Positions 1 to 64,000 of a stretch of DNA of 64,000 bases are shown piece after piece. Positions within the stretch are counted from its first letter, which is position 1. Every line of letters begins with the position of its first letter. A program made the translations under genes and the position numbers. The notes below the pieces were generated by a model. It was not told where the DNA came from. It searched no databases and was given only the letters and a program-made list of their open reading frames with translations. Source of the DNA: Trichormus sp. M33_DOE_039 (GTDB lineage Bacteria > Cyanobacteriota > Cyanobacteriia > Cyanobacteriales > Nostocaceae). The DNA lies in assembly GCA_015296085.1 (NCBI GenBank), contig DVDT01000005.1:1-64000 (forward strand), given 5' to 3'.

Positions 1-132
1 CAAGTGCGTTTAAGTTCTTTTCTCAAACTCCCTCGTCCTCCCAAGAAGAAAAAAGCTCCTCCTGTGTATGATCCTCGTCATCCACACGTCTCAACTGCCA
101 AGCTCTTAGCTCAGGCAAAAAAGTCACCTTGA
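1..132 (+). CDS. cydA: Cytochrome bd oxidase subunit I, C-terminal fragment (cut by window edge)
   Basis: An open frame runs from base 1 to a TGA at 130-132 and gives only the last 43 residues of a protein. The tail is basic and proline-rich (KLPRPPKKKKAPP) and contains no recognisable domain. The assignment rests on position: subunit II of cytochrome bd quinol oxidase starts 26 bases downstream on the same strand, and cydA normally precedes cydB. CydA would carry the haems and oxidise plastoquinol with reduction of O2 in the membrane. The identity is an inference from synteny. Confidence 0.7.
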   Translation, partial: QVRLSSFLKLPRPPKKKKAPPVYDPRHPHVSTAKLLAQAKKSP

Positions 133-158
133 CAGGGCTACACTCAGCACTTATACAT

Positions 159-1172
159 ATGGAAACACTCCAGTATTTTCTTCCCCAAGTTTGGTTTGTG
201 ATTTTAGCTTTGTTTCTCTTCCTCTACGTCATGCTAGATGGGTTTGACTTGGGGGTGGGGATTTTATCTCTCACTTCCTCCGATGACGAACGCCGGGGAA
301 TTTTAATGACCAGCTTAAGCAACATTTGGGATGCTAACGAAACTTGGCTAGTTCTCATGGGTGGGGGATTGTTTGGTGCATTTCCCCTGGCTTACGCCAC
401 AATTTTAAACGCCTTGTATATCCCAATTCTCGTTATGGTGTTTGGATTTATTTTTCGGGGTGTAGCCTTTGAGTTTCGGGAATTATCCAGACGAAAACTG
501 TTTTGGAATTTCGCCTTTGGTGCGGGGAGTTTTACAGCTGCACTTGGCCAAGGTTTTGCTTTGGGTGCGGTACTCAAAGGAATTAAAGTTGATGAGACGG
601 GACACTTTGTTGGTAGTACTTGGGACTGGTTCAGTTTACCTTCAGTGCTAGTGGCGTTAACTTTGATTCAAGGCTACGTGTTGATTGGTTCTACCTATTT
701 GGTGTGGAAAACTACCGGAGAGTTGCAAGAAACTCATTACAAGACAGCCAAACTTGCTGCATTAACTACGCTCATAGGTGCAATTTTCATTACTATCACC
801 ACACCTATTATTTATGAAAATGCTAGAGCGCGTTTATTTCAGCAACCCCTAGTTTATATTTTCGCCATTATTCCGATTTTGGGAGTGTGGTTAATTTGGC
901 AACTTTGGAATAGTCTCAACCGCAAGGAAGAACGTGCGCCTTTTGTGTGGACGATTCTGTTATTTGTATTGTCATTTATTGGTTTGGGATTGATTGTTTT
1001 TCCCTACATCATCCCACCACAAATAACCATTTATGAAGCGGCGGCTGATCCTAGTTCGTTGGTAATTATGATCATTTTTATCGGCTTTCTAATTCCTGTG
1101 ATGTTGTTCTACAACCTTTACCAATACATTGTTTTCCGGGGTAAGGTGACTGGTAATGGCTACGGAGAATAG
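159..1172 (+). CDS. cydB: Cytochrome bd quinol oxidase subunit II
   Basis: Encodes a 337-residue polytopic membrane protein with about eight or nine hydrophobic segments. The N-terminal block FVILALFLFLYVMLDGFDLGVG followed by WDANETWLV is characteristic of CydB. It pairs with CydA to form a terminal oxidase that takes electrons from quinol and reduces oxygen with high affinity. I chose the ATG at 159, which begins METLQYFLPQVWF. A TTG at 129 is in frame and overlaps the stop of the preceding gene, but the extra residues do not look like CydB. The tight spacing to the upstream gene supports a cydAB operon. Confidence 0.93.
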   Translation: METLQYFLPQVWFVILALFLFLYVMLDGFDLGVGILSLTSSDDERRGILMTSLSNIWDANETWLVLMGGGLFGAFPLAYATILNALYIPILVMVFGFIFRGVAFEFRELSRRKLFWNFAFGAGSFTAALGQGFALGAVLKGIKVDETGHFVGSTWDWFSLPSVLVALTLIQGYVLIGSTYLVWKTTGELQETHYKTAKLAALTTLIGAIFITITTPIIYENARARLFQQPLVYIFAIIPILGVWLIWQLWNSLNRKEERAPFVWTILLFVLSFIGLGLIVFPYIIPPQITIYEAAADPSSLVIMIIFIGFLIPVMLFYNLYQYIVFRGKVTGNGYGE

Positions 1173-1316
1173 GCTACTGGCTGACCTGTGTTTAGTTATC
1201 AGTCTCATGTCATCACTAAGAGCAACAACTTATGAATAAAATTGTTTCCTACTCTATTTGGCACTGCTCAAATTTCGAGATAAAAGAATAAAGCCTACTC
1301 AAATCACCGTCCCAAT

Positions 1317-1892
1317 ATGAACCAAACCAGCCAGATTTCCATACAAAACCCAAAACTTCCAGAAGTAGATACTAATACTACACACAGATATCGAGTGATC
1401 CGATTATGGGAGGAAGACCCTACACCACTATTAGCTAATCCCGCACTCTTACCTCTAGCGACACTAGCAAGAACGGAATCACCCACAGACTTATTAACTC
1501 AAGTCGCGGCTGCTGTCGATATGATTGAAGAAACAGACGAACGACAAAATATATCAGCTTGTGTACAAGTTTTAGCTGGTTTGCGATTTGAGAAAAACCT
1601 AATTACTCAACTTTTCAGAGAGGAAATTATGCAAGAGTCTGTAATTTATCAAGATATTTTGCAGAAAGGATTAAAACAAGGAGAAGAACAAGGAAAGAAA
1701 AAGGAGGCTCTAGAACTGATATTACGTCAGTTAGTACGTCGTTTGAGTGCAATTGAACCAGAAACAGAACAGCAGATTCGCACTTTATCCATTACTCAAC
1801 TAGAAGATTTAGCTGAGGCTCTATTGGATTTCACTAGCCAAACAGATTTAATCAACTACTTAGCGAATATCTCTCCATTTCCAGCTAATTGA
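1317..1892 (+). pseudogene. N-terminally truncated Rpn-family nuclease/putative transposase
   Basis: This 191-residue reading frame matches only the C-terminal half of cyanobacterial Rpn-family (PD-(D/E)XK, recombination-promoting nuclease) proteins. It has the RYRVIRLWEEDP strand that follows the nuclease core, a helical middle, the IMQESVIYQDIL segment, a basic linker rich in Gln/Glu/Gly, and a DUF4351-like C-terminal helix pair (RRLSAIEPETEQQI...LEDLAEALLDF). The usual N-terminal catalytic domain of roughly 120 residues is absent, and the bases before 1317 do not restore it in any frame I could read. It is therefore probably an inactive remnant, although a short expressed product cannot be excluded. 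Confidence 0.7.
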
Positions 1893-2115
1893 AAATTGCG
1901 TTCACGCCATCCTGAATTGAGATGGCGTAGGCGTATAGGGAATATCTTCCCACCCCCAGCTAATTCTTCGGCAATACAGGTGACAGCGAAGAGGAAAGGA
2001 GGTGTTTCTGTCATTATCTTGCTATTGTGTAGCCATGCGATCGCCTGACCTCCCACCACTCCACTACAATATATATAGATATTGTTGCGAATTGTATAGT
2101 TAGGGTTTAGCTGTC

Positions 2116-3135
2116 ATGGCTGCCGCCGTTTTAATTCAAAATCTGCAAAAACGTTATGGTACTGTTGAAGCCGTCAAGGATATTTCCTTCCAGGTAGAGC
2201 CAGGAGAAATCTTTGGTTTACTCGGCCCCAACGGTGCAGGTAAAACAACTACTCTGCGTGCATTGTGTACCCTCACCACACCAGATGCAGGCAAAATTGA
2301 AGTGTCTGGTATTTCCGTGTTGGATAACCCCAGAGTAGCTAGACAACGGCTAGGCTATGTAGCCCAAGAAGTCGCTTTAGATAAAATGCTGACTGGAAGA
2401 GAATTGTTGCAATTGCAAGCTGCACTTTATCACCTTCCCGGCGCAGTAGCCAAACAGCGTATAGAGACAGTTTTAGATTTACTAGGTTTGCAAGAATACG
2501 CTGGGAAAAAAACCGGAACTTATTCCAGCGGTTTACGCAAGCGTTTAGACTTGGCGGCTGGTTTACTTCATGCACCAGATGTTTTAGTGTTGGATGAACC
2601 AACAGTAGGACTTGATATTGAAAGCCGTTTTGTGGTGTGGGAATTCCTGCGGAAACTGCGGGAATCAGGCACAACAGTAGTAATTACCAGCCATTATTTA
2701 GAAGAGATAGACGCACTAGCCGATCGCGTCGCCATTATTGACCGTGGTGTAGTGATTGCCGTGGGTACACCTTCAGAGTTAAAAGATAGAGTCGGAGGCG
2801 ATCGCATCACCTTACGCATCCGTGAGTTTTCCCCTACAGAAGAAGCTACAAAAGCCAAGGAACTCTTACAAGGATTATCTTTTGTGAAAGAAGTGATCAT
2901 CAACAGCGCGCAAGGTAACTCACTTAACTTAGTAGTCACTCCGCAAAGCGATGCCCTGATTAGCGTCCAGCAAGCACTCAAGAGCGCAGGTTTACCAATC
3001 TTCGGCATTGCCCAATCCCGTCCCAGCCTCGATGATGTCTACCTCGCCGCCACCGGACGCACCCTTTTAGATGCTGAACTAGCAGCAGTCGCTACCCGTG
3101 ATCCCAAAGCTGAGAAAAAGCAGAATATGCGTTAA
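2116..3135 (+). CDS. ABC transporter ATP-binding protein (DrrA-like, ABC-2 export)
   Basis: A 339-residue ATPase. Walker A is GPNGAGKTT (37-45), the signature is YSSGLRKRLDLA (136-147), Walker B is VLVLDEP (156-162), and the switch histidine lies in TSHYLEE (~193). The roughly 100-residue C-terminal extension is typical of the daunorubicin-resistance (DrrA) ATPase family. It would power the membrane subunit encoded 145 bases downstream, exporting a lipophilic compound or lipid/polysaccharide; the substrate cannot be read from sequence. The ATG at 2116 directly precedes the conserved nucleotide-binding domain. Confidence 0.9.
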   Translation: MAAAVLIQNLQKRYGTVEAVKDISFQVEPGEIFGLLGPNGAGKTTTLRALCTLTTPDAGKIEVSGISVLDNPRVARQRLGYVAQEVALDKMLTGRELLQLQAALYHLPGAVAKQRIETVLDLLGLQEYAGKKTGTYSSGLRKRLDLAAGLLHAPDVLVLDEPTVGLDIESRFVVWEFLRKLRESGTTVVITSHYLEEIDALADRVAIIDRGVVIAVGTPSELKDRVGGDRITLRIREFSPTEEATKAKELLQGLSFVKEVIINSAQGNSLNLVVTPQSDALISVQQALKSAGLPIFGIAQSRPSLDDVYLAATGRTLLDAELAAVATRDPKAEKKQNMR

Positions 3136-3280
3136 AAATTGGGGACTGGGCTTTTGCCGTGAGCATCAGCGGCTCGACTGAGGCTTCGCCGAATGTCCAA
3201 ACGGTACTGAAGACTAAATAAAAATTCTCTCCCTGCCCCCTGCCCTGAAACCTTCCCAATGTCCCATTCCCAAAATTGTT

Positions 3281-4168
3281 ATGAGTGTCACTCCTAAATC
3301 TGATATCAACTGGCAAATTGCCACATCACCACAAGCCTACACTGAAACAAAACCTAACTTTTTCGGTGAATTAGTCCAAGAGACTTTGGCTTTAACACGT
3401 CGCTTGTTTATTCAATTACAACGTCGTCCCTCAACTTTATTGGCGGGGATTATTCAGCCTGTCATGTGGTTAGTATTATTTGGGGCGTTGTTCCAAAATG
3501 CACCCAAAGGTTTATTTGGTAGTACGACAAATTACGGTCAATTTTTAGCGGCAGGTGTAATTGTATTTACCGCTTTTGCAGGCGCGCTAAATGCTGGTTT
3601 ACCTGTAATGTTCGACAGGGAATTTGGCTTTTTGAACCGCTTGTTAGTTGCTCCCTTAGCTTCGCGGTTTTCTATTGTCTTCGCGTCAGCCATCTTTATT
3701 ATTAGCCAAAGCTTACTACAAGCGGCTGTAATTGTCGGTGCGGCAGCATTCCTGGGTGCTGGACTACCGGATGCCACTGGACTGGGTGCGATCGCTCTCA
3801 TCGTCTTCTTGCTGGCATTAGGTGTCACAGCTATTTCCCTGGGTTTAGCTTTTGCCCTACCTGGACACATTGAATTAATTGCTGTAATTTTCGTTACCAA
3901 CCTACCTTTATTATTTGCCAGCACTGCTTTAGCACCTTTATCCTTCATGCCCAAATGGTTGCAGGTTGTCGCCACCCTCAACCCTCTCAGCTACGCCATT
4001 GAACCCATTCGCTACCTTTATACTCACAGCACTTGGGAACTAAATAGTGTAGTTATGCAAGCACCTTGGGGTGATGTTACCTTTGGTGGTGCATTGCTAA
4101 TATTATTTGGCTTTGCTTTAGTAGCTTTAGTCAGCATTCAACCCCAACTTCGCCGAACTCTTGCTTAA
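3281..4168 (+). CDS. ABC-2 type transporter permease (DrrB-like)
   Basis: A 295-residue protein with a soluble N-terminus of about 45 residues followed by six hydrophobic segments. It shows ABC-2 permease features: the amphipathic lead-in RRLFIQLQRRPSTLLAGIIQP, the FDREFGFLNRLLVAPL loop, and the LNPLSYAIEPIRYLY stretch before the last membrane span. It is the likely membrane partner of the upstream ATPase on the same strand. The 145-base gap contains short dispersed repeat sequence, so co-transcription is probable but not certain. Confidence 0.88.
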   Translation: MSVTPKSDINWQIATSPQAYTETKPNFFGELVQETLALTRRLFIQLQRRPSTLLAGIIQPVMWLVLFGALFQNAPKGLFGSTTNYGQFLAAGVIVFTAFAGALNAGLPVMFDREFGFLNRLLVAPLASRFSIVFASAIFIISQSLLQAAVIVGAAAFLGAGLPDATGLGAIALIVFLLALGVTAISLGLAFALPGHIELIAVIFVTNLPLLFASTALAPLSFMPKWLQVVATLNPLSYAIEPIRYLYTHSTWELNSVVMQAPWGDVTFGGALLILFGFALVALVSIQPQLRRTLA

Positions 4169-4315
4169 GATAAGAGCAGTCGCAATGAAACAAATTTCAT
4201 TGCCAAGCATCAAAATGGGCATGGGGCATGGGGCATTGGCTATTAATATTTTTTGATTCCCAGTCCCCAACGCCCAATCCCCAGTCCCCAATTTCTGTTG
4301 GTGTTAGAGGAATTT

Positions 4316-4699
4316 ATGAAAAAATCACTTTCAGCAATCACTCAACTCTTGATGGCAACTATAGCCAGTGTGGGCTTCACTTCCTTGCTCACAGCACAAC
4401 CTAGCTTTGCTCAACTGGGTACAGTAGATGCTGGTGGTAATAATACTGATCAACAAAATAATGTTGACTTTAGCAATGGCAATTTTAATATGTTTGACCT
4501 GATTCATCGCGCCCAGTTTGGCACAGGCTCGTGGAATGCCGATCAGCAAAGCCAACAAATAGATGAAGCAGCTAAGGCATTTAGAGAAAGGCAGAATCGA
4601 GCTAATACTAATAATCAGCAACCAGGACAAATACTACCTTTACGCGTGATTAACACCCCTAGTGTTACAGACCCAGTGGTTCAACCATCCAATCAATAA
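4316..4699 (+). CDS. Small secreted protein of unknown function
   Basis: Encodes 127 residues beginning MKKSLSAITQLLMATIASVGFTSLL, a typical Sec signal peptide with probable cleavage after SFA (QPSFAQL). The mature part is short and rich in Asn and Gln, with DQQNNVDFSNGNFNMFDLIHRAQFG as its most distinctive stretch. I chose the ATG at 4316 because AGAGGA lies just before it and the signal peptide starts there; a longer frame upstream reads through repeat sequence. No family was recognised. It is likely periplasmic or exported. Confidence 0.7.
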   Translation: MKKSLSAITQLLMATIASVGFTSLLTAQPSFAQLGTVDAGGNNTDQQNNVDFSNGNFNMFDLIHRAQFGTGSWNADQQSQQIDEAAKAFRERQNRANTNNQQPGQILPLRVINTPSVTDPVVQPSNQ

Positions 4700-4709
4700 T
4701 CTATCTACG

Positions 4710-4734
4710 TAGAGACGCGATGATCGCGTCTCTA
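4710..4734. repeat. Dispersed hairpin repeat (possible bidirectional terminator)
   Basis: A perfect 12-bp inverted repeat (TAGAGACGCGAT / ATCGCGTCTCTA) with a single-base loop, lying between two convergent genes. A related hairpin with the same AGAGACG arm occurs at 16382-16408. This marks it as a dispersed Nostoc-type repeat that may also stop transcription from both sides. Confidence 0.7.
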
Positions 4735-4743
4735 AGAATTCAA

Positions 4744-5181
4744 CTACAGTCCCAAAGCTGATAAAACGTCACTAGCATGGCTAGCTGTGTTCACACTGGC
4801 ATCAACGTGAGTGATTTTACCTTCGGGGCTAATGACATAGGTGACACGTTTGGCATAGCCACCACCATCCACATCGTAAGCTTTGACTAAGCTTTTATCA
4901 GTGTCAGCCAATAGGGGAAAATTCAGATTATATTTCGCAGTGAATGCTTGATGGGAGGCTTCATCATCCACACTGACTCCCAGCACGACTATATCTTTGC
5001 CTTGATAATCTGCTTGGGCATCTCTGAAGCTACAAGCCTGCTTAGTGCAGCCTGGGGTGTCATCTTTGGGATAAAAATATAAAACAACAGTCTTTCCAGC
5101 AAAATCAGATAACGACACGGTGTTACCGTTGGTATCTTTGACGGTAAATGCAGGTGCATCCGTACCAACCGCTAGAGGCAT
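4744..5181 (-). CDS. bcp: Thioredoxin-dependent peroxiredoxin, PrxQ/BCP type
   Basis: A 145-residue thioredoxin-fold peroxidase. The active-site stretch YPKDDTPGCTKQACSFRD places the peroxidatic cysteine at residue 45 and the resolving cysteine at 50, the CX4C arrangement of atypical 2-Cys PrxQ/BCP enzymes. It reduces H2O2 and organic hydroperoxides, using thioredoxin as reductant. The length matches the family. It is convergent with the small secreted-protein gene, separated by a hairpin. Confidence 0.93.
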   Translation of the reverse strand: MPLAVGTDAPAFTVKDTNGNTVSLSDFAGKTVVLYFYPKDDTPGCTKQACSFRDAQADYQGKDIVVLGVSVDDEASHQAFTAKYNLNFPLLADTDKSLVKAYDVDGGGYAKRVTYVISPEGKITHVDASVNTASHASDVLSALGL

Positions 5182-5344
5182 AATGAACCTTTCCTGTTTT
5201 TGATTGTTGATGACTTTGAAATTTTACAATAATTTACAATGATTTCATGACTTAGTGTCAAAACTCAAGGGTAAGGACTAAAAAGAAGCAGAGGAGAAAA
5301 ATCCAATGCCCAATTTCCCATACCCAATTCCCTAAACATCAACT

Positions 5345-5749
5345 ATGCCTGTGGTTAACTTCCAAAACTCCAAAACCCTGAATTATCAGCCTAACAGCTT
5401 CAAACGGGCTGAAAAATCGCTGCTTTGCTCTCCTTTCACTGTCAAGTTATTTGAAACCATGCGTCGCCAGAGTGTGGCTTTAGGTGCGATCGCCTCAGAA
5501 AATGGTGTCAAAAATGGTTATACTCAACAACCTCTCTCAGAATTAGCTTGTGATGATGCGTTAGGTTGGTTAATCCAAGTTGGTTTACTGCGGCGTGAAG
5601 TTGATGGACAAGGTATTACTGATAGTTTTCGTCTCACTCCCCTAGGTCATCAACTGATTGAAAAATACCAAGGTCAAAACCTACCTGCACCTTCATGGAG
5701 CGATCACTTATACAATTTTGTAATTCGTTGGTTTAGACTTCCTTTTTAG
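5345..5749 (+). CDS. Conserved cyanobacterial protein, probably Npun_F0494 family
   Basis: A 134-residue soluble protein. The middle and C-terminal part (LSELACDDALGWLIQVGLLRREVDGQGITDSFRLTPLGHQLIEKY) looks like a small winged-helix fold: a helix, a recognition-like helix and a beta wing. I recall a cyanobacterial family named Npun_F0494 with this appearance, but the name comes from memory and was not checked. No signal peptide or catalytic motif was seen. A role in DNA binding is possible only by fold resemblance. Confidence 0.65.
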   Translation: MPVVNFQNSKTLNYQPNSFKRAEKSLLCSPFTVKLFETMRRQSVALGAIASENGVKNGYTQQPLSELACDDALGWLIQVGLLRREVDGQGITDSFRLTPLGHQLIEKYQGQNLPAPSWSDHLYNFVIRWFRLPF

Positions 5750-6056
5750 AATCCATGACCTCCAAAGTTAGGATTCGGTATTTATAGGGAACAATAAATA
5801 CGTAAACACATCAACCCTTTTATCAATCCTTTAACAATTTCATCAGCGGAAATTGACAAAATTGTTAAGCTGGGTTGCATATTTACTAGAACTTGAGGCA
5901 GAATATCTGTCCTCAGTCTACGATGGTAGCTACTTAATTTAGTGACTATCCGCAACTGAGATGTTATGGTATACCCCAATTTAGGTAATACCAGTCCTTG
6001 GTAATTAGTATACGAAGTTAATATCACCCCCTGATTGTGAGTAAGTAACAGTGGCT
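5750..6056. other. Intergenic region upstream of cobQ, no feature identified
   Basis: These 307 bases hold no convincing gene. A reverse-strand frame of 81 residues (5782-6027) lacks recognisable domains. I looked for a cobalamin riboswitch before the cobalamin gene and did not find its conserved core. Confidence 0.5.
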
Positions 6057-7532
6057 ATGAAATCTATTATGGTAGTGGGTACAACTTCCCACGCAGGGAA
6101 ATCACTGATAACTACAGCTATTTGTCGGATTTTGTCACGGCGTGGCTGGCGAGTAGCCCCCTTTAAAGGACAAAATATGGCTTTAAATGCTTATGTCACA
6201 GCCAACGGGGGTGAAATTGGCTACGCACAAGCTGTGCAAGCTTGGGCTGCGGGGGTGATTCCCTGGGTAGAAATGAACCCAATTTTGCTCAAACCCCAAG
6301 GAGATATGACTTCCCAGGTCATTGTACGGGGAAGATATGTAGGTAAAGTTAATGCCGCCGACTACTACGAACAGTATTTTGAAATGGGTTGGCGAGCAAT
6401 TGAAGAATCTTTACAGCATTTAGGTACAGAATTTGATGTGATTATCTGTGAAGGTGCAGGTAGTCCGGCAGAAATTAATCTCAAGCACCGCGACTTGACC
6501 AATATGCGGATAGCAAAATACTTAAATGCACCCACAATATTGGTAGTTGATATTGACCGTGGGGGAGCTTTTGCCCACGTTGTTGGCACATTAGAACTAC
6601 TTGAACCAGACGAAAGACAATTAATTAAAGGTATAATCATTAACAAGTTTCGGGGACAGCGATCGCTTCTAGAACCGGGAATCAAATGGCTAGAAGAACG
6701 CACAAAAATCCCTGTAATCGGTGTTATACCTTACATACAAGAATTATTCCCCGCCGAAGATTCCCTCGATCTACTGGAACGAAAACCATCAAAAGCCCAC
6801 ACAGATATTAATATCAGTGTGATTCGCCTGCCCAGAATTTCTAATTTTACTGATTTCGACCCCCTGGAATCAGAATCAACAGTCTCAGTCAGATATATTA
6901 GTCCCAAGCACGATTTAGGACACCCAGATGCGGTAATTATCCCAGGAACAAAAACCACAATTGCAGATTTAATCTTACTGCAAAAAAGTGGTATGGCTGA
7001 AGCTATTCAACATTATGCTGCTTCTGGTGGGACAGTATTGGGAATTTGTGGCGGCTACCAAATGCTAGGACAAATCATTGCCGATCCTGAAGGTGTAGAA
7101 GGACAGGCGGGGAGATATCAAGGCTTAAATCTATTACCTATCAAAACTGTGATTACAGGCCAGAAAATTGCTCGTCAGCGTCAAGTTAGCTCCAATTTCC
7201 CCCAAATGGGATTACCTGTAACTGGGTTTGAAATCCATCAGGGGCGATCGCGTGTAGAACCACAAGGGGATAATCAAGCCTATCAATCTCTATTTGATGA
7301 TGCTAACTTAGGATTAGTAGATAAGTGTCAATCAGTTTGGGGTACATATCTCCACGGACTATTTGACAACGGCCCTTGGCGACGCGCTTGGCTAAATCGC
7401 CTACGTCAACAACGTGGCTTAAAATCATTGCCCACAGGTGTTGCCAACTACCGGGAACAACGAGAGCAGATGTTAGATAATCTGGCTAACGAAGTTGAAA
7501 CCCATTTAGATTTAACGCCCTTCTTGTCGTAG
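6057..7532 (+). CDS. cobQ: Cobyric acid synthase (adenosylcobyrinate amidase)
   Basis: A 491-residue enzyme that performs the glutamine- and ATP-dependent amidations at b, d, e and g of adenosylcobyrinic acid a,c-diamide to give cobyric acid in cobalamin synthesis. The N-terminal dethiobiotin-synthetase-like domain opens with MVVGTTSHAGKS, and KGQNMALNAYV follows. The C-terminal class I glutaminase domain carries the nucleophile in VLGICGGYQML and the histidine in GTYLHGLF. I chose the ATG at 6057; a GTG at 6051 is in frame and would add two residues. A ferredoxin gene follows 14 bases later, suggesting an operon. Confidence 0.95.
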   Translation: MKSIMVVGTTSHAGKSLITTAICRILSRRGWRVAPFKGQNMALNAYVTANGGEIGYAQAVQAWAAGVIPWVEMNPILLKPQGDMTSQVIVRGRYVGKVNAADYYEQYFEMGWRAIEESLQHLGTEFDVIICEGAGSPAEINLKHRDLTNMRIAKYLNAPTILVVDIDRGGAFAHVVGTLELLEPDERQLIKGIIINKFRGQRSLLEPGIKWLEERTKIPVIGVIPYIQELFPAEDSLDLLERKPSKAHTDINISVIRLPRISNFTDFDPLESESTVSVRYISPKHDLGHPDAVIIPGTKTTIADLILLQKSGMAEAIQHYAASGGTVLGICGGYQMLGQIIADPEGVEGQAGRYQGLNLLPIKTVITGQKIARQRQVSSNFPQMGLPVTGFEIHQGRSRVEPQGDNQAYQSLFDDANLGLVDKCQSVWGTYLHGLFDNGPWRRAWLNRLRQQRGLKSLPTGVANYREQREQMLDNLANEVETHLDLTPFLS

Positions 7533-7546
7533 TTAGGCTAGGTTGC

Positions 7547-7786
7547 ATGAGTGTTAGTGTCCACTTTTTGCCAGATGATGTCACCATTGATGCTGAGGTA
7601 GGAGAACCCCTATTAGATGTAGCAGATAGAGCCGGAGTTTTCATTCCCACAGGCTGTCTAATGGGGACTTGTCATGCTTGCACGGTAGAACTAGATGATG
7701 GGGAAACCATTCGTGCTTGCATTACCTCTGTACCACCACAAGATGAAGAACTAACCATTCATTTATTTAGTGATCCCACTTGGTAA
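7547..7786 (+). CDS. Compact [2Fe-2S] ferredoxin-like protein
   Basis: A 79-residue protein with a plant-type [2Fe-2S] motif: Cys37, Cys42 and Cys45 in GCLMGTCHAC, then Cys58 in IRACI. The gap between the third and fourth cysteines is only 12 residues, where classical photosynthetic ferredoxins have about 29. It is thus a shortened version lacking the usual loop. It probably carries single electrons. It lies 14 bases after cobQ on the same strand, so it may be co-transcribed and could supply electrons to a corrin-related step; that partner is an inference. Confidence 0.85.
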   Translation: MSVSVHFLPDDVTIDAEVGEPLLDVADRAGVFIPTGCLMGTCHACTVELDDGETIRACITSVPPQDEELTIHLFSDPTW

Positions 7787-7830
7787 TCTTGAAGCAACAG
7801 AAGTTTAGGGATATATAAGAATGTTGACTA

Positions 7831-8049
7831 ATGAGTAAGCTTAAGTACCAAATGGTGATTCAGTGGTCTGAACAAGATAATTGCTTTCTGGTAGGATTAC
7901 CTGATTTTCCTGGACAACGCTGGCGTACTCATGGAGATACTTATGAGTTAGCAGTAGCCAATGGTATTGAAGCTATAGAGTCTTTGATTATTGCTTATGA
8001 AACTGCGGGTGAGCCACTACCCGAACCAAAAGTTTGTTCCGTCTCTTAG
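7831..8049 (+). CDS. HicB-like antitoxin domain protein, no HicA partner
   Basis: A 72-residue protein of the HicB partial RNase-H-like fold: KYQMVIQWSEQDNCFLVGLPDFPG, then a helix containing ANGIEAIESLIIAYETAGEPLPEP. In hicAB modules HicB neutralises the HicA mRNA interferase. No HicA-like double-stranded-RNA-binding toxin (about 60 residues) is visible on either side, so this is a solitary copy. It lacks the usual C-terminal DNA-binding domain as well. Confidence 0.75.
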   Translation: MSKLKYQMVIQWSEQDNCFLVGLPDFPGQRWRTHGDTYELAVANGIEAIESLIIAYETAGEPLPEPKVCSVS

Positions 8050-8114
8050 AAACAGTGTGCTGGGTCTGAAATTTCGACCCAACCCACAAAATTGATTGAA
8101 CTAATCTAGGCTAA

Positions 8115-8570
8115 TTACGAAGATGCTGAATTTGCTTTTACATTTAAAGCATACTCTTTAAACCTTTCTAAATCGGCTTGAATCGTTGATTCCACAACTC
8201 GCCCTAAAAACAGATTATCCATGATTTTGCCCAGTATACCGGGAATAGCATAAGAAACAGTCATTTTGACAATGCTACTACCGTGGCGATCGTAAAAACG
8301 AATCGCCCCCTGATTAGGCAAGCCATCCACAGATTCCCATTGAATGATTTGGTTGGGAACAACTTTCAGGATGCGAGATTTCCAAGTAAATTCTAGTCCT
8401 CCTGTACTTAATTTCCAGAGAGAGATATCTGGATTATCAGGGGGAATTTTCACGGAATCTATCCACTTCATCCACTTAGGCATTTGCTCTAGGTCTGACC
8501 ATAAGCCCCAGACTAAATCAATGGGGACTTCGACTTCAACCTGTACGCTATGTTCTAGCCAGTCAGCCAT
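8115..8570 (-). CDS. SRPBCC-family (START/Bet v1-like) protein
   Basis: A 151-residue protein with the cyclase/dehydrase-type SRPBCC layout: VEVEVPIDLVWGLWSDLEQMPKWMKWIDSV, a run of beta strands, and a long C-terminal helix with RVVESTIQADLERFKEYA. Such proteins form a hydrophobic pocket for lipids, polyketides or isoprenoids. I chose the ATG at 8570 (MADWLEHSV). A longer frame would run into crtQ and has no family support. It lies 43 bases downstream of crtQ in the same direction, which hints at a link to carotenoid or quinone metabolism. Confidence 0.8.
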   Translation of the reverse strand: MADWLEHSVQVEVEVPIDLVWGLWSDLEQMPKWMKWIDSVKIPPDNPDISLWKLSTGGLEFTWKSRILKVVPNQIIQWESVDGLPNQGAIRFYDRHGSSIVKMTVSYAIPGILGKIMDNLFLGRVVESTIQADLERFKEYALNVKANSASS

Positions 8571-8613
8571 TATTTTTTGGTGTTTAAATTTGATGAGGTT
8601 AGTAGTTCTAACT

Positions 8614-10053
8614 CTATTGTTTAATATTTTCCAGAATGACTTTTGCGGCTTGTCTACCAGAAATTGTTGCCCCTTCCATACTATCAATGTAGTCTTGCTG
8701 AGTATAACTACCTGCGAGGAAGAAGTTAGGCACTGGGGTTTTTTGATGAGGACGATACACATCCATTCCCGGTGCTTCACGGTATAGGGATTGAGCTAGT
8801 TTAACGACGCTATACCAAGTCATGTTTAATTCCCGTGATGAGGGGAATAATTCATGGACTTGCTTGAGGACGTGTTGGGCGATCGCTTCGTTACTTTCCT
8901 TAATAAATGGATCTCCCGGTGTCAGCACTAGCTGTAACAATGACCCTTGTCCTTGCCGATAATAATCACTAGGGCTAGTCAAAGCCAAATCCGCAAAGCA
9001 GGAAAAATCAGCGTCAGCAGTATAAAGTAAATTGTCTATGCCAACGGCTTGATTAAGTTGTTTCCGCTTTTCCCCGTCTTGCAATTCTGTCACCCAACCA
9101 TCAAATCGCAACTGTACAGTGGCAACTGGTACTGCTTCTAATTTATAAATATTGTCGAATTCTGACCACTTGCGCCATTCCTGGGGTAAAACACGCTGAA
9201 TTCCTGGCACATCGCAAGCACACACGTAGGCATCAGCCGTAATCAATTCTGTAGCGTCTCCTTGGGCAACTACTATGCCAGTGACGCGGGTTTGTCCATC
9301 CACTTGGGCAAACTGAATTTCTCGGACTTGACGGCGAGTATAAACTTGTGTGCCTCTATCTGCTAAATATTTGAGGATGGGTTTGTGGAGATATTCATCT
9401 GGAGAACCTTCCAACATTCGCAGCACGGAAGCTTCGCTGCGGACTGCGAAGAATTGAAAGATGGTTAACATACAACGGGCGGAAATATTTTCACAGTCAA
9501 TAAATCCTAAAGCATAAGCAATGGGATTCCACATCCTTTTGATACTGCCTTCGCTACCGCCATGACTGCGAAACCAATCAGCAAAACTGATTTTATCTAA
9601 GTTGCGAATAGTTCTCATCGCTCCGTCGAAGTCTACTAGTCCCCGCACAATCGGACTCGTTCCGAGAGCGATCGCATTTTGTAGCTTATCCTGCAACGAG
9701 AGTTGAGAAGTAGTGAAAAATGCTTTCAACCCATTGAAAGGCGCACCTGTGAAGAAGCGAAAATCTAAAGCACCAGTGCGCCCACCTTTATTAATAAAAG
9801 TGTGGGTATGTTCCTTGAGGCGTAAACTTGACAACGCCCCTACTTTCTTCATGAGTTCAAACAGTTGGTAGTAGCACCCGAAAAATACGTGCAACCCCAT
9901 TTCAACGTGGTTGCCATCACCATCAATCCAACTGCCAACTTTCCCCCCAACAAACGGACGGGACTCAAAAATCTGGACTTCACAGCCGGCATCAGCTAAA
10001 TCTACTGCGGTTGCTAGTCCAGCCAATCCCGCACCTACAATTGCAACGCGCAT
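8614..10053 (-). CDS. crtQ: zeta-Carotene desaturase (plant-type)
   Basis: A 479-residue FAD enzyme that introduces the last two double bonds converting 9,9'-di-cis-zeta-carotene towards lycopene, acting on membranes with plastoquinone as acceptor. The N-terminus is the dinucleotide-binding motif [14 protein letters not shown], followed by [11 protein letters not shown]. The C-terminus has [25 protein letters not shown], the conserved carotenoid-desaturase signature. Length and motifs match the cyanobacterial/plant ZDS rather than the bacterial CrtI family. The SRPBCC gene follows on the same strand. Confidence 0.94.
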
Positions 10054-10339
10054 TCCGTCTTTCCTTTTCAGTTTCTTTACAAATTGTAACTGGGTTGGTG
10101 TCGGAATTTGCTACTTATCTCTAGCGACATCGTATTTTTTGGGGCGGCAAAGCCATGCACCTGATGATCAATATGTTTGCTTGTTTTATCCTGTCAATTA
10201 TTCAGTGGCTAGATGCAATTGACCTAAAGTGTGTATTTGCCACGAGACAAAGTTTTGTCAAAAATAGTGGACTAAAAACTTCTCTCTAGGTATTTATTGA
10301 GTAGTCAAAAGATTTGTTGCGATCACATCAAAATACCTC

Positions 10340-10510
10340 CTACTTACTCACTTCTTTACTGTCATCTGATACAGGTAAACTTCTAATCAGTTCCCGAATT
10401 ACATCAGTTGCAGGTCTACCGGTCTGTTGACAGTATTTTTCCAGTTTTTCTGCTTCCTGTGCAGCTAGATTCACAGTTATACGTTTAACGGCCCATTTTT
10501 TATTAGTCAT
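10340..10510 (-). CDS. Short ribbon-helix-helix (CopG/Arc-like) protein
   Basis: Read directly from the sequence: a 56-residue reverse-strand frame, MTNKKWAVKRITVNLAA then EAEKLEKYCQQTGRPATDVIRELIRSL. The basic beta strand (VKRITVNL) followed by two helices with the TGRPATDVIRELI turn is the RHH fold of small DNA-binding antitoxins and regulators. An in-frame ATG at 10516 would add two residues. No toxin partner is visible alongside. It is the only coding feature I can support between crtQ and 12071. Confidence 0.65.
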   Translation of the reverse strand: MTNKKWAVKRITVNLAAQEAEKLEKYCQQTGRPATDVIRELIRSLPVSDDSKEVSK

Positions 10511-12070
10511 TATCATGCTATCTGCTGTGTATTAACATCATCAAAAACAACTAAAACGACAAGGAAGACGATAAGATTATCAGAATTTGTGTCAAGAAAC
10601 AAGCGACACCGTTAATCACAAAAATGTTTATTTCGTCAAATTACTCATTGCTTTTCCAAGAAACATAAGAAACTATTTACAGTTCGAGAAAGAATAATGG
10701 CGAAAACTCGCTTTTCTAGGGAGTAACCTGAGTAATAGGCAATTAAATTACCAGGATTAAATTTACATTTCGATTTTAGTTAGCGATTTTACATTCAAGA
10801 AATTTCCTCAAGATGGTAATTAATCAAAAACATTTGAACTTTAATCTTAGCTCAAGGTTACAAATTTACCTGGATGAAAAATTTGCCATCAGCAATCAGT
10901 CGTTCTTATCACCAGAAGTGTTTCATTGAGAAATCTGCCTAATCTAGTCGTTGATAACTTCGTACCCCTGAACACTTTGGTTCTGTACGACACCACAGAC
11001 TTTATTGCTGAGGTCGTAAGATAAATGTTTAATCTGAATTGCCAGCATCATTAACCATGATAAAAATGATGAATAAATTTGCTGATTTTGAGTATCAAAG
11101 ATAGGAAAATTTAACCAAACTTGTTGATATGTTTTTCCCTATTGAAGATTATTTCTCAATATATACAGCTTATTTATCATAGGATTGAAGTCTGAACAAG
11201 GATATTGTAATGTCTCAAGTATAATGATGAAATAATGTGAATTTTGTTCCTATTATTTCTTCTGGTATTCAGTATTTTTCAAAAATTTATTCAACCACTA
11301 TTAATTTTGCTATCTCCTTAATGCTGCATACATAATTATTGGTGGTTTACTCGTTTTAATGCCAAAATACTTCTTTATTTAGATTCTTAATACTGATAAT
11401 TCATACAGTTTTTTTTCTGGTATTTATGTTTTTATTTAGAGCTATTATAGCTAGATGTATAGTGATTGCGATAATCTTTACCCAAAGGATAATTTAGGTT
11501 TTTTGCTACTTTACAATTAACATATAAATTTCAGACAAATTTGGCTAAATTTTCGATTAAACTTATTGACAACAACTCATAAGTTAAGCCAAAAACGATA
11601 AGCATAATTTTACGCGGTATTTAGTTCGGTTAAATACTCTAGGGAACAATGCCTCCTCACTAGTTATTTGTGAGCTTATGAGATGATTTTTATTTTCTTA
11701 AGTTACCCAAATAATTGCTATAAATTGCAACTACGAAGTGAATTCATTAAATTTTAATAAAGTAACCAAGCGATGATATTCACAGAACTGGGAATCGGTA
11801 AGACTAGGGAAAGTAGAGATGATAGGCGTTAGCTACAGAGCCAACATCTTCCCTGCGGATTAGGACAAGTAAAAATGGATGATTCTTGATTTTGCTCCTG
11901 TGGTATTTGCTTGGGAAACAAACAGTATAGAGGTGAGAACAGAGTGGGCTTATGAATAAAATTCCCCAGTTTCTTCGAGAAACTGGGGCTATGATTTAAT
12001 TTAAGTATGTACAAGTATAGTAAAATACAAAAATTAATTAATGATGTAAAGTTTAAGTTAGTGCGATGAC
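10511..12070. other. Gene-poor AT-rich region of about 1.5 kb
   Basis: No reading frame here has a recognisable domain or convincing start. The 61-residue reverse frame at 11829-12014 covers a perfect 11-bp inverted repeat (CCCCAGTTTCT / AGAAACTGGGG, 11964-11988, loop TCG) and appears spurious. The rest is low in GC without clear repeats. It could hold regulatory RNA or decayed sequence, but nothing specific can be supported. Confidence 0.5.
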
Positions 12071-13708
12071 TTATTCCATCTGAAATTGAGGCATAAGTTG
12101 AAGAGTACCGATACCTAAATCTTTGGGTGATAGCGATCGCGCTTCAAATAGAGCCATCATATCTCGCAATTGCGGATTGCCACGGGAAGCACCTGTTAAA
12201 CCTTTGGCAATAATCAAACCACAGTAGCCTTTGGTATTTTTACAGCGTTGATTCCATTTTTTGCGAGCTTCTACATGGATGGGGTCTGCATCTAAAAATT
12301 CCCCAAATAAAAATAACTCCCCATTATGAGCTTGCAGTAAACCTAAGTCATAGCGATCGCCATCAAAAGGATCAGCACCGGGATTAAAGCAAATAGCTTT
12401 GAGTCCGCCAGCCGCTTCGATAGTTTCTATAACAGTTTTCGCTTTAGGACGGGAAGTTTGAATTAAAATTACGGGTAATCCATCACCTACTGCTTGAATT
12501 TCACCAGCTTGGTGATATGTGACACCTTTCCGCAGAAACTCTAGCATCTCCCAAGAGATCACTCCTAAACTAAGAAAAGAGTCTTCTGGAATTAAGTCAT
12601 CTCGCAGCGATCGCAGCATCGATGAACCTAGCTCATCTATCTCTTCTTCTGACACAGTTAAATCTGCCATTTCTTCTAATTCTGTGGCGAGTTGTGGCAT
12701 CGTAGAAACAGTGACAGGAACTAGCTTAGTTCCATCCTTGGCTTCCGGGAGAGAAATGCGATAGCGGTGGTTGAGACTGGGAAATTCATCTGCATAAAGT
12801 TGATTACGGTGGTCACGAATAAACCGAGAAAGACTCTCTAAAGCTAAAAATATAACTACTGCTTCTTCTTCATACAAAACAGACCGTAGTCCCTCTAGAG
12901 GATGAATTGCACCAAAGGTAGGATCAATCTCGGATAACGCTAAATCAGCTATATCATCAAATTCATCTTCTTCTTCAGTATCATCCTCACGCTCAAATGT
13001 TAGAAACAAGCAATCTTGTTTGAGAAAAGCCTCTTCTAAATGTCCTTGAGAATCATCGTCCTGCAAAACTGCGGCACGAAATCGCTTGAGAGATTCTTCT
13101 GAACGGTAAAATAAAATTCCATACTCCATCCCCAACATTCCCATGATTGAGGCGTAGAGTGTCCCAACATCCCACTTATTAATTTCAATAGATAGTATTT
13201 GTTGCTCTTCCAAAAATTCCCAAGGAGCTGCTTGCCAAATCGCAAATGCTTTTTCGTGTAAAACTTGGGCATATTGTGGAGGCAAATCTGGGACTTGATT
13301 ATCAATAATTTCCGCAAATCCGCGAAATAGTTCATCAATTAAAGGTAATTCTGGCGCGTAATCAATGGCGATATCTAGATCTTGCAGTACGCCACGCAGA
13401 TAAAACTGGATTTCACGATCTTTGACAACAATTCTTTGGGGTCTAGCAGGTTTTGCCGGACTGTGGGGATTTTCCATAGCCCGCATTAAGGTACGAACAA
13501 TTGCTTCCGGGCCGGTCTCAGGAGAGATGACATCCATTCCCCGCACCATACCTTGTGAACCATCTACCCAAAGAATACATTCGCCCTTGGACTCTGAGTG
13601 AGAATATGGGGTAGGTGATGACAACGGACGGCGATCGCCCTCCCATACAGAAGGAATTTGCGTTAATTTCTTCAGCCGACGACTGGTAGAGCGATTAAAA
13701 CTTGTCAT
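12071..13708 (-). CDS. Large conserved cyanobacterial protein (DUF6930-like)
   Basis: Encodes 545 residues from the ATG at 13708 (MTSFNRSTSRRLKKL); a frame extending to 13768 gives an unlikely hydrophobic leader. There are no membrane segments. The N-terminal half contains GECILWVDGSQGMVRGMDVISPETGPEAIVRTLMRAMENP, a two-domain arrangement I associate from memory with the cyanobacterial DUF6930 family. A very acidic linker (EREDDTEEEDEFDD) sits mid-protein. The C-terminal part is globular and ends in LGIGTLQLMPQF. Function is unknown; it is probably cytoplasmic. Confidence 0.75.
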   Translation of the reverse strand: MTSFNRSTSRRLKKLTQIPSVWEGDRRPLSSPTPYSHSESKGECILWVDGSQGMVRGMDVISPETGPEAIVRTLMRAMENPHSPAKPARPQRIVVKDREIQFYLRGVLQDLDIAIDYAPELPLIDELFRGFAEIIDNQVPDLPPQYAQVLHEKAFAIWQAAPWEFLEEQQILSIEINKWDVGTLYASIMGMLGMEYGILFYRSEESLKRFRAAVLQDDDSQGHLEEAFLKQDCLFLTFEREDDTEEEDEFDDIADLALSEIDPTFGAIHPLEGLRSVLYEEEAVVIFLALESLSRFIRDHRNQLYADEFPSLNHRYRISLPEAKDGTKLVPVTVSTMPQLATELEEMADLTVSEEEIDELGSSMLRSLRDDLIPEDSFLSLGVISWEMLEFLRKGVTYHQAGEIQAVGDGLPVILIQTSRPKAKTVIETIEAAGGLKAICFNPGADPFDGDRYDLGLLQAHNGELFLFGEFLDADPIHVEARKKWNQRCKNTKGYCGLIIAKGLTGASRGNPQLRDMMALFEARSLSPKDLGIGTLQLMPQFQME

Positions 13709-14002
13709 AGAGTGGGTTAACCAAAAAGAAGCAATATATAAAGTGACCTTTGGGGAATGGCTAGCCATGAATCACTGTTTCCTGGCTTTACCTGAAGATG
13801 CTAGCGACTCAAGTTGTCACAGGGATGTATCTCTATAAAAATACCGAATCTCTAAACACACCGAGTCTCTCAATTCTAGAATAAAAACCTTTGGCTGCTT
13901 TTAACGGAGTGTTTACAATTTGGCAATTAGCGACACCATTATCGCTAGAATATATACAAAAATTGCCAGAGAATCAAAATCTTTAAGGAGTCGGAAAAGC
14001 GG

Positions 14003-14359
14003 ATGACACAAGTAACTCAATCTCAACAGCGTGGTATTCAGTTGAGTGAAGCAGCTCTACGCCAAGTTAAGTCCCTCCAGGAGAAGCAAGGCCAAGACTT
14101 ATGCCTGCGAGTCGGAGTCCGGCAAGGAGGCTGCTCTGGAATGTCTTATATGATGGATTTTGAACAGGAAAGCAAAATTACTCCCCAGGACGATGTATTT
14201 GATTACGATGGCTTTAAGATAGTTTGCGATAAAAAAAGCTTGTTGTATCTTTATGGCTTAATGCTTGACTATAGCGATGCCATGATTGGCGGTGGTTTCC
14301 AGTTCACTAATCCCAATGCTAACCAAACCTGTGGTTGTGGCAAATCATTTGGGGTGTAG
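14003..14359 (+). CDS. sufA: A-type iron-sulfur carrier/assembly protein (IscA/SufA/HesB family)
   Basis: A 118-residue HesB-family protein with the three conserved cysteines of A-type carriers: Cys44 in [10 protein letters not shown], and Cys110 and Cys112 in QTCGCGKSF. It binds and delivers Fe-S clusters during maturation of apo-proteins. An AAGGAG ribosome-binding site lies before the ATG at 14003. The sufA symbol follows common usage for cyanobacterial members; iscA would be an equally fair label without a tree. Confidence 0.88.
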
Positions 14360-14471
14360 TTAAATAGTCCATAGTCTATAGTCCACAGCCCAATTTGGCA
14401 GAATTTTGGCTGTAGACTGCCGACCTAGGATTATGATTAGCTATTGACTATTGCCCATTGATAAATTTTTT

Positions 14472-14894
14472 ATGACTCAAACAGTAGAATCCCTGTTTGA
14501 TACAGGTTTAGCACGTTATAAAGCCGGAGAGGCCGCTGCTGATTTAATCCCTGTGTTTAAAGAGGTATGCGATCGCTCTCCCAAAGCTAGTGCTGCTTGG
14601 ATTTGTTTAGCGTGGTTATATCTCCTAGAAGATAAGCCCAATTCAGCACTGAAGGCTGCCCAAAAAGCAGTCAAATTAAATCCTCAAGACCCCCAAGCGA
14701 GAGTTAATCTCGCTTTAGCCATGCTGGAAACTAACCAAAAAGGTATCAGACAGCACATTGATATTGCTAACCAACTAATATTGGTAAATCAAGAATGGCG
14801 AGAGGAAATTCAAAATAGTATTGAAGATGGTTTTAGCAGAAAACCTGATTGGCAAAGTTTAGCAAAAGTTAAAGCCTGGATTTTAGGTGAATAA
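14472..14894 (+). CDS. Small TPR-repeat protein
   Basis: A 140-residue soluble protein starting MTQTVESLFDTGLARYKAG. Its middle holds two tetratricopeptide-like helical hairpins: AAWICLAWLYLLEDKPNSALKAAQKAVKLNPQDP and then ARVNLALAMLETNQKG. The C-terminal KPDWQSLAKVKAWILGE is a further helix. TPR repeats bind protein partners; the partner is unknown. I chose the ATG at 14472 rather than an upstream TTG, which lies in short repetitive intergenic sequence. Confidence 0.8.
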   Translation: MTQTVESLFDTGLARYKAGEAAADLIPVFKEVCDRSPKASAAWICLAWLYLLEDKPNSALKAAQKAVKLNPQDPQARVNLALAMLETNQKGIRQHIDIANQLILVNQEWREEIQNSIEDGFSRKPDWQSLAKVKAWILGE

Positions 14895-15119
14895 ACTTTA
14901 AAAAAGGCAAAAGGCAAAAGTCTTTTCTTTTTACTTTTACCTTTTTACTCCTTTGGAGTTCGCCAGTCACACCCCTCCGGGGAAGCAAGCTACATGGGGG
15001 AAACCACGGCAGTTCCTTTAAGTCGGCGAAGCCGCCCAACGCAGTGTCTCCCCAACGGACTGCTTCCCCAACTGTGCTGGCTCACTTTTTACTTCTTTTT
15101 CCCCAATTCCCATTCGCTT

Positions 15120-15365
15120 ATGAAAGAAAAATTGTTAAATTGGCTCAACTTGATTTTAGTTGCGGATGTGTTTTTGGTATTTTTCGGGTTTGGTTGGTTT
15201 GCGATCGCTGTGATGGGTGACGCAACCGGAGTTAATCTAGGTCTAGATTTGTGGCACAAACTTTGGCAACCTGTCTTTAACCCAGCCATTGGTATTTTAA
15301 TGGGGGGCGCAATTCTCAGTGGTTTAATTAGTTGGGTGTCCAAAAAGTTTAGTTCTAGTCAATAG
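15120..15365 (+). CDS. Small two-span membrane protein
   Basis: Encodes 81 residues from the ATG at 15120, beginning MKEKLLNWLNLILVADVFLVFFGFGWFAIAVMG. Two hydrophobic segments (about 8-32 and 51-72) flank a polar loop with LDLWHKLWQPVFNPA, giving a hairpin membrane topology. No family name was recognised, although the regular composition and clean start make it a credible gene. It ends one base before the stop of the convergent TIGR01777 gene. Confidence 0.65.
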   Translation: MKEKLLNWLNLILVADVFLVFFGFGWFAIAVMGDATGVNLGLDLWHKLWQPVFNPAIGILMGGAILSGLISWVSKKFSSSQ

Positions 15366-15366
15366 C

Positions 15367-16287
15367 CTATTTGACAATTTCTTTGAGTGCTGGTTGTAAA
15401 TTAGGGTATTGATACTCAAAGCCGGACTCTAAAGTACGTTTGGGTAAAACTTGTTGCCCTTCTAATACTACGATCGCGCCGTCTCCTAACAGTGCTTCCA
15501 ACGCAAAACCAGGAACAGGTAGCCAAGAGGGACGATTCATTACTTGACCCAAAGTTTGGCTTAAATCATTCATGCGTACAGGTTTGGGAGCAGTAGCGTT
15601 ATAGACTCCTTCCATTTCTGGTTTTGTCAAGGCTTGTACGATCAAGCTTACTAAGTCCTCTACATGAATCCAGGAAAACCACTGTTTACCGCTACCGATA
15701 GGGCCACCTGCAAAAAGTTTAAATGGAGTTAGCATTTTCGCTAAAGCACCACCTAATCCCAGCACAATTCCAAAGCGTAAAATTACTAAGCGGACTCCAG
15801 CCTCTTTGACTTTTTGAGCTTCCGCTTCCCAAGCTTGGCAAACTTGAGCCAGAAAATCTGTCCCAGATCCGCTACTTTCATCAAAGGTAGCGGTTTCACT
15901 AGTACCGTAGTAGCCGATCGCGGAAGCATTAACTAAAACGCTAGGCTGAGGGTTAGCTTTAGCTATGGCTTCGACGATTTTTTGTGTACCTAATTGACGG
16001 CTATTGAGGATTTCTTGCTTTTCTTCTGGTGTCCAACGTTTGTTCGCTATTGGTTCACCAGCCAAGTTTACTACCCCATCACAGCTAGCTATGCTATCTT
16101 GCCAAGTACCTGATGTAGTGGGTGTGTAAGCAACAATCTCTACATTAGTAAAAACTTCTTGGGGAAACACTCTGCGAGCAAAAGTAGTGTTTCTTGTGAA
16201 TATCAGTATTTGATGACCTTGTTTGTGGAGTCTTTCTACCAAACGACTACCGACAAATCCCGTTGCACCAGTAATTGCTATTTTCAT
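15367..16287 (-). CDS. TIGR01777-family NAD(P)-dependent epimerase-like oxidoreductase
   Basis: A 306-residue Rossmann-fold protein starting MKIAITGATGFVGSRLVERL, with the NAD(P)-binding GATGFVGS. It carries the family signatures DGVVNLAGEPIANKRWT and SAIGYYGTSE (YYGTS contains the short-chain catalytic tyrosine), then a C-terminal DUF1731-like domain (ALEALLGDGAIVVLEGQQVLPKRTLESGF). Related cyanobacterial proteins have been described as thylakoid-associated or division-linked, but function here is uncertain. The ATG at 16287 was preferred over an in-frame upstream start because the Rossmann motif begins there. Confidence 0.85.
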   Translation of the reverse strand: MKIAITGATGFVGSRLVERLHKQGHQILIFTRNTTFARRVFPQEVFTNVEIVAYTPTTSGTWQDSIASCDGVVNLAGEPIANKRWTPEEKQEILNSRQLGTQKIVEAIAKANPQPSVLVNASAIGYYGTSETATFDESSGSGTDFLAQVCQAWEAEAQKVKEAGVRLVILRFGIVLGLGGALAKMLTPFKLFAGGPIGSGKQWFSWIHVEDLVSLIVQALTKPEMEGVYNATAPKPVRMNDLSQTLGQVMNRPSWLPVPGFALEALLGDGAIVVLEGQQVLPKRTLESGFEYQYPNLQPALKEIVK

Positions 16288-16381
16288 AACGCACCTCCGC
16301 CAAACCCTTATTTTAAAGTTTTTTATCAAATTTTCAACTTCTGTTGCTTGGTTGGGCATTGGGAATGGGAAATTGGTTTTG

Positions 16382-16408
16382 TAGAGACGTTGGGGTGCAA
16401 CGTCTCTA
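16382..16408. repeat. Dispersed hairpin repeat
   Basis: An 11-bp perfect inverted repeat (TAGAGACGTTG / CAACGTCTCTA) around a 5-base loop. It is related to the hairpin at 4710-4734 and belongs to the short palindromic repeat class common in Nostoc-type genomes. Confidence 0.7.
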
Positions 16409-16414
16409 AAGGGA

Positions 16415-16525
16415 TTATCTATTTTTGCTGGTGAGTAGGGTTGTAAACATCATTAACATTCCACCGCCTAAAATAGCGATCGCCAGCCCTCCTGTCACCA
16501 AATCGAGTAAGTTTTGATTTTCCAT
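16415..16525 (-). CDS. Predicted 36-residue single-span membrane miniprotein
   Basis: Read directly from the reverse strand: MENQNLLDLVTGGLAIAILG followed by GGMLMMFTTLLTSKNR. Residues 8-31 form one uninterrupted hydrophobic span, with an acidic/polar N-terminus and a basic C-terminus, the pattern of small thylakoid subunits. It does not match PetG, PetL, PetM, PetN, PsbN, Psb30 or PsaX as I remember them. A HIP1 site lies inside the frame. It sits alone between two longer reverse-strand genes. Coding status is likely but unproven. Confidence 0.5.
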   Translation of the reverse strand: MENQNLLDLVTGGLAIAILGGGMLMMFTTLLTSKNR

Positions 16526-16590
16526 GAGCCAATAGTCAAAAGTTCATAGTCTCCAGTCTAATGACTAATAACTCATGACTAATAACTAAT

Positions 16591-17727
16591 TTAAAAATCT
16601 ACACCCCGTTTGAGTTCTACGCCGTGGTTAGCATAGTGCTTGTGACAATACACTTCTGAGTGAATGCTGGCTAAGTCAAAGTAGGCAGGGTGATTTTGGC
16701 AGCGACCGGTGATAATAATTTCGGTGTCACGGGGTTTGCGGAGTAATGCTTGCACAATGGGTTCAACGGGAAGTAGTTCTAAATCGACGGTGGGATTAAG
16801 TTCATCAAGGATGATGGTTTTGTAGAGTCCAGAGGCGATCGCTGTTTTAGCAATTTCCCAGCCTCTCTCGGCTTCTACGTAGTCTAATTCTTGGCGGGAA
16901 TTGCGCCAAACGATCGCATCTCGACCGCAGCGTTGATGATCTACGACTTCTGGATATGATTGTCGCAAAGCTGCGATCGCTGCGTCTTCTGTGTAACCGC
17001 TACCACCTTTGAGCCACTGCATAATTAAGACACGAGTTGAACCTGGATGGTTGATACCTCTACCTATTGCTTGTAAGGCTTTACCTAAAGCACTGGTAGA
17101 TTTACCTTTCCCTGCGCCCGTATAAATTTCAATCCCTTGCATCAGCAATTCTGTAGCTGTGGGATGATGCTGGGGTTTCATTTCTGAGTGCAAATCCGCA
17201 ATATCTAGTAATTGTTGCGGCGCACCGCGTCCTGTGGCGATGATTTCTAACTCTTGGGGCTTAGATTTGAGTGTCTGTACCACTTCATCGACAGAGAGTA
17301 GACCCAAATCGAGGACGGGGTTAAGTTCATCCAAGACGACGACGGAATATAAACCAGAAACGATCGCGCCTTTGGCTACATCCCAACCGCGCGCAGCTTC
17401 GGCGCGGTCAAAGGCTGTGATTTCTTCTACCCCAAAAAATTCTGCTCTCCCGGTGCGGACTTGATCAATTAAGTGGGGAAAACCACGCTGTAAGGCTGCG
17501 ATCGCTCCATCTTCGTCGTAGTCCCGTTCTGGCCCTTTCAAAAATCGCAGTAGTAACACCCGGTTAGAATTATTCGGTGTATTGATCCCCAAACCAATTG
17601 AGCGCAAAACGACCCCTAAAGCAGCTTGGGATTTACCTTTGCCCACACCATCATATACGTGTATTTGACCTGTCAGTCGTTCTGAACGCACTTGGGCTGT
17701 GCGAATACCAATACCGTTCCTTGTCAT
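16591..17727 (-). CDS. Tandem CobO/BtuR-like P-loop ATPase (two fused domains)
   Basis: A 378-residue protein made of two homologous domains of about 190 residues. Each resembles the ATP:cob(I)alamin adenosyltransferase CobO/BtuR: P-loops GVGKGKS (27-33) and GAGKGKS (204-210), each followed by SGLY...LDELNP and a TGR motif (ATGRGAP, ITGRCQN), then DL.HSE. CobO adenosylates corrinoids and is normally a single domain acting as a dimer, so the fusion is a built-in pair. Second-domain changes in the TGR region suggest divergence. A corrinoid role is supported by cobQ elsewhere in the window but is not proven. Confidence 0.75.
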   Translation of the reverse strand: MTRNGIGIRTAQVRSERLTGQIHVYDGVGKGKSQAALGVVLRSIGLGINTPNNSNRVLLLRFLKGPERDYDEDGAIAALQRGFPHLIDQVRTGRAEFFGVEEITAFDRAEAARGWDVAKGAIVSGLYSVVVLDELNPVLDLGLLSVDEVVQTLKSKPQELEIIATGRGAPQQLLDIADLHSEMKPQHHPTATELLMQGIEIYTGAGKGKSTSALGKALQAIGRGINHPGSTRVLIMQWLKGGSGYTEDAAIAALRQSYPEVVDHQRCGRDAIVWRNSRQELDYVEAERGWEIAKTAIASGLYKTIILDELNPTVDLELLPVEPIVQALLRKPRDTEIIITGRCQNHPAYFDLASIHSEVYCHKHYANHGVELKRGVDF

Positions 17728-18075
17728 TTGTTTAGTCAGTAGTCAATAGTTATTTAGTCAATAGTGAGATAGTGCGTTCCTGTCGCCTTGAGTCGGAAAG
17801 CAACTATCGTTAGCGTAGCGGTAGCGACGTTTCTAGAGTCACCCATAAGGGTCAGTAGTCTGTTATGAGTTATTAGCCATTAAGTATTCTCCTTTACTAC
17901 CCGTCGATATATGTACTCCAATACCCCATGCACCATTTGTAAATCTATGGGTATATTAACGATAAATTGGAGTATACTGTCACACCAAGGTAGTAAGCAG
18001 TAACAACAGCGAGATTATTGCCCTCAGCAATGTCTACAACTATACTCTCTAAGTTAACTTTCAGTTTGAACTTGT
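17728..18075. promoter_or_regulatory. Upstream region of fraC containing a dispersed repeat
   Basis: These 348 bases separate the CobO-like gene from the divergent fra cluster. They contain runs of short TAGTCA-type repeats (17730-17765), one copy of a 28-base repeat (17817-17844) and an AT-rich stretch before fraC. No open frame or clear promoter hexamer pair can be asserted. Confidence 0.4.
17817..17844. repeat. 28-base repeat, inverted copy beyond fraE
   Basis: Identical over 28 bases to the reverse complement of 20648-20675, so the two copies form an inverted pair around fraCDE. The core is GCGACGTTTCTAGAGTCACC. It probably belongs to a dispersed repeat family. Confidence 0.75.
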
Positions 18076-18633
18076 ATGTTTGACGATATAATTCTCCCTA
18101 GAATTTGGCCTGTCGGGGTAATTTTGTTTAATTTTTTGTTCTTTTTGATTGCCATACCCCTAGAAGCTTACGTTTTTCACAGAAGATTAAATTTTGATAA
18201 AAAATCTAGCACCTTTTATGCGATCGCAGTCAATTTATTCTCTGGTGTGATTGGTTGGTTAATCTTCTTTTTCATAGAACCTAGATTGCCAGTTCAGATT
18301 AAAACTGAGCTAATTAATTATGTATTTTTTAATATTTTAAGGTCTACTAGTACCCAAGGAGTCTTGATTTTAACAACAGTGACAATTTTCTTTGGGACGT
18401 TTCTGCTGAAATTCTTTCTCTTAAGAATTTTGGTCTTTTCCTTGAGTGAAGATTTTGGCAAAAATCAAGGTGACGCACCTTTACTGACGAGGATACAACT
18501 AAGCTTTCTAAGTAAAGCTCAATTTCAAAACACTAATCTAGTTACTACTACAATTATAGCAAATTCATTGAGCTATACTGCCATCACTTTTATTTTATGG
18601 GTAAGAACTTTGAGAATATTTGCCCCTTTATAA
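18076..18633 (+). CDS. fraC: Filament integrity protein FraC
   Basis: A 185-residue membrane protein with about four hydrophobic segments (for example 11-31, 50-68, 95-115 and 155-178). Together with the next two genes it reproduces the fraC-fraD-fraE cluster of heterocyst-forming cyanobacteria: a short polytopic protein, a membrane protein with a periplasmic domain, and an ABC-2-like permease. FraC is needed for long filaments and for septal junctions carrying molecules between cells. The assignment combines gene order, lengths and topology. fraD follows after 111 bases. Confidence 0.88.
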
Positions 18634-18744
18634 ACTTAATTAATATCTATTTACGGCGATTTAAATTATAACAATTAACCAAAAATTATTGCTCACCATA
18701 ACTTGTCATCTGTCACCTGTTCTCTATTATCAAGAGGTATCTAA

Positions 18745-19773
18745 ATGAATTCTTTCATCAAGGATATTTTTGGTTTATTTAACATCTTTGATGATGTTTA
18801 TCAACAACTAAAAAAACTATTAATTCCACCAAAAGCATATTCTTGGCAAACGCTCATTTATTTAAGCGTTTTTTCTGGTGTAATGTCTTATTTTGCTGTC
18901 ACTCCCATCAGAGATATTATCGCTCTTTGTGGCTGGTTATTTTTAATTACTGGAACTGCTTGGTATACCACTGATGATCCTCTAAAAGTTCCTGGTACTT
19001 ATATGCCAGTTGGGGCATTAGTTACCGGATTTTTAGTGTCTGTTTTTGCATTTGGTAATCAAAAAGATTTATTTACACCTATAACAATTGTACTTTGGCC
19101 AACAATATCGGCTTTGATTACAGCAATTCCCGAATTTATCGAGGGTACTGATACTGACTCTAAGGCTCGAATTCCCAAACCAGAAGCTCGACAAAAAATT
19201 CTTGTATTGGTCGGCAGTTGTATGATAATTAGCTGCTGGTTAAACTTTTATTTTGTGATGAATAACTGGTTACAAGAATATCCAAGTTTACTCGCAGACG
19301 AATTTCAAAGTAGTACCTTTGTGATTAGAAGAGAAGAACCAGAAAAAGTACCTGCAAACGGAGTTTTAATACTTAATCAACTGCAACCATTAGTAGAAGC
19401 ACAAATTTCAGAAAAGCCTTGGTCAGAAGTTGAGAGATGGCTTTTAGAGGCGAATGTCAAGGTAGAACAACTGGGAAAAGACATTTTAGATAAAAACTTA
19501 TCTCAATTGGACGAAAAAGAATTATGGCGTGTAGAGCCGCGTGTGACTAATACCAAATCTGGAGGTTATGTATTAGATTTACTGAGCATATGGACAGGCC
19601 CAAGTTCTAGTGCTAAGGGTTATTTTTTAAAGAAATCTTGCCGAATTGAACCGCTAGCAACATCAAGAAATAGCAATTCTAGTAGTGTGGGAGAAGATAA
19701 AATTGCAGTTGCAGAAATTGACTGCGATCGCACAATTTCCATTAGGAGAGAAACACCACCAGCGCAGCAGTAA
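18745..19773 (+). CDS. fraD: Filament integrity / septal junction protein FraD
   Basis: A 342-residue protein with about five membrane spans in residues 30-175 and a C-terminal extracytoplasmic region (about 180-342) containing a helical, charged segment (KPWSEVERWLLEANVKVEQL). This matches FraD, which localises to the septum and forms part of the septal junction plug needed for intercellular exchange and diazotrophic growth. The preferred start is the ATG at 18745, with AGAGGT just upstream. It lies between fraC and fraE on the same strand. Confidence 0.88.
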   Translation: MNSFIKDIFGLFNIFDDVYQQLKKLLIPPKAYSWQTLIYLSVFSGVMSYFAVTPIRDIIALCGWLFLITGTAWYTTDDPLKVPGTYMPVGALVTGFLVSVFAFGNQKDLFTPITIVLWPTISALITAIPEFIEGTDTDSKARIPKPEARQKILVLVGSCMIISCWLNFYFVMNNWLQEYPSLLADEFQSSTFVIRREEPEKVPANGVLILNQLQPLVEAQISEKPWSEVERWLLEANVKVEQLGKDILDKNLSQLDEKELWRVEPRVTNTKSGGYVLDLLSIWTGPSSSAKGYFLKKSCRIEPLATSRNSNSSSVGEDKIAVAEIDCDRTISIRRETPPAQQ

Positions 19774-19821
19774 CTTTGGGATCTGAGAAGGTAAAAATAA
19801 CTCATAAATAACTAATAAACA

Positions 19822-20595
19822 ATGACTAGAATATTAGTAATTGCTAAAAATGTATTTCAGGAAGTGATCCGCGATCGCATCCTGTATATTATCGCTTTTT
19901 ATGCTTTAATCTTGGCTGTAGCTAGCCGCGCTTTACCGGAATATGCAGCTAGCACTGATGATAAAATGTTTTTGGACTTTGGGATAGCAGCTATGAGTGC
20001 GATTAGTGTCATTGTGGCTATCTTTATTGGTACAAACTTAGTGAATAAAGAAATTGAAAAACGCACTATTTTATTATTAATTGCTAAACCTGTAAGTCGC
20101 GGAGAATTTATCACTGGGAAATTTTTTGGTTTATCCGCTGTTTTGGCTGTTTTAATTGCGAGTATGACAGCTATTTATCTACTATTTTTACAGTTTGGTA
20201 ATATTGCTTATTCAATGCCCAGCATTTTAATTGCATCATTATTTTTAATATTGCAGATAGCTGTAATAACTGCTGTGGCTATTACTTTTGGTGTATTTAC
20301 AAGTTCCTTATTAGCAGTAGCTTTAACATTTGCTGTGTATTTGATGGGGAATATTACTCAAAATTTAGTTGAACTGAGCCGAATGAGTCGCAACTTAGCA
20401 ATGGAAAGTGTTACTCAAGGTCTATATCTAATATTGCCAGATTTATCACGGCTAGATTTAAAAAATGATGCTGTTTATGGTTTGCAAGCAATACCAAACG
20501 CATCAACCTTAATGGGTAACGCAGTTTACGGCTTAATTTACATGACAATGTTGTTGGCGATCGCTATTTTTATTTTCTCACGTCGAGAATTTTAA
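19822..20595 (+). CDS. fraE: Filament integrity protein FraE, ABC-2-type permease
   Basis: A 257-residue integral membrane protein with six hydrophobic segments and an ABC-2 permease opening (ILVIAKNVFQEVIRDRILYIIAFYA). The KEIEKRTILLLIAKPVSRGEFITGKF loop is typical of ABC-2 family members. It starts 48 bases after fraD. In Anabaena FraE is required for filament integrity and heterocyst maturation. No ATPase gene is adjacent, so any ATP-binding partner must be encoded elsewhere. Confidence 0.88.
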   Translation: MTRILVIAKNVFQEVIRDRILYIIAFYALILAVASRALPEYAASTDDKMFLDFGIAAMSAISVIVAIFIGTNLVNKEIEKRTILLLIAKPVSRGEFITGKFFGLSAVLAVLIASMTAIYLLFLQFGNIAYSMPSILIASLFLILQIAVITAVAITFGVFTSSLLAVALTFAVYLMGNITQNLVELSRMSRNLAMESVTQGLYLILPDLSRLDLKNDAVYGLQAIPNASTLMGNAVYGLIYMTMLLAIAIFIFSRREF

Positions 20596-20647
20596 AAAGT
20601 AGGCTGAGAAAAAGCAAAATATAATTTTCTTTTACCTTTTACCCTTT

Positions 20648-20675
20648 GGGTGACTCTAGAAACGTCGCTACCGCT
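20648..20675. repeat. 28-base repeat, inverted copy of the one before fraC
   Basis: Exact reverse complement of 17817-17844. It lies 53 bases after the fraE stop, in front of the convergent sugar-permease gene. Confidence 0.75.
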
Positions 20676-20709
20676 AGGCTAACGCCATTTGCGCTCACCT
20701 TTTTACTTT

Positions 20710-21594
20710 TTAAGACTCCTCACCCCAACTTTTTAGTTGTAAATAGACTAATACGAGGGTAAAAGCTAATAGCACTGTGGCAGCGGCGGCGGCATAACCA
20801 AAATCAAATTGACCAAAAGCTTCTTGATAAATGTAGTAAACTAGCAAATTCGTAGTATTTAGGGGGCCACCACCAGTCACTACATAAACCTGCTCAAAAC
20901 TCCGCAAGGTGAAAATAGCAGTGGTAATTGTGGCAAAAATTAAGGTTGAGCGCAATCCGGGTAAGGTAATGTGCCAAAATTGTTGCCAACCATTAGCCCC
21001 ATCTAGTTCTGCGGCTTCGTAGCGACTAGGGGGAATAGCTTGTAAACCAGCCAAAAACACTACCATATTAAAACCGAGTTGTTTCCACACACTTAAAATA
21101 ATTAATACAGGCATTGCCCAAAATGTATCACCCAGCCAAGAAATAGCCGGAATGCCAAATAAACTTAAAAAGCCATTGAAAGGGCCAGAGGTTTGAAATA
21201 ACCAACGAAATCCTAAACCAGCCGCCACTAAAGAAGTAATAGAAGGTAAAAAATAGGCACTCCGCAGGAAACCTCGCAGTACTATGGAACGATTTAACAA
21301 GACTGCTAAACCTATCGGAATGATCAAACTAGGAATGACGGTGACAACGGTAAAATAAACGGTATTGCCAAGAACTTGCCAAAAATCAGGATTAAAAATT
21401 AAACGCCAGTAATTTTTAATCCCTACCCAATAAGCACCTGTCGAAGTAAAACTACCAGCAGTGAAGCTGAGATAACACAAATAAGCAATTGGCCAAATAA
21501 CAAATAAACCTAATAAAATTAGTGCGGGTGAGAGAAAAGTCCAGGCAGCAAATGTATCATTATCTAACCATGACTTCGCATATTTTTTTTGCAT
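20710..21594 (-). CDS. Carbohydrate ABC transporter permease (MalF/UgpA type)
   Basis: A 294-residue permease with six membrane spans and the binding-protein-dependent inner-membrane motif EAAELDGANGWQQFWHITLPGL, which contacts the ATPase. It belongs to the CUT1 sugar transporter family, one of two permease subunits that import oligosaccharides or glycerol phosphates. No second permease, solute-binding protein or ATPase gene is adjacent, so the rest of the transporter must lie elsewhere. The ATG at 21594 gives a short basic N-terminus before the first span. Confidence 0.88.
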   Translation of the reverse strand: MQKKYAKSWLDNDTFAAWTFLSPALILLGLFVIWPIAYLCYLSFTAGSFTSTGAYWVGIKNYWRLIFNPDFWQVLGNTVYFTVVTVIPSLIIPIGLAVLLNRSIVLRGFLRSAYFLPSITSLVAAGLGFRWLFQTSGPFNGFLSLFGIPAISWLGDTFWAMPVLIILSVWKQLGFNMVVFLAGLQAIPPSRYEAAELDGANGWQQFWHITLPGLRSTLIFATITTAIFTLRSFEQVYVVTGGGPLNTTNLLVYYIYQEAFGQFDFGYAAAAATVLLAFTLVLVYLQLKSWGEES

Positions 21595-21676
21595 TATAAT
21601 TTTCCTCTTGGCTATTCAGTTAATGTATTGATATCCTCGTAAGTTTGAGTTTTGAGTTTTGGATTTTGAATTGCAT

Positions 21677-22348
21677 ATGATTTTCTGCCCTGATTCTACC
21701 TCTAGTCTTGTGTCTCCCAGCATTAATACTCATCAATCTGCTGTAATAAATCCTCTAAAACTGGGAATTTTGGCTTCTGGTAGTGGGAGTAATTTTGAAG
21801 CAGTTGCTCAGGCTATTGAAGACAAGCAACTAAATGCCCAAATTCAAGTGTTAATTTACAATAATCCCTCGGCTAAAGCAGCTAATAGGGCAGCTAATAG
21901 AGGAATAGAAACGGTTTTGTTGAATCATCGTAAGTATAAAAATCGCGAATCATTAGACCAAGAAATTGTCAATACATTACGGCGATATGATGTAGATTGG
22001 GTAATTTTGGCAGGTTGGATGCGAGTTGTTACATCCGTATTCATTGATGCCTTTCCTAATAGAATTATTAATATTCACCCCAGTTTATTACCTAGTTTTA
22101 AAGGAATTCACGCTGTAGAACAAGCCTTACAAGCTGGGGTGAAAATCACCGGTTGCACAGTACATTTAGTGTGTTTAGAAGTAGATAGTGGTGAGATATT
22201 AATACAAGCGGCTGTGCCAATCCTACCAGATGACACAGCCGAAACACTCCACGCCAGAATTCAAGTCCAAGAGCATAAGATATTACCACAGGCGATCGCA
22301 CTAGCAGCACACAAGCAATCAAAACCGTTACTTGTAAGCAATTCTTAA
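21677..22348 (+). CDS. purN: Phosphoribosylglycinamide formyltransferase (GART, PurN type)
   Basis: A 223-residue enzyme that transfers a formyl group from 10-formyl-THF to GAR in purine synthesis. It shows the phosphate-binding GILASGSGSNFEAV, the formyl-transfer signature NIHPSLLPSFKG with the active-site His, and GCTVHLVCLEVDSGEI containing the catalytic Asp. An N-terminal extension of about 30 residues precedes the catalytic fold. I chose the ATG at 21677; an upstream TTG is in frame within AT-rich sequence. Confidence 0.93.
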   Translation: MIFCPDSTSSLVSPSINTHQSAVINPLKLGILASGSGSNFEAVAQAIEDKQLNAQIQVLIYNNPSAKAANRAANRGIETVLLNHRKYKNRESLDQEIVNTLRRYDVDWVILAGWMRVVTSVFIDAFPNRIINIHPSLLPSFKGIHAVEQALQAGVKITGCTVHLVCLEVDSGEILIQAAVPILPDDTAETLHARIQVQEHKILPQAIALAAHKQSKPLLVSNS

Positions 22349-22360
22349 TCAATAGTTACT

Positions 22361-22942
22361 TTACGGTTGCTGTATCTTCCACAGGCAGCTAGAAATCCAA
22401 TTGGTTAAAATGTGAGCAACAATTGGCACTAGTAAGTTACCGCTCCAAAGTGCGCTGTATCCCAGTATTACGCCAATAATAGTTGCCCAAACAACGTACG
22501 GCCATTGTTGAGAACCACTCAAATGCAAAATCCCAAAGCAAATACTAGAGCCAATGACTGCTAGATGATCTAATCCTAAAGCGGGTAACATCACACCGCG
22601 AAATAATAGTTCTTCACTTAGTCCAGGTAGCAATCCTAACCATATTAAGTCAGGCCAAGCTAAAGGCTTCAGTACTAATTCCAAGTAATAATCAGCACTT
22701 CTGCGGTATGGTGTCCACAGACGATAGGCGATACCACTTAATGCTGTGATTAACAGGCCTACACCCAAACCTAAAAGTAAATCCCTGGGATACAAATGCC
22801 ACTCAAATAGCAAAAAGTTGCCGAAGTGCAACCACACCCTGGCAACTATCCACAACAGAATTGCAGTGACTCCCATAGCCACTAGCACTTGGGTACGCGT
22901 CAAATATGGAATTTCTGGCTCTTGTTTTTGTTTTTCAACCAC
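22361..22942 (-). CDS. CPBP-family intramembrane glutamic endopeptidase
   Basis: A 193-residue membrane protein with about six hydrophobic segments. It has the CPBP/Rce1-type motifs EELLFRG (Glu110, Glu111, Arg115), FGILH (His140) and a final HILTN. These residues form the intramembrane protease site of the CaaX/bacteriocin-processing superfamily. Substrates are unknown in cyanobacteria. It starts with GTG at 22942 and is convergent with purN, 12 bases away. Confidence 0.85.
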   Translation of the reverse strand: MVEKQKQEPEIPYLTRTQVLVAMGVTAILLWIVARVWLHFGNFLLFEWHLYPRDLLLGLGVGLLITALSGIAYRLWTPYRRSADYYLELVLKPLAWPDLIWLGLLPGLSEELLFRGVMLPALGLDHLAVIGSSICFGILHLSGSQQWPYVVWATIIGVILGYSALWSGNLLVPIVAHILTNWISSCLWKIQQP

Positions 22943-22971
22943 GGGTGTTTGGGGAATGGGGACGTATCAAT

Positions 22972-24069
22972 TCAAAATTCAAAATTAAGAACTTCAGTTA
23001 ATTTTTGATTGTTGAGTGTTGACAACGGATACATTTTAGGGATTAGGGAATCTGGGTTAATACCTGCTTTATAAGCTACTAATAGACCTACTGCTTCTAA
23101 ATAAGAATTTACTTGTATAGATTTGATTCCCAAAGGTTGAGAAGGCACTTTGATTTGGGTGTGATTTTCCTCTACAGTGATGATTTGACATGGCTGTTGG
23201 CTAAAGCTGAGTAATGCACTACTACCGCAGGCCGTGGCTGGCATAATTATGGCATCTACTTGTTCTGCCCAAATATCGTCTTGGAGGGATCTAGTTAATT
23301 CCTTTTCTAATATAAATTGTGGGGCGCGGCTCAATCCTACAAGTACACTTGGTAAGAAAGTATAACCTAATTCTTCCGCAGCCGATCGCGGGGATAAATC
23401 AGGCTCTGGAGGTTCAGCCACCAAGGCTGGTGCATGGGCGCAGGGAATTTGAAAGTTTCTAACTACTAAATGGCTAATTACGGCTTCTGCACCTGCAATT
23501 GGGTCTACACCTTGACCCAGGCGATAGTTTTGTGCTGCTTCCTCATCCATATTATCGGGGAAACGGGCAACAACTGCGATCGCTTCTGCTCCCGCTTGTT
23601 TAATTAATGTTTCAGCCCCCCTGAGTAAACTATCTGGATTGCCAATAGTTCCCCAACTTGCCCCTGATGACGAGGTGCGTAATTCTACGTTTAACGGTGC
23701 GTCAGTAATTACATAATCTGTAAGAGTCAATCCCAAAGTTGCCCGCGCGGCATCGGCTGCTTGTAGGTGTCGTAGCCTTAACTCTGGTTCAATTCCCTGG
23801 TCTAAAAGTAAACCTATTTTGTTATTGCGTACAGGACGTAATCCCCAGCAACCGGCGGAGAATTTGTCCAAGCCGTAGCCTTCAACATAGAAAGCATTGG
23901 GGATATTCCAGTACAAGCTTGCACCGTTGAGGACATTAGGGTGAGTGATCAGGCGATCGCAAACCTGTGCTATTAATCTAGCAACAGGTATAGCATCCCC
24001 TGCATACCCACCAATTGCCGCACCAACGCCAGTTGGGACAATTAAAATAGCAGTGTAGGGACGATTCAT
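22972..24069 (-). CDS. Conserved protein of unknown function (DUF3326-like)
   Basis: A 365-residue soluble protein starting MNRPYTAILIVPTGVGAAIGGYAGDA. It has Gly-rich turns, an NGASLYWNIPNAFYVEGY block and the conserved patch IIMPATACGSSALLSFS. From memory this matches the family called DUF3326; no reaction is known. No membrane segments or signal peptide are present. It is convergent with nothing and lies close behind the small reverse-strand gene at 24090, possibly in one transcript. Confidence 0.7.
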   Translation of the reverse strand: MNRPYTAILIVPTGVGAAIGGYAGDAIPVARLIAQVCDRLITHPNVLNGASLYWNIPNAFYVEGYGLDKFSAGCWGLRPVRNNKIGLLLDQGIEPELRLRHLQAADAARATLGLTLTDYVITDAPLNVELRTSSSGASWGTIGNPDSLLRGAETLIKQAGAEAIAVVARFPDNMDEEAAQNYRLGQGVDPIAGAEAVISHLVVRNFQIPCAHAPALVAEPPEPDLSPRSAAEELGYTFLPSVLVGLSRAPQFILEKELTRSLQDDIWAEQVDAIIMPATACGSSALLSFSQQPCQIITVEENHTQIKVPSQPLGIKSIQVNSYLEAVGLLVAYKAGINPDSLIPKMYPLSTLNNQKLTEVLNFEF

Positions 24070-24089
24070 ATTGAGTGCTGAGTTCTGAA

Positions 24090-24272
24090 TTACTCAGCAC
24101 TCACGGTAGTCACTACAGCTTCTACAGTAGCTTTTTCTTTGTCAGTATCTACAGCAGTAATTGCCCATCTTAAAGGTTCGCCCTGCTTTTGCAACTCAGC
24201 TTCAATCACTTGTTGTAACTCTGTAGGTGTTTCTTGAAGGTCGATTTCTGCGGTAATGAAATGGGTTGTCAT
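24090..24272 (-). CDS. Small conserved hypothetical protein
   Basis: A 60-residue acidic protein, MTTHFITAEIDLQETPTELQ then VIEAELQKQGEPLRWAITAVD, with a beta-alpha-beta-beta pattern. It has a proper ATG, and composition like its neighbours. It is 20 bases upstream of the DUF3326-like gene on the same strand, so the two may be co-transcribed. No family was recognised and no catalytic residues stand out. Confidence 0.65.
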   Translation of the reverse strand: MTTHFITAEIDLQETPTELQQVIEAELQKQGEPLRWAITAVDTDKEKATVEAVVTTVSAE

Positions 24273-24456
24273 TGGTTTCAGTCCGGTTGATTTGTAGATT
24301 CTAGAATAACCGATCTCAGCCAGAGCAAAATACTGATTTTATCTATTTTGTTGATTATTCACAGTAATTGGTAATAATCACTATCAGCAATTTGTGTTTT
24401 TTGCCATAAATCCTGACAGCAAAAATTTACCAATTACTAACATTAATCTTTTGAGA

Positions 24457-24771
24457 TTATTTACCGAATTGTTTCTGATAAACTACTTCTTCTTTTTCTG
24501 TCTCAACCTTCACATCAGAACGGGGATAAGCTACACACAGCAATACGTAGCCTTCTTTTTGCAGTTCGGGGCTAACTCCCATCCCGTCAGCTTGGTCTAC
24601 AGTTCCGCTGATAATTTGTCCTGCACAAGTTGTACAGACACCAGCATGACAAGAACTGGGCAAATCTAGCCCTTGCTCATCGGCAACTGATAAAATGGTT
24701 TTATCTTCAGGAACTTGTAATGTGTGGGTTTTACCTTGGTGGAGAATTTCAACGGTGTAAGTCTTGGACAT
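24457..24771 (-). CDS. [2Fe-2S] plant-type ferredoxin
   Basis: A 104-residue ferredoxin with Cys41, Cys46, Cys49 and Cys79, the classic CX4CX2CX29C spacing (SSCHAGVCTTCAG...LLCVAYP). Such proteins accept electrons from photosystem I and pass them to FNR, nitrite reductase or other enzymes. The C-terminal tail (about 24 residues after the last cysteine, ending VVYQKQFGK) is longer than in PetF, so it is a paralogue rather than the main photosynthetic ferredoxin. Confidence 0.92.
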   Translation of the reverse strand: MSKTYTVEILHQGKTHTLQVPEDKTILSVADEQGLDLPSSCHAGVCTTCAGQIISGTVDQADGMGVSPELQKEGYVLLCVAYPRSDVKVETEKEEVVYQKQFGK

Positions 24772-24965
24772 ATTCTAAAAAATGAATGCAATAGACAAAC
24801 TCACTATTATATCTGAATTGTTTAACAATATTGCAGATATGGCCAACTACTAAAGAAAGCGCGATCGCGTTCATCTAAGTGAAGCAGCTTAATTTAGAAT
24901 TGAGCAATCGAGGGTGCGATGGTCTACGACCGACTGTCGGTCGTCGCTCAATATCATCAATCATT

Positions 24966-25676
24966 TTATAGAATATCCGGGTCAATATTTAACTCCCGCA
25001 ACTTAGCGGCTAGGCGTTCAGCACGTTGCTTTTCTTGTTCAGCACGTTGCTTTTCTTCATCTGCGCGCTGTTTTTCTTGTGCTGCTAGTTCTTCCGGTGT
25101 CGGCACTAACTCCCCTTGTGCTGTAAAATAGCGTAATTGATTATTCTGTACGCCCAAATATAACTCTAACTGCTGACTCCATAACCAACCTTGGGGATTT
25201 GGTTCTATGGGTTGATAATTACCATCCACTAAATGAAAGCCGACAAACTCTAAATTATCGGAGTCAAACCAAAAATATTCCGGTGTGCGAAAAATATCTT
25301 GATAAATTTGTTTTTTTAAACCTTTGTCTGTGGCTTTGGTGGAAGGTGACAGTAACTCAACAATAATATTGGGATACTTACCGTCTTCTTGCCAGATTAC
25401 CCAACTTTTGCGCGGTTTCTTTTCACATCCTCGCACGACAAAAAAATCAGGGCCGCGAAATTCTTCTGATTTGAGTTGACGCTGGCTATAGTATATTGTC
25501 AGATTTCCCGCAGCATAAAAGTCATTACGGTTTTGCCACCACCATTCTAAACATTGTAATAACAGAATAATTTGGCGTAGATATAAATCGCTTTCCAATG
25601 GTGGTTCGTGACTTTCGATATCTCCTGGCGGAAATATTATATCTGCTACTGGTTCTAATTCTTGGGCTACTGACAT
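24966..25676 (-). CDS. Uma2-family (DUF820) PD-(D/E)XK nuclease-like protein
   Basis: A 236-residue protein with the Uma2 restriction-endonuclease-like core: FRGPDFFVVRG, the WVIWQEDGKYPNIIVELLSPST strand carrying the E of the D...ExK-like site, and the KKQIYQDIFRTPEYFWFDSD block. Residues about 190-225 form a charged coiled coil with repeats of EEKQRAEQ, followed by the common tail LAAKLRELNIDPD. These genes occur in many cyanobacterial copies, and the physiological role is unknown. DNA cleavage is inferred from fold only. Confidence 0.85.
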   Translation of the reverse strand: MSVAQELEPVADIIFPPGDIESHEPPLESDLYLRQIILLLQCLEWWWQNRNDFYAAGNLTIYYSQRQLKSEEFRGPDFFVVRGCEKKPRKSWVIWQEDGKYPNIIVELLSPSTKATDKGLKKQIYQDIFRTPEYFWFDSDNLEFVGFHLVDGNYQPIEPNPQGWLWSQQLELYLGVQNNQLRYFTAQGELVPTPEELAAQEKQRADEEKQRAEQEKQRAERLAAKLRELNIDPDIL

Positions 25677-25752
25677 AACTTAATTGGGGCTATGGATAAT
25701 ATCGGCTGAGGGGATGTTTGAAAAGTTCCTGGTGATGTATCCAATACTTTTA

Positions 25753-25866
25753 GATCCCCCTAAGTCCCCCTTTTTAAGGGGGACTTTGATTCTTGTTCCC
25801 CCCTTTTTAAGGCTTTGATTCTTTTGATTCTTGTTCCCCCCTTTTTAAGGGGGGTTAGGGGGGATC
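25753..25866. repeat. GATCCCCC...GGGGGATC palindromic dispersed repeat
   Basis: A 114-base G/C-tract element that begins GATCCCCCTAAGTCCCCC and ends GGTTAGGGGGGATC, so the two ends are inverted copies. Inside it the TTTGATTCTTGTTCCCCCC unit is duplicated. A similar element lies at 28212-28289. These are MITE-like repeats common in filamentous cyanobacteria. Confidence 0.75.
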
Positions 25867-26335
25867 AACAAGTCTTTAAACACACAGCCAACCACGTCTC
25901 AAATAACTTCTGAGATTGGATGCACAGATGTTATTACTATCATAATCTTGCTGATTGATGATGATTTGCGTAGGGAGAACATCGCCGTAGCGATCGCATT
26001 TTACCAGCACATCCTGAAAATGCTTTGGTAGAAGAGTTTTATCAATTACTATAATATTCACTAATTATAGTTAAATTTGCTTAGTTATAGTTATGCGCGA
26101 TTATTCTTCGCCTACACTTCGTGAACGCGTTTCTTTAAAAACTGTATCTGTAAGTCTGCCGTTTGGTATTGGTTCGCTGGCTTGGGAAGCAACATAACCT
26201 TGTAGCATAAGTTCTCAACAACATCAGCAGAGTGGTTGACAATCATCTGCCAAGTTCTGAAGTGAGTTAGTTAAAAGCTGCTGAGGACAGCATCATCAAG
26301 CGTTGGCAACTATTACAGGTGTGAAAGAGTAATCA

Positions 26336-27331
26336 ATGGACAAGTTTGAGTTTGATGTTTTCCTTTGCCACAAGGGTGAAGATAAGGAAACAGTAATAGA
26401 AATAGCCCATAAATTACAAGCTGAATATCAAATTAAACCGTGGCTAGATGAATGGGAACTACAACCTGGTCTTCCCTGGCAACCAGAATTAGAAAGACAA
26501 ATTCAGAACATTAAGTCAGCAGCAGTTTTTATAGGTCAAAGTGGTATAGTCCCTTGGCAAGAAGAAGAAATACACGGCTTTTTACGTGAATTTAATCGCC
26601 GCAAATGTCCTGTAATTCCTGTATTACTTCCTAATGCTGCACAAAAGCCAGAATTACCTGTTTTCTTAGCTGGTAGAACGTGGGTTGATTTTCGTTCACA
26701 AAGCCGTAATTATACAGATCCTTGGATAACATTAGTACAGGGTATTACCGGGAAAAAGCCAGGGACAACACCCATAATTCTGCCTTCACCACCAAGAACC
26801 CCTGAACTAGAAAAAGATGACCTATCCTCAGAAAAAGGCATAGACTACACCAGACTACGCGACTTACTAGCCGCAAAAAGGTGGAAAGAAGCCGATAAAG
26901 AAACCTATCTAGTAATGATTCAGGCTGTAGGTAAAAAAGGAGGCGACTACTTCACCGATGATGAACTCTTAAATTTTCCTTGTACTGACTTACGCACAAT
27001 AGACAGACTGTGGGTGAAATACAGCAATGGACATTTTGGCTTCAGCATCCAGAAGGAAATATATTTGAGCCTTGGCGGTAAAACTGACGGTAAGTATTAC
27101 AACAAAGCCTGGATGAAGTTTGGCGATCGCGTAGGATGGAGTGAGAATAATAGTTGGCTCTATTATTATGACTTAACTTTTGAGACTTCTTCCCCTAGAG
27201 GAAACCTCCCTCTGGGGTGGAGTCGGATATTCATTCCAGGATATCGTGCGAGGGTAGTGCGGGAGTGGTTGGTGGTGGGGTTTGGAGTGGTGTTGCGGCT
27301 CTTCTCTCGCATCGAGACTTGTAAAGTGTAA
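26336..27331 (+). CDS. TIR domain - GUN4 domain fusion protein
   Basis: A 331-residue protein in two parts. Residues 1-135 form a TIR domain: FDVFLCHKGEDKE opens it, PWLDEWELQPG is the central loop, and the acidic PWQEEEI (75-79) contains the conserved Glu expected for NAD-cleaving TIRs. Residues ~165-295 form a GUN4 domain (GIDYTRLRDLLAAKRWKEADKET, DLRTIDRLWVKYSNGHFGFS). GUN4 binds porphyrins such as Mg-protoporphyrin. The C-terminus ends RLFSRIETCKV. Possible roles are immunity or tetrapyrrole-sensing cell death; function is inference. It sits among toxin-antitoxin genes. Confidence 0.88.
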   Translation: MDKFEFDVFLCHKGEDKETVIEIAHKLQAEYQIKPWLDEWELQPGLPWQPELERQIQNIKSAAVFIGQSGIVPWQEEEIHGFLREFNRRKCPVIPVLLPNAAQKPELPVFLAGRTWVDFRSQSRNYTDPWITLVQGITGKKPGTTPIILPSPPRTPELEKDDLSSEKGIDYTRLRDLLAAKRWKEADKETYLVMIQAVGKKGGDYFTDDELLNFPCTDLRTIDRLWVKYSNGHFGFSIQKEIYLSLGGKTDGKYYNKAWMKFGDRVGWSENNSWLYYYDLTFETSSPRGNLPLGWSRIFIPGYRARVVREWLVVGFGVVLRLFSRIETCKV

Positions 27332-27415
27332 CACGCCCTAATGGGAAGTCAAAATTTATTTCTCTAGTTTTCCTCTAGATGTTATTGAGGCATAAAAATT
27401 TATGGCATTACTGAG

Positions 27416-27760
27416 CTAAATATACAATAATTGATTAGCAATTTCGTCTGCTGTCAAAGTATCAAGAAGGATAGCAGCCCTCTCAGCAATTTCATAGACA
27501 TTTCTACGTTTAGCAATCAAAATCCCTGCATGAGTTTGACTATTAACTACATAATCTGTGTGTAATTCCTCAAAATCAAGTCGGTTATGTGTTAATATGC
27601 AACGTTCAATAGATCCAGCAAAAGCTAATTGTTTTTGATCTGCTTCTCCTAACATTTGCTGTTCTCTTGCTGTTGTTGCATCAAAACCTCTTGCTAAGAG
27701 TCAATTACTCACTAGAACATCTACATCTTCATCAATATAAACTTGAGCAAAAATTGTCAT
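27416..27760 (-). pseudogene. DUF5615 PIN-like toxin with an in-frame stop
   Basis: The reverse frame from the ATG at 27760 reads MTIFAQVYIDEDVDVLVSN, then TGA at 27703-27701, then continues without shift as LLARGFDATTAREQQMLGEADQKQLAFAGS and TADEIANQLLYI to 27416. The full frame is 114 codons with one stop at codon 20, and the downstream part matches DUF5615 PIN-like proteins closely. The start overlaps the stop of the DUF433 gene by four bases (ATGA), the usual layout of this pair. The gene is probably inactivated; internal re-start at Met (27655) would lose the first acidic residues. Confidence 0.8.
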
Positions 27761-28050
27761 TGTTGATTTAATCTAGCTTTAATAGCAGGATGAACTAATT
27801 CATCAGGAATATGATTGCGTTCGATATATTCATTAATTTCTGCTTGATTATCTAAATAAAAACTCAAAGCATCAAAGACTTGGGCTAAATTTAAATGAGG
27901 TAAATGTAACGGTATTTCCTCTGGTCTAATACCTAAACGCCAATTTTCAACAATCGCTCTCACAGGTGTTCTTGTTCCTTGAATAATTGGTTCACCTGAT
28001 AAAATTTCCGGTTGTCGAGTGACATAACGAGAGTTTTTTGTAGCTGTCAT
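27757..28050 (-). CDS. DUF433 antitoxin-like protein
   Basis: A 97-residue protein starting MTATKNSRYVTRQPEILSGEPIIQGTRTPVRAIVENWRLG, the DUF433 signature, followed by a helix-turn-helix-like region (LNLAQVFDALSFYLDNQ). DUF433 proteins pair with DUF5615 PIN-like toxins, and here the partner start overlaps by ATGA. I chose the ATG at 28050. The frame remains open to 28149, but that part is repeat sequence. The toxin partner carries a stop codon, so this antitoxin may now be an orphan. Confidence 0.85.
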   Translation of the reverse strand: MTATKNSRYVTRQPEILSGEPIIQGTRTPVRAIVENWRLGIRPEEIPLHLPHLNLAQVFDALSFYLDNQAEINEYIERNHIPDELVHPAIKARLNQQ

Positions 28051-28113
28051 ACTGATGAAATTTTTGGCAGTATTTGGTGCTAATGTATCACAGATGTTAA
28101 ACCAATTCCCAAT

Positions 28114-28435
28114 CTGACTTTTCATGGTATCTGGAAAACCCCTCTCCAAACCTCTCCCCTACAAGGCTACGGTGTACACACAAGTCTAATAACCTAGCCC
28201 TACAACGTTTTGATCCCCCCTAACCCCCCTTAAAAAAGGGGGGGAGCAAGAATCAAAGTCCCCCTTTTGAAGGGGGATTTAGGGGGATCAAACCACATTT
28301 TGCGCCTAGCACAAAGATGTGTGTACACCGTAGCCTACAAGGAGAGAAGCTTTGATTTTTCCCCCTTCCCTCGTAGGGAAGGGGGTTAGGGGGTTAGGTT
28401 TCACGTTAGCTTTTCCACATAACGTGAAAAGTCAG
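28114..28435. mobile_element. MITE-like element, interrupted by a second element
   Basis: The ends are near-perfect inverted repeats: CTGACTTTTCATG (28114-28126) and CGTGAAAAGTCAG (28423-28435). The sequence outside 28159-28341 matches the uninterrupted element at 62215-62405, including CTGGAAAACCCCTCTCC and the CCCCCTTCCCT stretch. It carries no gene. It is split by a 169-base insertion described separately. Confidence 0.8.
28166..28334. mobile_element. 169-base MITE nested inside another MITE, with 7-base target duplication
   Basis: Begins GCTACGGTGTACACACA and ends with the exact reverse complement, TGTGTGTACACCGTAGC. It is flanked by the direct repeat CTACAAG at 28159-28165 and 28335-28341. 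The uninterrupted host element at 62215-62405 shows the empty site (CCCCTACAAGGAGAG). The interior includes a GATCCCCC...GGGGGATC palindrome (28212-28289). There is no coding capacity, so a transposase must act in trans. Confidence 0.85.
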
Positions 28436-28438
28436 ACA

Positions 28439-28564
28439 ACATTAAGCTTTAAGATTACGATATTAAGTCTTAAGGTCACGATATTAAGCTTTAAGATTAC
28501 GATATTAAGCCTTAAAGCTACAACATTAAGCCTTAAAGTTACAACATTAAGCCTTAAAATTAAA
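28439..28564. repeat. Six tandem copies of a 21-base repeat
   Basis: Six contiguous 21-base units of the type AYATTAAGYYTTAARRTYAC lie at 28439, 28460, 28481, 28502, 28523 and 28544. Neighbouring units differ by only a few substitutions and no indels. An open frame crosses the array and would encode repeated LSLKVTI-like heptapeptides, but it starts inside the preceding MITE and is not credible as a gene. Confidence 0.85.
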
Positions 28565-28730
28565 ACGATCGCTCTTAACTCTGCACTAAACAGACGATAT
28601 ATTGAGGCAATTCAGAGAAATCACGGGCATAAATCAAAAAATGAGCAAAATAAAATGTGAATTTTGCTGAACTATAATCTAGCTTAACTGAGACAAAATA
28701 GCGTTGTAAAGCTTTTAAAAGTGTAAATTT

Positions 28731-29126
28731 ATGGCTAGAAAAAAGCGTAGTTCCCGGATTCTAGAAAAAGCTGAGTTTAAAGTTGCGGGATTGAAGGCTA
28801 TTGATCCAAATCTCAATTTTGATGATACTTGCAACTTACAAAAACTGACGCAGTTAATTGATCAGTTTCACAATATGCTTGATGATTATAATGCTGCTAT
28901 AGCAATGATAGATTCATCTAAAAAAAAGCTAGATGAGACGGAGAAAAACTTAGCTCAGATTTCAGACAAAATGCTGATGGGTGTTGGCTTTAAGTACGGT
29001 AAAAACAGTAGTGAATATGAGCTTGCTGGTGGAGTTAGAGATAGTGAACGTATCCGAAAAAGTAGATTGACACGCTTGAAATCTAATACAGATAAAATAA
29101 CAGATGAAACTGCTATAACCGCCTAG
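28731..29126 (+). CDS. Hypothetical coiled-coil protein
   Basis: A 131-residue highly charged protein beginning MARKKRSSRILEKAEFKVAG. Residues about 45-85 (LIDQFHNMLDDYNAAIAMIDSSKKKLDETEKNLAQISDKML) are strongly helical and probably form a coiled coil; the C-terminus is basic (RIRKSRLTRLKSNTDKI). No family was recognised. There are no membrane segments. The presence of a clean start and the lack of overlap with other genes support coding status. Confidence 0.65.
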   Translation: MARKKRSSRILEKAEFKVAGLKAIDPNLNFDDTCNLQKLTQLIDQFHNMLDDYNAAIAMIDSSKKKLDETEKNLAQISDKMLMGVGFKYGKNSSEYELAGGVRDSERIRKSRLTRLKSNTDKITDETAITA

Positions 29127-29381
29127 TATAGTAGTTCGCTAGCGAGTGGAATATATATTATTGTAGGGGCAGGATATATTCTGCCCCTAGCTGTGTAGGT
29201 AATTAAAATATCTTCAGTGGGAATTTGGCATCAAAACCAGACTTTAAGTATAAAACGAAAATATTCATAAGCAATTACCAGTAAGGCTTTTAGACAAGAA
29301 ATCGGGTAAACTTTGCTTGCTAAGTTTTGTCTAAAAATACTTCATAATTAAGATAAGAAGATACAAAGAGAGAACACAAAA

Positions 29382-32006
29382 ATGTTAGAAAAATATCGTC
29401 AACACGTTGCTGAAAGGGCAGCACTCGGTATTCCGCCCTTACCCTTGGATGCACAGCAAACATCAGAGTTGTGTGAATTACTGAAAAATCCACCATCAGG
29501 GGAAGAAGATACATTATTACATTTATTGCGCGATCGCATTCCCCCCGGCGTAGATGCAGCTGCTTATGTCAAAGCTGGATTTCTTACAGGTATTGCTAAA
29601 GGCGAAATCACCAGCCCCCTAATTTCCTCAATTGAAGCAGTGGAATTACTGGGAACAATGGTAGGCGGTTATAATGTGCAGTCTCTAATTGAGTTGCTAA
29701 AACTGTCTACCAAACCATCAGAAGGTGATACACCATTGGTAATGGGAGGAGAAGGAAAAGAACCCATCGCTGCTGCTGCTGCCGCCGCCCTCAGTAAAAC
29801 TTTATTGGTGTATGATGCCTTCCATGATGTTTTGGAATTAGCTAAAATCAACCCCTACGCCAAGCGAGTCATTGATTCCTGGGCAGAAGCAGAATGGTTT
29901 ACAGTTCGTCCCAAACTCCCAGAATATATTAACGTCACTGTTTTTAAAGTGCCTGGGGAAACCAACACCGATGACTTATCCCCAGCTACCCACGCCACCA
30001 CCCGTCCAGATATTCCCCTCCACGCCTTGGCTATGTTAGAGTCACGGCAACCAGGAAGCTTAGAAACTATTGCTGAGTTGAAGAAAAAAGGATATCCCGT
30101 GGCTTATGTTGGGGATGTAGTCGGGACTGGTTCATCGCGGAAGTCGGCTATTAACTCCGTGTTATGGCACATGGGGCAAGATATTCCCTATGTTCCCAAC
30201 AAACGCGCTGGGGGTTATATTTTAGGTGGTGCGATCGCTCCTATCTTTTTCAACACAGCAGAAGATGCCGGTGCTTTGCCCATACAATGCGATGTCACCA
30301 AACTCGAAACCGGCATGGTAATTACCATCTATCCCTACAAAGGTGAAATTACCAACGAAGACGGCGAAGTTATTTCCACCTTCACCCTCAAACCCGATAC
30401 CATCCTCGATGAAGTCCGCGCCGGTGGACGCATCCCCCTATTAATTGGACGTACTCTCACCGACAAAACCCGCCAAGCATTAGGCTTAGAACCCAGCACC
30501 CTGTTCATCCGTCCCCAACAACCAGAAGACACGGGGAAAGGCTATACCCTCGCCCAAAAAATGGTCGGTAAAGCTTGCGGTTTACCAGGTGTGCGCCCTG
30601 GTACATCCTGCGAACCCATCATGACCACCGTTGGTTCTCAAGATACCACAGGGCCAATGACCCGTGACGAACTCAAAGAACTCGCTTGTCTCGGCTTCAG
30701 TGCAGACTTAGTCATGCAGAGTTTCTGTCACACCGCCGCCTATCCCAAACCCGTAGACATCAAAACTCACCACGAACTCCCCGATTTCATGTCTTCCCGT
30801 GGTGGTGTTGCCCTACGTCCCGGCGATGGTATCATCCACTCATGGCTCAACCGGATGCTGTTACCTGATACCGTCGGTACAGGTGGCGACTCTCACACCC
30901 GCTTCCCCTTGGGAATATCCTTCCCCGCCGGTTCTGGGTTAGTCGCCTTTGCGGGTGCTTTGGGTGTCATGCCTTTGGATATGCCAGAATCAGTATTGGT
31001 AAGATTCAAAGGAGAATTGCAACCAGGAATTACCTTAAGAGATATTGTTAACGCCATTCCCTACGTTGCCATTCAAAAAGGTTTGCTAACTGTCGAGAAA
31101 GAGAACAAGAAAAACATCTTCTCCGGCAGAATTTTAGAAATGGAAGGCTTACCAGATTTAAAAGTCGAACAAGCCTTTGAATTAACAGACGCTTCCGCCG
31201 AACGTTCCTGTGCAGGCTGCACCATTAAACTGAGTGAAGCAACAATTGCTGAATATCTGCGTTCTAACATTGCCCTGTTAAAAAACATGGTAGCCAGAGG
31301 CTATCAAGATGCGCGTACAATTATGCGCCGTGTCGCCCAAATGGAAGAATGGTTAGCAAATCCTGTATTACTAGAAGCCGACGCAGATGCGGAGTATGCC
31401 GCAGTAATTGAAATTGATTTGAACGAAATCACAGAACCAATTGTTGCCGCTCCCAATGACCCCGATAATGTTAAATTATTATCGGAAGTTGCTAATGATC
31501 CAGTACAAGAAGTATTTGTTGGTTCTTGTATGACAAATATCGGTCATTATCGAGCCACTGCGAAAGTTTTAGAAGGTGCAGGTGCAGTCAAAACTCGCCT
31601 GTGGATAGCACCACCCACCCGCATGGATGAACACCAATTAAAAGAAGAAGGTGTGTATGGTGTATTTGGTGCAGCCGGCGCGAGAACAGAAATGCCAGGA
31701 TGCAGTTTATGTATGGGAAATCAGGCGCGAGTTGCTGATGGCACAACTGTATTTTCCACCTCTACCCGCAACTTCAATAACCGCATGGGTAAAGGTGCAA
31801 GAGTGTATTTAGGTTCTGCTGAGTTAGCCGCAGTTTGCGCGTTATTAGGACGCATTCCTACAGTACAGGAATATCTTGATATTGTGGCGAATAAAATTCA
31901 TCCTTTTGCTGATAATTTATATCGGTATTTGAACTTTGATCAAATCGTCGGTTTTGAGGATGAGGGTAGGGTGATTTCTAAAGAGGAGGAAGCTTTGTTA
32001 GTATAG
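29382..32006 (+). CDS. acnB: Aconitate hydratase B / 2-methylisocitrate dehydratase
   Basis: An 874-residue enzyme interconverting citrate and isocitrate in the TCA cycle via a [4Fe-4S] cluster. The AcnB order is visible: an N-terminal HEAT-like domain ([22 protein letters not shown]), a swivel domain ([14 protein letters not shown]), then the catalytic domains with [39 protein letters not shown] and the cluster cysteines in [11 protein letters not shown]. The length matches E. coli AcnB (865 residues). It is followed by a hairpin and T-rich tail. Confidence 0.97.
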
Positions 32007-32015
32007 TTTAACTAG

Positions 32016-32046
32016 GGTGAGTCTTGATGGCTCACCTAAATTTTAT
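32016..32046 (+). terminator. Probable intrinsic terminator after acnB
   Basis: GGTGAG (32016-32021) pairs with CTCACC (32031-32036) around a 9-base loop, followed by TAAATTTTATT. It lies 10 bases after the acnB stop, between acnB and the convergent hydrolase gene. Confidence 0.6.
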
Positions 32047-32152
32047 TGAAAGGATAAAAATTTTCAAAAGATATTTACCGAGAAGAATTTAAAGATGATG
32101 ATTTCTACCAGTTCTTCTTTCGGATACTTCCTGATATAGTTATAAATTTGGA

Positions 32153-34453
32153 CTATATGACACTTAAGATAACTCTGATTAACCAAAATATTAGTACATA
32201 AACGACTAAAATTACAGTTAAGTTGATTAAGGAAAAATTAAAAAATATAAATAGTAAAGTTCCAATTATAATCAATATACAAATCAAACGGCTAGCATAA
32301 GGTGATATCCTTGATACAAATCTAAATTTAGCTATTTCCGCCTCAGTTTTCAGCCCTTTGGGTTGAGAAATAACACCAGTCAAAATATATTCAATAATAT
32401 TAATATGATTACTTTCATCTAGAGGTTTTCCATGATCTCCATCAAAATAATACAATTCTTTCAAACGATCATCTCCCATTAAAAAACCATCAAATCCTCC
32501 AGTTCCAATATCTCTCATCCCCACTCCTCGTAAAGCACTACACAGAATTCCAACTGGCCAATCAAAAGAGCTACGAGCATTACAAATCATCTTTACTTGA
32601 CCTTTGTCAAATATCTTTTTCCACGGATATTCTCGTGGTAAAACACTACCTGCCAAGTAAACTCGCTTGAACTTCATTCCAGGGACTTTCTTCAGACTTT
32701 CCCCTAAAATATAAGTTCCATTACTATGTCCAATGAAATGAAAATCTATATTGGGATACTTAGCAAAATAGTAGCTATATTCATCCTGAAACCAAGCAAT
32801 ATTACTTTGGCGAAAACCAGGAAGAACAAATTTGAATGCAGAAAAGTAATCATAGGAAGACGTGATAACTACTGTATGTGGATCTTCTTGATATATTTTT
32901 TCTTTGATTTGCTCAACCCAGCTACTATTACTGGCTCGAATTCCATGAAGAATAAATACCACATTATTTTTAGCAATTGATGACCATAAATTAAAATTGT
33001 TCCCTAATGCTTCATCTCGAAGAATTGCTTTCTTGATCAACTGATATCTTTCTTCTCTATCTTCTGCACTATCTATGCAGTGAATATTTGTGGATTCGGC
33101 ATCCGGAATATCTATATGAAAAGCATCAGGAAACTGTTCTATATCAACACTGTCATCACGAGTTATATTTCCATCTTTTGCCCCTAGTATCTGAACAACA
33201 GTTAGCGAATAATAAAAATTTGAAAAATGTCTAATCCAGTCAATTCTCAAATTTGTGATAAAAGCAGAACCTTTCATAAAGTCTTGTAATGGCATCAATC
33301 TCCTTAAGGAAAAAGATGTAGCTTTCTCAAGTGCGATTACCATTCGTCCAATTAGAGATTGAGCAGGATCTAAACCGCGATTCGGTGAAGCTAAAAGAAC
33401 AAAGTGCCTAACGTACTCATACCAGGGACTTTGACGATACCCTCGCTCGCGATACATACCAGATGCTATTAGATAAGCCTGCCGAATAAGAATACCACCT
33501 AAGCTATGTCCAACAAGGATAACTTCTTCAAAAGGCCCTTTGCTACCCCATATTGCATCTATTTTGGCTTTTAGCTGTTTGGATAAACTAAAGCCTTCCT
33601 GAAAGCTGTGATTTTTTAGATGATGCTTATCCCAAAGCAGCCATTGAGTATCCGCTAGGGTAGTTTCCTTCTTTAATTCTTTAACTAGAGGCTCCCAACT
33701 TCCAGCATCTTGATTTTCAGCAGGAACAACAACAATGAGCCGTTTTAAGGGAGTTGAACTAACAGGAGTAGTTACAGTCGAAGATTGATGGGTTGTTATT
33801 ATTCCATCTGTCCCTCCCCAAGCCAGTCCTACAGGCTGTTCCTCGAAAGTTGCTTGGATTCCTAGGTTATTTTCTATGTACTCAGCTAGTAAACTAGCAT
33901 TTCTATCTTGCGAACTGTAAGTAATTACGAAAGCTGGTTGTACTGCTTGTATTAGTGAGAATAGTTCGTTCAACACAGCACTATTAGAGTCAACATTGCC
34001 TGATTTTACATCTACAACCAAAACATCTATATTAAGGCAACAAACCTCGGATAAACTCGAAGACCAAGAGAAATCCGATAAATACATTACATTAATGCCA
34101 CTCTCAGTGCGAACCACTGGAATCACTGAACCGGGCATATAACCAGATGGAAAAAAACTTATTTGAATATTCTCGACTGTATGACAGCTTCCATCGGCTG
34201 GAAGAACTTCAAATTGCCCACGTCTAAACTCTATATCTGGAGATTCTTCTAACAATTTCTCATAAGTTTCTTGACTTAAAACAATCTTTCTTTGCTGTCC
34301 TTTACTGGTACTGAAATCTTTAAGACGATTGATATTATGATTAGTCTGGATGCGAATTGAACGCTCTGGAGCAAATCCATCACAAGTAACAGTCTGACCA
34401 ATAAGAACGCATCCATTTTTGAGAACAGTAGCTGCACCTTGAAGATTATTCAT
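32153..34453 (-). CDS. Membrane protein: degenerate beta-CASP/MBL domain + two alpha/beta hydrolase domains + two TM helices
   Basis: A 766-residue protein of four parts. Residues 1-215 resemble an mRNA-processing-type metallo-beta-lactamase fold (DFSTSKGQQ, YMPGSVIPV, MYLSDFSW), but the metal site THxHxDH reads TNHNINR, so it is likely inactive. Residues ~235-470 form an alpha/beta hydrolase with nucleophile elbow GHSLGG (Ser317). Residues ~495-700 form a second one with HGIR and GHSNGT (Ser577). Two membrane helices (~722-763) end the protein. It overlaps the upstream HTH gene by 8 bases. A lipase/esterase-type effector is inferred. Confidence 0.75.
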   Translation of the reverse strand: MNNLQGAATVLKNGCVLIGQTVTCDGFAPERSIRIQTNHNINRLKDFSTSKGQQRKIVLSQETYEKLLEESPDIEFRRGQFEVLPADGSCHTVENIQISFFPSGYMPGSVIPVVRTESGINVMYLSDFSWSSSLSEVCCLNIDVLVVDVKSGNVDSNSAVLNELFSLIQAVQPAFVITYSSQDRNASLLAEYIENNLGIQATFEEQPVGLAWGGTDGIITTHQSSTVTTPVSSTPLKRLIVVVPAENQDAGSWEPLVKELKKETTLADTQWLLWDKHHLKNHSFQEGFSLSKQLKAKIDAIWGSKGPFEEVILVGHSLGGILIRQAYLIASGMYRERGYRQSPWYEYVRHFVLLASPNRGLDPAQSLIGRMVIALEKATSFSLRRLMPLQDFMKGSAFITNLRIDWIRHFSNFYYSLTVVQILGAKDGNITRDDSVDIEQFPDAFHIDIPDAESTNIHCIDSAEDREERYQLIKKAILRDEALGNNFNLWSSIAKNNVVFILHGIRASNSSWVEQIKEKIYQEDPHTVVITSSYDYFSAFKFVLPGFRQSNIAWFQDEYSYYFAKYPNIDFHFIGHSNGTYILGESLKKVPGMKFKRVYLAGSVLPREYPWKKIFDKGQVKMICNARSSFDWPVGILCSALRGVGMRDIGTGGFDGFLMGDDRLKELYYFDGDHGKPLDESNHINIIEYILTGVISQPKGLKTEAEIAKFRFVSRISPYASRLICILIIIGTLLFIFFNFSLINLTVILVVYVLIFWLIRVILSVI

Positions 34454-35159
34454 TGTTGCTCCTTTTAGTCAGTAAATTAGCAACAAAAGCTTCTACTCTC
34501 TGAGGCGTAAGATAGGGAGCAACTGTAGGATTTTTAATAGCTGATTCAGTTAATGTAAAGCTAAAACGTCCATTTTTAATAGCCGCAGAAAGAACATTTT
34601 CCTCATGTACTAACTCAGATAACATAGCTCGAAGTTCAAAACTATACTTTTCTTCCCCTTGGCTCTCATTATTTAGATTTGGAATCTGACCCAAAAAAAC
34701 ATAATGATGAGTAATTTTGGATCGAGTGGAGTCAATTGTTTCTATACACTCAGTTAAGCTTCCTCCTCCCCGCAGATTGCATTGAAGAATTGCACGAATT
34801 TCTTCTTTACTCCTCTGATTCTCAAGTGCATCTTTAGCCAAAAGAGTAATCTTATCAAACTCCTTAGCTCGTGAAATTTCAGCTGCTACGGAAAAGGACA
34901 GATACCCTGGCGATGTTCCCCAAATGATGAGAGGTTGTAGTTCAAGGGGGAGCGATAACAGTGAAAGAAACCTACGCAAAATAGAAGAGTCTTTTAACTC
35001 CAGTTCCTGGGCAATTTGATTGAGGGGAATGCCTTGAATTTGATACAAGCGATTTAATAATTGAGCAACTTGTATCGGAGATAGTCTGCGATTTTTCTTA
35101 TGCGTTCCAATAGAGAGAATTATATCTCGCCGTTCATCAGACGAAAGTGAATCTAACAT
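34446..35159 (-). CDS. ParB/KorB-like helix-turn-helix protein
   Basis: A 237-residue protein whose N-terminal half looks like the central HTH domain of ParB/KorB proteins: LSPIQVAQLLNRLYQIQGIPLNQIAQELELKDSSILRRFLSLL (residues 26-69) and then a helical block (SFSVAAEISRAKEFDKI). It lacks the ParB CTP-binding N-domain, which is present in the gene 13 bases upstream. The C-terminal half is unassigned. Its stop codon lies inside the start region of the hydrolase gene, suggesting translational coupling. Sequence-specific DNA binding is inferred. Confidence 0.75.
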   Translation of the reverse strand: MLDSLSSDERRDIILSIGTHKKNRRLSPIQVAQLLNRLYQIQGIPLNQIAQELELKDSSILRRFLSLLSLPLELQPLIIWGTSPGYLSFSVAAEISRAKEFDKITLLAKDALENQRSKEEIRAILQCNLRGGGSLTECIETIDSTRSKITHHYVFLGQIPNLNNESQGEEKYSFELRAMLSELVHEENVLSAAIKNGRFSFTLTESAIKNPTVAPYLTPQRVEAFVANLLTKRSNNE

Positions 35160-35172
35160 ACAGTTTTTTAAC

Positions 35173-35991
35173 TTACAGATAACCCCGTTCAGAAAGTGCT
35201 GCTTCCAGAAGAGTTATAACCGCATTATTTTGGTCAATCTCTTCATCTTGTGTAAATTGATTTAAAGCATTATATAAGTTTTGTCCAACGACTACCCTAA
35301 GATTTATTTGCTGCTGTCGTTTACTCCTTTGTATAATTTCTTTTGGAGGTATATGTGGCTCTTGAATCGCAACCTTTTCAAGTTGTCTTTGTTGAAGACC
35401 ACTCATTTTTTGCATTTCTTCAGCATAAATAACAGCAGCTTCTTTGTTAACTTCCTTACTAATTGAATCTGTTGCTGCTTTTTGTGCTCGAAGTGCAACA
35501 TCAAGTTTTAAACCGCGTTCAACTTTTTGTTTTAATGGTTCAATTAGTTGTTCATACTTAACGTACTGGCTAACCTTATAATAGGGAAGACCTAATGTAT
35601 CTGAAATCCTTTTAATAGAACCATATTTTCTGTATAAATCTGTACAAGCATCAATGTAGTCCTGGGTTGATAAATTTTGTCGAACCATATTCTCGGTTAG
35701 AGAAATAGCTTTTGCAATTTCTGGGTCTACTGGTTCAGGAAGTATTGTTGCGCGTATAGTTTCACGTTTTAAATGCTGATGCGCTAGAAAACGCCTCTGA
35801 CCTGTGACCACTTCATATCTTCCTTCTGCTTGTGGAGCAACAACAATTGGCTCAAGGAGTCCTATTTTTTCAATACTATCTGCTAACTCCTGAAGACCTT
35901 CATTAACATCGCTAGTACGAACTTGCGACAGTCCGATGTCAATTTTTTCTAGTGGGATTTCTTTAACTTCGCTATTCCCAGTAATTATCAT
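35173..35991 (-). CDS. ParB-like protein with CTP-binding N-domain and HTH
   Basis: A 272-residue protein with a ParB/Srx N-domain (KEIPLEKIDIG...QVRTSD, then GRYEVVTGQRRFLAHQHL and ENMVRQNLS, the two CTP/Mg-binding boxes), an HTH (YGSIKRISDTLGLPYYKVSQYVKY), and a C-terminal tail suggesting ribbon-helix-helix dimerisation. I preferred the ATG at 35991 because GAGGT precedes it; an in-frame GTG at 36033 would add 14 residues. No ParA gene is present, so a partition role is unlikely. It heads a three-gene operon. Confidence 0.82.
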   Translation of the reverse strand: MIITGNSEVKEIPLEKIDIGLSQVRTSDVNEGLQELADSIEKIGLLEPIVVAPQAEGRYEVVTGQRRFLAHQHLKRETIRATILPEPVDPEIAKAISLTENMVRQNLSTQDYIDACTDLYRKYGSIKRISDTLGLPYYKVSQYVKYEQLIEPLKQKVERGLKLDVALRAQKAATDSISKEVNKEAAVIYAEEMQKMSGLQQRQLEKVAIQEPHIPPKEIIQRSKRQQQINLRVVVGQNLYNALNQFTQDEEIDQNNAVITLLEAALSERGYL

Positions 35992-36013
35992 CTGTACCTC
36001 ATCATCAACCGAT

Positions 36014-36215
36014 TTACATTTAGATATTTCCACTCAAAACATTTACATTTTTAACTATAATTTTGGATACATTGATAATGTATGTAGTCTGGATATACGG
36101 TTATGGAAAAATAGTTACTGACATAAGTATGAACGGCAAACAATTTCATTTTATCCAAGACGTTAGTTAGCTTTTACTTAACCGAGTATATCTTACATTC
36201 ATTTTTTCAATGTAA
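36014..36215. promoter_or_regulatory. Array of TTACATT half-sites and palindromes upstream of the ParB-like operon
   Basis: TTACATT occurs at 36014-36020 and 36043-36049. ATACATT-GAT-AATGTAT is a perfect 7-3-7 palindrome at 36067-36083. TTACATT (36193-36199) and AATGTAA (36209-36215) form another inverted pair with a 9-base gap. The repeated half-site in front of an operon with two ParB-like proteins suggests an operator or loading site. This is inference from arrangement. Confidence 0.5.
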
Positions 36216-36349
36216 ATATATATCCAATTTTGGCTCAAAACACATAGTATTAACTAATTCCCCGCTTATCGTTGAGTAATGATTAGCAAAGAGGTAGATT
36301 CAGATGACCATACCCCTAAATACCACAGTGCGATCGCTTCCCCTAAAAT

Positions 36350-36530
36350 CTACATCACAACTTTCTCACCCTGATAATCGAAAATCACCATAAAGCTAGC
36401 ATCAGGTATAAGTTGGCGTAAAATTTGCACATGACTGTCTGCATCAGACCGACTGCGAAATCTCGCTACAGTTACCTGTTGTATCTTTGGGAGTAGACGA
36501 GTAATCGCCCACGGATTTAGGGGTTCTTTA
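36350..36530 (-). pseudogene. 5'-truncated copy of the small gene at 37372-37608
   Basis: The reverse strand reads YKEPLNPWAITRLLPKIQQ, then VTVARFRSRSDADSHVQILR, and ends GEKVVM and a stop at 36350-36352. It matches the last 60 or so residues of the gene at 37372-37608 at most positions. About 18 N-terminal residues and the start codon are missing; the break lies next to a 26-base palindromic repeat (36539-36564). Confidence 0.8.
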
Positions 36531-36538
36531 TATCCGTT

Positions 36539-36564
36539 AGCGGTAGCTTACCGTAGGTATCGCT
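36539..36564. repeat. 26-base imperfect palindrome, left of vapBC
   Basis: An imperfect palindrome (arms AGCGGTAGCTTACC / AGCGATACCTACGG) whose reverse complement matches 37341-37366 at 24 of 26 positions. The two copies enclose the vapBC module. Confidence 0.75.
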
Positions 36565-36590
36565 ATAATAAATCTTTATTATTTAAGCTT

Positions 36591-36995
36591 TTAAGCGTCA
36601 ATTTCCCAATCTTCTAGTTTTAATCCTTCGACTCTGGCAAATTCTTTAGTATTATGAGTCACCAAAATCAAATCATGGGAAATTGCAATAGCAGCAATTA
36701 ATAAATCATTATAACCAATAGGAGTACCAAGATTAGCCAATTGCGCCCGAATCTTACCAGCATTTAACGCTGAAATATCGTCTAAAGGTAAAGAAATAAA
36801 TACCTCTAAAAATCGCTTAACTTTTGCCCAAACTTGATTAGGATTATCACTCCTCATTGCTCCATAAAATAACTCTAACTTCACTATTGAACAGACAACT
36901 ATATCTTCTAAATCACAACTTTCTAATCTCCGGCGGATAATCGAATCTTCATTAAGATATTTAACACACACATTTGTATCTAGCAAATACTTCAT
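36591..36995 (-). CDS. vapC: Type II toxin VapC (PIN-domain ribonuclease)
   Basis: A 134-residue PIN-domain protein: MKYLLDTNVCVKYL carries the first catalytic Asp, KLELFYGA the conserved Glu, and GYNDLLIAAIA a further Asp, with VTHNTKEF closing the site. VapC toxins cleave tRNA or rRNA to halt translation when not bound by VapB. The start overlaps the antitoxin stop by four bases (ATGA), typical of vapBC operons. All acidic residues appear intact. Confidence 0.92.
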   Translation of the reverse strand: MKYLLDTNVCVKYLNEDSIIRRRLESCDLEDIVVCSIVKLELFYGAMRSDNPNQVWAKVKRFLEVFISLPLDDISALNAGKIRAQLANLGTPIGYNDLLIAAIAISHDLILVTHNTKEFARVEGLKLEDWEIDA

Positions 36996-37252
36996 GATAA
37001 TTTAAAATCTTCTAAATCATCAAAAACACCTTCTGAATCTATGATTAAAGGTGTATCTTTTAAACATCCTGATGTTTCTTCAAAAAAGTTAGCAGGCCAA
37101 CCTTTACCTTTAGATTTTTTCTCCTGGTGAGAATCAGTAGCAGGTTGTAAAATCACAGTAATAGTTAAGTCAGTATTAGTAACATCTACAGGAATATCTA
37201 AATGTAATATTCCATCTTGTCCAACATGAGAATTTAAAGTTATTGTTTGCAT
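36992..37252 (-). CDS. vapB: VapB-type antitoxin
   Basis: An 86-residue protein directly upstream of, and overlapping, vapC. The N-terminus (MQTITLNSHVGQDGILHLDIP) is a beta-rich segment like those of AbrB/VapB-related antitoxins, and the C-terminus (GWPANFFEETSGCLKDTPLI) is the region expected to wrap around the PIN toxin. WPANFFEETSG is common in cyanobacterial antitoxins of this type. The role is inferred mainly from operon position. Confidence 0.85.
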   Translation of the reverse strand: MQTITLNSHVGQDGILHLDIPVDVTNTDLTITVILQPATDSHQEKKSKGKGWPANFFEETSGCLKDTPLIIDSEGVFDDLEDFKLS

Positions 37253-37340
37253 ACCATTATTTTCTACTAAACATATAGCTGAATTATATAAATAATTGTA
37301 GCGAGAATAATATTAGCGTAGATATCATCCTTATTTTAAA

Positions 37341-37366
37341 AGCGATACCTACGATAAGTTACCGCT
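37341..37366. repeat. 26-base imperfect palindrome, right of vapBC
   Basis: Inverted copy of 36539-36564 (24 of 26 positions match). It ends five bases from the stop codon of the small gene at 37372. Confidence 0.75.
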
Positions 37367-37371
37367 AAAAT

Positions 37372-37608
37372 CTACATCATAACTTCCTCACGCTGAGAAT
37401 CGAAAACTACTGTAAAGATACCATCAGGTATAAGTTGACGTAAAAGTTGCACATGACCGTCTGCATCAGACCGACTGCGAAATCTCGCCACAGTCACCCG
37501 TTGCATATCTGGGAGTAAACGAGTAATTGCCCACGAATTCAAGCGTTCTTTATATGTAATTGCCTGACCTTTCAATGTAGACTCTTGATAATTTGTATTT
37601 TGTGTCAT
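37372..37608 (-). CDS. Small conserved protein of unknown function
   Basis: A 78-residue protein, MTQNTNYQESTLKGQAITYK then ERLNSWAITRLLPDMQRVTV and ARFRSRSDADGHVQLLRQLI. The basic-helix plus beta pattern ending FTVVFDSQ repeats in a degenerate copy at 36350-36530. I chose the ATG at 37608; an upstream in-frame start at 37725 crosses a palindromic repeat and looks unreliable. The family is unknown to me. Presence of a decayed duplicate suggests a recurrent Nostoc gene. Confidence 0.7.
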   Translation of the reverse strand: MTQNTNYQESTLKGQAITYKERLNSWAITRLLPDMQRVTVARFRSRSDADGHVQLLRQLIPDGIFTVVFDSQREEVMM

Positions 37609-37754
37609 GATCGGGTTATTCACGAAAAGTGGAATGAGAAGCGTTAGCCAGTCTCTTGGCGGGGATGCTAACGCCTCCTCAATCATTGATTGAACCTGAA
37701 CTACACAGTATTTGTCAATTGTCAATACTTAGCGTCAACTTTTAACGCTAATCT

Positions 37755-37994
37755 ATGAACATTTTCCCGCCAAGTATGAATTTAAGAACATTGAGAAAAC
37801 GTACAGGACTAAAAATTAGTGATGTTGCTATTGAACTAAATTGCGCCTTATCTTCAATTCGCAATTGGGAAAAAGGGATAACAACGCCGAAAATGGAAGT
37901 ATGGCAAGTATTCCGCCTGCGAGATTTGTATCCATGTACAGAAGAGGAGTTAGTACAAGCGGTTAGGGAATCAATGCTGACTCAAGATACATAA
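37755..37994 (+). CDS. XRE-family helix-turn-helix regulator
   Basis: A 79-residue protein with a Cro/C1-type HTH: MNLRTLRKRTGLKISDVAIEL, then CALSSIRNWEKGITTPKMEVWQVFRLRDLYPC. The SIRNWEKG turn is the recognition-helix signature of XRE proteins. It probably represses its own promoter or nearby genes. The start may be the ATG at 37755 or the internal ATG eight codons later, which directly precedes the fold. xisHI follows on the same strand after 125 bases. Confidence 0.83.
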   Translation: MNIFPPSMNLRTLRKRTGLKISDVAIELNCALSSIRNWEKGITTPKMEVWQVFRLRDLYPCTEEELVQAVRESMLTQDT

Positions 37995-38119
37995 CTTTTG
38001 AGTGGAGAGCGTAGACGCGGAGCGGCTTGTCGATAGACATCGCCTGCCTCGATTTTTCGCTGATATAGTTTAATTAGGATAATTGGGATAACTACCTGGA
38101 TGTAATTACCAAAGCGACA

Positions 38120-38536
38120 ATGCCAGCCAAAGATATTTATCATGATGCTGTTAAAAATGCCTTAATTAAAGATGGCTGGACAATCACGGCTGATCCTTAT
38201 ACCATTAAATATGAAAAAGTACAGTTATTCGCTGATTTACTTGCTGATAGAACTCTAGAAATTGAACGAAATGGACAACAAATAGTTGTAGAAATTAAAA
38301 TTTTTATTACTCGTTCACCCATGCGTGAATTTGAAACAGCTTTAGGGCAGTATATTATATATCGCACATTATTAAAAACAATTTTTCCTGAAACTAAAAT
38401 TTATTTAGCTATCGGCACCACTATTTATCAATCGTTTTTTCAACAGAAAGCAATTTCAATGGTAATTGAAGAAAATAATTTACTTTTAATTGTTGTTGCT
38501 TTGAAAAAGGAGGAAGTTTTTCAATGGAGAAACTAA
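38120..38536 (+). CDS. xisH: XisH-family protein (fdxN-element excision controlling factor-like)
   Basis: A 138-residue protein starting MPAKDIYHDAVKNALIKDGWTIT, the XisH family signature, with a PD-(D/E)XK-like core (LFADLLADR, then IVVEIKIFI, where the ExK motif sits). In Anabaena XisH and XisI are needed for excision of the fdxN element in heterocysts by XisF. No recombinase or element border is seen here, and xisHI pairs exist in many copies, so excision control at this site is not implied. Its end overlaps xisI by 13 bases. Confidence 0.92.
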   Translation: MPAKDIYHDAVKNALIKDGWTITADPYTIKYEKVQLFADLLADRTLEIERNGQQIVVEIKIFITRSPMREFETALGQYIIYRTLLKTIFPETKIYLAIGTTIYQSFFQQKAISMVIEENNLLLIVVALKKEEVFQWRN

Positions 38537-38868
38537 CCAGCTATCGCAATTTAATTAAAAACATTCTCTCAGAATATGAAAAATTAGCCTCACAAACTCC
38601 TAACCCTTATGGAGTTGATAGTGTCTTAGCTTTTGATGAACAAAGAGATCAATATATTTGGTCTCAAGTTGGTTGGCATGACGATAAAAAAATTACTGCG
38701 ATTACTGTTTATATTCGCATTAAAAATGACAAGATATACATTGAAGAAGATTGGACTGAGGAAGGAATAGCAACGGAGTTAATACGCTTAGGTGTTCCGG
38801 CTAGTGATATTGTCTTGGCGTTTCAGCCACCAGAAGTGAGACAATACACAGAGTTTGCGATCGCCTAG
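38524..38868 (+). CDS. xisI: XisI-family protein
   Basis: A 114-residue partner of the preceding XisH protein. It shows the XisI layout: MEKLTSYRNLIKNILSEYEKLASQ, DEQRDQYIWSQVGW, IKNDKIYIEEDWTEEGIATELIRLGVPASDIVLAF and the terminal PPEVRQYTEFA. The start lies 13 bases inside xisH, consistent with coupled translation. The molecular role of XisI is not established; it acts with XisH in element excision in Anabaena. Confidence 0.92.
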   Translation: MEKLTSYRNLIKNILSEYEKLASQTPNPYGVDSVLAFDEQRDQYIWSQVGWHDDKKITAITVYIRIKNDKIYIEEDWTEEGIATELIRLGVPASDIVLAFQPPEVRQYTEFAIA

Positions 38869-38920
38869 AGTCATCATCAAAGTGCGATCGCTATAATCCC
38901 ACCTTTTCTAAAATTCCCAC

Positions 38921-39634
38921 TCAATCATGAACCGTTCCATCAGGCATGATTGCACCGACTAAATCCGCATTGGTGAAAATTGCCCCTGTTAAGTCTGCAC
39001 CTTGTAAATTTGCCTTTCGCAAAATCGCGCTATCGAAATTGGCATAACTTAAATCTGCACCTTGCAAACTAGCTTCACTTAAATCTGTGGCTAAGTTACC
39101 CCACTGGATGATTTTACCCAGATTAGCGCGACATAATTTGGCTTGATTTAAGTTGGCATGATGCAAAGAAGCAGCTCTCAAGTCAGCGTAACTCAAATCT
39201 GCACCAGTCAAAACCGCATATCCTAAATCTGTGCGTTGGTTGGAACTAGGGCGTAAGTCTGCTTGAAATAGCAGCGAACGGGATAAATTAGCACCATACA
39301 AATTAGCACCACACAAACTGGATTTAATTAAATTTGTGGCTTCTAAATGTGTTTTGACTAGTTTTGCACCCGTTAAATCCGCCTCTCGCAAAACAGCATG
39401 ATATAAATCGGCTTCACTCAAGTCTATGCCCCAAAGAATCGATTCGCTCAAATCTGCTTCTTTTAAACAAGCTTGACTGAGATTTGTTTTCCCCAGTCGT
39501 GTTTGGCGTAAATCAGCATAGCTAAAATCTGCACCTGTGAGGTTAGCATTAGTTAATTCCGCTTCTTGTAGATTCAGCTTTTGGAAATTTCTTTCACCAG
39601 CAGCATATAACTTGAGAATTTCGTTTATATCCAT
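38921..39634 (-). CDS. Pentapeptide-repeat protein
   Basis: A 237-residue protein composed almost entirely of A(D/N)LXX repeats (for example ADLSESILWGIDLSEADLYHAV and ANLYGANLSRSLLFQADL), predicted to fold into a right-handed quadrilateral beta-helix. Residues 1-18 (MDINEILKLYAAGERNFQ) form a short helical cap common in cyanobacterial members. The function of most is unknown; some mimic DNA. It is upstream of the sqr gene's 3' end with a 36-base gap, in the same direction, so the two may share transcription. Confidence 0.93.
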   Translation of the reverse strand: MDINEILKLYAAGERNFQKLNLQEAELTNANLTGADFSYADLRQTRLGKTNLSQACLKEADLSESILWGIDLSEADLYHAVLREADLTGAKLVKTHLEATNLIKSSLCGANLYGANLSRSLLFQADLRPSSNQRTDLGYAVLTGADLSYADLRAASLHHANLNQAKLCRANLGKIIQWGNLATDLSEASLQGADLSYANFDSAILRKANLQGADLTGAIFTNADLVGAIMPDGTVHD

Positions 39635-39670
39635 AATTAATATTTAAATCTTCCAAATTAGATTAAATCT

Positions 39671-40960
39671 TTAGTTACTTTCTCCATTATTTAGGATGGG
39701 AAGAGATGCTACTAAAGACAATCCCAATAATTTCAACATTAGTTTTTCAAACCAAGGTACAGCTAAACCAAATCGCATTTTAGCTAGAAAATACCTCTCA
39801 AACGCAGCTTTAGCCCAACTTACCCAAGCACCACTCAACGCTACAGCCCGCCGACGTTTACCTGTGACTACATCCGGTAACACTGGATTAGCCAAAAATA
39901 AAATTCCTGAATCACCAAAGTCAGCAAAGCAAATAGCATCAAGGGTTGGGGTGACTGGATGGGCAGAATATACTCCCAATTCAATGGCAATATTATGTGC
40001 CACTGCCATTCCCATTGCTTCTGTCATCTGTCCAGTTTTGGGTACTCCCAAGGGAATAGCCGTTACTTCTGGCGGCTTGATTTGTACTGCAACTCCTATG
40101 GCGTAAATTGAGGAATATTCAGGATGTCTGTATGTCGGTAATACGGGAATAAAGCCATCTTGATTGCCTAATCCTGGGACTTGGCGCACAAAACGCGCTC
40201 CCCGAAAGGGCGGTAGTAACATTGAGTAGGCAAATGGCAAGACTCTACCATTTCCTAAATGAATCTGATTTGGCTCAATTCCTGTCACTGTGGCGTTTTC
40301 AATAACTTCTACATCCCGTTGCGCCATGAATTTTTTCACTAATTCGGCAGAATTAGCCATCCCCCCAATACCCAAGTGTCCTGCATAGGGTTCTGGAGTG
40401 ACAAAAGTAATTGATACCTGTTTCCGTAATCCTTTTTTCCTGAGAACGTAGTCTGCTAGCAAGGTAAACTCGTAGGCAGGGCCTAGACAACTCGTTTTTG
40501 GTAATGCCCCTACTACTAAGGGCCCCGGTGCAAGGAGAAATTTTTGCCACGCCTGCAAAGCTTTGAGGGCATGATGAGGATTACATACTGATTGGGTATA
40601 TCCATCCGGCCCTAAACCTGGTACAGCATCTAATGCTAGTTCTGCACCTGTGGCAATAATCAAGTAATCGTAGGCAATCTTTTGTTCTCCCAAGGAGATT
40701 TTCTGGTCTTGCGGATTTAAGTGGTCTACTCGTCCTTGTATCCAGTTAATTCCTCGGTGTCGCAACCTTGTTTCTAAGCTTACCTGGATAGACTCCAGAG
40801 AACTTAAGCCCATTGCTACCCAAGGTAATGAAGGAATAAAGGTGAAATTAGGTGTTTCGGAAATGACGGTAACTTGATGTTGTTTGGGGAGGATATGTCT
40901 TAATTCATAAGCGGTAGGTAAACCTCCCAACCCTGCACCGATGATGACAATGTGAGCCAT
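39671..40960 (-). CDS. sqr: Sulfide:quinone oxidoreductase
   Basis: A 429-residue flavoprotein of the SQR/FCSD type. FAD binding is by IVIIGAGLGGLPTAYEL. Three cysteines, Cys126 (SVCNPHH), Cys158 (KTSCLGPAYEF) and Cys344 (DAICFAD), keep the spacing of the catalytic cysteines of bacterial SQR. A C-terminal amphipathic region (SWAKAAFERYFLAKMRFGLAVPWFEKLMLKLLG) would attach it to the membrane. It oxidises sulfide and reduces plastoquinone. It is divergent from petC, sharing a 248-base promoter region with a candidate ArsR operator. Confidence 0.87.
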   Translation of the reverse strand: MAHIVIIGAGLGGLPTAYELRHILPKQHQVTVISETPNFTFIPSLPWVAMGLSSLESIQVSLETRLRHRGINWIQGRVDHLNPQDQKISLGEQKIAYDYLIIATGAELALDAVPGLGPDGYTQSVCNPHHALKALQAWQKFLLAPGPLVVGALPKTSCLGPAYEFTLLADYVLRKKGLRKQVSITFVTPEPYAGHLGIGGMANSAELVKKFMAQRDVEVIENATVTGIEPNQIHLGNGRVLPFAYSMLLPPFRGARFVRQVPGLGNQDGFIPVLPTYRHPEYSSIYAIGVAVQIKPPEVTAIPLGVPKTGQMTEAMGMAVAHNIAIELGVYSAHPVTPTLDAICFADFGDSGILFLANPVLPDVVTGKRRRAVALSGAWVSWAKAAFERYFLAKMRFGLAVPWFEKLMLKLLGLSLVASLPILNNGESN

Positions 40961-41156
40961 TGCAGGAATTCTCCAAATATTAATTAGGTGGCGAGGGAAG
41001 AGAGAAGGGAGTTTTTCATGCGATCGCTCTGTAATTCTTCATACTCAGTCTTGGTTATCATAGATTATTTTCTATTTTTATCATTTGTTGTTTAACAGAA
41101 CTCATGTATTACTTTTCATTAAGCTCCTAATATTGATGTTGACCCGCAAGTTTTAT

Positions 41157-41171
41157 ATAACTATATAGTAG
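41157..41171. promoter_or_regulatory. Candidate ArsR-type operator between sqr and petC
   Basis: ATAACTATATAGTAG, an imperfect inverted repeat, lies 37 bases before the petC start and about 200 bases before sqr. A TTGACC hexamer begins 18 bases to the left. Closely related sequences lie at 44985-44999 (reverse complement) and 46746-46760 in front of psbA/NMO and arsR. Confidence 0.55.
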
Positions 41172-41208
41172 TATAATAAATAAATATTAACAAAGGGTAA
41201 AAAAAATT

Positions 41209-41745
41209 ATGGACGATAGCTTAAGCTTGCCGAATCCTTCTGTCTCTAGACGGCAACTTCTGAATTTCTTCACTGGGGCTATTGTTGCAGCTACGGCTAG
41301 TGCTGCCCTATATCCTGGGACTAAGTTTTTTGTGCCGCCAGCTGAAAGCACTGATGCAGATGGTAGTATCCTTGCTAAAGACCAGCTTGGTCATCCTATT
41401 CCAGCCAGCCAAATTTTAGCTGAACCAACAGGAACAAGGGCTTTAATTGCTGGACTAGCAGGTGAGCCTACTTATTTAACCGTTAAGGAAGATGGCACTC
41501 TTGATCCTGTGGGTATTGTGAATAACTGTACTCATTTGGGTTGCACCTTCCCTTGGAATCCTGTTGATCAACAGTTCCAATGTCCTTGTCACGGTTCACG
41601 CTACGATGCTCAAGGTGCGGTGGAACGGGGGCCTGCTAACCGTCCTCTGAAGTTGGTTCATGTTCAAGTTAAAGATGATTACATTTGGATTTCACCTTGG
41701 CAAGAGACAGATCCTCGGACTGGTGAAAAGGCTTGGTGGGTTTAA
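41209..41745 (+). CDS. petC: Rieske iron-sulfur protein of cytochrome b6f (PetC paralogue)
   Basis: A 178-residue protein with a twin-arginine-type N-terminus (SRRQLLNFFTGAIVAATASAALY) forming the single membrane span, and the two Rieske boxes CTHLGC (107-112) and CPCHGS (125-130). Cys107, His109, Cys125 and His128 ligate the [2Fe-2S] cluster, and Cys112/Cys127 form the disulfide. It takes electrons from plastoquinol in the b6f complex. Its pairing with sqr marks it as a specialised paralogue rather than the main petC, which normally lies beside petA. Confidence 0.9.
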   Translation: MDDSLSLPNPSVSRRQLLNFFTGAIVAATASAALYPGTKFFVPPAESTDADGSILAKDQLGHPIPASQILAEPTGTRALIAGLAGEPTYLTVKEDGTLDPVGIVNNCTHLGCTFPWNPVDQQFQCPCHGSRYDAQGAVERGPANRPLKLVHVQVKDDYIWISPWQETDPRTGEKAWWV

Positions 41746-41761
41746 ATCAGTTATCAGTCCA

Positions 41762-41826
41762 GTAAGGTGCGTCAGTGCAATGAAACTTAACTAGACCAAG
41801 AAATTATTAATACTGACGCACCCTAC
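41762..41826. repeat. 65-base MITE-like inverted repeat element
   Basis: Begins GTAAGGTGCGTCAGT and ends ACTGACGCACCCTAC, which are inverted copies at 14 of 15 positions. It starts 17 bases after the petC stop, and the truncated rhodanese frame opens at its right end, so its insertion or an associated deletion may have removed the rhodanese 5' end. Confidence 0.75.
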
Positions 41827-41837
41827 CAACTCACTGG

Positions 41838-42017
41838 GTGTTACCGGAGTGGTTTCGGCAATTACCTCAAGATCAAGCGATCGCAGTTATTTGTTTAACA
41901 GCTCATCGCAGCCCAATTGCTGCATCTCAACTTGTCACAGCAGGCTGGAAAAAAGTATACAACATTAGTGGGGGTATGGTGGAGTGGCAGCGAGCGCATC
42001 TCGAAATTTGTAAATAA
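41838..42017 (+). pseudogene. Rhodanese-like sulfurtransferase, C-terminal fragment
   Basis: Reads WFRQLPQDQAIAVICLTAHR, then SPIAASQLVTAGWKKVYNIS and GGMVEWQRAHLEICK to a TAA at 42015-42017. CLTAHRSP is the rhodanese active-site loop with the persulfide-bearing Cys, and SGGMVEWQ is the closing signature. The first half of the roughly 110-residue domain is missing; the frame opens within a MITE-like repeat and only a GTG at 41838 could start it. It is probably non-functional. Rhodaneses move sulfane sulfur, in keeping with the sqr neighbour. Confidence 0.85.
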
Positions 42018-42028
42018 GGAGGCTCTCA

Positions 42029-42706
42029 ATGGGAACGCAAATTTCCCAAAACCCAAAATTTTACAAAAGTTTGTTAGCTTGGGGACTATCAAAAGCTAAC
42101 TCAGCAGACGAGAGTAGGATTAAACTCAAAAATTGCAGCGGATATTCTTCTTTAGGCGCACTGAAACAGGCTCTTTTTAGTGATTTACAGGGGACTGTTC
42201 TGGAAATTGGGCCAGGTGCAGGAGTGAATTTATCATACTATCCGAATGACATTCACTGGATAGGAGTCGAACCTAATTCTTTCATGCACCAATATATTCA
42301 GCAGCAATCTGAACAGTTTGGTTTCCAGAATATTGAGATTCGCAACGGCTCGGCGGAAAATTTACCAGTCGCAGATAACAGCATAGATACGGTAGTTAGC
42401 ACCTATGTTCTTTGCTCGGTAAATAATGTAATGGGTAGCTTACAGGAAATTTTGCGAGTTCTCAAACCCGGTGGTCAATTTCTATTTGTTGAACACGTTG
42501 CGGCTGATTGTGGTAGTTGGTCGTGCAGGCTGCAAAATGGGATTGAGCCGATTTGGAAGGTGATGTTTGATGGTTGTCACCCTAACCGTCAAACCTGGCT
42601 GGCTTTAGAAAATGCGAGTTTTAAAAGTGTAGATTATCGTCGCTTTCAGGTTTCTTTTCCCATTGTCAGTCCCCACATTGCTGGGGTGGCAATCAAAGCT
42701 CATTAG
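42029..42706 (+). CDS. Class I SAM-dependent methyltransferase, METTL7/TMT1-like
   Basis: A 225-residue methyltransferase with SAM motif VLEIGPGAGVNLSYYP, acidic loop GVEPN, and the blocks GSAENLPVADNSIDTVVSTYVLCSV, EILRVLKPGGQFLFVEHV and ...PIWKVMFDGCHPNRQTWLALENA. These match the METTL7A/B (TMT1A/B) family, whose animal members methylate thiols including hydrogen sulfide. An AAGGAGG ribosome-binding site stands 7 bases before the ATG at 42029. In this sulfide-linked island a thiol or sulfide substrate is a reasonable inference. Confidence 0.8.
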   Translation: MGTQISQNPKFYKSLLAWGLSKANSADESRIKLKNCSGYSSLGALKQALFSDLQGTVLEIGPGAGVNLSYYPNDIHWIGVEPNSFMHQYIQQQSEQFGFQNIEIRNGSAENLPVADNSIDTVVSTYVLCSVNNVMGSLQEILRVLKPGGQFLFVEHVAADCGSWSCRLQNGIEPIWKVMFDGCHPNRQTWLALENASFKSVDYRRFQVSFPIVSPHIAGVAIKAH

Positions 42707-42763
42707 TCGGAATTTAAACGCAGAGGTACGCGGAGAGTTTTTTTAAGAGGAATTGGTGAGAAT

Positions 42764-43771
42764 ATGCAATTATCAAAGACTAATCTTTCGGAACGTTTGG
42801 ATCATGTTTATGATGCAATTATTGTGGGCGGTGGTGCAGGGGGGCTGTCTGCGGGTATTTACTTACAAAGGTATCTACTTTCTAGTCTAATTATTGACAA
42901 GGGTAAGGCTCGTTCTTTCTGGATGCAGGAATTACATAATTATCTGGGTTTACCTCCTGATACTCCTGGGCGTGTGTTGTTGCAGCAGGGTAAGAAGCAT
43001 TATGACTCTCTGGATGGGGATTTCTTAAATGCTTATGTTGAGGAGGTGGTGGACGAGGGTGATACTTTTGCGGTGCGGGTAAAAGTTGGTCGTCAAAATA
43101 GTATTTACTCTGTGTTGCGATCTAAGTATCTAATTGCGGCTAGTGGGATTATTGACCATCTCCCGCCTTTGGAAAATATGCAGAATGTATTTGAATACGC
43201 TGGCTATAACTTGCACGTTTGTATGGTGTGCGATGGTTATGAAATGGCTGATAAGCAATGCGGGTTTTTTGCGGGGAGTGAGGCCAGTATTGAAGATATG
43301 GTATTTAGTCTCAGTTGGTTTACGCCCTACATTACTATTTTCACTCACGGGTTATTTACTGTGAGTGCAGAATTACGTTCTAAATTACAGCAGTATGGTT
43401 ATCGCTTGCTGGAAACTCCTATTAAGCAATTTTTGGGTAAAAACCATCACATGACAGGGGTGGAATTAGTTGATGGTTCGGTGGTTGAGTTGGAAACTGG
43501 TTTAATTGCAATGGGTTCTCACTATCACAACACCTATCTGGAAGGATTTAATTTAGAACGCAAAGGGGGATATTTAATCACAGATCAGATGGGACGGACT
43601 TCTCACCCGCGCATTTTTGCAATTGGAGATTTGAAGGTGGGTTTAAATCAGGTGGTGATTGCGGCGGGTGATGGTGCATTGGCTGCAACGCAGATTTGGC
43701 GAGAAATCCGCCGTGCTGTCGGTGCTAGACCTTGGCTGTCAAATCTGCCATCAGCTCTGACACAGAAATGA
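42764..43771 (+). CDS. Thioredoxin-reductase-like NAD(P)/FAD oxidoreductase with CxxC
   Basis: A 335-residue flavoprotein. The FAD site is DAIIVGGGAGGLSAGIYL, the redox site is HVCMVCDGYE (CxxC as in thioredoxin reductase), and GDLKVGLNQVVIAAGDGALAA is the C-terminal FAD motif. The second dinucleotide site (FFAGSEASIEDM) departs from GxGxxA, so the electron donor may not be NADPH. It could reduce a thiol, persulfide or small redox protein. It follows the methyltransferase by 57 bases and its 3' end overlaps the convergent NMO gene by 47 bases. Confidence 0.82.
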   Translation: MQLSKTNLSERLDHVYDAIIVGGGAGGLSAGIYLQRYLLSSLIIDKGKARSFWMQELHNYLGLPPDTPGRVLLQQGKKHYDSLDGDFLNAYVEEVVDEGDTFAVRVKVGRQNSIYSVLRSKYLIAASGIIDHLPPLENMQNVFEYAGYNLHVCMVCDGYEMADKQCGFFAGSEASIEDMVFSLSWFTPYITIFTHGLFTVSAELRSKLQQYGYRLLETPIKQFLGKNHHMTGVELVDGSVVELETGLIAMGSHYHNTYLEGFNLERKGGYLITDQMGRTSHPRIFAIGDLKVGLNQVVIAAGDGALAATQIWREIRRAVGARPWLSNLPSALTQK

Positions 43772-44819
43772 TGCGCTGATTTTGACTCACATTTGCACCA
43801 GAAAAGATTAAACCATTTTCTACGTCGCCACGGGCTGCTTGAGATAGGGCATTCAGTAGACAATAGGTTTTACCTTTGTCTCGAAATAAACAGATTTCTA
43901 AACAGTTGGCAATACATCGCCTCTGTTGGGCTGAATCTGCCATAATCTGTTCTGCGAAGGGATTACGTAAAGCTCGGCTGGGTTTACCGACAGGACTGGG
44001 TACGGTGACTATATCTTCTGGGTTGGCTTGCAAATGACGTTCTTTATAATTTTGATGGGCATCACATTCAATTGTAGTGATGAAGCGTGTACCCATTTTT
44101 ACACCGTCTGCGCCCATTGCTAAGATTTGATCTATGTCGGCGCGATCGCTAATTCCCCCTGTCACAATTAAAGGTATCCTCACACCCATTGTCTCAGTTA
44201 AATATTCTCGCACTTGTGAAATCACCCAGGCGATCGAGAATCCTGGAACGTTGATTTGTTCACATTGGGTAAAATGTCCCCCTACTTTCTGGCAATTTTC
44301 CAGAATCAAGGCATCGGGTAGACGATTATATCGACTTTTCCAAGTCTGACAAAGATATTGGGCTGAGTCTGCATTGGCGACAGTTGGCACTAAAGCCACA
44401 TCAGGATAATCGGCGGTATACTCTGGTAAATTTAAAGCTACTGCACCCCCTGTCACAATCAGATTTGCGCCCTCGGCAGCTGCGGTTTTTGCTAATTCTG
44501 GGTAATCTTTCGTACCTACAAGAATATTCACCCCAATTACCCCATCAGGGCTAATACTCCTAGCTTTGGCTAATTCATCAATTAAAGCTAGGCGATTAGC
44601 TGTAAAAAAACTACTCTTTTGACGGGGGTTAAAATACGGTGAATCCAAGCCAATCCCCAGGGTGGCAATCATCCCCACCCCGCCAGCATTGGCAACTGCT
44701 CCAGCCAATTTTGCACCAGATACCCGCACCGCCATTGCAGCTTGCATGATGGGATAACGTGCAATATGTTTACCAATCTGCAAGGGATGAAGGTTCGAGT
44801 GCATGACAAATTTGCTCAT
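43725..44819 (-). CDS. Nitronate monooxygenase / 2-nitropropane dioxygenase-like flavoprotein
   Basis: A 364-residue TIM-barrel FMN protein: MQAAMAVRVSGAKLAGAVANAGGVGMIATLG binds FMN in the first strands, ILVGTKDYPELAKTAAAEGANLIVTGGA follows, and TGGISDRADIDQILAMGADGVKMGTRF is the phosphate-binding segment. The C-terminus contains CIANCLEICLFRDKGKTYCLLNALSQAARGD, a Cys-rich tail seen in one NMO subgroup. The natural substrate is unclear. It is divergent from psbA, sharing a 386-base region with the candidate ArsR operator. Confidence 0.82.
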   Translation of the reverse strand: MSKFVMHSNLHPLQIGKHIARYPIMQAAMAVRVSGAKLAGAVANAGGVGMIATLGIGLDSPYFNPRQKSSFFTANRLALIDELAKARSISPDGVIGVNILVGTKDYPELAKTAAAEGANLIVTGGAVALNLPEYTADYPDVALVPTVANADSAQYLCQTWKSRYNRLPDALILENCQKVGGHFTQCEQINVPGFSIAWVISQVREYLTETMGVRIPLIVTGGISDRADIDQILAMGADGVKMGTRFITTIECDAHQNYKERHLQANPEDIVTVPSPVGKPSRALRNPFAEQIMADSAQQRRCIANCLEICLFRDKGKTYCLLNALSQAARGDVENGLIFSGANVSQNQRIISVSELMADLTAKV

Positions 44820-45205
44820 TTATTAACTAAATAACTGAGAAGTAATTTTATCATCTTGGTGTGTCTTTTTAGGGGTATAGGGGTGTGAGGGTATAGGGGT
44901 ATAAGGGTTTGTAGAAACTACACATCATTCTTTTGGCATAAGTCAAAATTTAAATTTACTACAATTTACTACTTGACAACTGTATTGCTATACAGTTATA
45001 TAATTTATATACGACCGAATACACCAATTCCGCGAAAAGGCTACAGACGCTTAGTCTGAAAACTTCAGACTGCATCGGACTTTTTGAAATTACGTATACG
45101 CTAGCTTTCTTGTACCCCTCGGCTTAAGCGGGTGCGTAGTTATGAATTGGTTGTATTTCTTTGTCGTTCAAGATTTCACAAATTTATTCGCACTCATTAC
45201 CAAAT
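44820..45205. promoter_or_regulatory. Divergent promoter region of NMO and psbA
   Basis: This 386-base region contains a tract of GGGTATAGGGG-type short repeats (44870-44910), TTGACA at 44973-44978, TATAAT at 44999-45004, and between them the candidate ArsR operator at 44985-44999 (reverse complement of ATAACTGTATAGCAA). A 200-base leader with AAAGGCTACAGACGC-type repeated bases precedes psbA. No gene is seen. Confidence 0.5.
44985..44999. promoter_or_regulatory. Candidate ArsR-type operator between NMO and psbA
   Basis: TTGCTATACAGTTAT, whose reverse complement ATAACTGTATAGCAA is related to the sites at 41157-41171 and 46746-46760. The longer window 44988-45003 matches the reverse complement of 41153-41168 at 15 of 16 positions. 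It lies inside the probable promoter, between TTGACA and TATAAT. Confidence 0.55.
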
Positions 45206-46288
45206 ATGACAACTCTTCTCCAAGAGCGTAGTAGCTCTAATTTATGGGATAGATTCTGTAACTGGATCACTAGTACAGAAAATCGGATGTATGTGGGATG
45301 GTTTGGCGTAATCCTGATCCCTACGGCTTTAACTGCGGCAATTGTGTTTATTTTGGCGTTTATTGCTGCGCCTCCTGTGGATGTAGACGGTATCCGCGAG
45401 CCTGTTTCTGGTTCACTGCTGTATGGAAATAACATCATCACTGCTACTGTAGTTCCGACTTCGGCGGCGATTGGTTTGCACTTGTACCCCATTTGGGAGG
45501 CTGCTTCTTTAGATGAGTGGCTATACAATGGCGGCCCCTATCAAATGATTGTGTTGCACTTCCTGTTGGCTATCTATGCTTATATGGGTCGGCAATGGGA
45601 ATTAAGCTATCGTTTAGGAATGCGTCCTTGGATTCCTGTGGCTTTTTCTGCGCCTGTGGCTGCTGCAACTGCGGTGTTATTGATTTACCCCATTGGACAA
45701 GGTAGTTTTTCCGATGGCATGATGTTGGGTATTTCCGGTACATTCAATTTCATGATTGTGTTTTCACCGGAACACAATATTCTCATGCACCCATTCCATA
45801 TGATTGGTGTAGCGGGAGTTTTTGGTGGGGCTTTGTTCTCGGCAATGCACGGTTCTTTGGTAACTTCTACCCTTGTGCGGGAAACCTCAGAGGTGGAATC
45901 AGCCAATATTGGTTATAAGTTTGGTCAAGAAGAAGAAACCTATAACATCGTAGCGGCACATGGTTACTTTGGGCGGTTAATCTTCCAATATGCCAGCTTT
46001 AATAATTCACGTTCTTTACACTTCTTCCTAGCTGCTTGGCCTGTCGTGGGTATTTGGTTTGCGGCTTTGGGTGTCAGCACCATGTCATTTAACTTGAATG
46101 GATTCAACTTCAATAACTCGATTTTGGATCACCAAGGACGCACAATTGACACCTGGGCAGATTTATTAAATAGGGCGAATTTAGGGATTGAAGTTATGCA
46201 CGAGCGTAATGCTCACAACTTCCCCCTAGATTTAGCCTCTGGTGAAGCTCAACCAATAGCCCTGGCTGCTCCTGCGATCGCTAGCTAG
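45206..46288 (+). CDS. psbA: Photosystem II D1 protein, D1' (micro-oxic) variant
   Basis: A 360-residue D1 from the ATG at 45206. The three D1' marker residues are all present: Ala80 (IITATVV), Leu158 (AVLLIYP) and Ala286 (IWFAALG). The Mn4Ca ligands Asp170, Glu189, Glu333, His337, Asp342 and terminal Ala344, together with Tyr161, His190, His198, His215, Ser264 and His272, are kept, so it is not a rogue D1 or ChlF. Position 212 is Ser instead of the usual Cys. D1' genes are induced under low oxygen. A terminator follows. Confidence 0.94.
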
Positions 46289-46317
46289 TTACTGCGTTTA
46301 TGCTGCTCTAAACATTT

Positions 46318-46343
46318 GCACCCTAATTTTAGGGTGCTTTTTT
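46318..46343 (+). terminator. Intrinsic terminator after psbA
   Basis: GCACCCTAA (46318-46326) pairs with TTAGGGTGC (46329-46337), followed directly by TTTTTT. It lies 30 bases after the psbA stop, between psbA and convergent arsR. Confidence 0.85.
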
Positions 46344-46348
46344 ATTAG

Positions 46349-46711
46349 TTAGAAAATTGTTTTCGTGTTCTGCAAAGCTTTAATACTTTCGGCTTGTTGG
46401 AGGATTCTTTCGCTAATGCGATCGCAAGCTAATTCACAAAGTTCAAAAATCATCGGATCAGCAATCTCATAAAAAGCACTAGTCCCTTTGGGTTGACGAG
46501 TGACAATTCCTGCTTGGGTTAAGACTTTCAGGTGTTTAGACAAATTGGCTTGTCCCAAACCTGTAGCTTCCGTGAGTTCCATCACATTCATTGGCCCTGA
46601 CTTCAGACACGCCAGGATTTGCAGCCGACTAGCTTCCGATAGCATTTTAAAATAGTCAGCAACCGCCGCAAATATATCTAAATCAGCCTGAGACGGTTTA
46701 GTTTTCGGCAT
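46349..46711 (-). CDS. ArsR-family transcriptional repressor
   Basis: A 120-residue winged-helix protein: MLSEASRLQILACLKSGPMNVMEL, the recognition helix GLGQANLSKHLKVLTQAGIV, and the wing RQPKGTSAFYEIADP. I chose the ATG at 46711; a TTG at 46723 is in frame. There is no metal-binding ELCVCD motif in the DNA-binding helix. Cys35 (helix 2) and Cys92/Cys96 (last helix, FELCELAC) resemble the cysteine pair of persulfide sensors SqrR/BigR, though the spacing differs. It likely controls the sqr/petC and NMO/psbA promoters and its own. Confidence 0.87.
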   Translation of the reverse strand: MPKTKPSQADLDIFAAVADYFKMLSEASRLQILACLKSGPMNVMELTEATGLGQANLSKHLKVLTQAGIVTRQPKGTSAFYEIADPMIFELCELACDRISERILQQAESIKALQNTKTIF

Positions 46712-46745
46712 AGGCAGATGCAATAGTCGGTGCCAAAATAATTGA

Positions 46746-46760
46746 ATAACTAATTAGTAT
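46746..46760. promoter_or_regulatory. Candidate autoregulatory operator upstream of arsR
   Basis: ATAACTAATTAGTAT, an inverted repeat (ATACTAATTAGTTAT on the other strand), lies 34 bases before the arsR ATG. It shares ATAACTA..TAGTA with the site at 41157-41171. Confidence 0.55.
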
Positions 46761-46857
46761 TATACGCAACTGCCAAGAGGAGGATAACGGATAGAGAACA
46801 GGGAATAAGAACTATTGAATATTTCACAGCCGTGATTAATCACGTTCATAGGAACTA

Positions 46858-47427
46858 ATGACGAAATTACAAAAGAAATTACTAATTTTATTGAGTGCAG
46901 CGTTCATTGTTGCAGGTGCGGCGGGTTGCGGCCGTTTTTTTGGCAGTTCTGGAGACTTAGTTGAGCGAGTGAGTGATGGTGATACTTTAGTAGTTAAGGA
47001 TGCCAAGGGCAATAAATTTACAGTGCGCTTTGCTTGTATGGATGCGCCGGAAATACCCCACTCTCGCAAAGAACAAGCTAGTAGGAAAGTTAGAGATCGC
47101 AATCAATTTAATTGGGGTGCAAAAGCACAAGCTAGGTTAGAGCAATTGGTTAAACAAAACGGCGATCGCGTTACCCTGACGATTACCGATAGCGATCGCT
47201 ATGGACGGAAGGTCGCTGAAGTCCGTTTAACAAATGGTACTTTCGTCCAAGAAGTTTTGTTAAAAGAAGGATTAGCTAAGGTTTATCGTCCTTATTTAAA
47301 TAAGTGTCCCAGTAAAAATTTAGTGCAGCAAGCAGAAGCTCAAGCACAGCAGCAAAGAACTGGGATTTGGGGTGATACTGAGTTTACAGATCCTTGGGAG
47401 TATCGGAGTGTGAGTAAGAGGAAGTAG
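46858..47427 (+). CDS. Thermonuclease (SNase-like) lipoprotein
   Basis: A 189-residue protein with a lipoprotein signal (LLILLSAAFIVAGAAGCGRF; lipobox AAGC) followed by a staphylococcal-nuclease fold. Catalytic residues are visible in VRFACMDAPEIP (Arg, Asp), in DSDRYGRKVAEVRL (Arg), and in the DGDTLVVKD strand. It would cleave DNA or RNA in the periplasm in a Ca2+-dependent way, possibly for nutrient recovery. The ATG at 46858 directly starts the signal peptide. Confidence 0.87.
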   Translation: MTKLQKKLLILLSAAFIVAGAAGCGRFFGSSGDLVERVSDGDTLVVKDAKGNKFTVRFACMDAPEIPHSRKEQASRKVRDRNQFNWGAKAQARLEQLVKQNGDRVTLTITDSDRYGRKVAEVRLTNGTFVQEVLLKEGLAKVYRPYLNKCPSKNLVQQAEAQAQQQRTGIWGDTEFTDPWEYRSVSKRK

Positions 47428-47482
47428 TATCTGTGTTGTTGATTTTATTTAACTACTTGAATAATTTATTTTCTGGAAGTCC

Positions 47483-48022
47483 CTAATAACGCTCTCTTCT
47501 TTCCATAAGCAATTGAGGCTCGACATTTTCAACATTTGCTATTGCCGCTAATCGAGGAATTCCTTGCAAAGCATCGCTGATTTTACCTGATTTAGCTCGT
47601 AGCCAAGCCGCATGAGGCGCGTAAGCTAAACTTTGGGCGATTTCATAACCTGCTTGATGAATCACTGCTTGTTGTGACTCAACTTCTATGTTTTCAGCAA
47701 ACCGAATAAATACTAAACCTGTGGGAACAGCAAGTGAACCGCCTGGTTGTGTATATACAGGACTGAGTGTATCTGTAATTGCAGGCTGTGGTTCACCAGC
47801 AAAGACAGCGATTTTCCCTTCATTCAAGACTAAAACTGGTGTAGATGCTTGTGTGCTTGGTTGTTTGTAGTGTACAGCATAGTATCCAGGCTGCCGACTG
47901 AATAACACCGCCGTCTCTTTGCCAACATGAATTTGTTGGGGATATTCACTAAAGTAGTCTGATGGAAATCTCACTTCAGCAATTAGGGGTAGAGAATACG
48001 CCTGGAGAAAAAACTCTATCAT
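47483..48022 (-). CDS. Stand-alone prodomain-like protein next to prcA
   Basis: A 179-residue protein with no protease domain. The C-terminal half (LVFIRFAENIEVESQQAVIHQAGYEIAQSL, AAWLRAKSG, ANVENVEPQLLMERR) looks like the I9-type inhibitor/prodomain at the N-terminus of subtilases, which folds the enzyme and blocks its active site. The N-terminal half is beta-rich and unassigned. Divergent from prcA, it may act in trans as inhibitor or chaperone; that is inference. No signal peptide was seen. Confidence 0.65.
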   Translation of the reverse strand: MIEFFLQAYSLPLIAEVRFPSDYFSEYPQQIHVGKETAVLFSRQPGYYAVHYKQPSTQASTPVLVLNEGKIAVFAGEPQPAITDTLSPVYTQPGGSLAVPTGLVFIRFAENIEVESQQAVIHQAGYEIAQSLAYAPHAAWLRAKSGKISDALQGIPRLAAIANVENVEPQLLMERRERY

Positions 48023-48114
48023 CTTGTTTAAATTCTAATGATTTTTGGGAATCCGCCAATTGATCTCGTAAACTCTAATCAAGCAGAGTCAAGATGAATC
48101 CGTTAGATGTTTTG

Positions 48115-48146
48115 TTGGTAGTGAGGACTAAATTCCTCACTACCAA
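48115..48146. repeat. 13-bp perfect hairpin
   Basis: TTGGTAGTGAGGA (48115-48127) and TCCTCACTACCAA (48134-48146) are exact inverted copies around a 6-base loop, in the region between the divergent prodomain-like gene and prcA. Confidence 0.75.
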
Positions 48147-48192
48147 ACGATTACTCTTGTTTTTCTTGTAGACAACAAGAAGTTTACCTAAT

Positions 48193-48342
48193 AGGACTTA
48201 CGCATGAAAACGAAAAATCAAGGGTTTGGAGAAGGGTATAGGGGTATGGGGGTATAGGGGTGTAAATATTTAAAACCCTTACACCCCTATACCCTTACCC
48301 CCTTACACCCAGTCTCAACAGACAGCCTGGATGCGTAAGTCC
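48193..48342. mobile_element. 150-base MITE-like element
   Basis: Begins AGGACTTACGCAT and ends with the exact inverted copy ATGCGTAAGTCCT. The interior is itself a long imperfect palindrome of GGGTATAGGGG and CCCCTATACCC runs. It has no coding capacity. Confidence 0.75.
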
Positions 48343-48529
48343 TGCCTAAGTTGCTGTTTGCTCACATTTTGTAACTTCTATCACCGAGATTCTGGAAAAA
48401 TCGCAGGCAGGCTTGTATTTAGTGGCTAATACTAAATTCTGTCTAAGCTGCGGCTTGCGGGTGATTCCTTCCAGATATACACACGCCAGCCAGAGGCTTA
48501 GATGTAACTAAATTCCAGGAGATTAAATT

Positions 48530-50524
48530 ATGGTTCAGGTTCGCTATGGCGGCCAGAATGGTGAACAGTATGAACTTGTCATTAGTAATGATCACATTGT
48601 AGTTCGTACTCAAAACCGCAGTGTACTTGTAGGCGATCGCCCGTTTGAAGTAGCATCTGTCTCACCTGAAGCTCGTAGTATCCTCAATCAATTTGAGTTA
48701 ACAACCCGATTTCGGCAAGCAGGTGTAGAGATCCTGCAAGTCAAAGCACCAAATCAAGATGGTGCTTTACGTGACGAAGCTAAGGAAATTTTAAATCAAG
48801 AACCAGAAATCCAATTTGCTGGGCGGGTATTGGTTGATCCTCAGTCGAGACAACCAGTAGTCTACACTGAAAACCTCTTCGTCAAGTTTGATGATGAGGC
48901 GGAAGCTAGCACCTGTGAGGCAGTTTTGGAGCGTTACAATTTGACCATCAAACGTCAACTTGAATATGCTCGCAATGCTTATTTCGTCAGTGCGCCTGCA
49001 AACACTGGTTTAGCTGTCTTTGACTTGGCTGAACAACTACTTGATGAAGAATCTGTGGAACTATGCCATCCTGAGTTAGTCAGGGAATTTCGCCAGCGTC
49101 AAGTTTTTCCTCAACAATGGCATCTCAAGGAAACCACGATTAATGGTAAGAATATTAATGCTCATGCCAACGTAGAAGCAGCTTGGAAATTCAGCGACGG
49201 TACAGGCACAACGATCGCCATTATTGATGATGGTGTAGATATCGACCATGAAGAGTTCCGTTCCTCTGGTAAGGTTGTCGCGCCCAGGGATGTCACCAGA
49301 AAAAGTAATAATCCCAGACCAGGAAACTCAGATCATCACGGTACAGCCTGTGCAGGGGTAGCGTGTGGTGATGGTAACTTTGGCGCATCGGGTGTAGCAC
49401 CAAAGGCTAAACTCATGCCAATTCGGTTTGTGTCGGCGTTGGGGTCACAAGATGAAGCGGACGCTTTTGTCTGGGCGGCGCAAAATGGCGCAGATGTGAT
49501 TTCTTGTAGCTGGGGGCCACCGGATGGAATTTGGTGGGAACCTACTGACCCTGGACATCTGCAAAAAGTGCCTTTACCAGACTCTACACGCTTGGCGATG
49601 GATTACGCCTTTACTAAAGGACGGAATGGTAAAGGCTGTGTGATTTTATTTGCAGCTGGGAATGGGAATGAGAGTGTTGATAATGACGGTTACGCTAGCT
49701 ACCCAAAAGTTATTGCTGTTGCTGCTTGTAACGACTTGAACAGAAGAAGTGCCTACAGCGACTTTGGGAGTGCAGTCTGGTGTGCTTTCCCCAGCAATAA
49801 CGGCTACAGTTCTCAAACCCCTGGCATTTGGACAGCAGATCGCACTGGTTTAGCTGGTTACAATAATGGCAATACTAGCCAGGGCGACCAAGCAGGTAAC
49901 TATACTAATAGTTTCGGTGGAACTTCGAGTGCTTGTCCTGGGGTAGCTGGGGTTGTGGCTTTGATTCTTTCCCGTAACCCGAATTTACGCTGGGACGAAG
50001 TCAAAGACATTATTAAACGTTCGTGCGATCGCATTGATGAAACTGGCGGCAATTATGATGCTAATGGACGTAGCCCTTTTTATGGTTACGGCCGCGTCAA
50101 TGCCCTCAAAGCAGTAGAACTGGCATCACCGCCACAACCCGAACCCGTCGGGATTTTCAAAGCTGTGCAGGATGTCCCTATTCAAGATTTGCAGACATCA
50201 ACACTCGGTTTAGCGATCGCCAACACCAACCCGATTAAATCTATCAAAGTTGAAGTAGATATTGAGCATACCTACATTGGGGATTTAGTTGTTACTCTCA
50301 TTCCCCCCGCAGCTACAGGAGTCTTACCAATCATCCTCCATAACCGTCTAGGCGGTGCGACAGACAACATCAAAAAAACCTATGATGAAGTCAACATTCC
50401 AGAACTAGCTGCCCTCAAAGGTAAAAGTCCCCAAGGCGATTGGACTTTGGAAGTAGCAGATAAAGCCCAAGCCGATACAGGTAAAATTCGCAGTTTGACT
50501 ATTGAAATTGGGTTTTCAGAATAG
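48530..50524 (+). CDS. prcA: Calcium-dependent subtilisin-type protease PrcA with P-domain
   Basis: A 664-residue S8 peptidase that matches the Anabaena calcium-dependent protease in length and layout. Residues 1-190 are an N-terminal region (MVQVRYGGQNGEQYELVIS). The catalytic domain has Asp233 (AIIDDGVD), His270 (DHHGTACAG), Asn379 (AAGNGN) and Ser467 (FGGTSSACPG). Residues ~540-664 form a proprotein-convertase P-domain (VDIEHTYIGDLVVTLIPP, GDWTLEVADKAQADTG). PrcA cleaves after Arg/Lys, and an N-terminal signal peptide is absent. Confidence 0.95.
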   Translation: MVQVRYGGQNGEQYELVISNDHIVVRTQNRSVLVGDRPFEVASVSPEARSILNQFELTTRFRQAGVEILQVKAPNQDGALRDEAKEILNQEPEIQFAGRVLVDPQSRQPVVYTENLFVKFDDEAEASTCEAVLERYNLTIKRQLEYARNAYFVSAPANTGLAVFDLAEQLLDEESVELCHPELVREFRQRQVFPQQWHLKETTINGKNINAHANVEAAWKFSDGTGTTIAIIDDGVDIDHEEFRSSGKVVAPRDVTRKSNNPRPGNSDHHGTACAGVACGDGNFGASGVAPKAKLMPIRFVSALGSQDEADAFVWAAQNGADVISCSWGPPDGIWWEPTDPGHLQKVPLPDSTRLAMDYAFTKGRNGKGCVILFAAGNGNESVDNDGYASYPKVIAVAACNDLNRRSAYSDFGSAVWCAFPSNNGYSSQTPGIWTADRTGLAGYNNGNTSQGDQAGNYTNSFGGTSSACPGVAGVVALILSRNPNLRWDEVKDIIKRSCDRIDETGGNYDANGRSPFYGYGRVNALKAVELASPPQPEPVGIFKAVQDVPIQDLQTSTLGLAIANTNPIKSIKVEVDIEHTYIGDLVVTLIPPAATGVLPIILHNRLGGATDNIKKTYDEVNIPELAALKGKSPQGDWTLEVADKAQADTGKIRSLTIEIGFSE

Positions 50525-50590
50525 TTGAAGAAATAGGGATGTGGAGGTATAGGGGAAGAAAGACTAATAACCAATAAATCATGAGTTACG

Positions 50591-50610
50591 CCCCCAGATT
50601 AATCTGGGGG
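50591..50610. terminator. Perfect palindrome between convergent genes, likely bidirectional terminator
   Basis: CCCCCAGATTAATCTGGGGG is an exact 20-base palindrome, followed by TGATTAATTTT. It separates prcA from the convergent sensor kinase gene. Confidence 0.65.
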
Positions 50611-50630
50611 TGATTAATTTTGCATTGATA

Positions 50631-52376
50631 TTAGGCGATCGCTTGTATGGGAATTGCCGATGATGGGGTTTCCTGCTGATGTAAAGGAATCTCAATCCAA
50701 AACTCACATCCTTTACCCAACTCCGAATCACATCTTAAAATGCCAGAATGTTTTTCTACAATAATTTGGTAACTAATCGATAAACCTAAGCCCGTACCTT
50801 GACCCACAGGTTTAGTTGTGAAAAAGGGATCAAATAATTTTTGTTTAACTTTCTCTGTCATCCCTGGGCCGTTATCACAAATTCTCACCAATACACGGTC
50901 ATTTTTTAGCAGTTGAGTACTAATTTTAATATAACTAGGATTATTATCAATTTCTTGTTGAGAACGTTCAGCATTGTAACTATTGAGAGCATCAATTGCA
51001 TTATTAATGATGTTCAAAAATACTTGGTTTAACTGTCCTGCATGACACTCTACCAAAGGTAACTGCCCATACTCTCTAATAATGTCAATTTTCGGATTCT
51101 CTGGTTTAGCCTTAAATCGATTTTGCAAAATTAACAGCGTACTTTCAATTCCTTCGTGGATATCGACTGCTTTCATTTCTGCTTCATCCAAACGAGAGAA
51201 ATTGCGTAAAGATAAAACTATTTGCTGAATACGCTGAGATCCCATCGTCATTGAACCTAGAATTTTTGGTAGGTCTTCTTGAATAAATTCCAAGTCCATA
51301 TCATTAATTCTTGATTTAATTCTTGGACTAGGATTGGGAAACTCTTCTTGATATAAGCGGATTAACTGTAGTAATTCTTTAGTATATTCATTCGCATGAG
51401 TAACGTTGCCATAAATGAAATTCACGGGATTATTAATTTCATGCGCTACCCCAGCTACTAACTGACCTAAACTAGACATTTTTTCGGTTTGAATCAGTTG
51501 CGCTTGAGTACTTTGTAGTTCTTGTAAGGCTATTTGCAGTTCTAACTCTGCTTGTTTGCGTTCAGCGATTTCTAACTCTAAACGCTGATTCATATTAGTT
51601 AATTCTGTATTTTTAATCAGTGTCTCATGGGATTTAGCCAATTTAACCGCCATGTGATTAAATGCTTGTGCCAAGTCTTCAATTTCATCGCCTGTATGAA
51701 TATTTAAACGATAATCAAAGTTACCTGCGGCAATTTCCGATGTTCCCGTCTGTAAGTTTTGTAAAGATTTGATGGTTGGCTGCCAAATTAACATAAATTC
51801 ACCGACCATCAGCATTAAAATTACTGCTACAACTACAAAAGAAATAATTCTTTGGACTTGATGCAAATTTTCTAAATCTTGTTCTACTAAAAGCCTCTCT
51901 TCGTCGGCACTTTGAATTAATTGATCGAGAAATAATTTAATATCTCTATTAAAAGAATTAATCGAGCGAAAATAAAGCTGTGAATCGACTGTATTCGCTT
52001 GACTAGAACTTTGCTCAATTAATTGAGTGGCAATGCGGCGAAGAAACTTATGACGAAGCAGAATCACCGATATTTCTTCTTGTTTGCTGGGCATGGAAAT
52101 TTTCAACTCATCTAGAGCCTTGATAAACTCCTTGTGAGATGTTTCAATTTCTGCGTTTTGATTTTGGAATAAAACAAAATCTTTGAGTGTCAGGATTTCT
52201 GACTTGAGGGCGTTGTCTGCTGCTAACGCTGCTTTGATGGTTCTTGCCGTTTCATCACTTTTCTTACCTACAGTCTGCTTAATCTGCTGCACTACGACCG
52301 TATTCCCAATGAGGATAGCTACCACGAGTCCAACAGATATAGCAGAACTTGTCAGTAGCTTTGTAGAGATTTTCAT
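50631..52376 (-). CDS. Membrane sensor histidine kinase
   Basis: A 581-residue kinase: membrane spans ~10-32 and 176-198 flank a helical sensor region (four-helix-bundle type), then HAMP (~198-250), coiled coil (255-300), phospho-acceptor His312 in GVAHEINNPVNF, and an ATP-binding domain with the N-box NAIDAL, DNGPGM and GTGLGLSI. No PAS domain or receiver is present. The start overlaps the upstream PhnD-like lipoprotein gene by four bases (ATGA), so the lipoprotein probably presents the signal. Confidence 0.92.
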   Translation of the reverse strand: MKISTKLLTSSAISVGLVVAILIGNTVVVQQIKQTVGKKSDETARTIKAALAADNALKSEILTLKDFVLFQNQNAEIETSHKEFIKALDELKISMPSKQEEISVILLRHKFLRRIATQLIEQSSSQANTVDSQLYFRSINSFNRDIKLFLDQLIQSADEERLLVEQDLENLHQVQRIISFVVVAVILMLMVGEFMLIWQPTIKSLQNLQTGTSEIAAGNFDYRLNIHTGDEIEDLAQAFNHMAVKLAKSHETLIKNTELTNMNQRLELEIAERKQAELELQIALQELQSTQAQLIQTEKMSSLGQLVAGVAHEINNPVNFIYGNVTHANEYTKELLQLIRLYQEEFPNPSPRIKSRINDMDLEFIQEDLPKILGSMTMGSQRIQQIVLSLRNFSRLDEAEMKAVDIHEGIESTLLILQNRFKAKPENPKIDIIREYGQLPLVECHAGQLNQVFLNIINNAIDALNSYNAERSQQEIDNNPSYIKISTQLLKNDRVLVRICDNGPGMTEKVKQKLFDPFFTTKPVGQGTGLGLSISYQIIVEKHSGILRCDSELGKGCEFWIEIPLHQQETPSSAIPIQAIA

Positions 52377-53413
52377 TTTTCTGGGAGAGAAATTAAGTTC
52401 AATTCTTGGCGGATTTTTTGTATCTGATCATATTCAGAAGCAATGACAAGGGTATATCCGTCGGACTGACTACCTCCAATCACATCAAGACCAGTAGGAA
52501 GACTCAGAAAAGCTTGCTGAAGCTGATGAATTAACTTAGGGGGTAGTTCCTCCGATACTACTATGGGAAAATTAGGTGTGGGAGCAGATTCCCAGATAGT
52601 TTTAGTGTTTTTTGATGCGAGTTTATCATTTTTTTGTTGATTAGTATAGGCAACAATATTGGTAGCGACAGCATCAACCATGTTATTTTCTAGTGCTGCC
52701 ATACTTTGCTCATGATTCCCCACATAGATAACTTGAGTAAAGTCCTGGTAAGGATTTTCTTGTCTTTGTTGTTTCCAATCTGCTAATGCTGTGATGTAGC
52801 CAAAGGTTGAGGTTTGATCAACAAAAGCAATACTTTTGCCTTTTAGGTCTTGTAATGTTTGAATATTGCTGTTGGCCTTAACAATAATACATAACCGATA
52901 CCAAGGTTGACCTGTGTTGGTGTCGATGGGAGCTACCAAAGGTTGAATTTTTGCACCTTTGTCTACAGCTTCCAAATAAGTAACTGAGCCTAAATAGGCT
53001 ATGTGGATTTTATTTTCGACTAGTAGCTGTACAACTTCTTTATTGTCCTTGGCAATCTCGAAATCAACTTGTCGCTCCAAATACTTTTCTAAATGATTGT
53101 CTAAAGATTTAAGTACTTGTTCTTGCTCTGTCTGATTCTGAGTAGGCATTAACCCAATGCGGAGAATGGGTAGGTCGTCTTTGCTATTATCTAAAATGGT
53201 AGGGCTTTCGTATGCACTACCCTGTCTTTCCTTGGTGCGCCGGGATACTTTTAGGGGTGATGGAGTTGAAGGAGAATCGACACTAGCCCGACTATAGGGG
53301 GATGTGTTGCCAGTACAGCTAACAGTCAGCAGTGATGCGATCGCACCTAAAATTAAAATTTTGCCACTCCATACCGACCGCTTACTAATTAGCCACTGCA
53401 AGGCTTTTCTCAT
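52373..53413 (-). CDS. PhnD-like phosphate/phosphonate substrate-binding lipoprotein
   Basis: A 346-residue lipoprotein (lipobox LTVSC, Cys33) of the PhnD/periplasmic-binding fold: LRIGLMPTQNQTEQEQVLKSLDNHLEKYL, LVENKIHIAYLGSVTYLEA, DLKGKSIAFVDQTSTFGY and the ...MAALENNMVDAVAT block. Members bind phosphonate, phosphite or phosphate. No ABC permease or ATPase is nearby. The overlap with the sensor kinase start suggests a sensory, not transport, role. Confidence 0.88.
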   Translation of the reverse strand: MRKALQWLISKRSVWSGKILILGAIASLLTVSCTGNTSPYSRASVDSPSTPSPLKVSRRTKERQGSAYESPTILDNSKDDLPILRIGLMPTQNQTEQEQVLKSLDNHLEKYLERQVDFEIAKDNKEVVQLLVENKIHIAYLGSVTYLEAVDKGAKIQPLVAPIDTNTGQPWYRLCIIVKANSNIQTLQDLKGKSIAFVDQTSTFGYITALADWKQQRQENPYQDFTQVIYVGNHEQSMAALENNMVDAVATNIVAYTNQQKNDKLASKNTKTIWESAPTPNFPIVVSEELPPKLIHQLQQAFLSLPTGLDVIGGSQSDGYTLVIASEYDQIQKIRQELNLISLPEK

Positions 53414-53746
53414 AGGATTAGAATTCGGTGAGTAATAGTGCTGACCTAGAATCAGCTAAACACATTCCGCGCCAAGGATACATTAGGTGAATATTGTCAA
53501 GTTTATACTGGATTAGCGATGACATCAATATCATAAAGGAAATGGGGCATGGGGAAATGGGAATGAAGGAGACAAGGAGAACTTAAGATTTTAGATTTAA
53601 ACCCAATCCAAAATCCGTTTTGAAAAGTTTCCTCCGGCGAGTTTCCCTCCTACAGAAGTTTTCGCAAAATCCGAAATCCAAAATTTTATTGCCCAATACA
53701 TTTCTTCGGTCAAAATAAAACAGCAGTTTTCAGCCAGGGACTAGTT
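53414..53746. other. Intergenic region between PhnD-like gene and sdhA
   Basis: This 333-base region holds short repetitive tracts (CCAAAATCCG-type and GGGGAAATGGG-type) and the upstream region of the divergent sdhA. No gene, terminator or clear promoter could be supported. Confidence 0.4.
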
Positions 53747-55474
53747 ATGTTGGAACATGATGTGATTATTGTCGGGGGTGGATTGGCGGGGTGTCGAGCG
53801 GCTGTGGAAATTGCCCGCAATGACCCTAGTTTAAAAGTGGCTGTGGTGGCAAAAACTCACCCCATTCGATCGCACTCGGTTGCTGCCCAAGGTGGTATCG
53901 CGGCAACTTTAAAAAATGTGGATTCTACTGATACTTGGGAAGCCCATGCTTTTGATACCGTCAAAGGTTCTGATTATCTCGCAGACCAAGATGCAGTAGC
54001 AATTCTCACTCAAGAAGCACCAGATGTAGTCATTGATTTAGAACACATGGGGGTTTTGTTCTCCCGTTTAAACGATGGTCGCATTGCACAACGGGCTTTT
54101 GGTGGTCATTCTCACAACCGTACCTGCTACGCCGCCGATAAAACTGGTCACGCCATCTTACATGAATTGGTCAATAATTTGCGGCGGTATGGTGTGCAGA
54201 TATATCAAGAATGGTATGTGATGCGCCTAATTTTGGTAGACAATGAGGCGAAAGGCTTGGTGATGTACCGCCTGTTAGATGGTCATGTTGAGGTAGTACG
54301 GGCAAAAGCCGTGATGTTTGCTACAGGGGGATATGGTCGCGTTTACAATACCACCTCTAATGATTATGCTTCTACTGGTGATGGTTTGGCGATGACTGCG
54401 CTGGCTGGTTTACCTCTAGAAGATATGGAGTTTGTACAGTTCCATCCTACAGGGTTGTATCCGGTGGGGGTGCTGATTTCAGAAGCAGTACGGGGAGAAG
54501 GCGCATATCTGATTAACTCCGAAGGCGATCGCTTCATGGCAAATTATGCACCCAGTCGCATGGAACTAGCTCCCCGCGATATTACTTCACGGGCGATCGC
54601 CTACGAAATTCGGGCTGGGCGAGGGATAAATCCTGAGGGAAGTGCAGGCGGCCCTTTTGTCTATCTGGATTTGCGACACATGGGTAAAGAAAAAATTATG
54701 AGTCGCGTTCCCTTCTGTTGGGAGGAAGCACACCGCTTAGTCGGGGTAGATGCAGTTACCCAACCAATGCCGGTGCGTCCGACAATTCACTATTGTATGG
54801 GTGGAATTCCTGTCAACACTGATGGGAGAGTCCGCAGTAGTGGCGATGGTTTGGTTGAGGGTTTCTTTGCGGCTGGTGAGACGGCTTGTGTGTCTGTCCA
54901 CGGTGCGAACCGCTTGGGTAGTAATTCTCTACTGGAGTGTGTCGTTTATGGTAAACGCACTGGGGCAGCGATCGCGCAATATGTGCAGCAACGTAAACTA
55001 CCTACTGTCGATGAGCAATATTACATCACACAAGCCCAGCAAGAAATTCAAGCCTTAATCGCCCAACCTGGACAATACCGCATTAACCAAATCCGCCAAG
55101 AATTTCAAGATGCAATGACGGAGTTTTGTGGCGTTTTCCGCACTGAGGAATTGATGCGTACGGGGTGGCAAAAAATCACAGAGATACAACAAAAATGCCA
55201 TCAAATTTATTTAGATGACAAAGGTAATTGTTGGAATACAGAACTGGTAGAAGCTTTAGAATTGCAGAGTTTAATGGTAGTTGGACAGACTATTTTAGCC
55301 TCAGCCATCAATCGCCAAGAAAGTCGCGGCGCACATTTCCGCGAAGATTACCCCCAGCGAGATGACGCTAATTTTCTCAAACATACAATGGCTTATTATT
55401 CACCAGCCGGGATTGATATTCAATATCGTCCAGTGGCAATTACGATGTTTGAGCCACAGGAGAGGAAATATTAG
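53747..55474 (+). CDS. sdhA: Succinate dehydrogenase/fumarate reductase flavoprotein subunit
   Basis: A 575-residue FAD protein with [38 protein letters not shown] (covalent-flavin His region), the substrate loop [19 protein letters not shown], and catalytic Arg in [13 protein letters not shown]-pocket residues are in [14 protein letters not shown] and [12 protein letters not shown]. It oxidises succinate to fumarate and passes electrons to the SdhB Fe-S subunit, encoded elsewhere. A strong intrinsic terminator lies just beyond its stop. Confidence 0.94.
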
Positions 55475-55486
55475 TATATGTTTGCG

Positions 55487-55521
55487 GGTTGACTGTTGAG
55501 GGTTAACAGTCAACCAACTTT
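55487..55521 (+). terminator. Intrinsic terminator after sdhA
   Basis: GGTTGACTGTT (55487-55497) pairs with AACAGTCAACC (55505-55515) over 11 bp around a 7-base loop, followed by AACTTTTTT. It lies 12 bases after the stop codon. Confidence 0.85.
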
Positions 55522-55663
55522 TTTCTGAGCTTTATCTCTATTGATGATTAAATCCTCTGTGTTGAGGGAATACTGAGTTTGATTCCACATTCTAGGGATT
55601 AGAAAATGGTGGTCACTAACCACTATTTTGCATTTTGCATCAGTATTTATTTTGTTAAAAAAT

Positions 55664-56842
55664 ATGAATGAAATATACATATCCTATGCTTGGAAAGACA
55701 ACAAAAGCGAATTAGGGCAACGCCGGGAAGAGTTAGTTGATAAAATCTGTGAAACACTACTAGCTCAGAACTATAAATTAATTCGCGATCGCCATCATTT
55801 ATCTCTGGGTAAAAGCATACAGAAATTTATGCAGGAAATTGGATGTGGCAATTATGTAATTGTGGTCATCAGTGACAAATATTTGCAATCAGAATACTGT
55901 ATGTTTGAAGCTGTGGAAATTCTCAAATCTAAGGAATATGAGCAAAAAATCTTTCCCATAGTATTAGAAGATGCTGATATTTACACCAGAGAGGGTCAAT
56001 TTAAATACATAAATTACTGGAAACTGCAAAAACAAAAAATAGATGAGATTATTAATGTCGATGTGCAACTTAATATAGATTCAGCCATGAATATTGTAGC
56101 GGATAAAATTATCGAAATATCTCAAAAGATTGATGATTTTATCCTATTCATCGCTGATAAACTCAGCATTAACCCGGCGATAAACTTTGATGGATTTATC
56201 GATCAGCTTACCTCAGCTATTAAAGAGGATGCTGCAACAATGAGAAATCACAAGAGTATTTTAGTAGCAGGTACGGGCAACTATCAATTACCTGAAGAAA
56301 TTTATCTCACAGCTAAAAAACTTGGTGAAAAAATCGCTAATTATGACTACAACTTGATTACAGGTGGTTGGCAAGGGGTAGATTATGTAGTGTCCGAAAG
56401 TTTTGCTAATAACCTCGCACAAAAAAATGTTCCTCTTTCGCAGAAGTTAACACAAATAGTTGTGCATGGAACGCAGCCTATATTTAGGGGTGGAACTGTA
56501 CAATACACAGAATCAGGAACTAATGAGTGGCTCAAGTGTTTGCAGCAAGCTGATGTAGTTATTTTGCTGGGAGGTCTTGGTGGTACTTATGAAACTTACC
56601 TATATGCTAAACAGGAAAAAATTCCCGTAATTCCTATTGTTTGTACTAATGGCGATGCTAAAAAAGTATTTGATGAAATGCTGCAAAATTGGGATCATCA
56701 ACTCATCGGTAACATCTCCATTGACAAGTTTAAGTCACTCAATCAATACATCAATGATGAATTTACGGCAGCAGATGTAGTAAATGATGTTATGGATATG
56801 GTCAATGAAATTATCTTTGCTAAAACTATGCTGAAACCATAA
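55664..56842 (+). CDS. TIR domain - SLOG (STALD/TPALS-type) fusion protein
   Basis: A 392-residue protein. Residues 1-150 are a TIR domain: EIYISYAWKD opens it, LSLGKSIQKF is the loop, and SEYCMFEAVEI holds the conserved Glu82 expected for NAD cleavage. A helical linker (~155-195) leads to a SLOG Rossmann domain (198-375) with ILVAGTGNYQLP, LITGGWQGVD and VILLGGLGGTYET. SLOG domains in Thoeris ThsA bind a TIR-made cyclic nucleotide; here both parts sit in one chain. Immunity is inferred. The ATG at 55664 begins the TIR fold. Confidence 0.88.
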   Translation: MNEIYISYAWKDNKSELGQRREELVDKICETLLAQNYKLIRDRHHLSLGKSIQKFMQEIGCGNYVIVVISDKYLQSEYCMFEAVEILKSKEYEQKIFPIVLEDADIYTREGQFKYINYWKLQKQKIDEIINVDVQLNIDSAMNIVADKIIEISQKIDDFILFIADKLSINPAINFDGFIDQLTSAIKEDAATMRNHKSILVAGTGNYQLPEEIYLTAKKLGEKIANYDYNLITGGWQGVDYVVSESFANNLAQKNVPLSQKLTQIVVHGTQPIFRGGTVQYTESGTNEWLKCLQQADVVILLGGLGGTYETYLYAKQEKIPVIPIVCTNGDAKKVFDEMLQNWDHQLIGNISIDKFKSLNQYINDEFTAADVVNDVMDMVNEIIFAKTMLKP

Positions 56843-56846
56843 AATG

Positions 56847-56882
56847 CTGAGGGGTCTAGTTGATAGCAACCAGACCCCTCAG
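56847..56882 (+). terminator. Hairpin after the TIR-SLOG gene
   Basis: CTGAGGGGTCT (56847-56857) pairs exactly with AGACCCCTCAG (56872-56882). No uninterrupted T tract follows, so termination is likely but not certain. Confidence 0.6.
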
Positions 56883-57588
56883 TTCTGTCCTTCTATTTGG
56901 TGCAATTTATTCTCCTTGACGTGCTTTTGTCAGTTGGTATTGCAATGTTTACTTCAACCTCTCATAGTCACTTCTTCAGCTCGTCGTTTGGCGTTACTCT
57001 TGATTCATATCTTTAACCAAGGGTGTTACCACTTCTTATTTTCTTTCAGAGGTTGTTGCAATTCCATCTATATACTAACATGATTTTCTGTAATGCAAGG
57101 TACATTTTAAAATTTTTATTTATGAGAAATTGGAATTTTTTGTAGCATCATCAAGCTCAACTGCAAATTTGATTTTTAAATTTCATAATTACTAATTACT
57201 TTAAATAAACCTTAAGAAAGACAAAGGTTTTTGAACAAATCTTTCAATTTTAGATACAATAAAGTTTGTATAATCATAAAATCAAACTACCAAAATTAAT
57301 CGGCACTACTTAGCCACAGAGTATCTGCCACTTAATAAAAACTACTGGCTAAATCTTGACTGAATTACAGACTTTCAGGGTAACTAAATAAAAGTTGCTA
57401 CTCATAACCCGGATTTAGTAGAGAACATTACTAATTGAGATTTTTCAGGCTTTTCACTGCTATTAAGCAAAAAATGCCAACTACGATATACATTTGCTGA
57501 CGATTTCGGCATATATATCGCTAAAAAACATTCATAAAAATCAGACCACTGAAATCAAGAGCAATCAAGATGACCAGAGGAGGATAAC
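56883..57588. other. Intergenic region of about 700 bases, no gene found
   Basis: Very AT-rich and without a credible open frame. It contains no palindrome or tandem repeat that I could identify, beyond a GAGGAGGA ribosome-binding site near 57578 in front of the next gene. It may carry that gene's promoter. Confidence 0.45.
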
Positions 57589-59151
57589 ATGGAAATCTTT
57601 GATTATGTAATTTTAGGAGCTGGATTAGGTGGATTAGCAACAGCCGCTTGCTTAACACGTCAGGGATATAATGTCGCCGTTTTAGAAAAACACTATTTAC
57701 CTGGTGGTTGCTGTCACACATTTGATTATGGTGAATACAGTTTTTGTGCTGATGTGCATTATATTTCTCAATGTGGTTCTGGTCAGACAATTGGTCAATT
57801 TCTCAACTACATTGGCAGAGATATCCCCTTTAATAGCCTTGACCCAGACTGCATAGATCGTGTCATCACACCAGAGGTAGATTTTAAAATTCCCCTGGGC
57901 TGGGAAAGTCTGCGTTACCGATTGTTGTCTACCTTCCCAGAAGAAGCTAATGCTATCCATCGCTACTGTTATGAAATTCAGCAACTCCACCAAGAAATTC
58001 GCAGCTTAGGTCAAGACCTGCATTGGTATGATCGAAAGTGGTCTGATTGGTTAAAGTTGCCCAAATATTTCCATCTCTTTCGCAAGCGGAATTGGACTCT
58101 GCAAGATTTATATAACCATGTTGGGTTATCACCTAAATTACAAGCAATCCTCGCTGGACAAAGTGGTGATTACGCACTACCACCCCAAGAAATCGCCCTC
58201 ATCACCCATACTTCCCTAGTTTGGGACTACTCTGAAGGTGCATATTATCCCAAACATCACTTTCAGCACTTTGTAGACACTATTGTTGATGTGATTACCG
58301 CAGGTGGTGGTGTCGTTGCTTATGCTACCACCGTTAACCATATCCAAGTCAGTAACGGCAGTGTCCATAGTGTGTTGGCTGACGGCAAAATATATCGTGC
58401 TACCAAGGCATATATTAGTGACCTTGATCCTAAATTAACAGTGGAATTAATGCACGACAGTGAAGCCATCAGTCACAAGGAACATCGGCGGCTGGCTGGC
58501 TATGAATACTCAGCTAGTGCTTTTAATATTTACCTAGGTTTAGACGACCGCTTTGAACCCCAGCGTTACGGTATCGGTAACTGGAACGTTTGGTACTACC
58601 CTACAGGCAACCTCAACCGGGAATATCATCAACAATTGCAAGGTGATTTTAGCCGTCCCTGGATTTTCCTTTCTTGTCCCACCATGAAATCTGATGAACC
58701 AGGAATGGCCCCGCCAGGTCATCATATTTTAGAAATTGCCACAGTTTGCCCTTACGCACCTTTTGAACATCTGCATAAAACGGACTTAACAGCTTACAAA
58801 GCTAAAAAGCGGGAAATTTACCAACAAATTATGCACAGTGTCACGGATTTGATTCCTGATGTAGACAACTATGTGCGCATGAAGATTTACGGTACACCCA
58901 CCACCAGTGAATATTATTTGGGACAGCCAGAAGGCAATATTTATGGTGCAAAATTAGTCCCTCAACAAGTGGGATTAAATCGCATAGGATACACAACGGA
59001 GTTACCCAACCTGTTTTTAGTCGGTGCCAGTGCAGGGTATCCCAGTGTACCGGGGGTGATTGGTAATGGCATGGATGTGGTAGAACTGCTGACTGGGGAA
59101 TCAGTACGGCGAAGAGTTTCTCGGACTCAGCCTTTGGTGGAAGCGAGATGA
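57589..59151 (+). CDS. Carotenoid isomerase/retinol saturase-like FAD oxidoreductase
   Basis: A 520-residue flavoprotein of the CrtH/RetSat/phytoene-desaturase superfamily: FDYVILGAGLGGLATAACLT binds FAD, EKHYLPGGCCHTFDYG is the conserved second block, and LVGASAGYPSVPGVIGNGMDV closes the FAD site. Members isomerise carotenes or saturate polyene bonds. Its CCH motif and overall sequence are too divergent to assign CrtH itself. A GAGGAGG site precedes the ATG at 57589. Confidence 0.8.
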   Translation: MEIFDYVILGAGLGGLATAACLTRQGYNVAVLEKHYLPGGCCHTFDYGEYSFCADVHYISQCGSGQTIGQFLNYIGRDIPFNSLDPDCIDRVITPEVDFKIPLGWESLRYRLLSTFPEEANAIHRYCYEIQQLHQEIRSLGQDLHWYDRKWSDWLKLPKYFHLFRKRNWTLQDLYNHVGLSPKLQAILAGQSGDYALPPQEIALITHTSLVWDYSEGAYYPKHHFQHFVDTIVDVITAGGGVVAYATTVNHIQVSNGSVHSVLADGKIYRATKAYISDLDPKLTVELMHDSEAISHKEHRRLAGYEYSASAFNIYLGLDDRFEPQRYGIGNWNVWYYPTGNLNREYHQQLQGDFSRPWIFLSCPTMKSDEPGMAPPGHHILEIATVCPYAPFEHLHKTDLTAYKAKKREIYQQIMHSVTDLIPDVDNYVRMKIYGTPTTSEYYLGQPEGNIYGAKLVPQQVGLNRIGYTTELPNLFLVGASAGYPSVPGVIGNGMDVVELLTGESVRRRVSRTQPLVEAR

Positions 59152-59209
59152 GTGTTGTGAAGGATAAGGGTGTAGGAGTATAAAGGAGACAACTAATGAC
59201 TATCAAGAA

Positions 59210-59238
59210 CCTCGATTTTTGCAAGAAATCGGGGTTTT
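59210..59238 (+). terminator. Hairpin with T-run after the CrtH-like gene
   Basis: CCTCGATTT (59210-59218) pairs with AAATCGGGG (59226-59234; one G-T pair) around a short loop, then TTTT follows. It resembles the ATCGGGG-arm dispersed hairpins of Nostoc genomes. Confidence 0.55.
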
Positions 59239-59323
59239 GATGTCTCTTAATCCAGTAAATTGGGAACAGGTTCTACTTTTATGGTTGTCATAAATTGAGA
59301 ACTACCAATAGAGGTTGCATCCC

Positions 59324-59992
59324 ATGAACCGCATTCTCATCGCTGAAGATGAACCCCGCATTGCGGCTTTTATTGAAAAAGGCTTACGTTCTCACGGTTT
59401 TACTACAGCTGTGGCTACTGATGCTGGTTCTGCTACAAACATGGCCTTAAGTAGCAGTTTTGACTTGATGATTTTGGATTTAGGGCTTCCTGGTAAAGAT
59501 GGTTTAGATGTGTTATCAGAACTACGGGGACAAGGGGAAATTTTTCCGGTAATTATTTTAACTGCCCGTGATGATATTCAAGATAAAGTGGCGGGGTTTG
59601 AAGCGGGTGCGGATGACTATGTAACCAAACCATTCCGGTTTGAGGAATTGTTAGTGCGGGTAAAAGCTAGGTTGCGTCAAAGTGGTAACAATCAAGCGAT
59701 GGAAGAGACGGTTCTCAAGGCGGGAAGTGTAGTTTTAGACTTGCGATCGCGTAAAGTCAAAGTAGGTCTGAACACTGTAGAATTACCAGCCAGGGAATTT
59801 ACTCTAGCAGAAACTTTCTTTCGCCATCCTGGGCAAGTTTTAAGTCGTGAACAATTATTAGATAGGGTCTGGGGTTACGACTATGATCCAGGCTCAAATA
59901 TCGTTGATGTTTATGTTGGTTATTTACGCAAAAAATTAGGTAGTGAGTTAATTGAAACTGTTCGGGGTATGGGTTATCGTCTACGAACTTGA
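59324..59992 (+). CDS. OmpR-family response regulator
   Basis: A 222-residue two-domain regulator. The receiver has the acidic pair in ILIAEDE, phospho-acceptor Asp52 in LMILDLGLPG, and Lys in YVTKPF. The C-terminal winged helix (VKVGLNTVELPAREFTLAETFFRHPG, DYDPGSNIVDVYVGYLRKKLG) binds DNA. I chose the ATG at 59324, where the receiver begins. A sensor kinase gene follows 78 bases later, giving a two-component pair. Confidence 0.94.
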   Translation: MNRILIAEDEPRIAAFIEKGLRSHGFTTAVATDAGSATNMALSSSFDLMILDLGLPGKDGLDVLSELRGQGEIFPVIILTARDDIQDKVAGFEAGADDYVTKPFRFEELLVRVKARLRQSGNNQAMEETVLKAGSVVLDLRSRKVKVGLNTVELPAREFTLAETFFRHPGQVLSREQLLDRVWGYDYDPGSNIVDVYVGYLRKKLGSELIETVRGMGYRLRT

Positions 59993-60070
59993 AGATTTTA
60001 AAAGCCTTCAAAATTCATGCCCTAATGGAATGAATAAATCTCAAAGTAAGTCCTAATATAGTTATCTGCA

Positions 60071-61648
60071 ATGTGGAGAAATAAAAGCATCCAAGCATCA
60101 ATAGTCAAAACTTATCAACAAGGTAATAAAGGTTTTTTTTGGGCTACACGTACTCGTATTATCTTTTGGTATGCCATCATTTTGTGCTTCATTTTTGTAA
60201 TATTTGTCCCGGCATTTCGTCAAGTTTTATACGCACGAGTTAATAGCCGAGTCCATCGAGAAACAACTGAGAAAATGAAGGTATTCGAGCAGTTAATCAG
60301 TGGTGAAACAAAATTATCTGAAGGCATTGAAAGTGAAGAATATGAAGATGTTAATCGACTAAAAGAAACCGATATTCGTCTGATTAAACCACCCAAAACA
60401 AGAGCAGAATTAAGAGAATTTTTGGATGCTTTTTTAGGGAATCAACTGCCAGAAGATGATACTTTCCTCATTGTGTTATGGAAAGGTAAATTCTATAAAT
60501 CTAGTCCTAGAGCCAGACCAAAAGAACTGAGCAGAGACTCTCGACTAATTCGATATTGGTCAAATTTAAAAGAACCAGAACAAGGAGAAAAGGTAATTCC
60601 TGGTAGTAGCGTTGATAGCGTAATTTATCTAGCTAGACCTGTTAAAATTGACGGCGAAGTCATGGGAGTTTTTGTCATTGCTAACGCTACTGCTGGGGAA
60701 CGTGGAGAAGTTTTGGAAGCTGTCTCTGTGATTATTCAAGTGAGTGTAGGAGTTTTGTTTCTAGCGTTAATTTTAGCTTGGTTTGCTGCTGGAAAAATTC
60801 TTGCACCTTTACGCTTATTAACTCAGACGGCGCGTCAAATTAGCGAAACAGATTTAAATCAACGCCTGACTGTAGATGGTGGTGGCGAACTTGCAGAATT
60901 AGCAGCTACCTTTAATGAAATGATGGATAGATTACAGGCTGCTTTTATTAGTCAACGCAACTTCATTAACGATGCTGGACATGAACTGCGAACACCCATT
61001 ACTATTATTCGTGGTCATTTAGAGCTGATGGGTGATGATCCACAAGAAATACAAGAAACTCTAGCTCTAGTAATGGATGAATTAGAACGGATGAACCGCT
61101 TTGTTAATGATTTGATGTTATTAGCCAAAGCAGAACATCCTGATTTTTTGCAGTTAGAAACAGTTGATGTTCTCACGTTCACAGAAGAATTATTTGCCAA
61201 GGTAAAAGCTTTAGGTGATGGACTACGCTCCACTATAGGCGATCGCAATTGGCAACTCCAAGCCGCTGCTAAAGGTAAAATTGTCGCAGACCGTCAACGC
61301 CTGACTCAAGCTGTGATGAATTTGGCACAAAACGCCACTCAACACACAAACAATGCTGATACAATTGCCCTGGGTTCGATGATTCACCAGGGTAAAGTGA
61401 GCTTTTGGATACGTGACACTGGAGAAGGTATCGCCAAACCTGATCAACAGAGAATTTTTCAGCGTTTTGCTCGCGCTACCAATAGTCGTCGTCGTTCTGA
61501 AGGTGCTGGTTTAGGGTTATCTATTGTCCAAGCCATTATAGAAGCACATGGCGGACAAGTGACCATAGAAAGCCAACTAGGAGCAGGATCTATATTCACA
61601 ATTATCTTACCTTTGGAATCACCTCAAGCAGCAAAATTAATTATGTAA
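60071..61648 (+). CDS. Sensor histidine kinase with HAMP domain
   Basis: A 525-residue kinase paired with the upstream regulator. It has two membrane spans (~29-50 and ~217-240), a periplasmic sensor region of about 165 residues, HAMP (~241-293), His304 in NDAGHELRTPITIIRGH, and ATP-binding motifs QNATQHT, RDTGEGIA and GAGLGLSIVQAI. The sensor region has no domain I recognise. A PepSY-like lipoprotein is encoded 4 bases downstream and may modulate signalling. Confidence 0.92.
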   Translation: MWRNKSIQASIVKTYQQGNKGFFWATRTRIIFWYAIILCFIFVIFVPAFRQVLYARVNSRVHRETTEKMKVFEQLISGETKLSEGIESEEYEDVNRLKETDIRLIKPPKTRAELREFLDAFLGNQLPEDDTFLIVLWKGKFYKSSPRARPKELSRDSRLIRYWSNLKEPEQGEKVIPGSSVDSVIYLARPVKIDGEVMGVFVIANATAGERGEVLEAVSVIIQVSVGVLFLALILAWFAAGKILAPLRLLTQTARQISETDLNQRLTVDGGGELAELAATFNEMMDRLQAAFISQRNFINDAGHELRTPITIIRGHLELMGDDPQEIQETLALVMDELERMNRFVNDLMLLAKAEHPDFLQLETVDVLTFTEELFAKVKALGDGLRSTIGDRNWQLQAAAKGKIVADRQRLTQAVMNLAQNATQHTNNADTIALGSMIHQGKVSFWIRDTGEGIAKPDQQRIFQRFARATNSRRRSEGAGLGLSIVQAIIEAHGGQVTIESQLGAGSIFTIILPLESPQAAKLIM

Positions 61649-61652
61649 ATAA

Positions 61653-62120
61653 GTGAAAGGTAGACTAATCAAATCAATTTTTTTCGGTGTTAGCGGTACA
61701 TCACTACTAGCATTTTTATTGGCTTGTTATTATGAACCAAATCAGCGAGCAGCTATAGCAGTTCCTCAATCGGTGGAAGCAGCTTTCCAAGCTAAGTATT
61801 CTGATATTCCTCACACTTGGCAAAGACATGAATACGGTTATGAAGCAGTTTTTATCCAAAATAATCTTAAATATGAGGCGGAATTTTCAGACACAGGAGA
61901 ATGGTTAGAAACTGAATACTACGCGCAAGAAAAAGATTTTCCGCCTTTTATATTAAACCGCATTAAGCAAGAACGTCCTCAATTTATTATCACAAAATAT
62001 GAAATTGAAATTACGCCTAAAGGTATATTTTATGAAGTAGATATCACTGATGGAGAAACTGAGGAAGAATTATATTTCGATAGTCAAGGTAATCCTCAAA
62101 TTGATTTGTATGAGGATTAA
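61653..62120 (+). CDS. PepSY-like lipoprotein
   Basis: A 155-residue exported protein starting with GTG at 61653. The signal peptide (IKSIFFGVSGTSLLAFLLAC) ends at a probable lipobox Cys25. The mature part has a PepSY/BLIP-like beta pattern: VEAAFQAKYSDIPHTWQRHEYGYEAVF, YEAEFSDTGEWLETEYYAQ, IKQERPQFIITKYEIE and the closing LYFDSQGNPQIDLYED. Such proteins often follow two-component genes and interact with the sensor. Only four bases separate it from the kinase. Confidence 0.78.
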   Translation: MKGRLIKSIFFGVSGTSLLAFLLACYYEPNQRAAIAVPQSVEAAFQAKYSDIPHTWQRHEYGYEAVFIQNNLKYEAEFSDTGEWLETEYYAQEKDFPPFILNRIKQERPQFIITKYEIEITPKGIFYEVDITDGETEEELYFDSQGNPQIDLYED

Positions 62121-62214
62121 TTTTAACCAGAAGGCAGAAGGGAGTCTGCAATGTTTTATAGCCAAACATCAAAGGTGTCTTTCCTCTAGACACGCTACTT
62201 CCCACCCTGTGGTT

Positions 62215-62405
62215 CTGACTTTTCACGGGATCTGGAAAACCCCTCTCCAAACCTCTCACGCCAGTTGCTACAAGTCGGAAAAGCCGCCCAACGCACTGGC
62301 TCCCCTACAAGGAGAGAGGCTTTAATTTTCCCCCTTCCCTGGTAGGGAAGGAGGTTAGGGGGGTTAGGTTTTGCGTTAACTTTTCCACATAACGTGAAAA
62401 GTCAG
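62215..62405. mobile_element. 191-base MITE-like element (uninterrupted copy)
   Basis: Terminal inverted repeats CTGACTTTTCACG (62215-62227) and CGTGAAAAGTCAG (62393-62405) are exact. The interior matches the element at 28114-28435 apart from the insertion there, and includes a CCCTTCCCTGGTAGGGAAGG palindrome. It has no gene. Confidence 0.8.
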
Positions 62406-62509
62406 CCCTGTGGATAGGCTGCGCCTCCGTAAAGAAAGCCAGCTACAAGTCGGGAAACCTCTTTCGGCAGTTCCTTCCGGCGGAAACGGTGGAAAATTAA
62501 TAGCTAGCT

Positions 62510-63430
62510 TTACCAATCATCTGCTTCAGACTGCCGCTCAATTTGCGCGATCGCTAGTTTTGCTAAAACTCGCACCACTTGCTGCTCATCATTGAGTAAT
62601 GCTTGTAAAGGTTCTAAAGCAGTGCGATCGCCAATTTTACCCAAAGAGTTAATCGCTGCTTTTCTCACATCTAAGTCGGTATCTTGAATTGCCAAAATTA
62701 AATGGGGTACAGCAGGCAAATGATTTACCTGTCCCAATGCAGCTGCTGCTTCGGTACGAATCAAAGGTTCTGGGTCAGTCAAAGCCGAAACTAAAAGATT
62801 ACAGGACTTTTCATCAGACTGTTCTTGTGCCACATGACCCAACGCACCAATCACCGCACAGCGGACATCTACTGAAGCGTCATTCAACGCCTTGTACAAA
62901 TAATCTGCGGCTTCAGAACCAATAAACGCCAACGCCCAAGCTGCATGACCTTTAATATCCTCTGGTTGATTTGATGCTAGGACATCCAGCAAACTCGGTA
63001 CAGCCGCTTCTCCAGTTCTGGCAAGTGCGCCCACAGATGAACCTTTGACAACTGTATCTTTATCATTCAGGAAGGCATAGAGCAAGTTAGGTACGGCTTT
63101 CGGGTCAGCGATAATAGTCAGGGTTTTAGCTGCTGCTCGACGCACAACGACGTTACTATGATTAGCCAAAGCGTCTAATAGAAAAGGGGTGGCAATTTCG
63201 CCGATTTCTCCTAATGTTTCTGCAAACCGCAACCGTACTAGACCACGTGGATCTCCTAAACCTTCAACCAACTGTTTGAGTAATTGGTCGGTGGCTTCAA
63301 ACGTACCCATCGTAATCTGCTCATTTACCCTCTCAATCAGGGCATCGTTCTCCGATTGAATTTGCTCTGTCTTAACTGGCACGACTGGCTCATCCATTGT
63401 TGCAGGTTGGGAGTTAAGCGAGTGATTCAT
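62510..63430 (-). CDS. HEAT-repeat protein, possibly NblB/CpcE-like
   Basis: A 306-residue protein with about six HEAT/PBS-lyase-type repeats, for example RGLVRLRFAETLGEIGE, NVVVRRAAAKTLTIIADP, and DLDVRKAAINSLGKIGDR. The VRxxAAxALGxI pattern is that of the PBS lyase HEAT family, which includes phycobilin lyases and NblB-like phycobilisome-degradation factors. A phycobilisome link is plausible but unproven. The N-terminal 50 residues are polar and probably unstructured. Confidence 0.8.
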   Translation of the reverse strand: MNHSLNSQPATMDEPVVPVKTEQIQSENDALIERVNEQITMGTFEATDQLLKQLVEGLGDPRGLVRLRFAETLGEIGEIATPFLLDALANHSNVVVRRAAAKTLTIIADPKAVPNLLYAFLNDKDTVVKGSSVGALARTGEAAVPSLLDVLASNQPEDIKGHAAWALAFIGSEAADYLYKALNDASVDVRCAVIGALGHVAQEQSDEKSCNLLVSALTDPEPLIRTEAAAALGQVNHLPAVPHLILAIQDTDLDVRKAAINSLGKIGDRTALEPLQALLNDEQQVVRVLAKLAIAQIERQSEADDW

Positions 63431-63607
63431 CAGAAATTCCTTATTGAGTGCAATGGTTCAATCTAAATGAGTCGGTAGACAAAAACACAACTATTTGAAG
63501 AAAGATAAACTAGGCTAAAACCCTCTTCTCTTCTGCCTACCCTGCGGGAACGCTGGCACGTAGCTTGCTCTTGCTTCCCTGAAGGGGTAATGCCTTCTGT
63601 CTTCTCC

Positions 63608-63847
63608 TTAATTACCGGAGGAGAGAGCAGTTTGACGCTCGCGGAGAGCCTGAATTTGAGCATCAATTTGAGCCAGATTTGGCTCTAAATAAGCCATAGC
63701 TTGTGCTTTCATGACTTTAGCTCGCTGCGCCATAGATAGGGTGTCATTCACCAATCTTTCGCGATATTGTTCTAACTCGGCAATAATTGCGGTTAATTCT
63801 TCAGGGGTGGCCTGTTCGATGGAGTTGACTTCTTGACTATCAGCCAT
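63608..63847 (-). CDS. Small conserved coiled-coil protein
   Basis: A 79-residue helical protein: MADSQEVNSIEQATPEELTAIIAELEQYRERLVND, then MAQRAKVMKAQAMAYLEPNLAQIDAQIQALRERQ. It is acidic at the start, then alternates hydrophobic and charged residues, with a predicted coiled coil. I do not recognise a family. It lies upstream of the HEAT gene in the same direction, with a 177-base gap. Confidence 0.65.
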   Translation of the reverse strand: MADSQEVNSIEQATPEELTAIIAELEQYRERLVNDTLSMAQRAKVMKAQAMAYLEPNLAQIDAQIQALRERQTALSSGN

Positions 63848-64000
63848 ATTTGTTGTTTTTCCTAAACGCGATTAAAAAAGGTCTGATTTTAAAGTTGTGT
63901 ATTTGATCTTCTCAGATCGCGTCACCAATGAGCAAACGCGATCGCGCACACTTTGCAAATTAGTATGAAACAAAATCTCAATCAATGTCGCCAAAATACT

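Follow-up and report, generated by a model that had tools for sequence, protein, structure and literature searches.

The window analysed here, a stretch of 64,000 nucleotides from Trichormus sp. M33_DOE_039, holds at 39671-46723 genes for a sulfide:quinone oxidoreductase (SQR), a second PetC, a rhodanese remnant, a methyltransferase, a DDOR-type flavoprotein, an NMO-family protein, a D1' psbA and an ArsR regulator. The question raised by this locus is whether sulfide oxidation, the cytochrome b6f complex and the PSII core are switched together by the regulator, and by which signal. We give a probability of about 0.7 to the reading that the cluster belongs to a wider regulon in which an ArsR protein responds to reactive sulfur and SQR, Rieske and D1' are induced together. 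The strongest evidence for an ArsR-controlled unit is a dyad shared among promoters.

Profiles and alignments confirmed, in place, every gene named in the initial annotation, including the SQR with three cysteines, the petC paralogue, the rhodanese fragment, the CxxC flavoprotein, the NMO-family protein and ArsR. The sqr gene (39671-40960, minus strand) is predicted to encode a type I SQR, a label given by closeness to known SQR structures. Alignment with the A. ferrooxidans SQR structure 3sz0 (333 bits) places Cys on Cys at three positions, which we take to be the catalytic cysteines of SQR. Orthologues with 84-95% identity were found in five of the 12 other genomes of the genus. Divergent from sqr across 248 bp is the petC paralogue (41209-41745, plus strand) for a Rieske subunit of cytochrome b6f, which scored 288.7 bits against the NCBIfam PetC equivalog NF045928 (cut-off 250) and whose translation contains both Rieske cluster motifs, CTHLGC and CPCHGS. 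The genome holds one further near-full-length petC, 47% identical to that of the cluster.

The rhodanese remnant (about 41840 to 42017, start approximate, plus strand) comprises the C-terminal part only, with in-frame stops upstream; the copy at the equivalent place in G079 (locus L069) is longer and open. A class I SAM methyltransferase follows (42029-42706, plus strand), assigned by family profiles and matching general class I families only in profile and structure searches. Its relatives are present in the sqr loci L002, L003, L020 and L022, and none was seen in L001 or L085. The gene at 42764-43771 (plus strand) encodes a DDOR-family CxxC disulfide oxidoreductase (the family is described in the available text of PMC9025218) with full-length similarity to Slr0600 and Gll2934 (E 6.5e-127 against Slr0600, PDB 5jri) and with CMVC as the CxxC of its translation. 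It converges, with an overlap of 47 bp, on a gene for an NMO/2-nitropropane-dioxygenase-family protein (43725-44819, minus strand), which matched PF03060 with 161.6 bits and also has structural relatives; nitronate activity is predicted at most. The NMO match in G079 covers residues 337-364 only.

Across a divergent junction of 386 bp from the NMO gene lies psbA (45206-46288, plus strand). The D1' marker residues mentioned in the initial annotation were found in its product (A80, L158 and A286), the Mn ligands are kept, and the two other full-length psbA genes examined in the genome encode G80, F158 and T286. We take A80 and L158 to be D1' marker residues, and by these residues the gene is predicted to encode D1' (group 3, micro-oxic D1). 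A286 as a D1' residue is supported by the accessible part of PMC9709244.

The arsR gene (46349-46723, minus strand) converges on psbA across 60 bp. Its product scored 83.7 bits against NF033788 (cut-off 55), and profiles and a structure model both give a winged-helix ArsR/SmtB fold. In the model, Cys39 lies in helix 31-40 and Cys96 and Cys100 in helix 91-123. Among aligned ArsRs, Cys96 and Cys100 were present in 20/20, and position 38 or 39 was a Cys in 19/20; the alpha2 Cys is missing from the G215 protein and the second alpha5 Cys from that of L080. The modelled regulator would thus have cysteines in alpha2 and alpha5, as in BigR and SqrR, when placed by helix rather than residue by residue. 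According to the available text of PMC8960804, BigR and SqrR act through these cysteines. The BigR model NF040642 was missed (39.8 bits, cut-off 155), so the regulator is proposed to work like a BigR, not to be one. PDB sequence and fold comparison did not favour SqrR or BigR over other family members, SmtB, CzrA and Rv0081 scoring equally well or better.

The shared 20-bp dyad, ATATWACTRTATAGYWRTAT, has an exact copy in the divergent sqr/petC promoter (candidate operator 1, ATATAACTATATAGTAGTAT, 41155-41174, plus strand), where it overlaps TATAAT at 41172-41177. Candidate operator 2 (ATATAACTGTATAGCAATAC, 44982-45001, minus strand, 1 mismatch) lies in the divergent NMO/psbA promoter, after TTGACA (44973-44978) and overlapping TATAAT (44999-45004), and a weak candidate operator 3 (GAATAACTAATTAGTATTAT, 46744-46763, plus strand, 3 mismatches) stands before arsR. 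These matches in the window are circular, because the window was the source of the pattern, which was then refined on loci L001-L022. The sole other exact dyad in the genome lies between an arsR paralogue (contig C98) and an operon for a persulfide-dioxygenase-like protein and rhodanese. The short core and the 2-mismatch dyad are unspecific genome-wide: the 12-base core ATAACTRWWTAG had 12 matches vs 30 for the reversed control, and the 20-mer at 2 mismatches 12 vs 11. A sigma-70/terminator scan gave 16 promoter-like sites vs 15.7 expected, with neither dyad-linked promoter among them, the psbA hexamers being 20 bases apart, so the placement of these promoters comes from reading the sequence. 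Rfam gave nothing at gathering scores within the window.

The grouping of genes is not due to chance, because Anabaena sp. 4-3 (L001) and G116 (L085) hold it almost gene for gene, minus the methyltransferase. Within the genus, SQR was found in 6/13 genomes and D1' in 8/13, D1' being scored as present only at E <= 1e-232, a cut-off that even the 91% identical D1' of G127 does not reach. In G166 the dyad marks three islands on a single contig, separated by 0.28 to 2.3 Mb: persulfide dioxygenase (PDO)/arsR, petC/sqr and arsR/D1'/NMO. The neighbourhood is not confined to one genome with unlinked homologues elsewhere, since even these separated islands each carry the dyad. Nor is the unit peculiar to a single heterocyst former: it is found again elsewhere in the family and the order, and a Pseudanabaena plasmid bears a related form of it.

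Exact dyads numbered 31 in 24 of the 192 genomes of the family, some of which come from organisms used to refine the pattern (G039 is the Anabaena sp. 4-3 locus and G127 is Calothrix PCC 7103), and the reversed-pattern control gave 0 in all 192. Every one of the 31 adjoins SQR, PetC, D1', dioxygenase, ArsR, CoA-disulfide-reductase-like or Hdr genes. When one mismatch was allowed, the dyad was found in 33/148 genomes and 25/80 genera of the order (control 0), adjoining the same functions in other families. Across the phylum, the scan picked out four of 291 genomes, of which one was new (reversed control 0). At loci chosen by SQR (22 genome loci and 4 of 31 plasmid matches), promoters carried the dyad within 2 mismatches in 11/26 vs 1/1040 Markov shuffles, a comparison that is partly circular for the reason given above. 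The proposal that ArsR controls SQR, Rieske and PSII-core genes as one unit gains support from the shared dyad, but was drawn too narrowly: the predicted regulon is wider and includes the unlinked arsR/dioxygenase/rhodanese operon and Hdr genes, which in relatives are preceded by the same dyad.

D1' promoters have the dyad within 2 mismatches in 11/12 genomes; the 14 D1' rows represent 12 genomes because L001/L075 and L008/L088 are pairs of one sequence each, and L070 (in L085), L073 (in L087), L074 (in L092) and L049 (in L088) were left out as copies. The D1' promoter of L010 has 4 mismatches. In five standard psbA promoters the best site has 5-8 mismatches, with a mode of 6 in random 500-bp windows, and the 500 bases upstream of the plasmid psbA genes of L081 (standard) and L082 (atypical) hold no site with <=5 mismatches.

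The initial annotation had left the signal as sulfide or low oxygen. The company that the dyad keeps points to sulfide or persulfide, and less to low oxygen as such. Persulfide dioxygenase together with rhodanese is its most frequent partner, and SQR and Hdr genes come next. A hand tally of the 46 order-level sites outside the genus (<=1 mismatch) left 13 without a recognised partner and placed four at tetrapyrrole genes (heme oxygenase or coproporphyrinogen III oxidase), one coproporphyrinogen III oxidase site facing a rubrerythrin-domain, AcsF-like gene. It is unlikely, though conceivable, that low oxygen or thiol redox is the signal and the dyad a micro-oxic switch, which sulfur genes join since sulfide and anoxia coincide. 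The four tetrapyrrole sites would fit such a switch, as would the micro-oxic activation of T. elongatus psbA2, which has A286 like the window D1' (available text of PMC9709244), and the increase reported at low oxygen for petC2, which adjoins sqr (PMC11304991, in the part available). Against these stand the prevalence of persulfide dioxygenase and rhodanese, followed by SQR and Hdr, and the rarity of tetrapyrrole genes, at 4/46 order-level sites and 0/31 exact family dyads. Persulfide dioxygenase is moreover an O2-using enzyme.

A response to arsenite or antimonite, with the sulfur and photosystem genes riding along, is in our judgement very unlikely. The regulator belongs to the ArsR family, its three cysteines could bind As(III), and expression of the pSYSM sqr operon with arsenite has been reported (Nagy 2014, cited in the accessible text of PMC5061849). 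Against this, with little weight, stand the sulfur genes recognised beside all 31 exact family dyads and the lack of a match to chrA, the only gene looked for on the arsenic side, at order-level loci. By eye, neither the CadC motif ELCVCD nor the SmtB motif DxHx10HxxE, an alpha5 metal motif, is present in the window ArsR (motifs from the available part of PMC8960804), and helix 91-123, MIFELCELACDRISERILQQAESIKALQNTKTI, has no His. Plain linkage on a sulfide-tolerance island, with the dyad as a general promoter feature and no regulon, would accommodate the patchy presence of SQR (6/13) and D1' (8/13) and the partly similar clusters on plasmids, but is barely credible given the five standard psbA promoters without the dyad, the reversed control of 0 and the reappearance of the same partner functions in families elsewhere in the order, and as the whole story it is ruled out because the distant G166 islands retain the dyad.

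Under the reactive-sulfur regulon, the shared dyad suggests that the cell may rebuild its photosynthetic chain when sulfide arrives. Without sulfide, an ArsR repressor (the window copy, its C98 paralogue, or both) would occupy the dyad and repress the promoters of sqr/petC, NMO/psbA, arsR and the persulfide dioxygenase. On sulfide entry, persulfides would modify the cysteines of alpha2 and alpha5 and the repressor would leave. SQR would then be made and feed electrons from sulfide to plastoquinone, b6f would receive an alternative Rieske subunit, and D1' would replace standard D1 in PSII. The DDOR disulfide reductase would be made as well, while persulfide dioxygenase and rhodanese would clear the product. 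The genes, the dyad with its neighbours genome-wide, its conservation and its persistence in scattered islands were observed directly, while we infer binding of the dyad by ArsR, repression, persulfide as the ligand and a benefit of D1' to PSII under sulfide.

SqrR of Rhodobacter and BigR of Xylella control SQR and a Blh-type dioxygenase, and share with the window regulator an ArsR fold with cysteines in alpha2 and alpha5. They differ in that the predicted targets here include PSII D1' and the b6f Rieske, the BigR-model score is low, and the operator is probably another, the SqrR site being ATTC-N8-GAAT-like. In Synechocystis 6803, the sqr operon on pSYSM is reportedly regulated by SuoR, an ArsR-type protein said to have been described by Nagy in 2014. 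The pSYSM sqr promoter carries the dyad with 1 mismatch, and both regulators have the recognition-helix motif QANxSKHL. However, the SuoR sequence differs by eye from that of the window ArsR, chrA is nearby, and no psbA or petC is annotated in the 11.2-kb stretch examined.

Part of this combination of genes was already in the literature. Grim and Dick (2016; PMC5061849, available text) had placed sqr near group 2/3 psbA and arsR and suggested linked transcription, untested by them. The kinds of gene and their proximity are shared with the present cluster, but the accessible text contains no operator and no Rieske, DDOR or Hdr link. A published operator or regulon linking sqr, psbA and arsR was not found among the titles, abstracts and passages covered, most subscription papers lying outside them. 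With the conserved dyad, this hint of proximity becomes a regulon that can be tested and that predicts member genes in other cyanobacterial genomes; it bears on the role of D1' and on how cyanobacteria replace water by sulfide as the electron donor. In Picosynechococcus PCC 7002, polysulfide raised psbA 2.00/8.31/8.63-fold and petC 1.17/5.64/5.58-fold, the copies being unspecified (PMC12466478, 2025, in the part available, where ArsR is unmentioned). In PCC 7002 a 2-mismatch site precedes DUF2892-petC on plasmid pAQ7, and the sequence before sqr holds nothing at 4 mismatches or fewer.

With odds a little better than even, the pattern extends to a cyanobacterial reactive-sulfur regulon in which ArsR and one dyad would rebuild the chain under sulfide: SQR would serve as the donor, b6f would take up an alternative Rieske, and the PSII core would be exchanged (for D1' in Cyanobacteriales, and for a D1 without Mn ligands encoded on the Pseudanabaena plasmid), with Hdr complexes and, in some lineages, tetrapyrrole enzymes joining in. 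The Pseudanabaena plasmid carries a petC-psbA run with a 1-mismatch site and a rogue D1 without Mn ligands. Counting against the main reading, G169 and G172 keep D1', arsR and the dyad, without type I SQR. In G215, from a distant class of the phylum, the dyad and ArsR flank a gene for a rhodanese-dioxygenase fusion, so that photosystem control may be a later graft onto an older persulfide-detoxification switch. In favour of that reading, Calothrix PCC 7103 has an exact dyad with a divergent PDO-rhodanese pair on one side and D1', 474 bases away, on the other.

Gene calls, domain and family searches, structure-database matches, and residue and frame checks upheld all eight features that the initial annotation had named at positions 39671-46723, on contig C21 (244,623 bases) of the 7.02 Mb genome: sqr, a petC paralogue, a rhodanese fragment, a methyltransferase, a CxxC reductase, an NMO gene, a psbA encoding the alternative photosystem II core protein D1', and arsR. 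The rhodanese fragment is a remnant, with a longer open counterpart after petC in genome G079. The CxxC enzyme was refined to a DDOR-family disulfide oxidoreductase, its top match in a PDB sequence search being Slr0600 (E 6.5e-127), followed by Gll2934; the accessible text of PMC9025218 describes this family as lacking NADPH- and thioredoxin-binding motifs. In the nearest relatives, Anabaena sp. 4-3 (L001) and G116 (L085), the interval from petC to DDOR gave no methyltransferase match; relatives of the gene were found again in other sqr loci. METTL7B, from the family to which the initial annotation likened this enzyme, has been reported to metabolise H2S (PMC7921093, in part).

Reading of the module promoters revealed a common dyad. 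The genome contained 12 exact copies of the core ATAACTRWWTAG, including three in the sqr/petC, NMO/psbA and arsR promoters, a count that is circular there as the core was derived from the same promoters; the reversed control gave 30 occurrences. The core being both non-specific and circular, a longer dyad, the form recurring in sqr loci of other cyanobacteria, was used for the genome-wide search. With up to two mismatches this was not specific in the genome (eight places, or 12 two-strand matches, against 11 for the control). Exact copies were present at two places: sqr/petC and C98:46619, on another contig, between a paralogous arsR (56% identity to the window ArsR over the aligned part) and a metallo-beta-lactamase-fold gene, the next gene encoding a rhodanese that carries a YgaP-like membrane domain. 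The metallo-beta-lactamase-fold protein is called persulfide-dioxygenase-like (PDO) from its sequence matches, the top NCBIfam match being the Blh sulfur transferase/dioxygenase at 104.5 bits, well short of the 625-bit full-length cut-off. Blh is a member of BigR operons. A copy with one mismatch was also observed on contig C114 (L026:1501-2996), ahead of genes for a DUF2214 membrane protein and a protein that we take to be ModD-like.

Among 192 family genomes, exact ATATWACTRTATAGYWRTAT was found in 24, at 31 distinct places, and its backwards-read control in none. At 28 of the 31, tblastn identified an SQR, PetC, D1', PDO, rhodanese or ArsR relative within 1.5 kb. The other three precede a CoA-disulfide-reductase-like gene (L045) and heterodisulfide-reductase-like HdrC-HdrB genes (L084 and L091), labels that derive from family scores under curated cut-offs; an HdrA-like gene follows in L091, and the L084 stretch stops before that point. 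With up to one mismatch, sites were present in 33/148 genomes and 25/80 genera of the order (control, 0). Outside the genus these comprised 46 places in 30 genomes; at 29 of the places a sulfur, SQR, PetC or D1' partner lay within 1.5 kb, including six HdrC-HdrB operons, one YeeE-type sulfur transporter and three D1' genes located 55-75 bases downstream of the site. For 13 of the 46, five of them in G461, no partner was recognised. The remaining four adjoin heme oxygenase or coproporphyrinogen III oxidase genes in four genomes (L122:1638-2408, L127:968-1723, L134:1974-3005 and L140:2026-4344), hinting that the regulator of the sulfur and photosystem sites may also control tetrapyrrole genes. 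At one of the four, the gene lies opposite a rubrerythrin-domain gene, presumably AcsF-like. Operator-bearing cyanobacterial HdrC-HdrB operons were seen in L084:2577-4341, L091, L100, L110, L119, L125, L139 and L142, accompanied by an HdrA-like gene in L091, L125, L139 and L142. Across the phylum, 4/291 genomes matched (control, 0), a single one of them distant; in this genome, G215, from another class (L067:290-1926), a perfect dyad separates a rhodanese-dioxygenase-like fusion gene from an arsR whose product lacks the alpha2 cysteine.

The site was present within two mismatches in 13 of 14 D1' upstream regions from 12 genomes, and the fourteenth (L010) had four mismatches where its relative L006 has one at the matching place. 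For standard psbA, five upstream regions were compared, including two of this genome, and had 5-8 mismatches. Random 500-bp windows from L001-L022 peaked at six mismatches, with 64/2000 at two or fewer because the sampled pool contains real sites. A80, L158, A286 and the Mn ligands were present in every complete D1' row. Calothrix PCC 7103 (L088) carries an exact dyad at a distance of 474 bases from the start of D1', separating this gene from a divergent PDO-rhodanese pair, and also a one-mismatch dyad between SQR and arsR. The stretch L079:1239-6669 of plasmid pPg_03 from Pseudanabaena galeata holds DUF2892-petC-psbA, with a one-mismatch site upstream, and DUF2892-sqr-arsR, with a two-mismatch site; several Mn ligands (E170, K189, R332, S333) are missing from the product of this psbA, a rogue-type D1. 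On plasmid pAQ7 of PCC 7002 (L078:6832-8624), a two-mismatch site precedes DUF2892-petC, and the petC gene beside sqr ends inside an IS4-type transposase gene.

Type I SQR was found in six and D1' (E <= 1e-232) in eight of 13 same-genus genomes, D1' being present in all six SQR genomes (hypergeometric 0.016, relatedness ignored). G169 and G172 retain arsR, D1', NMO and the dyad without SQR (threshold E <= 1e-100). In G166, petC/sqr/DDOR, arsR/D1'/NMO and arsR/PDO are split over three locations, separated by 0.28 to 2.3 Mb on a single contig, and each has the dyad. Promoters of loci chosen by SQR carried the site within two mismatches in 11/26 cases versus 1/1040 shuffles, a partly circular comparison as the pattern was refined on 22 of the 26. 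Among the other 15, a site lay ahead of an upstream gene instead in L002, L079 and L080, and further loci had none.

The structure model of the window ArsR (mean pLDDT 86.7) assigns Cys39 to the second helix and both Cys96 and Cys100 to the final one. The latter two were conserved in 20/20 aligned ArsRs and a cysteine at 38 or 39 in 19/20; the plasmid ArsR of L080 lacks the second alpha5 cysteine. According to the accessible text of PMC8960804, BigR and SqrR have a cysteine pair in alpha2 and alpha5 and SmtB-type metal sensors another motif; the SmtB-type motif given there is absent from the window ArsR, and sequence and fold scores did not tell the two groups apart. The recognition helix QANxSKHL, found in 19/20 aligned ArsRs (QPN in L022), also occurs in the ArsR encoded by the Synechocystis sqr operon; the sqr promoter of that operon contains ATATAACTACATAGTTGTAT 33 bases ahead of the start codon. 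As read from the sequence, the dyad in the window psbA promoter occupies the space from TTGACA to TATAAT, 20 bases and longer than usual, and overlaps that TATAAT; the petC dyad overlaps a TATAAT of its own. Such placement would suit repression. An automated promoter scan called 16 promoter-like sites where 15.7 were expected.

Parts of this arrangement are known. Grim and Dick (2016) listed 15 genomes in which sqr lies near a psbA of the low-oxygen or anaerobic kind, together with 27 sqr genes close to arsR, and named the expression conditions of these genes a study target (PMC5061849, in part); petC2 adjoining sqr is described in the accessible text of PMC11304991. In PCC 7002, polysulfide raised psbA and petC (PMC12466478), and ArsR does not occur in the accessible part of that paper. 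Since related systems are known and no description of a common operator for these genes was found in the open-licence literature, the addition made here is a candidate SqrR/BigR-like regulon with photosystem II and cytochrome b6f parts: the module is rated a candidate reactive-sulfur regulon of this kind that has absorbed them.

A HetL-family pentapeptide gene (38921-39634) adjoins the module here and in L001, L085, L087 and L092; it is kept in L092, from G169, which has no SQR, and no operator-based reason for this was seen. Two neighbouring small genes (38120-38868) probably encode XisH- and XisI-like proteins, a pair linked to the excision of DNA elements in heterocyst-forming cyanobacteria. 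The gene at 48530-50524 encodes a subtilase (PF00082) that carries a proprotein-convertase P-domain (PF01483).
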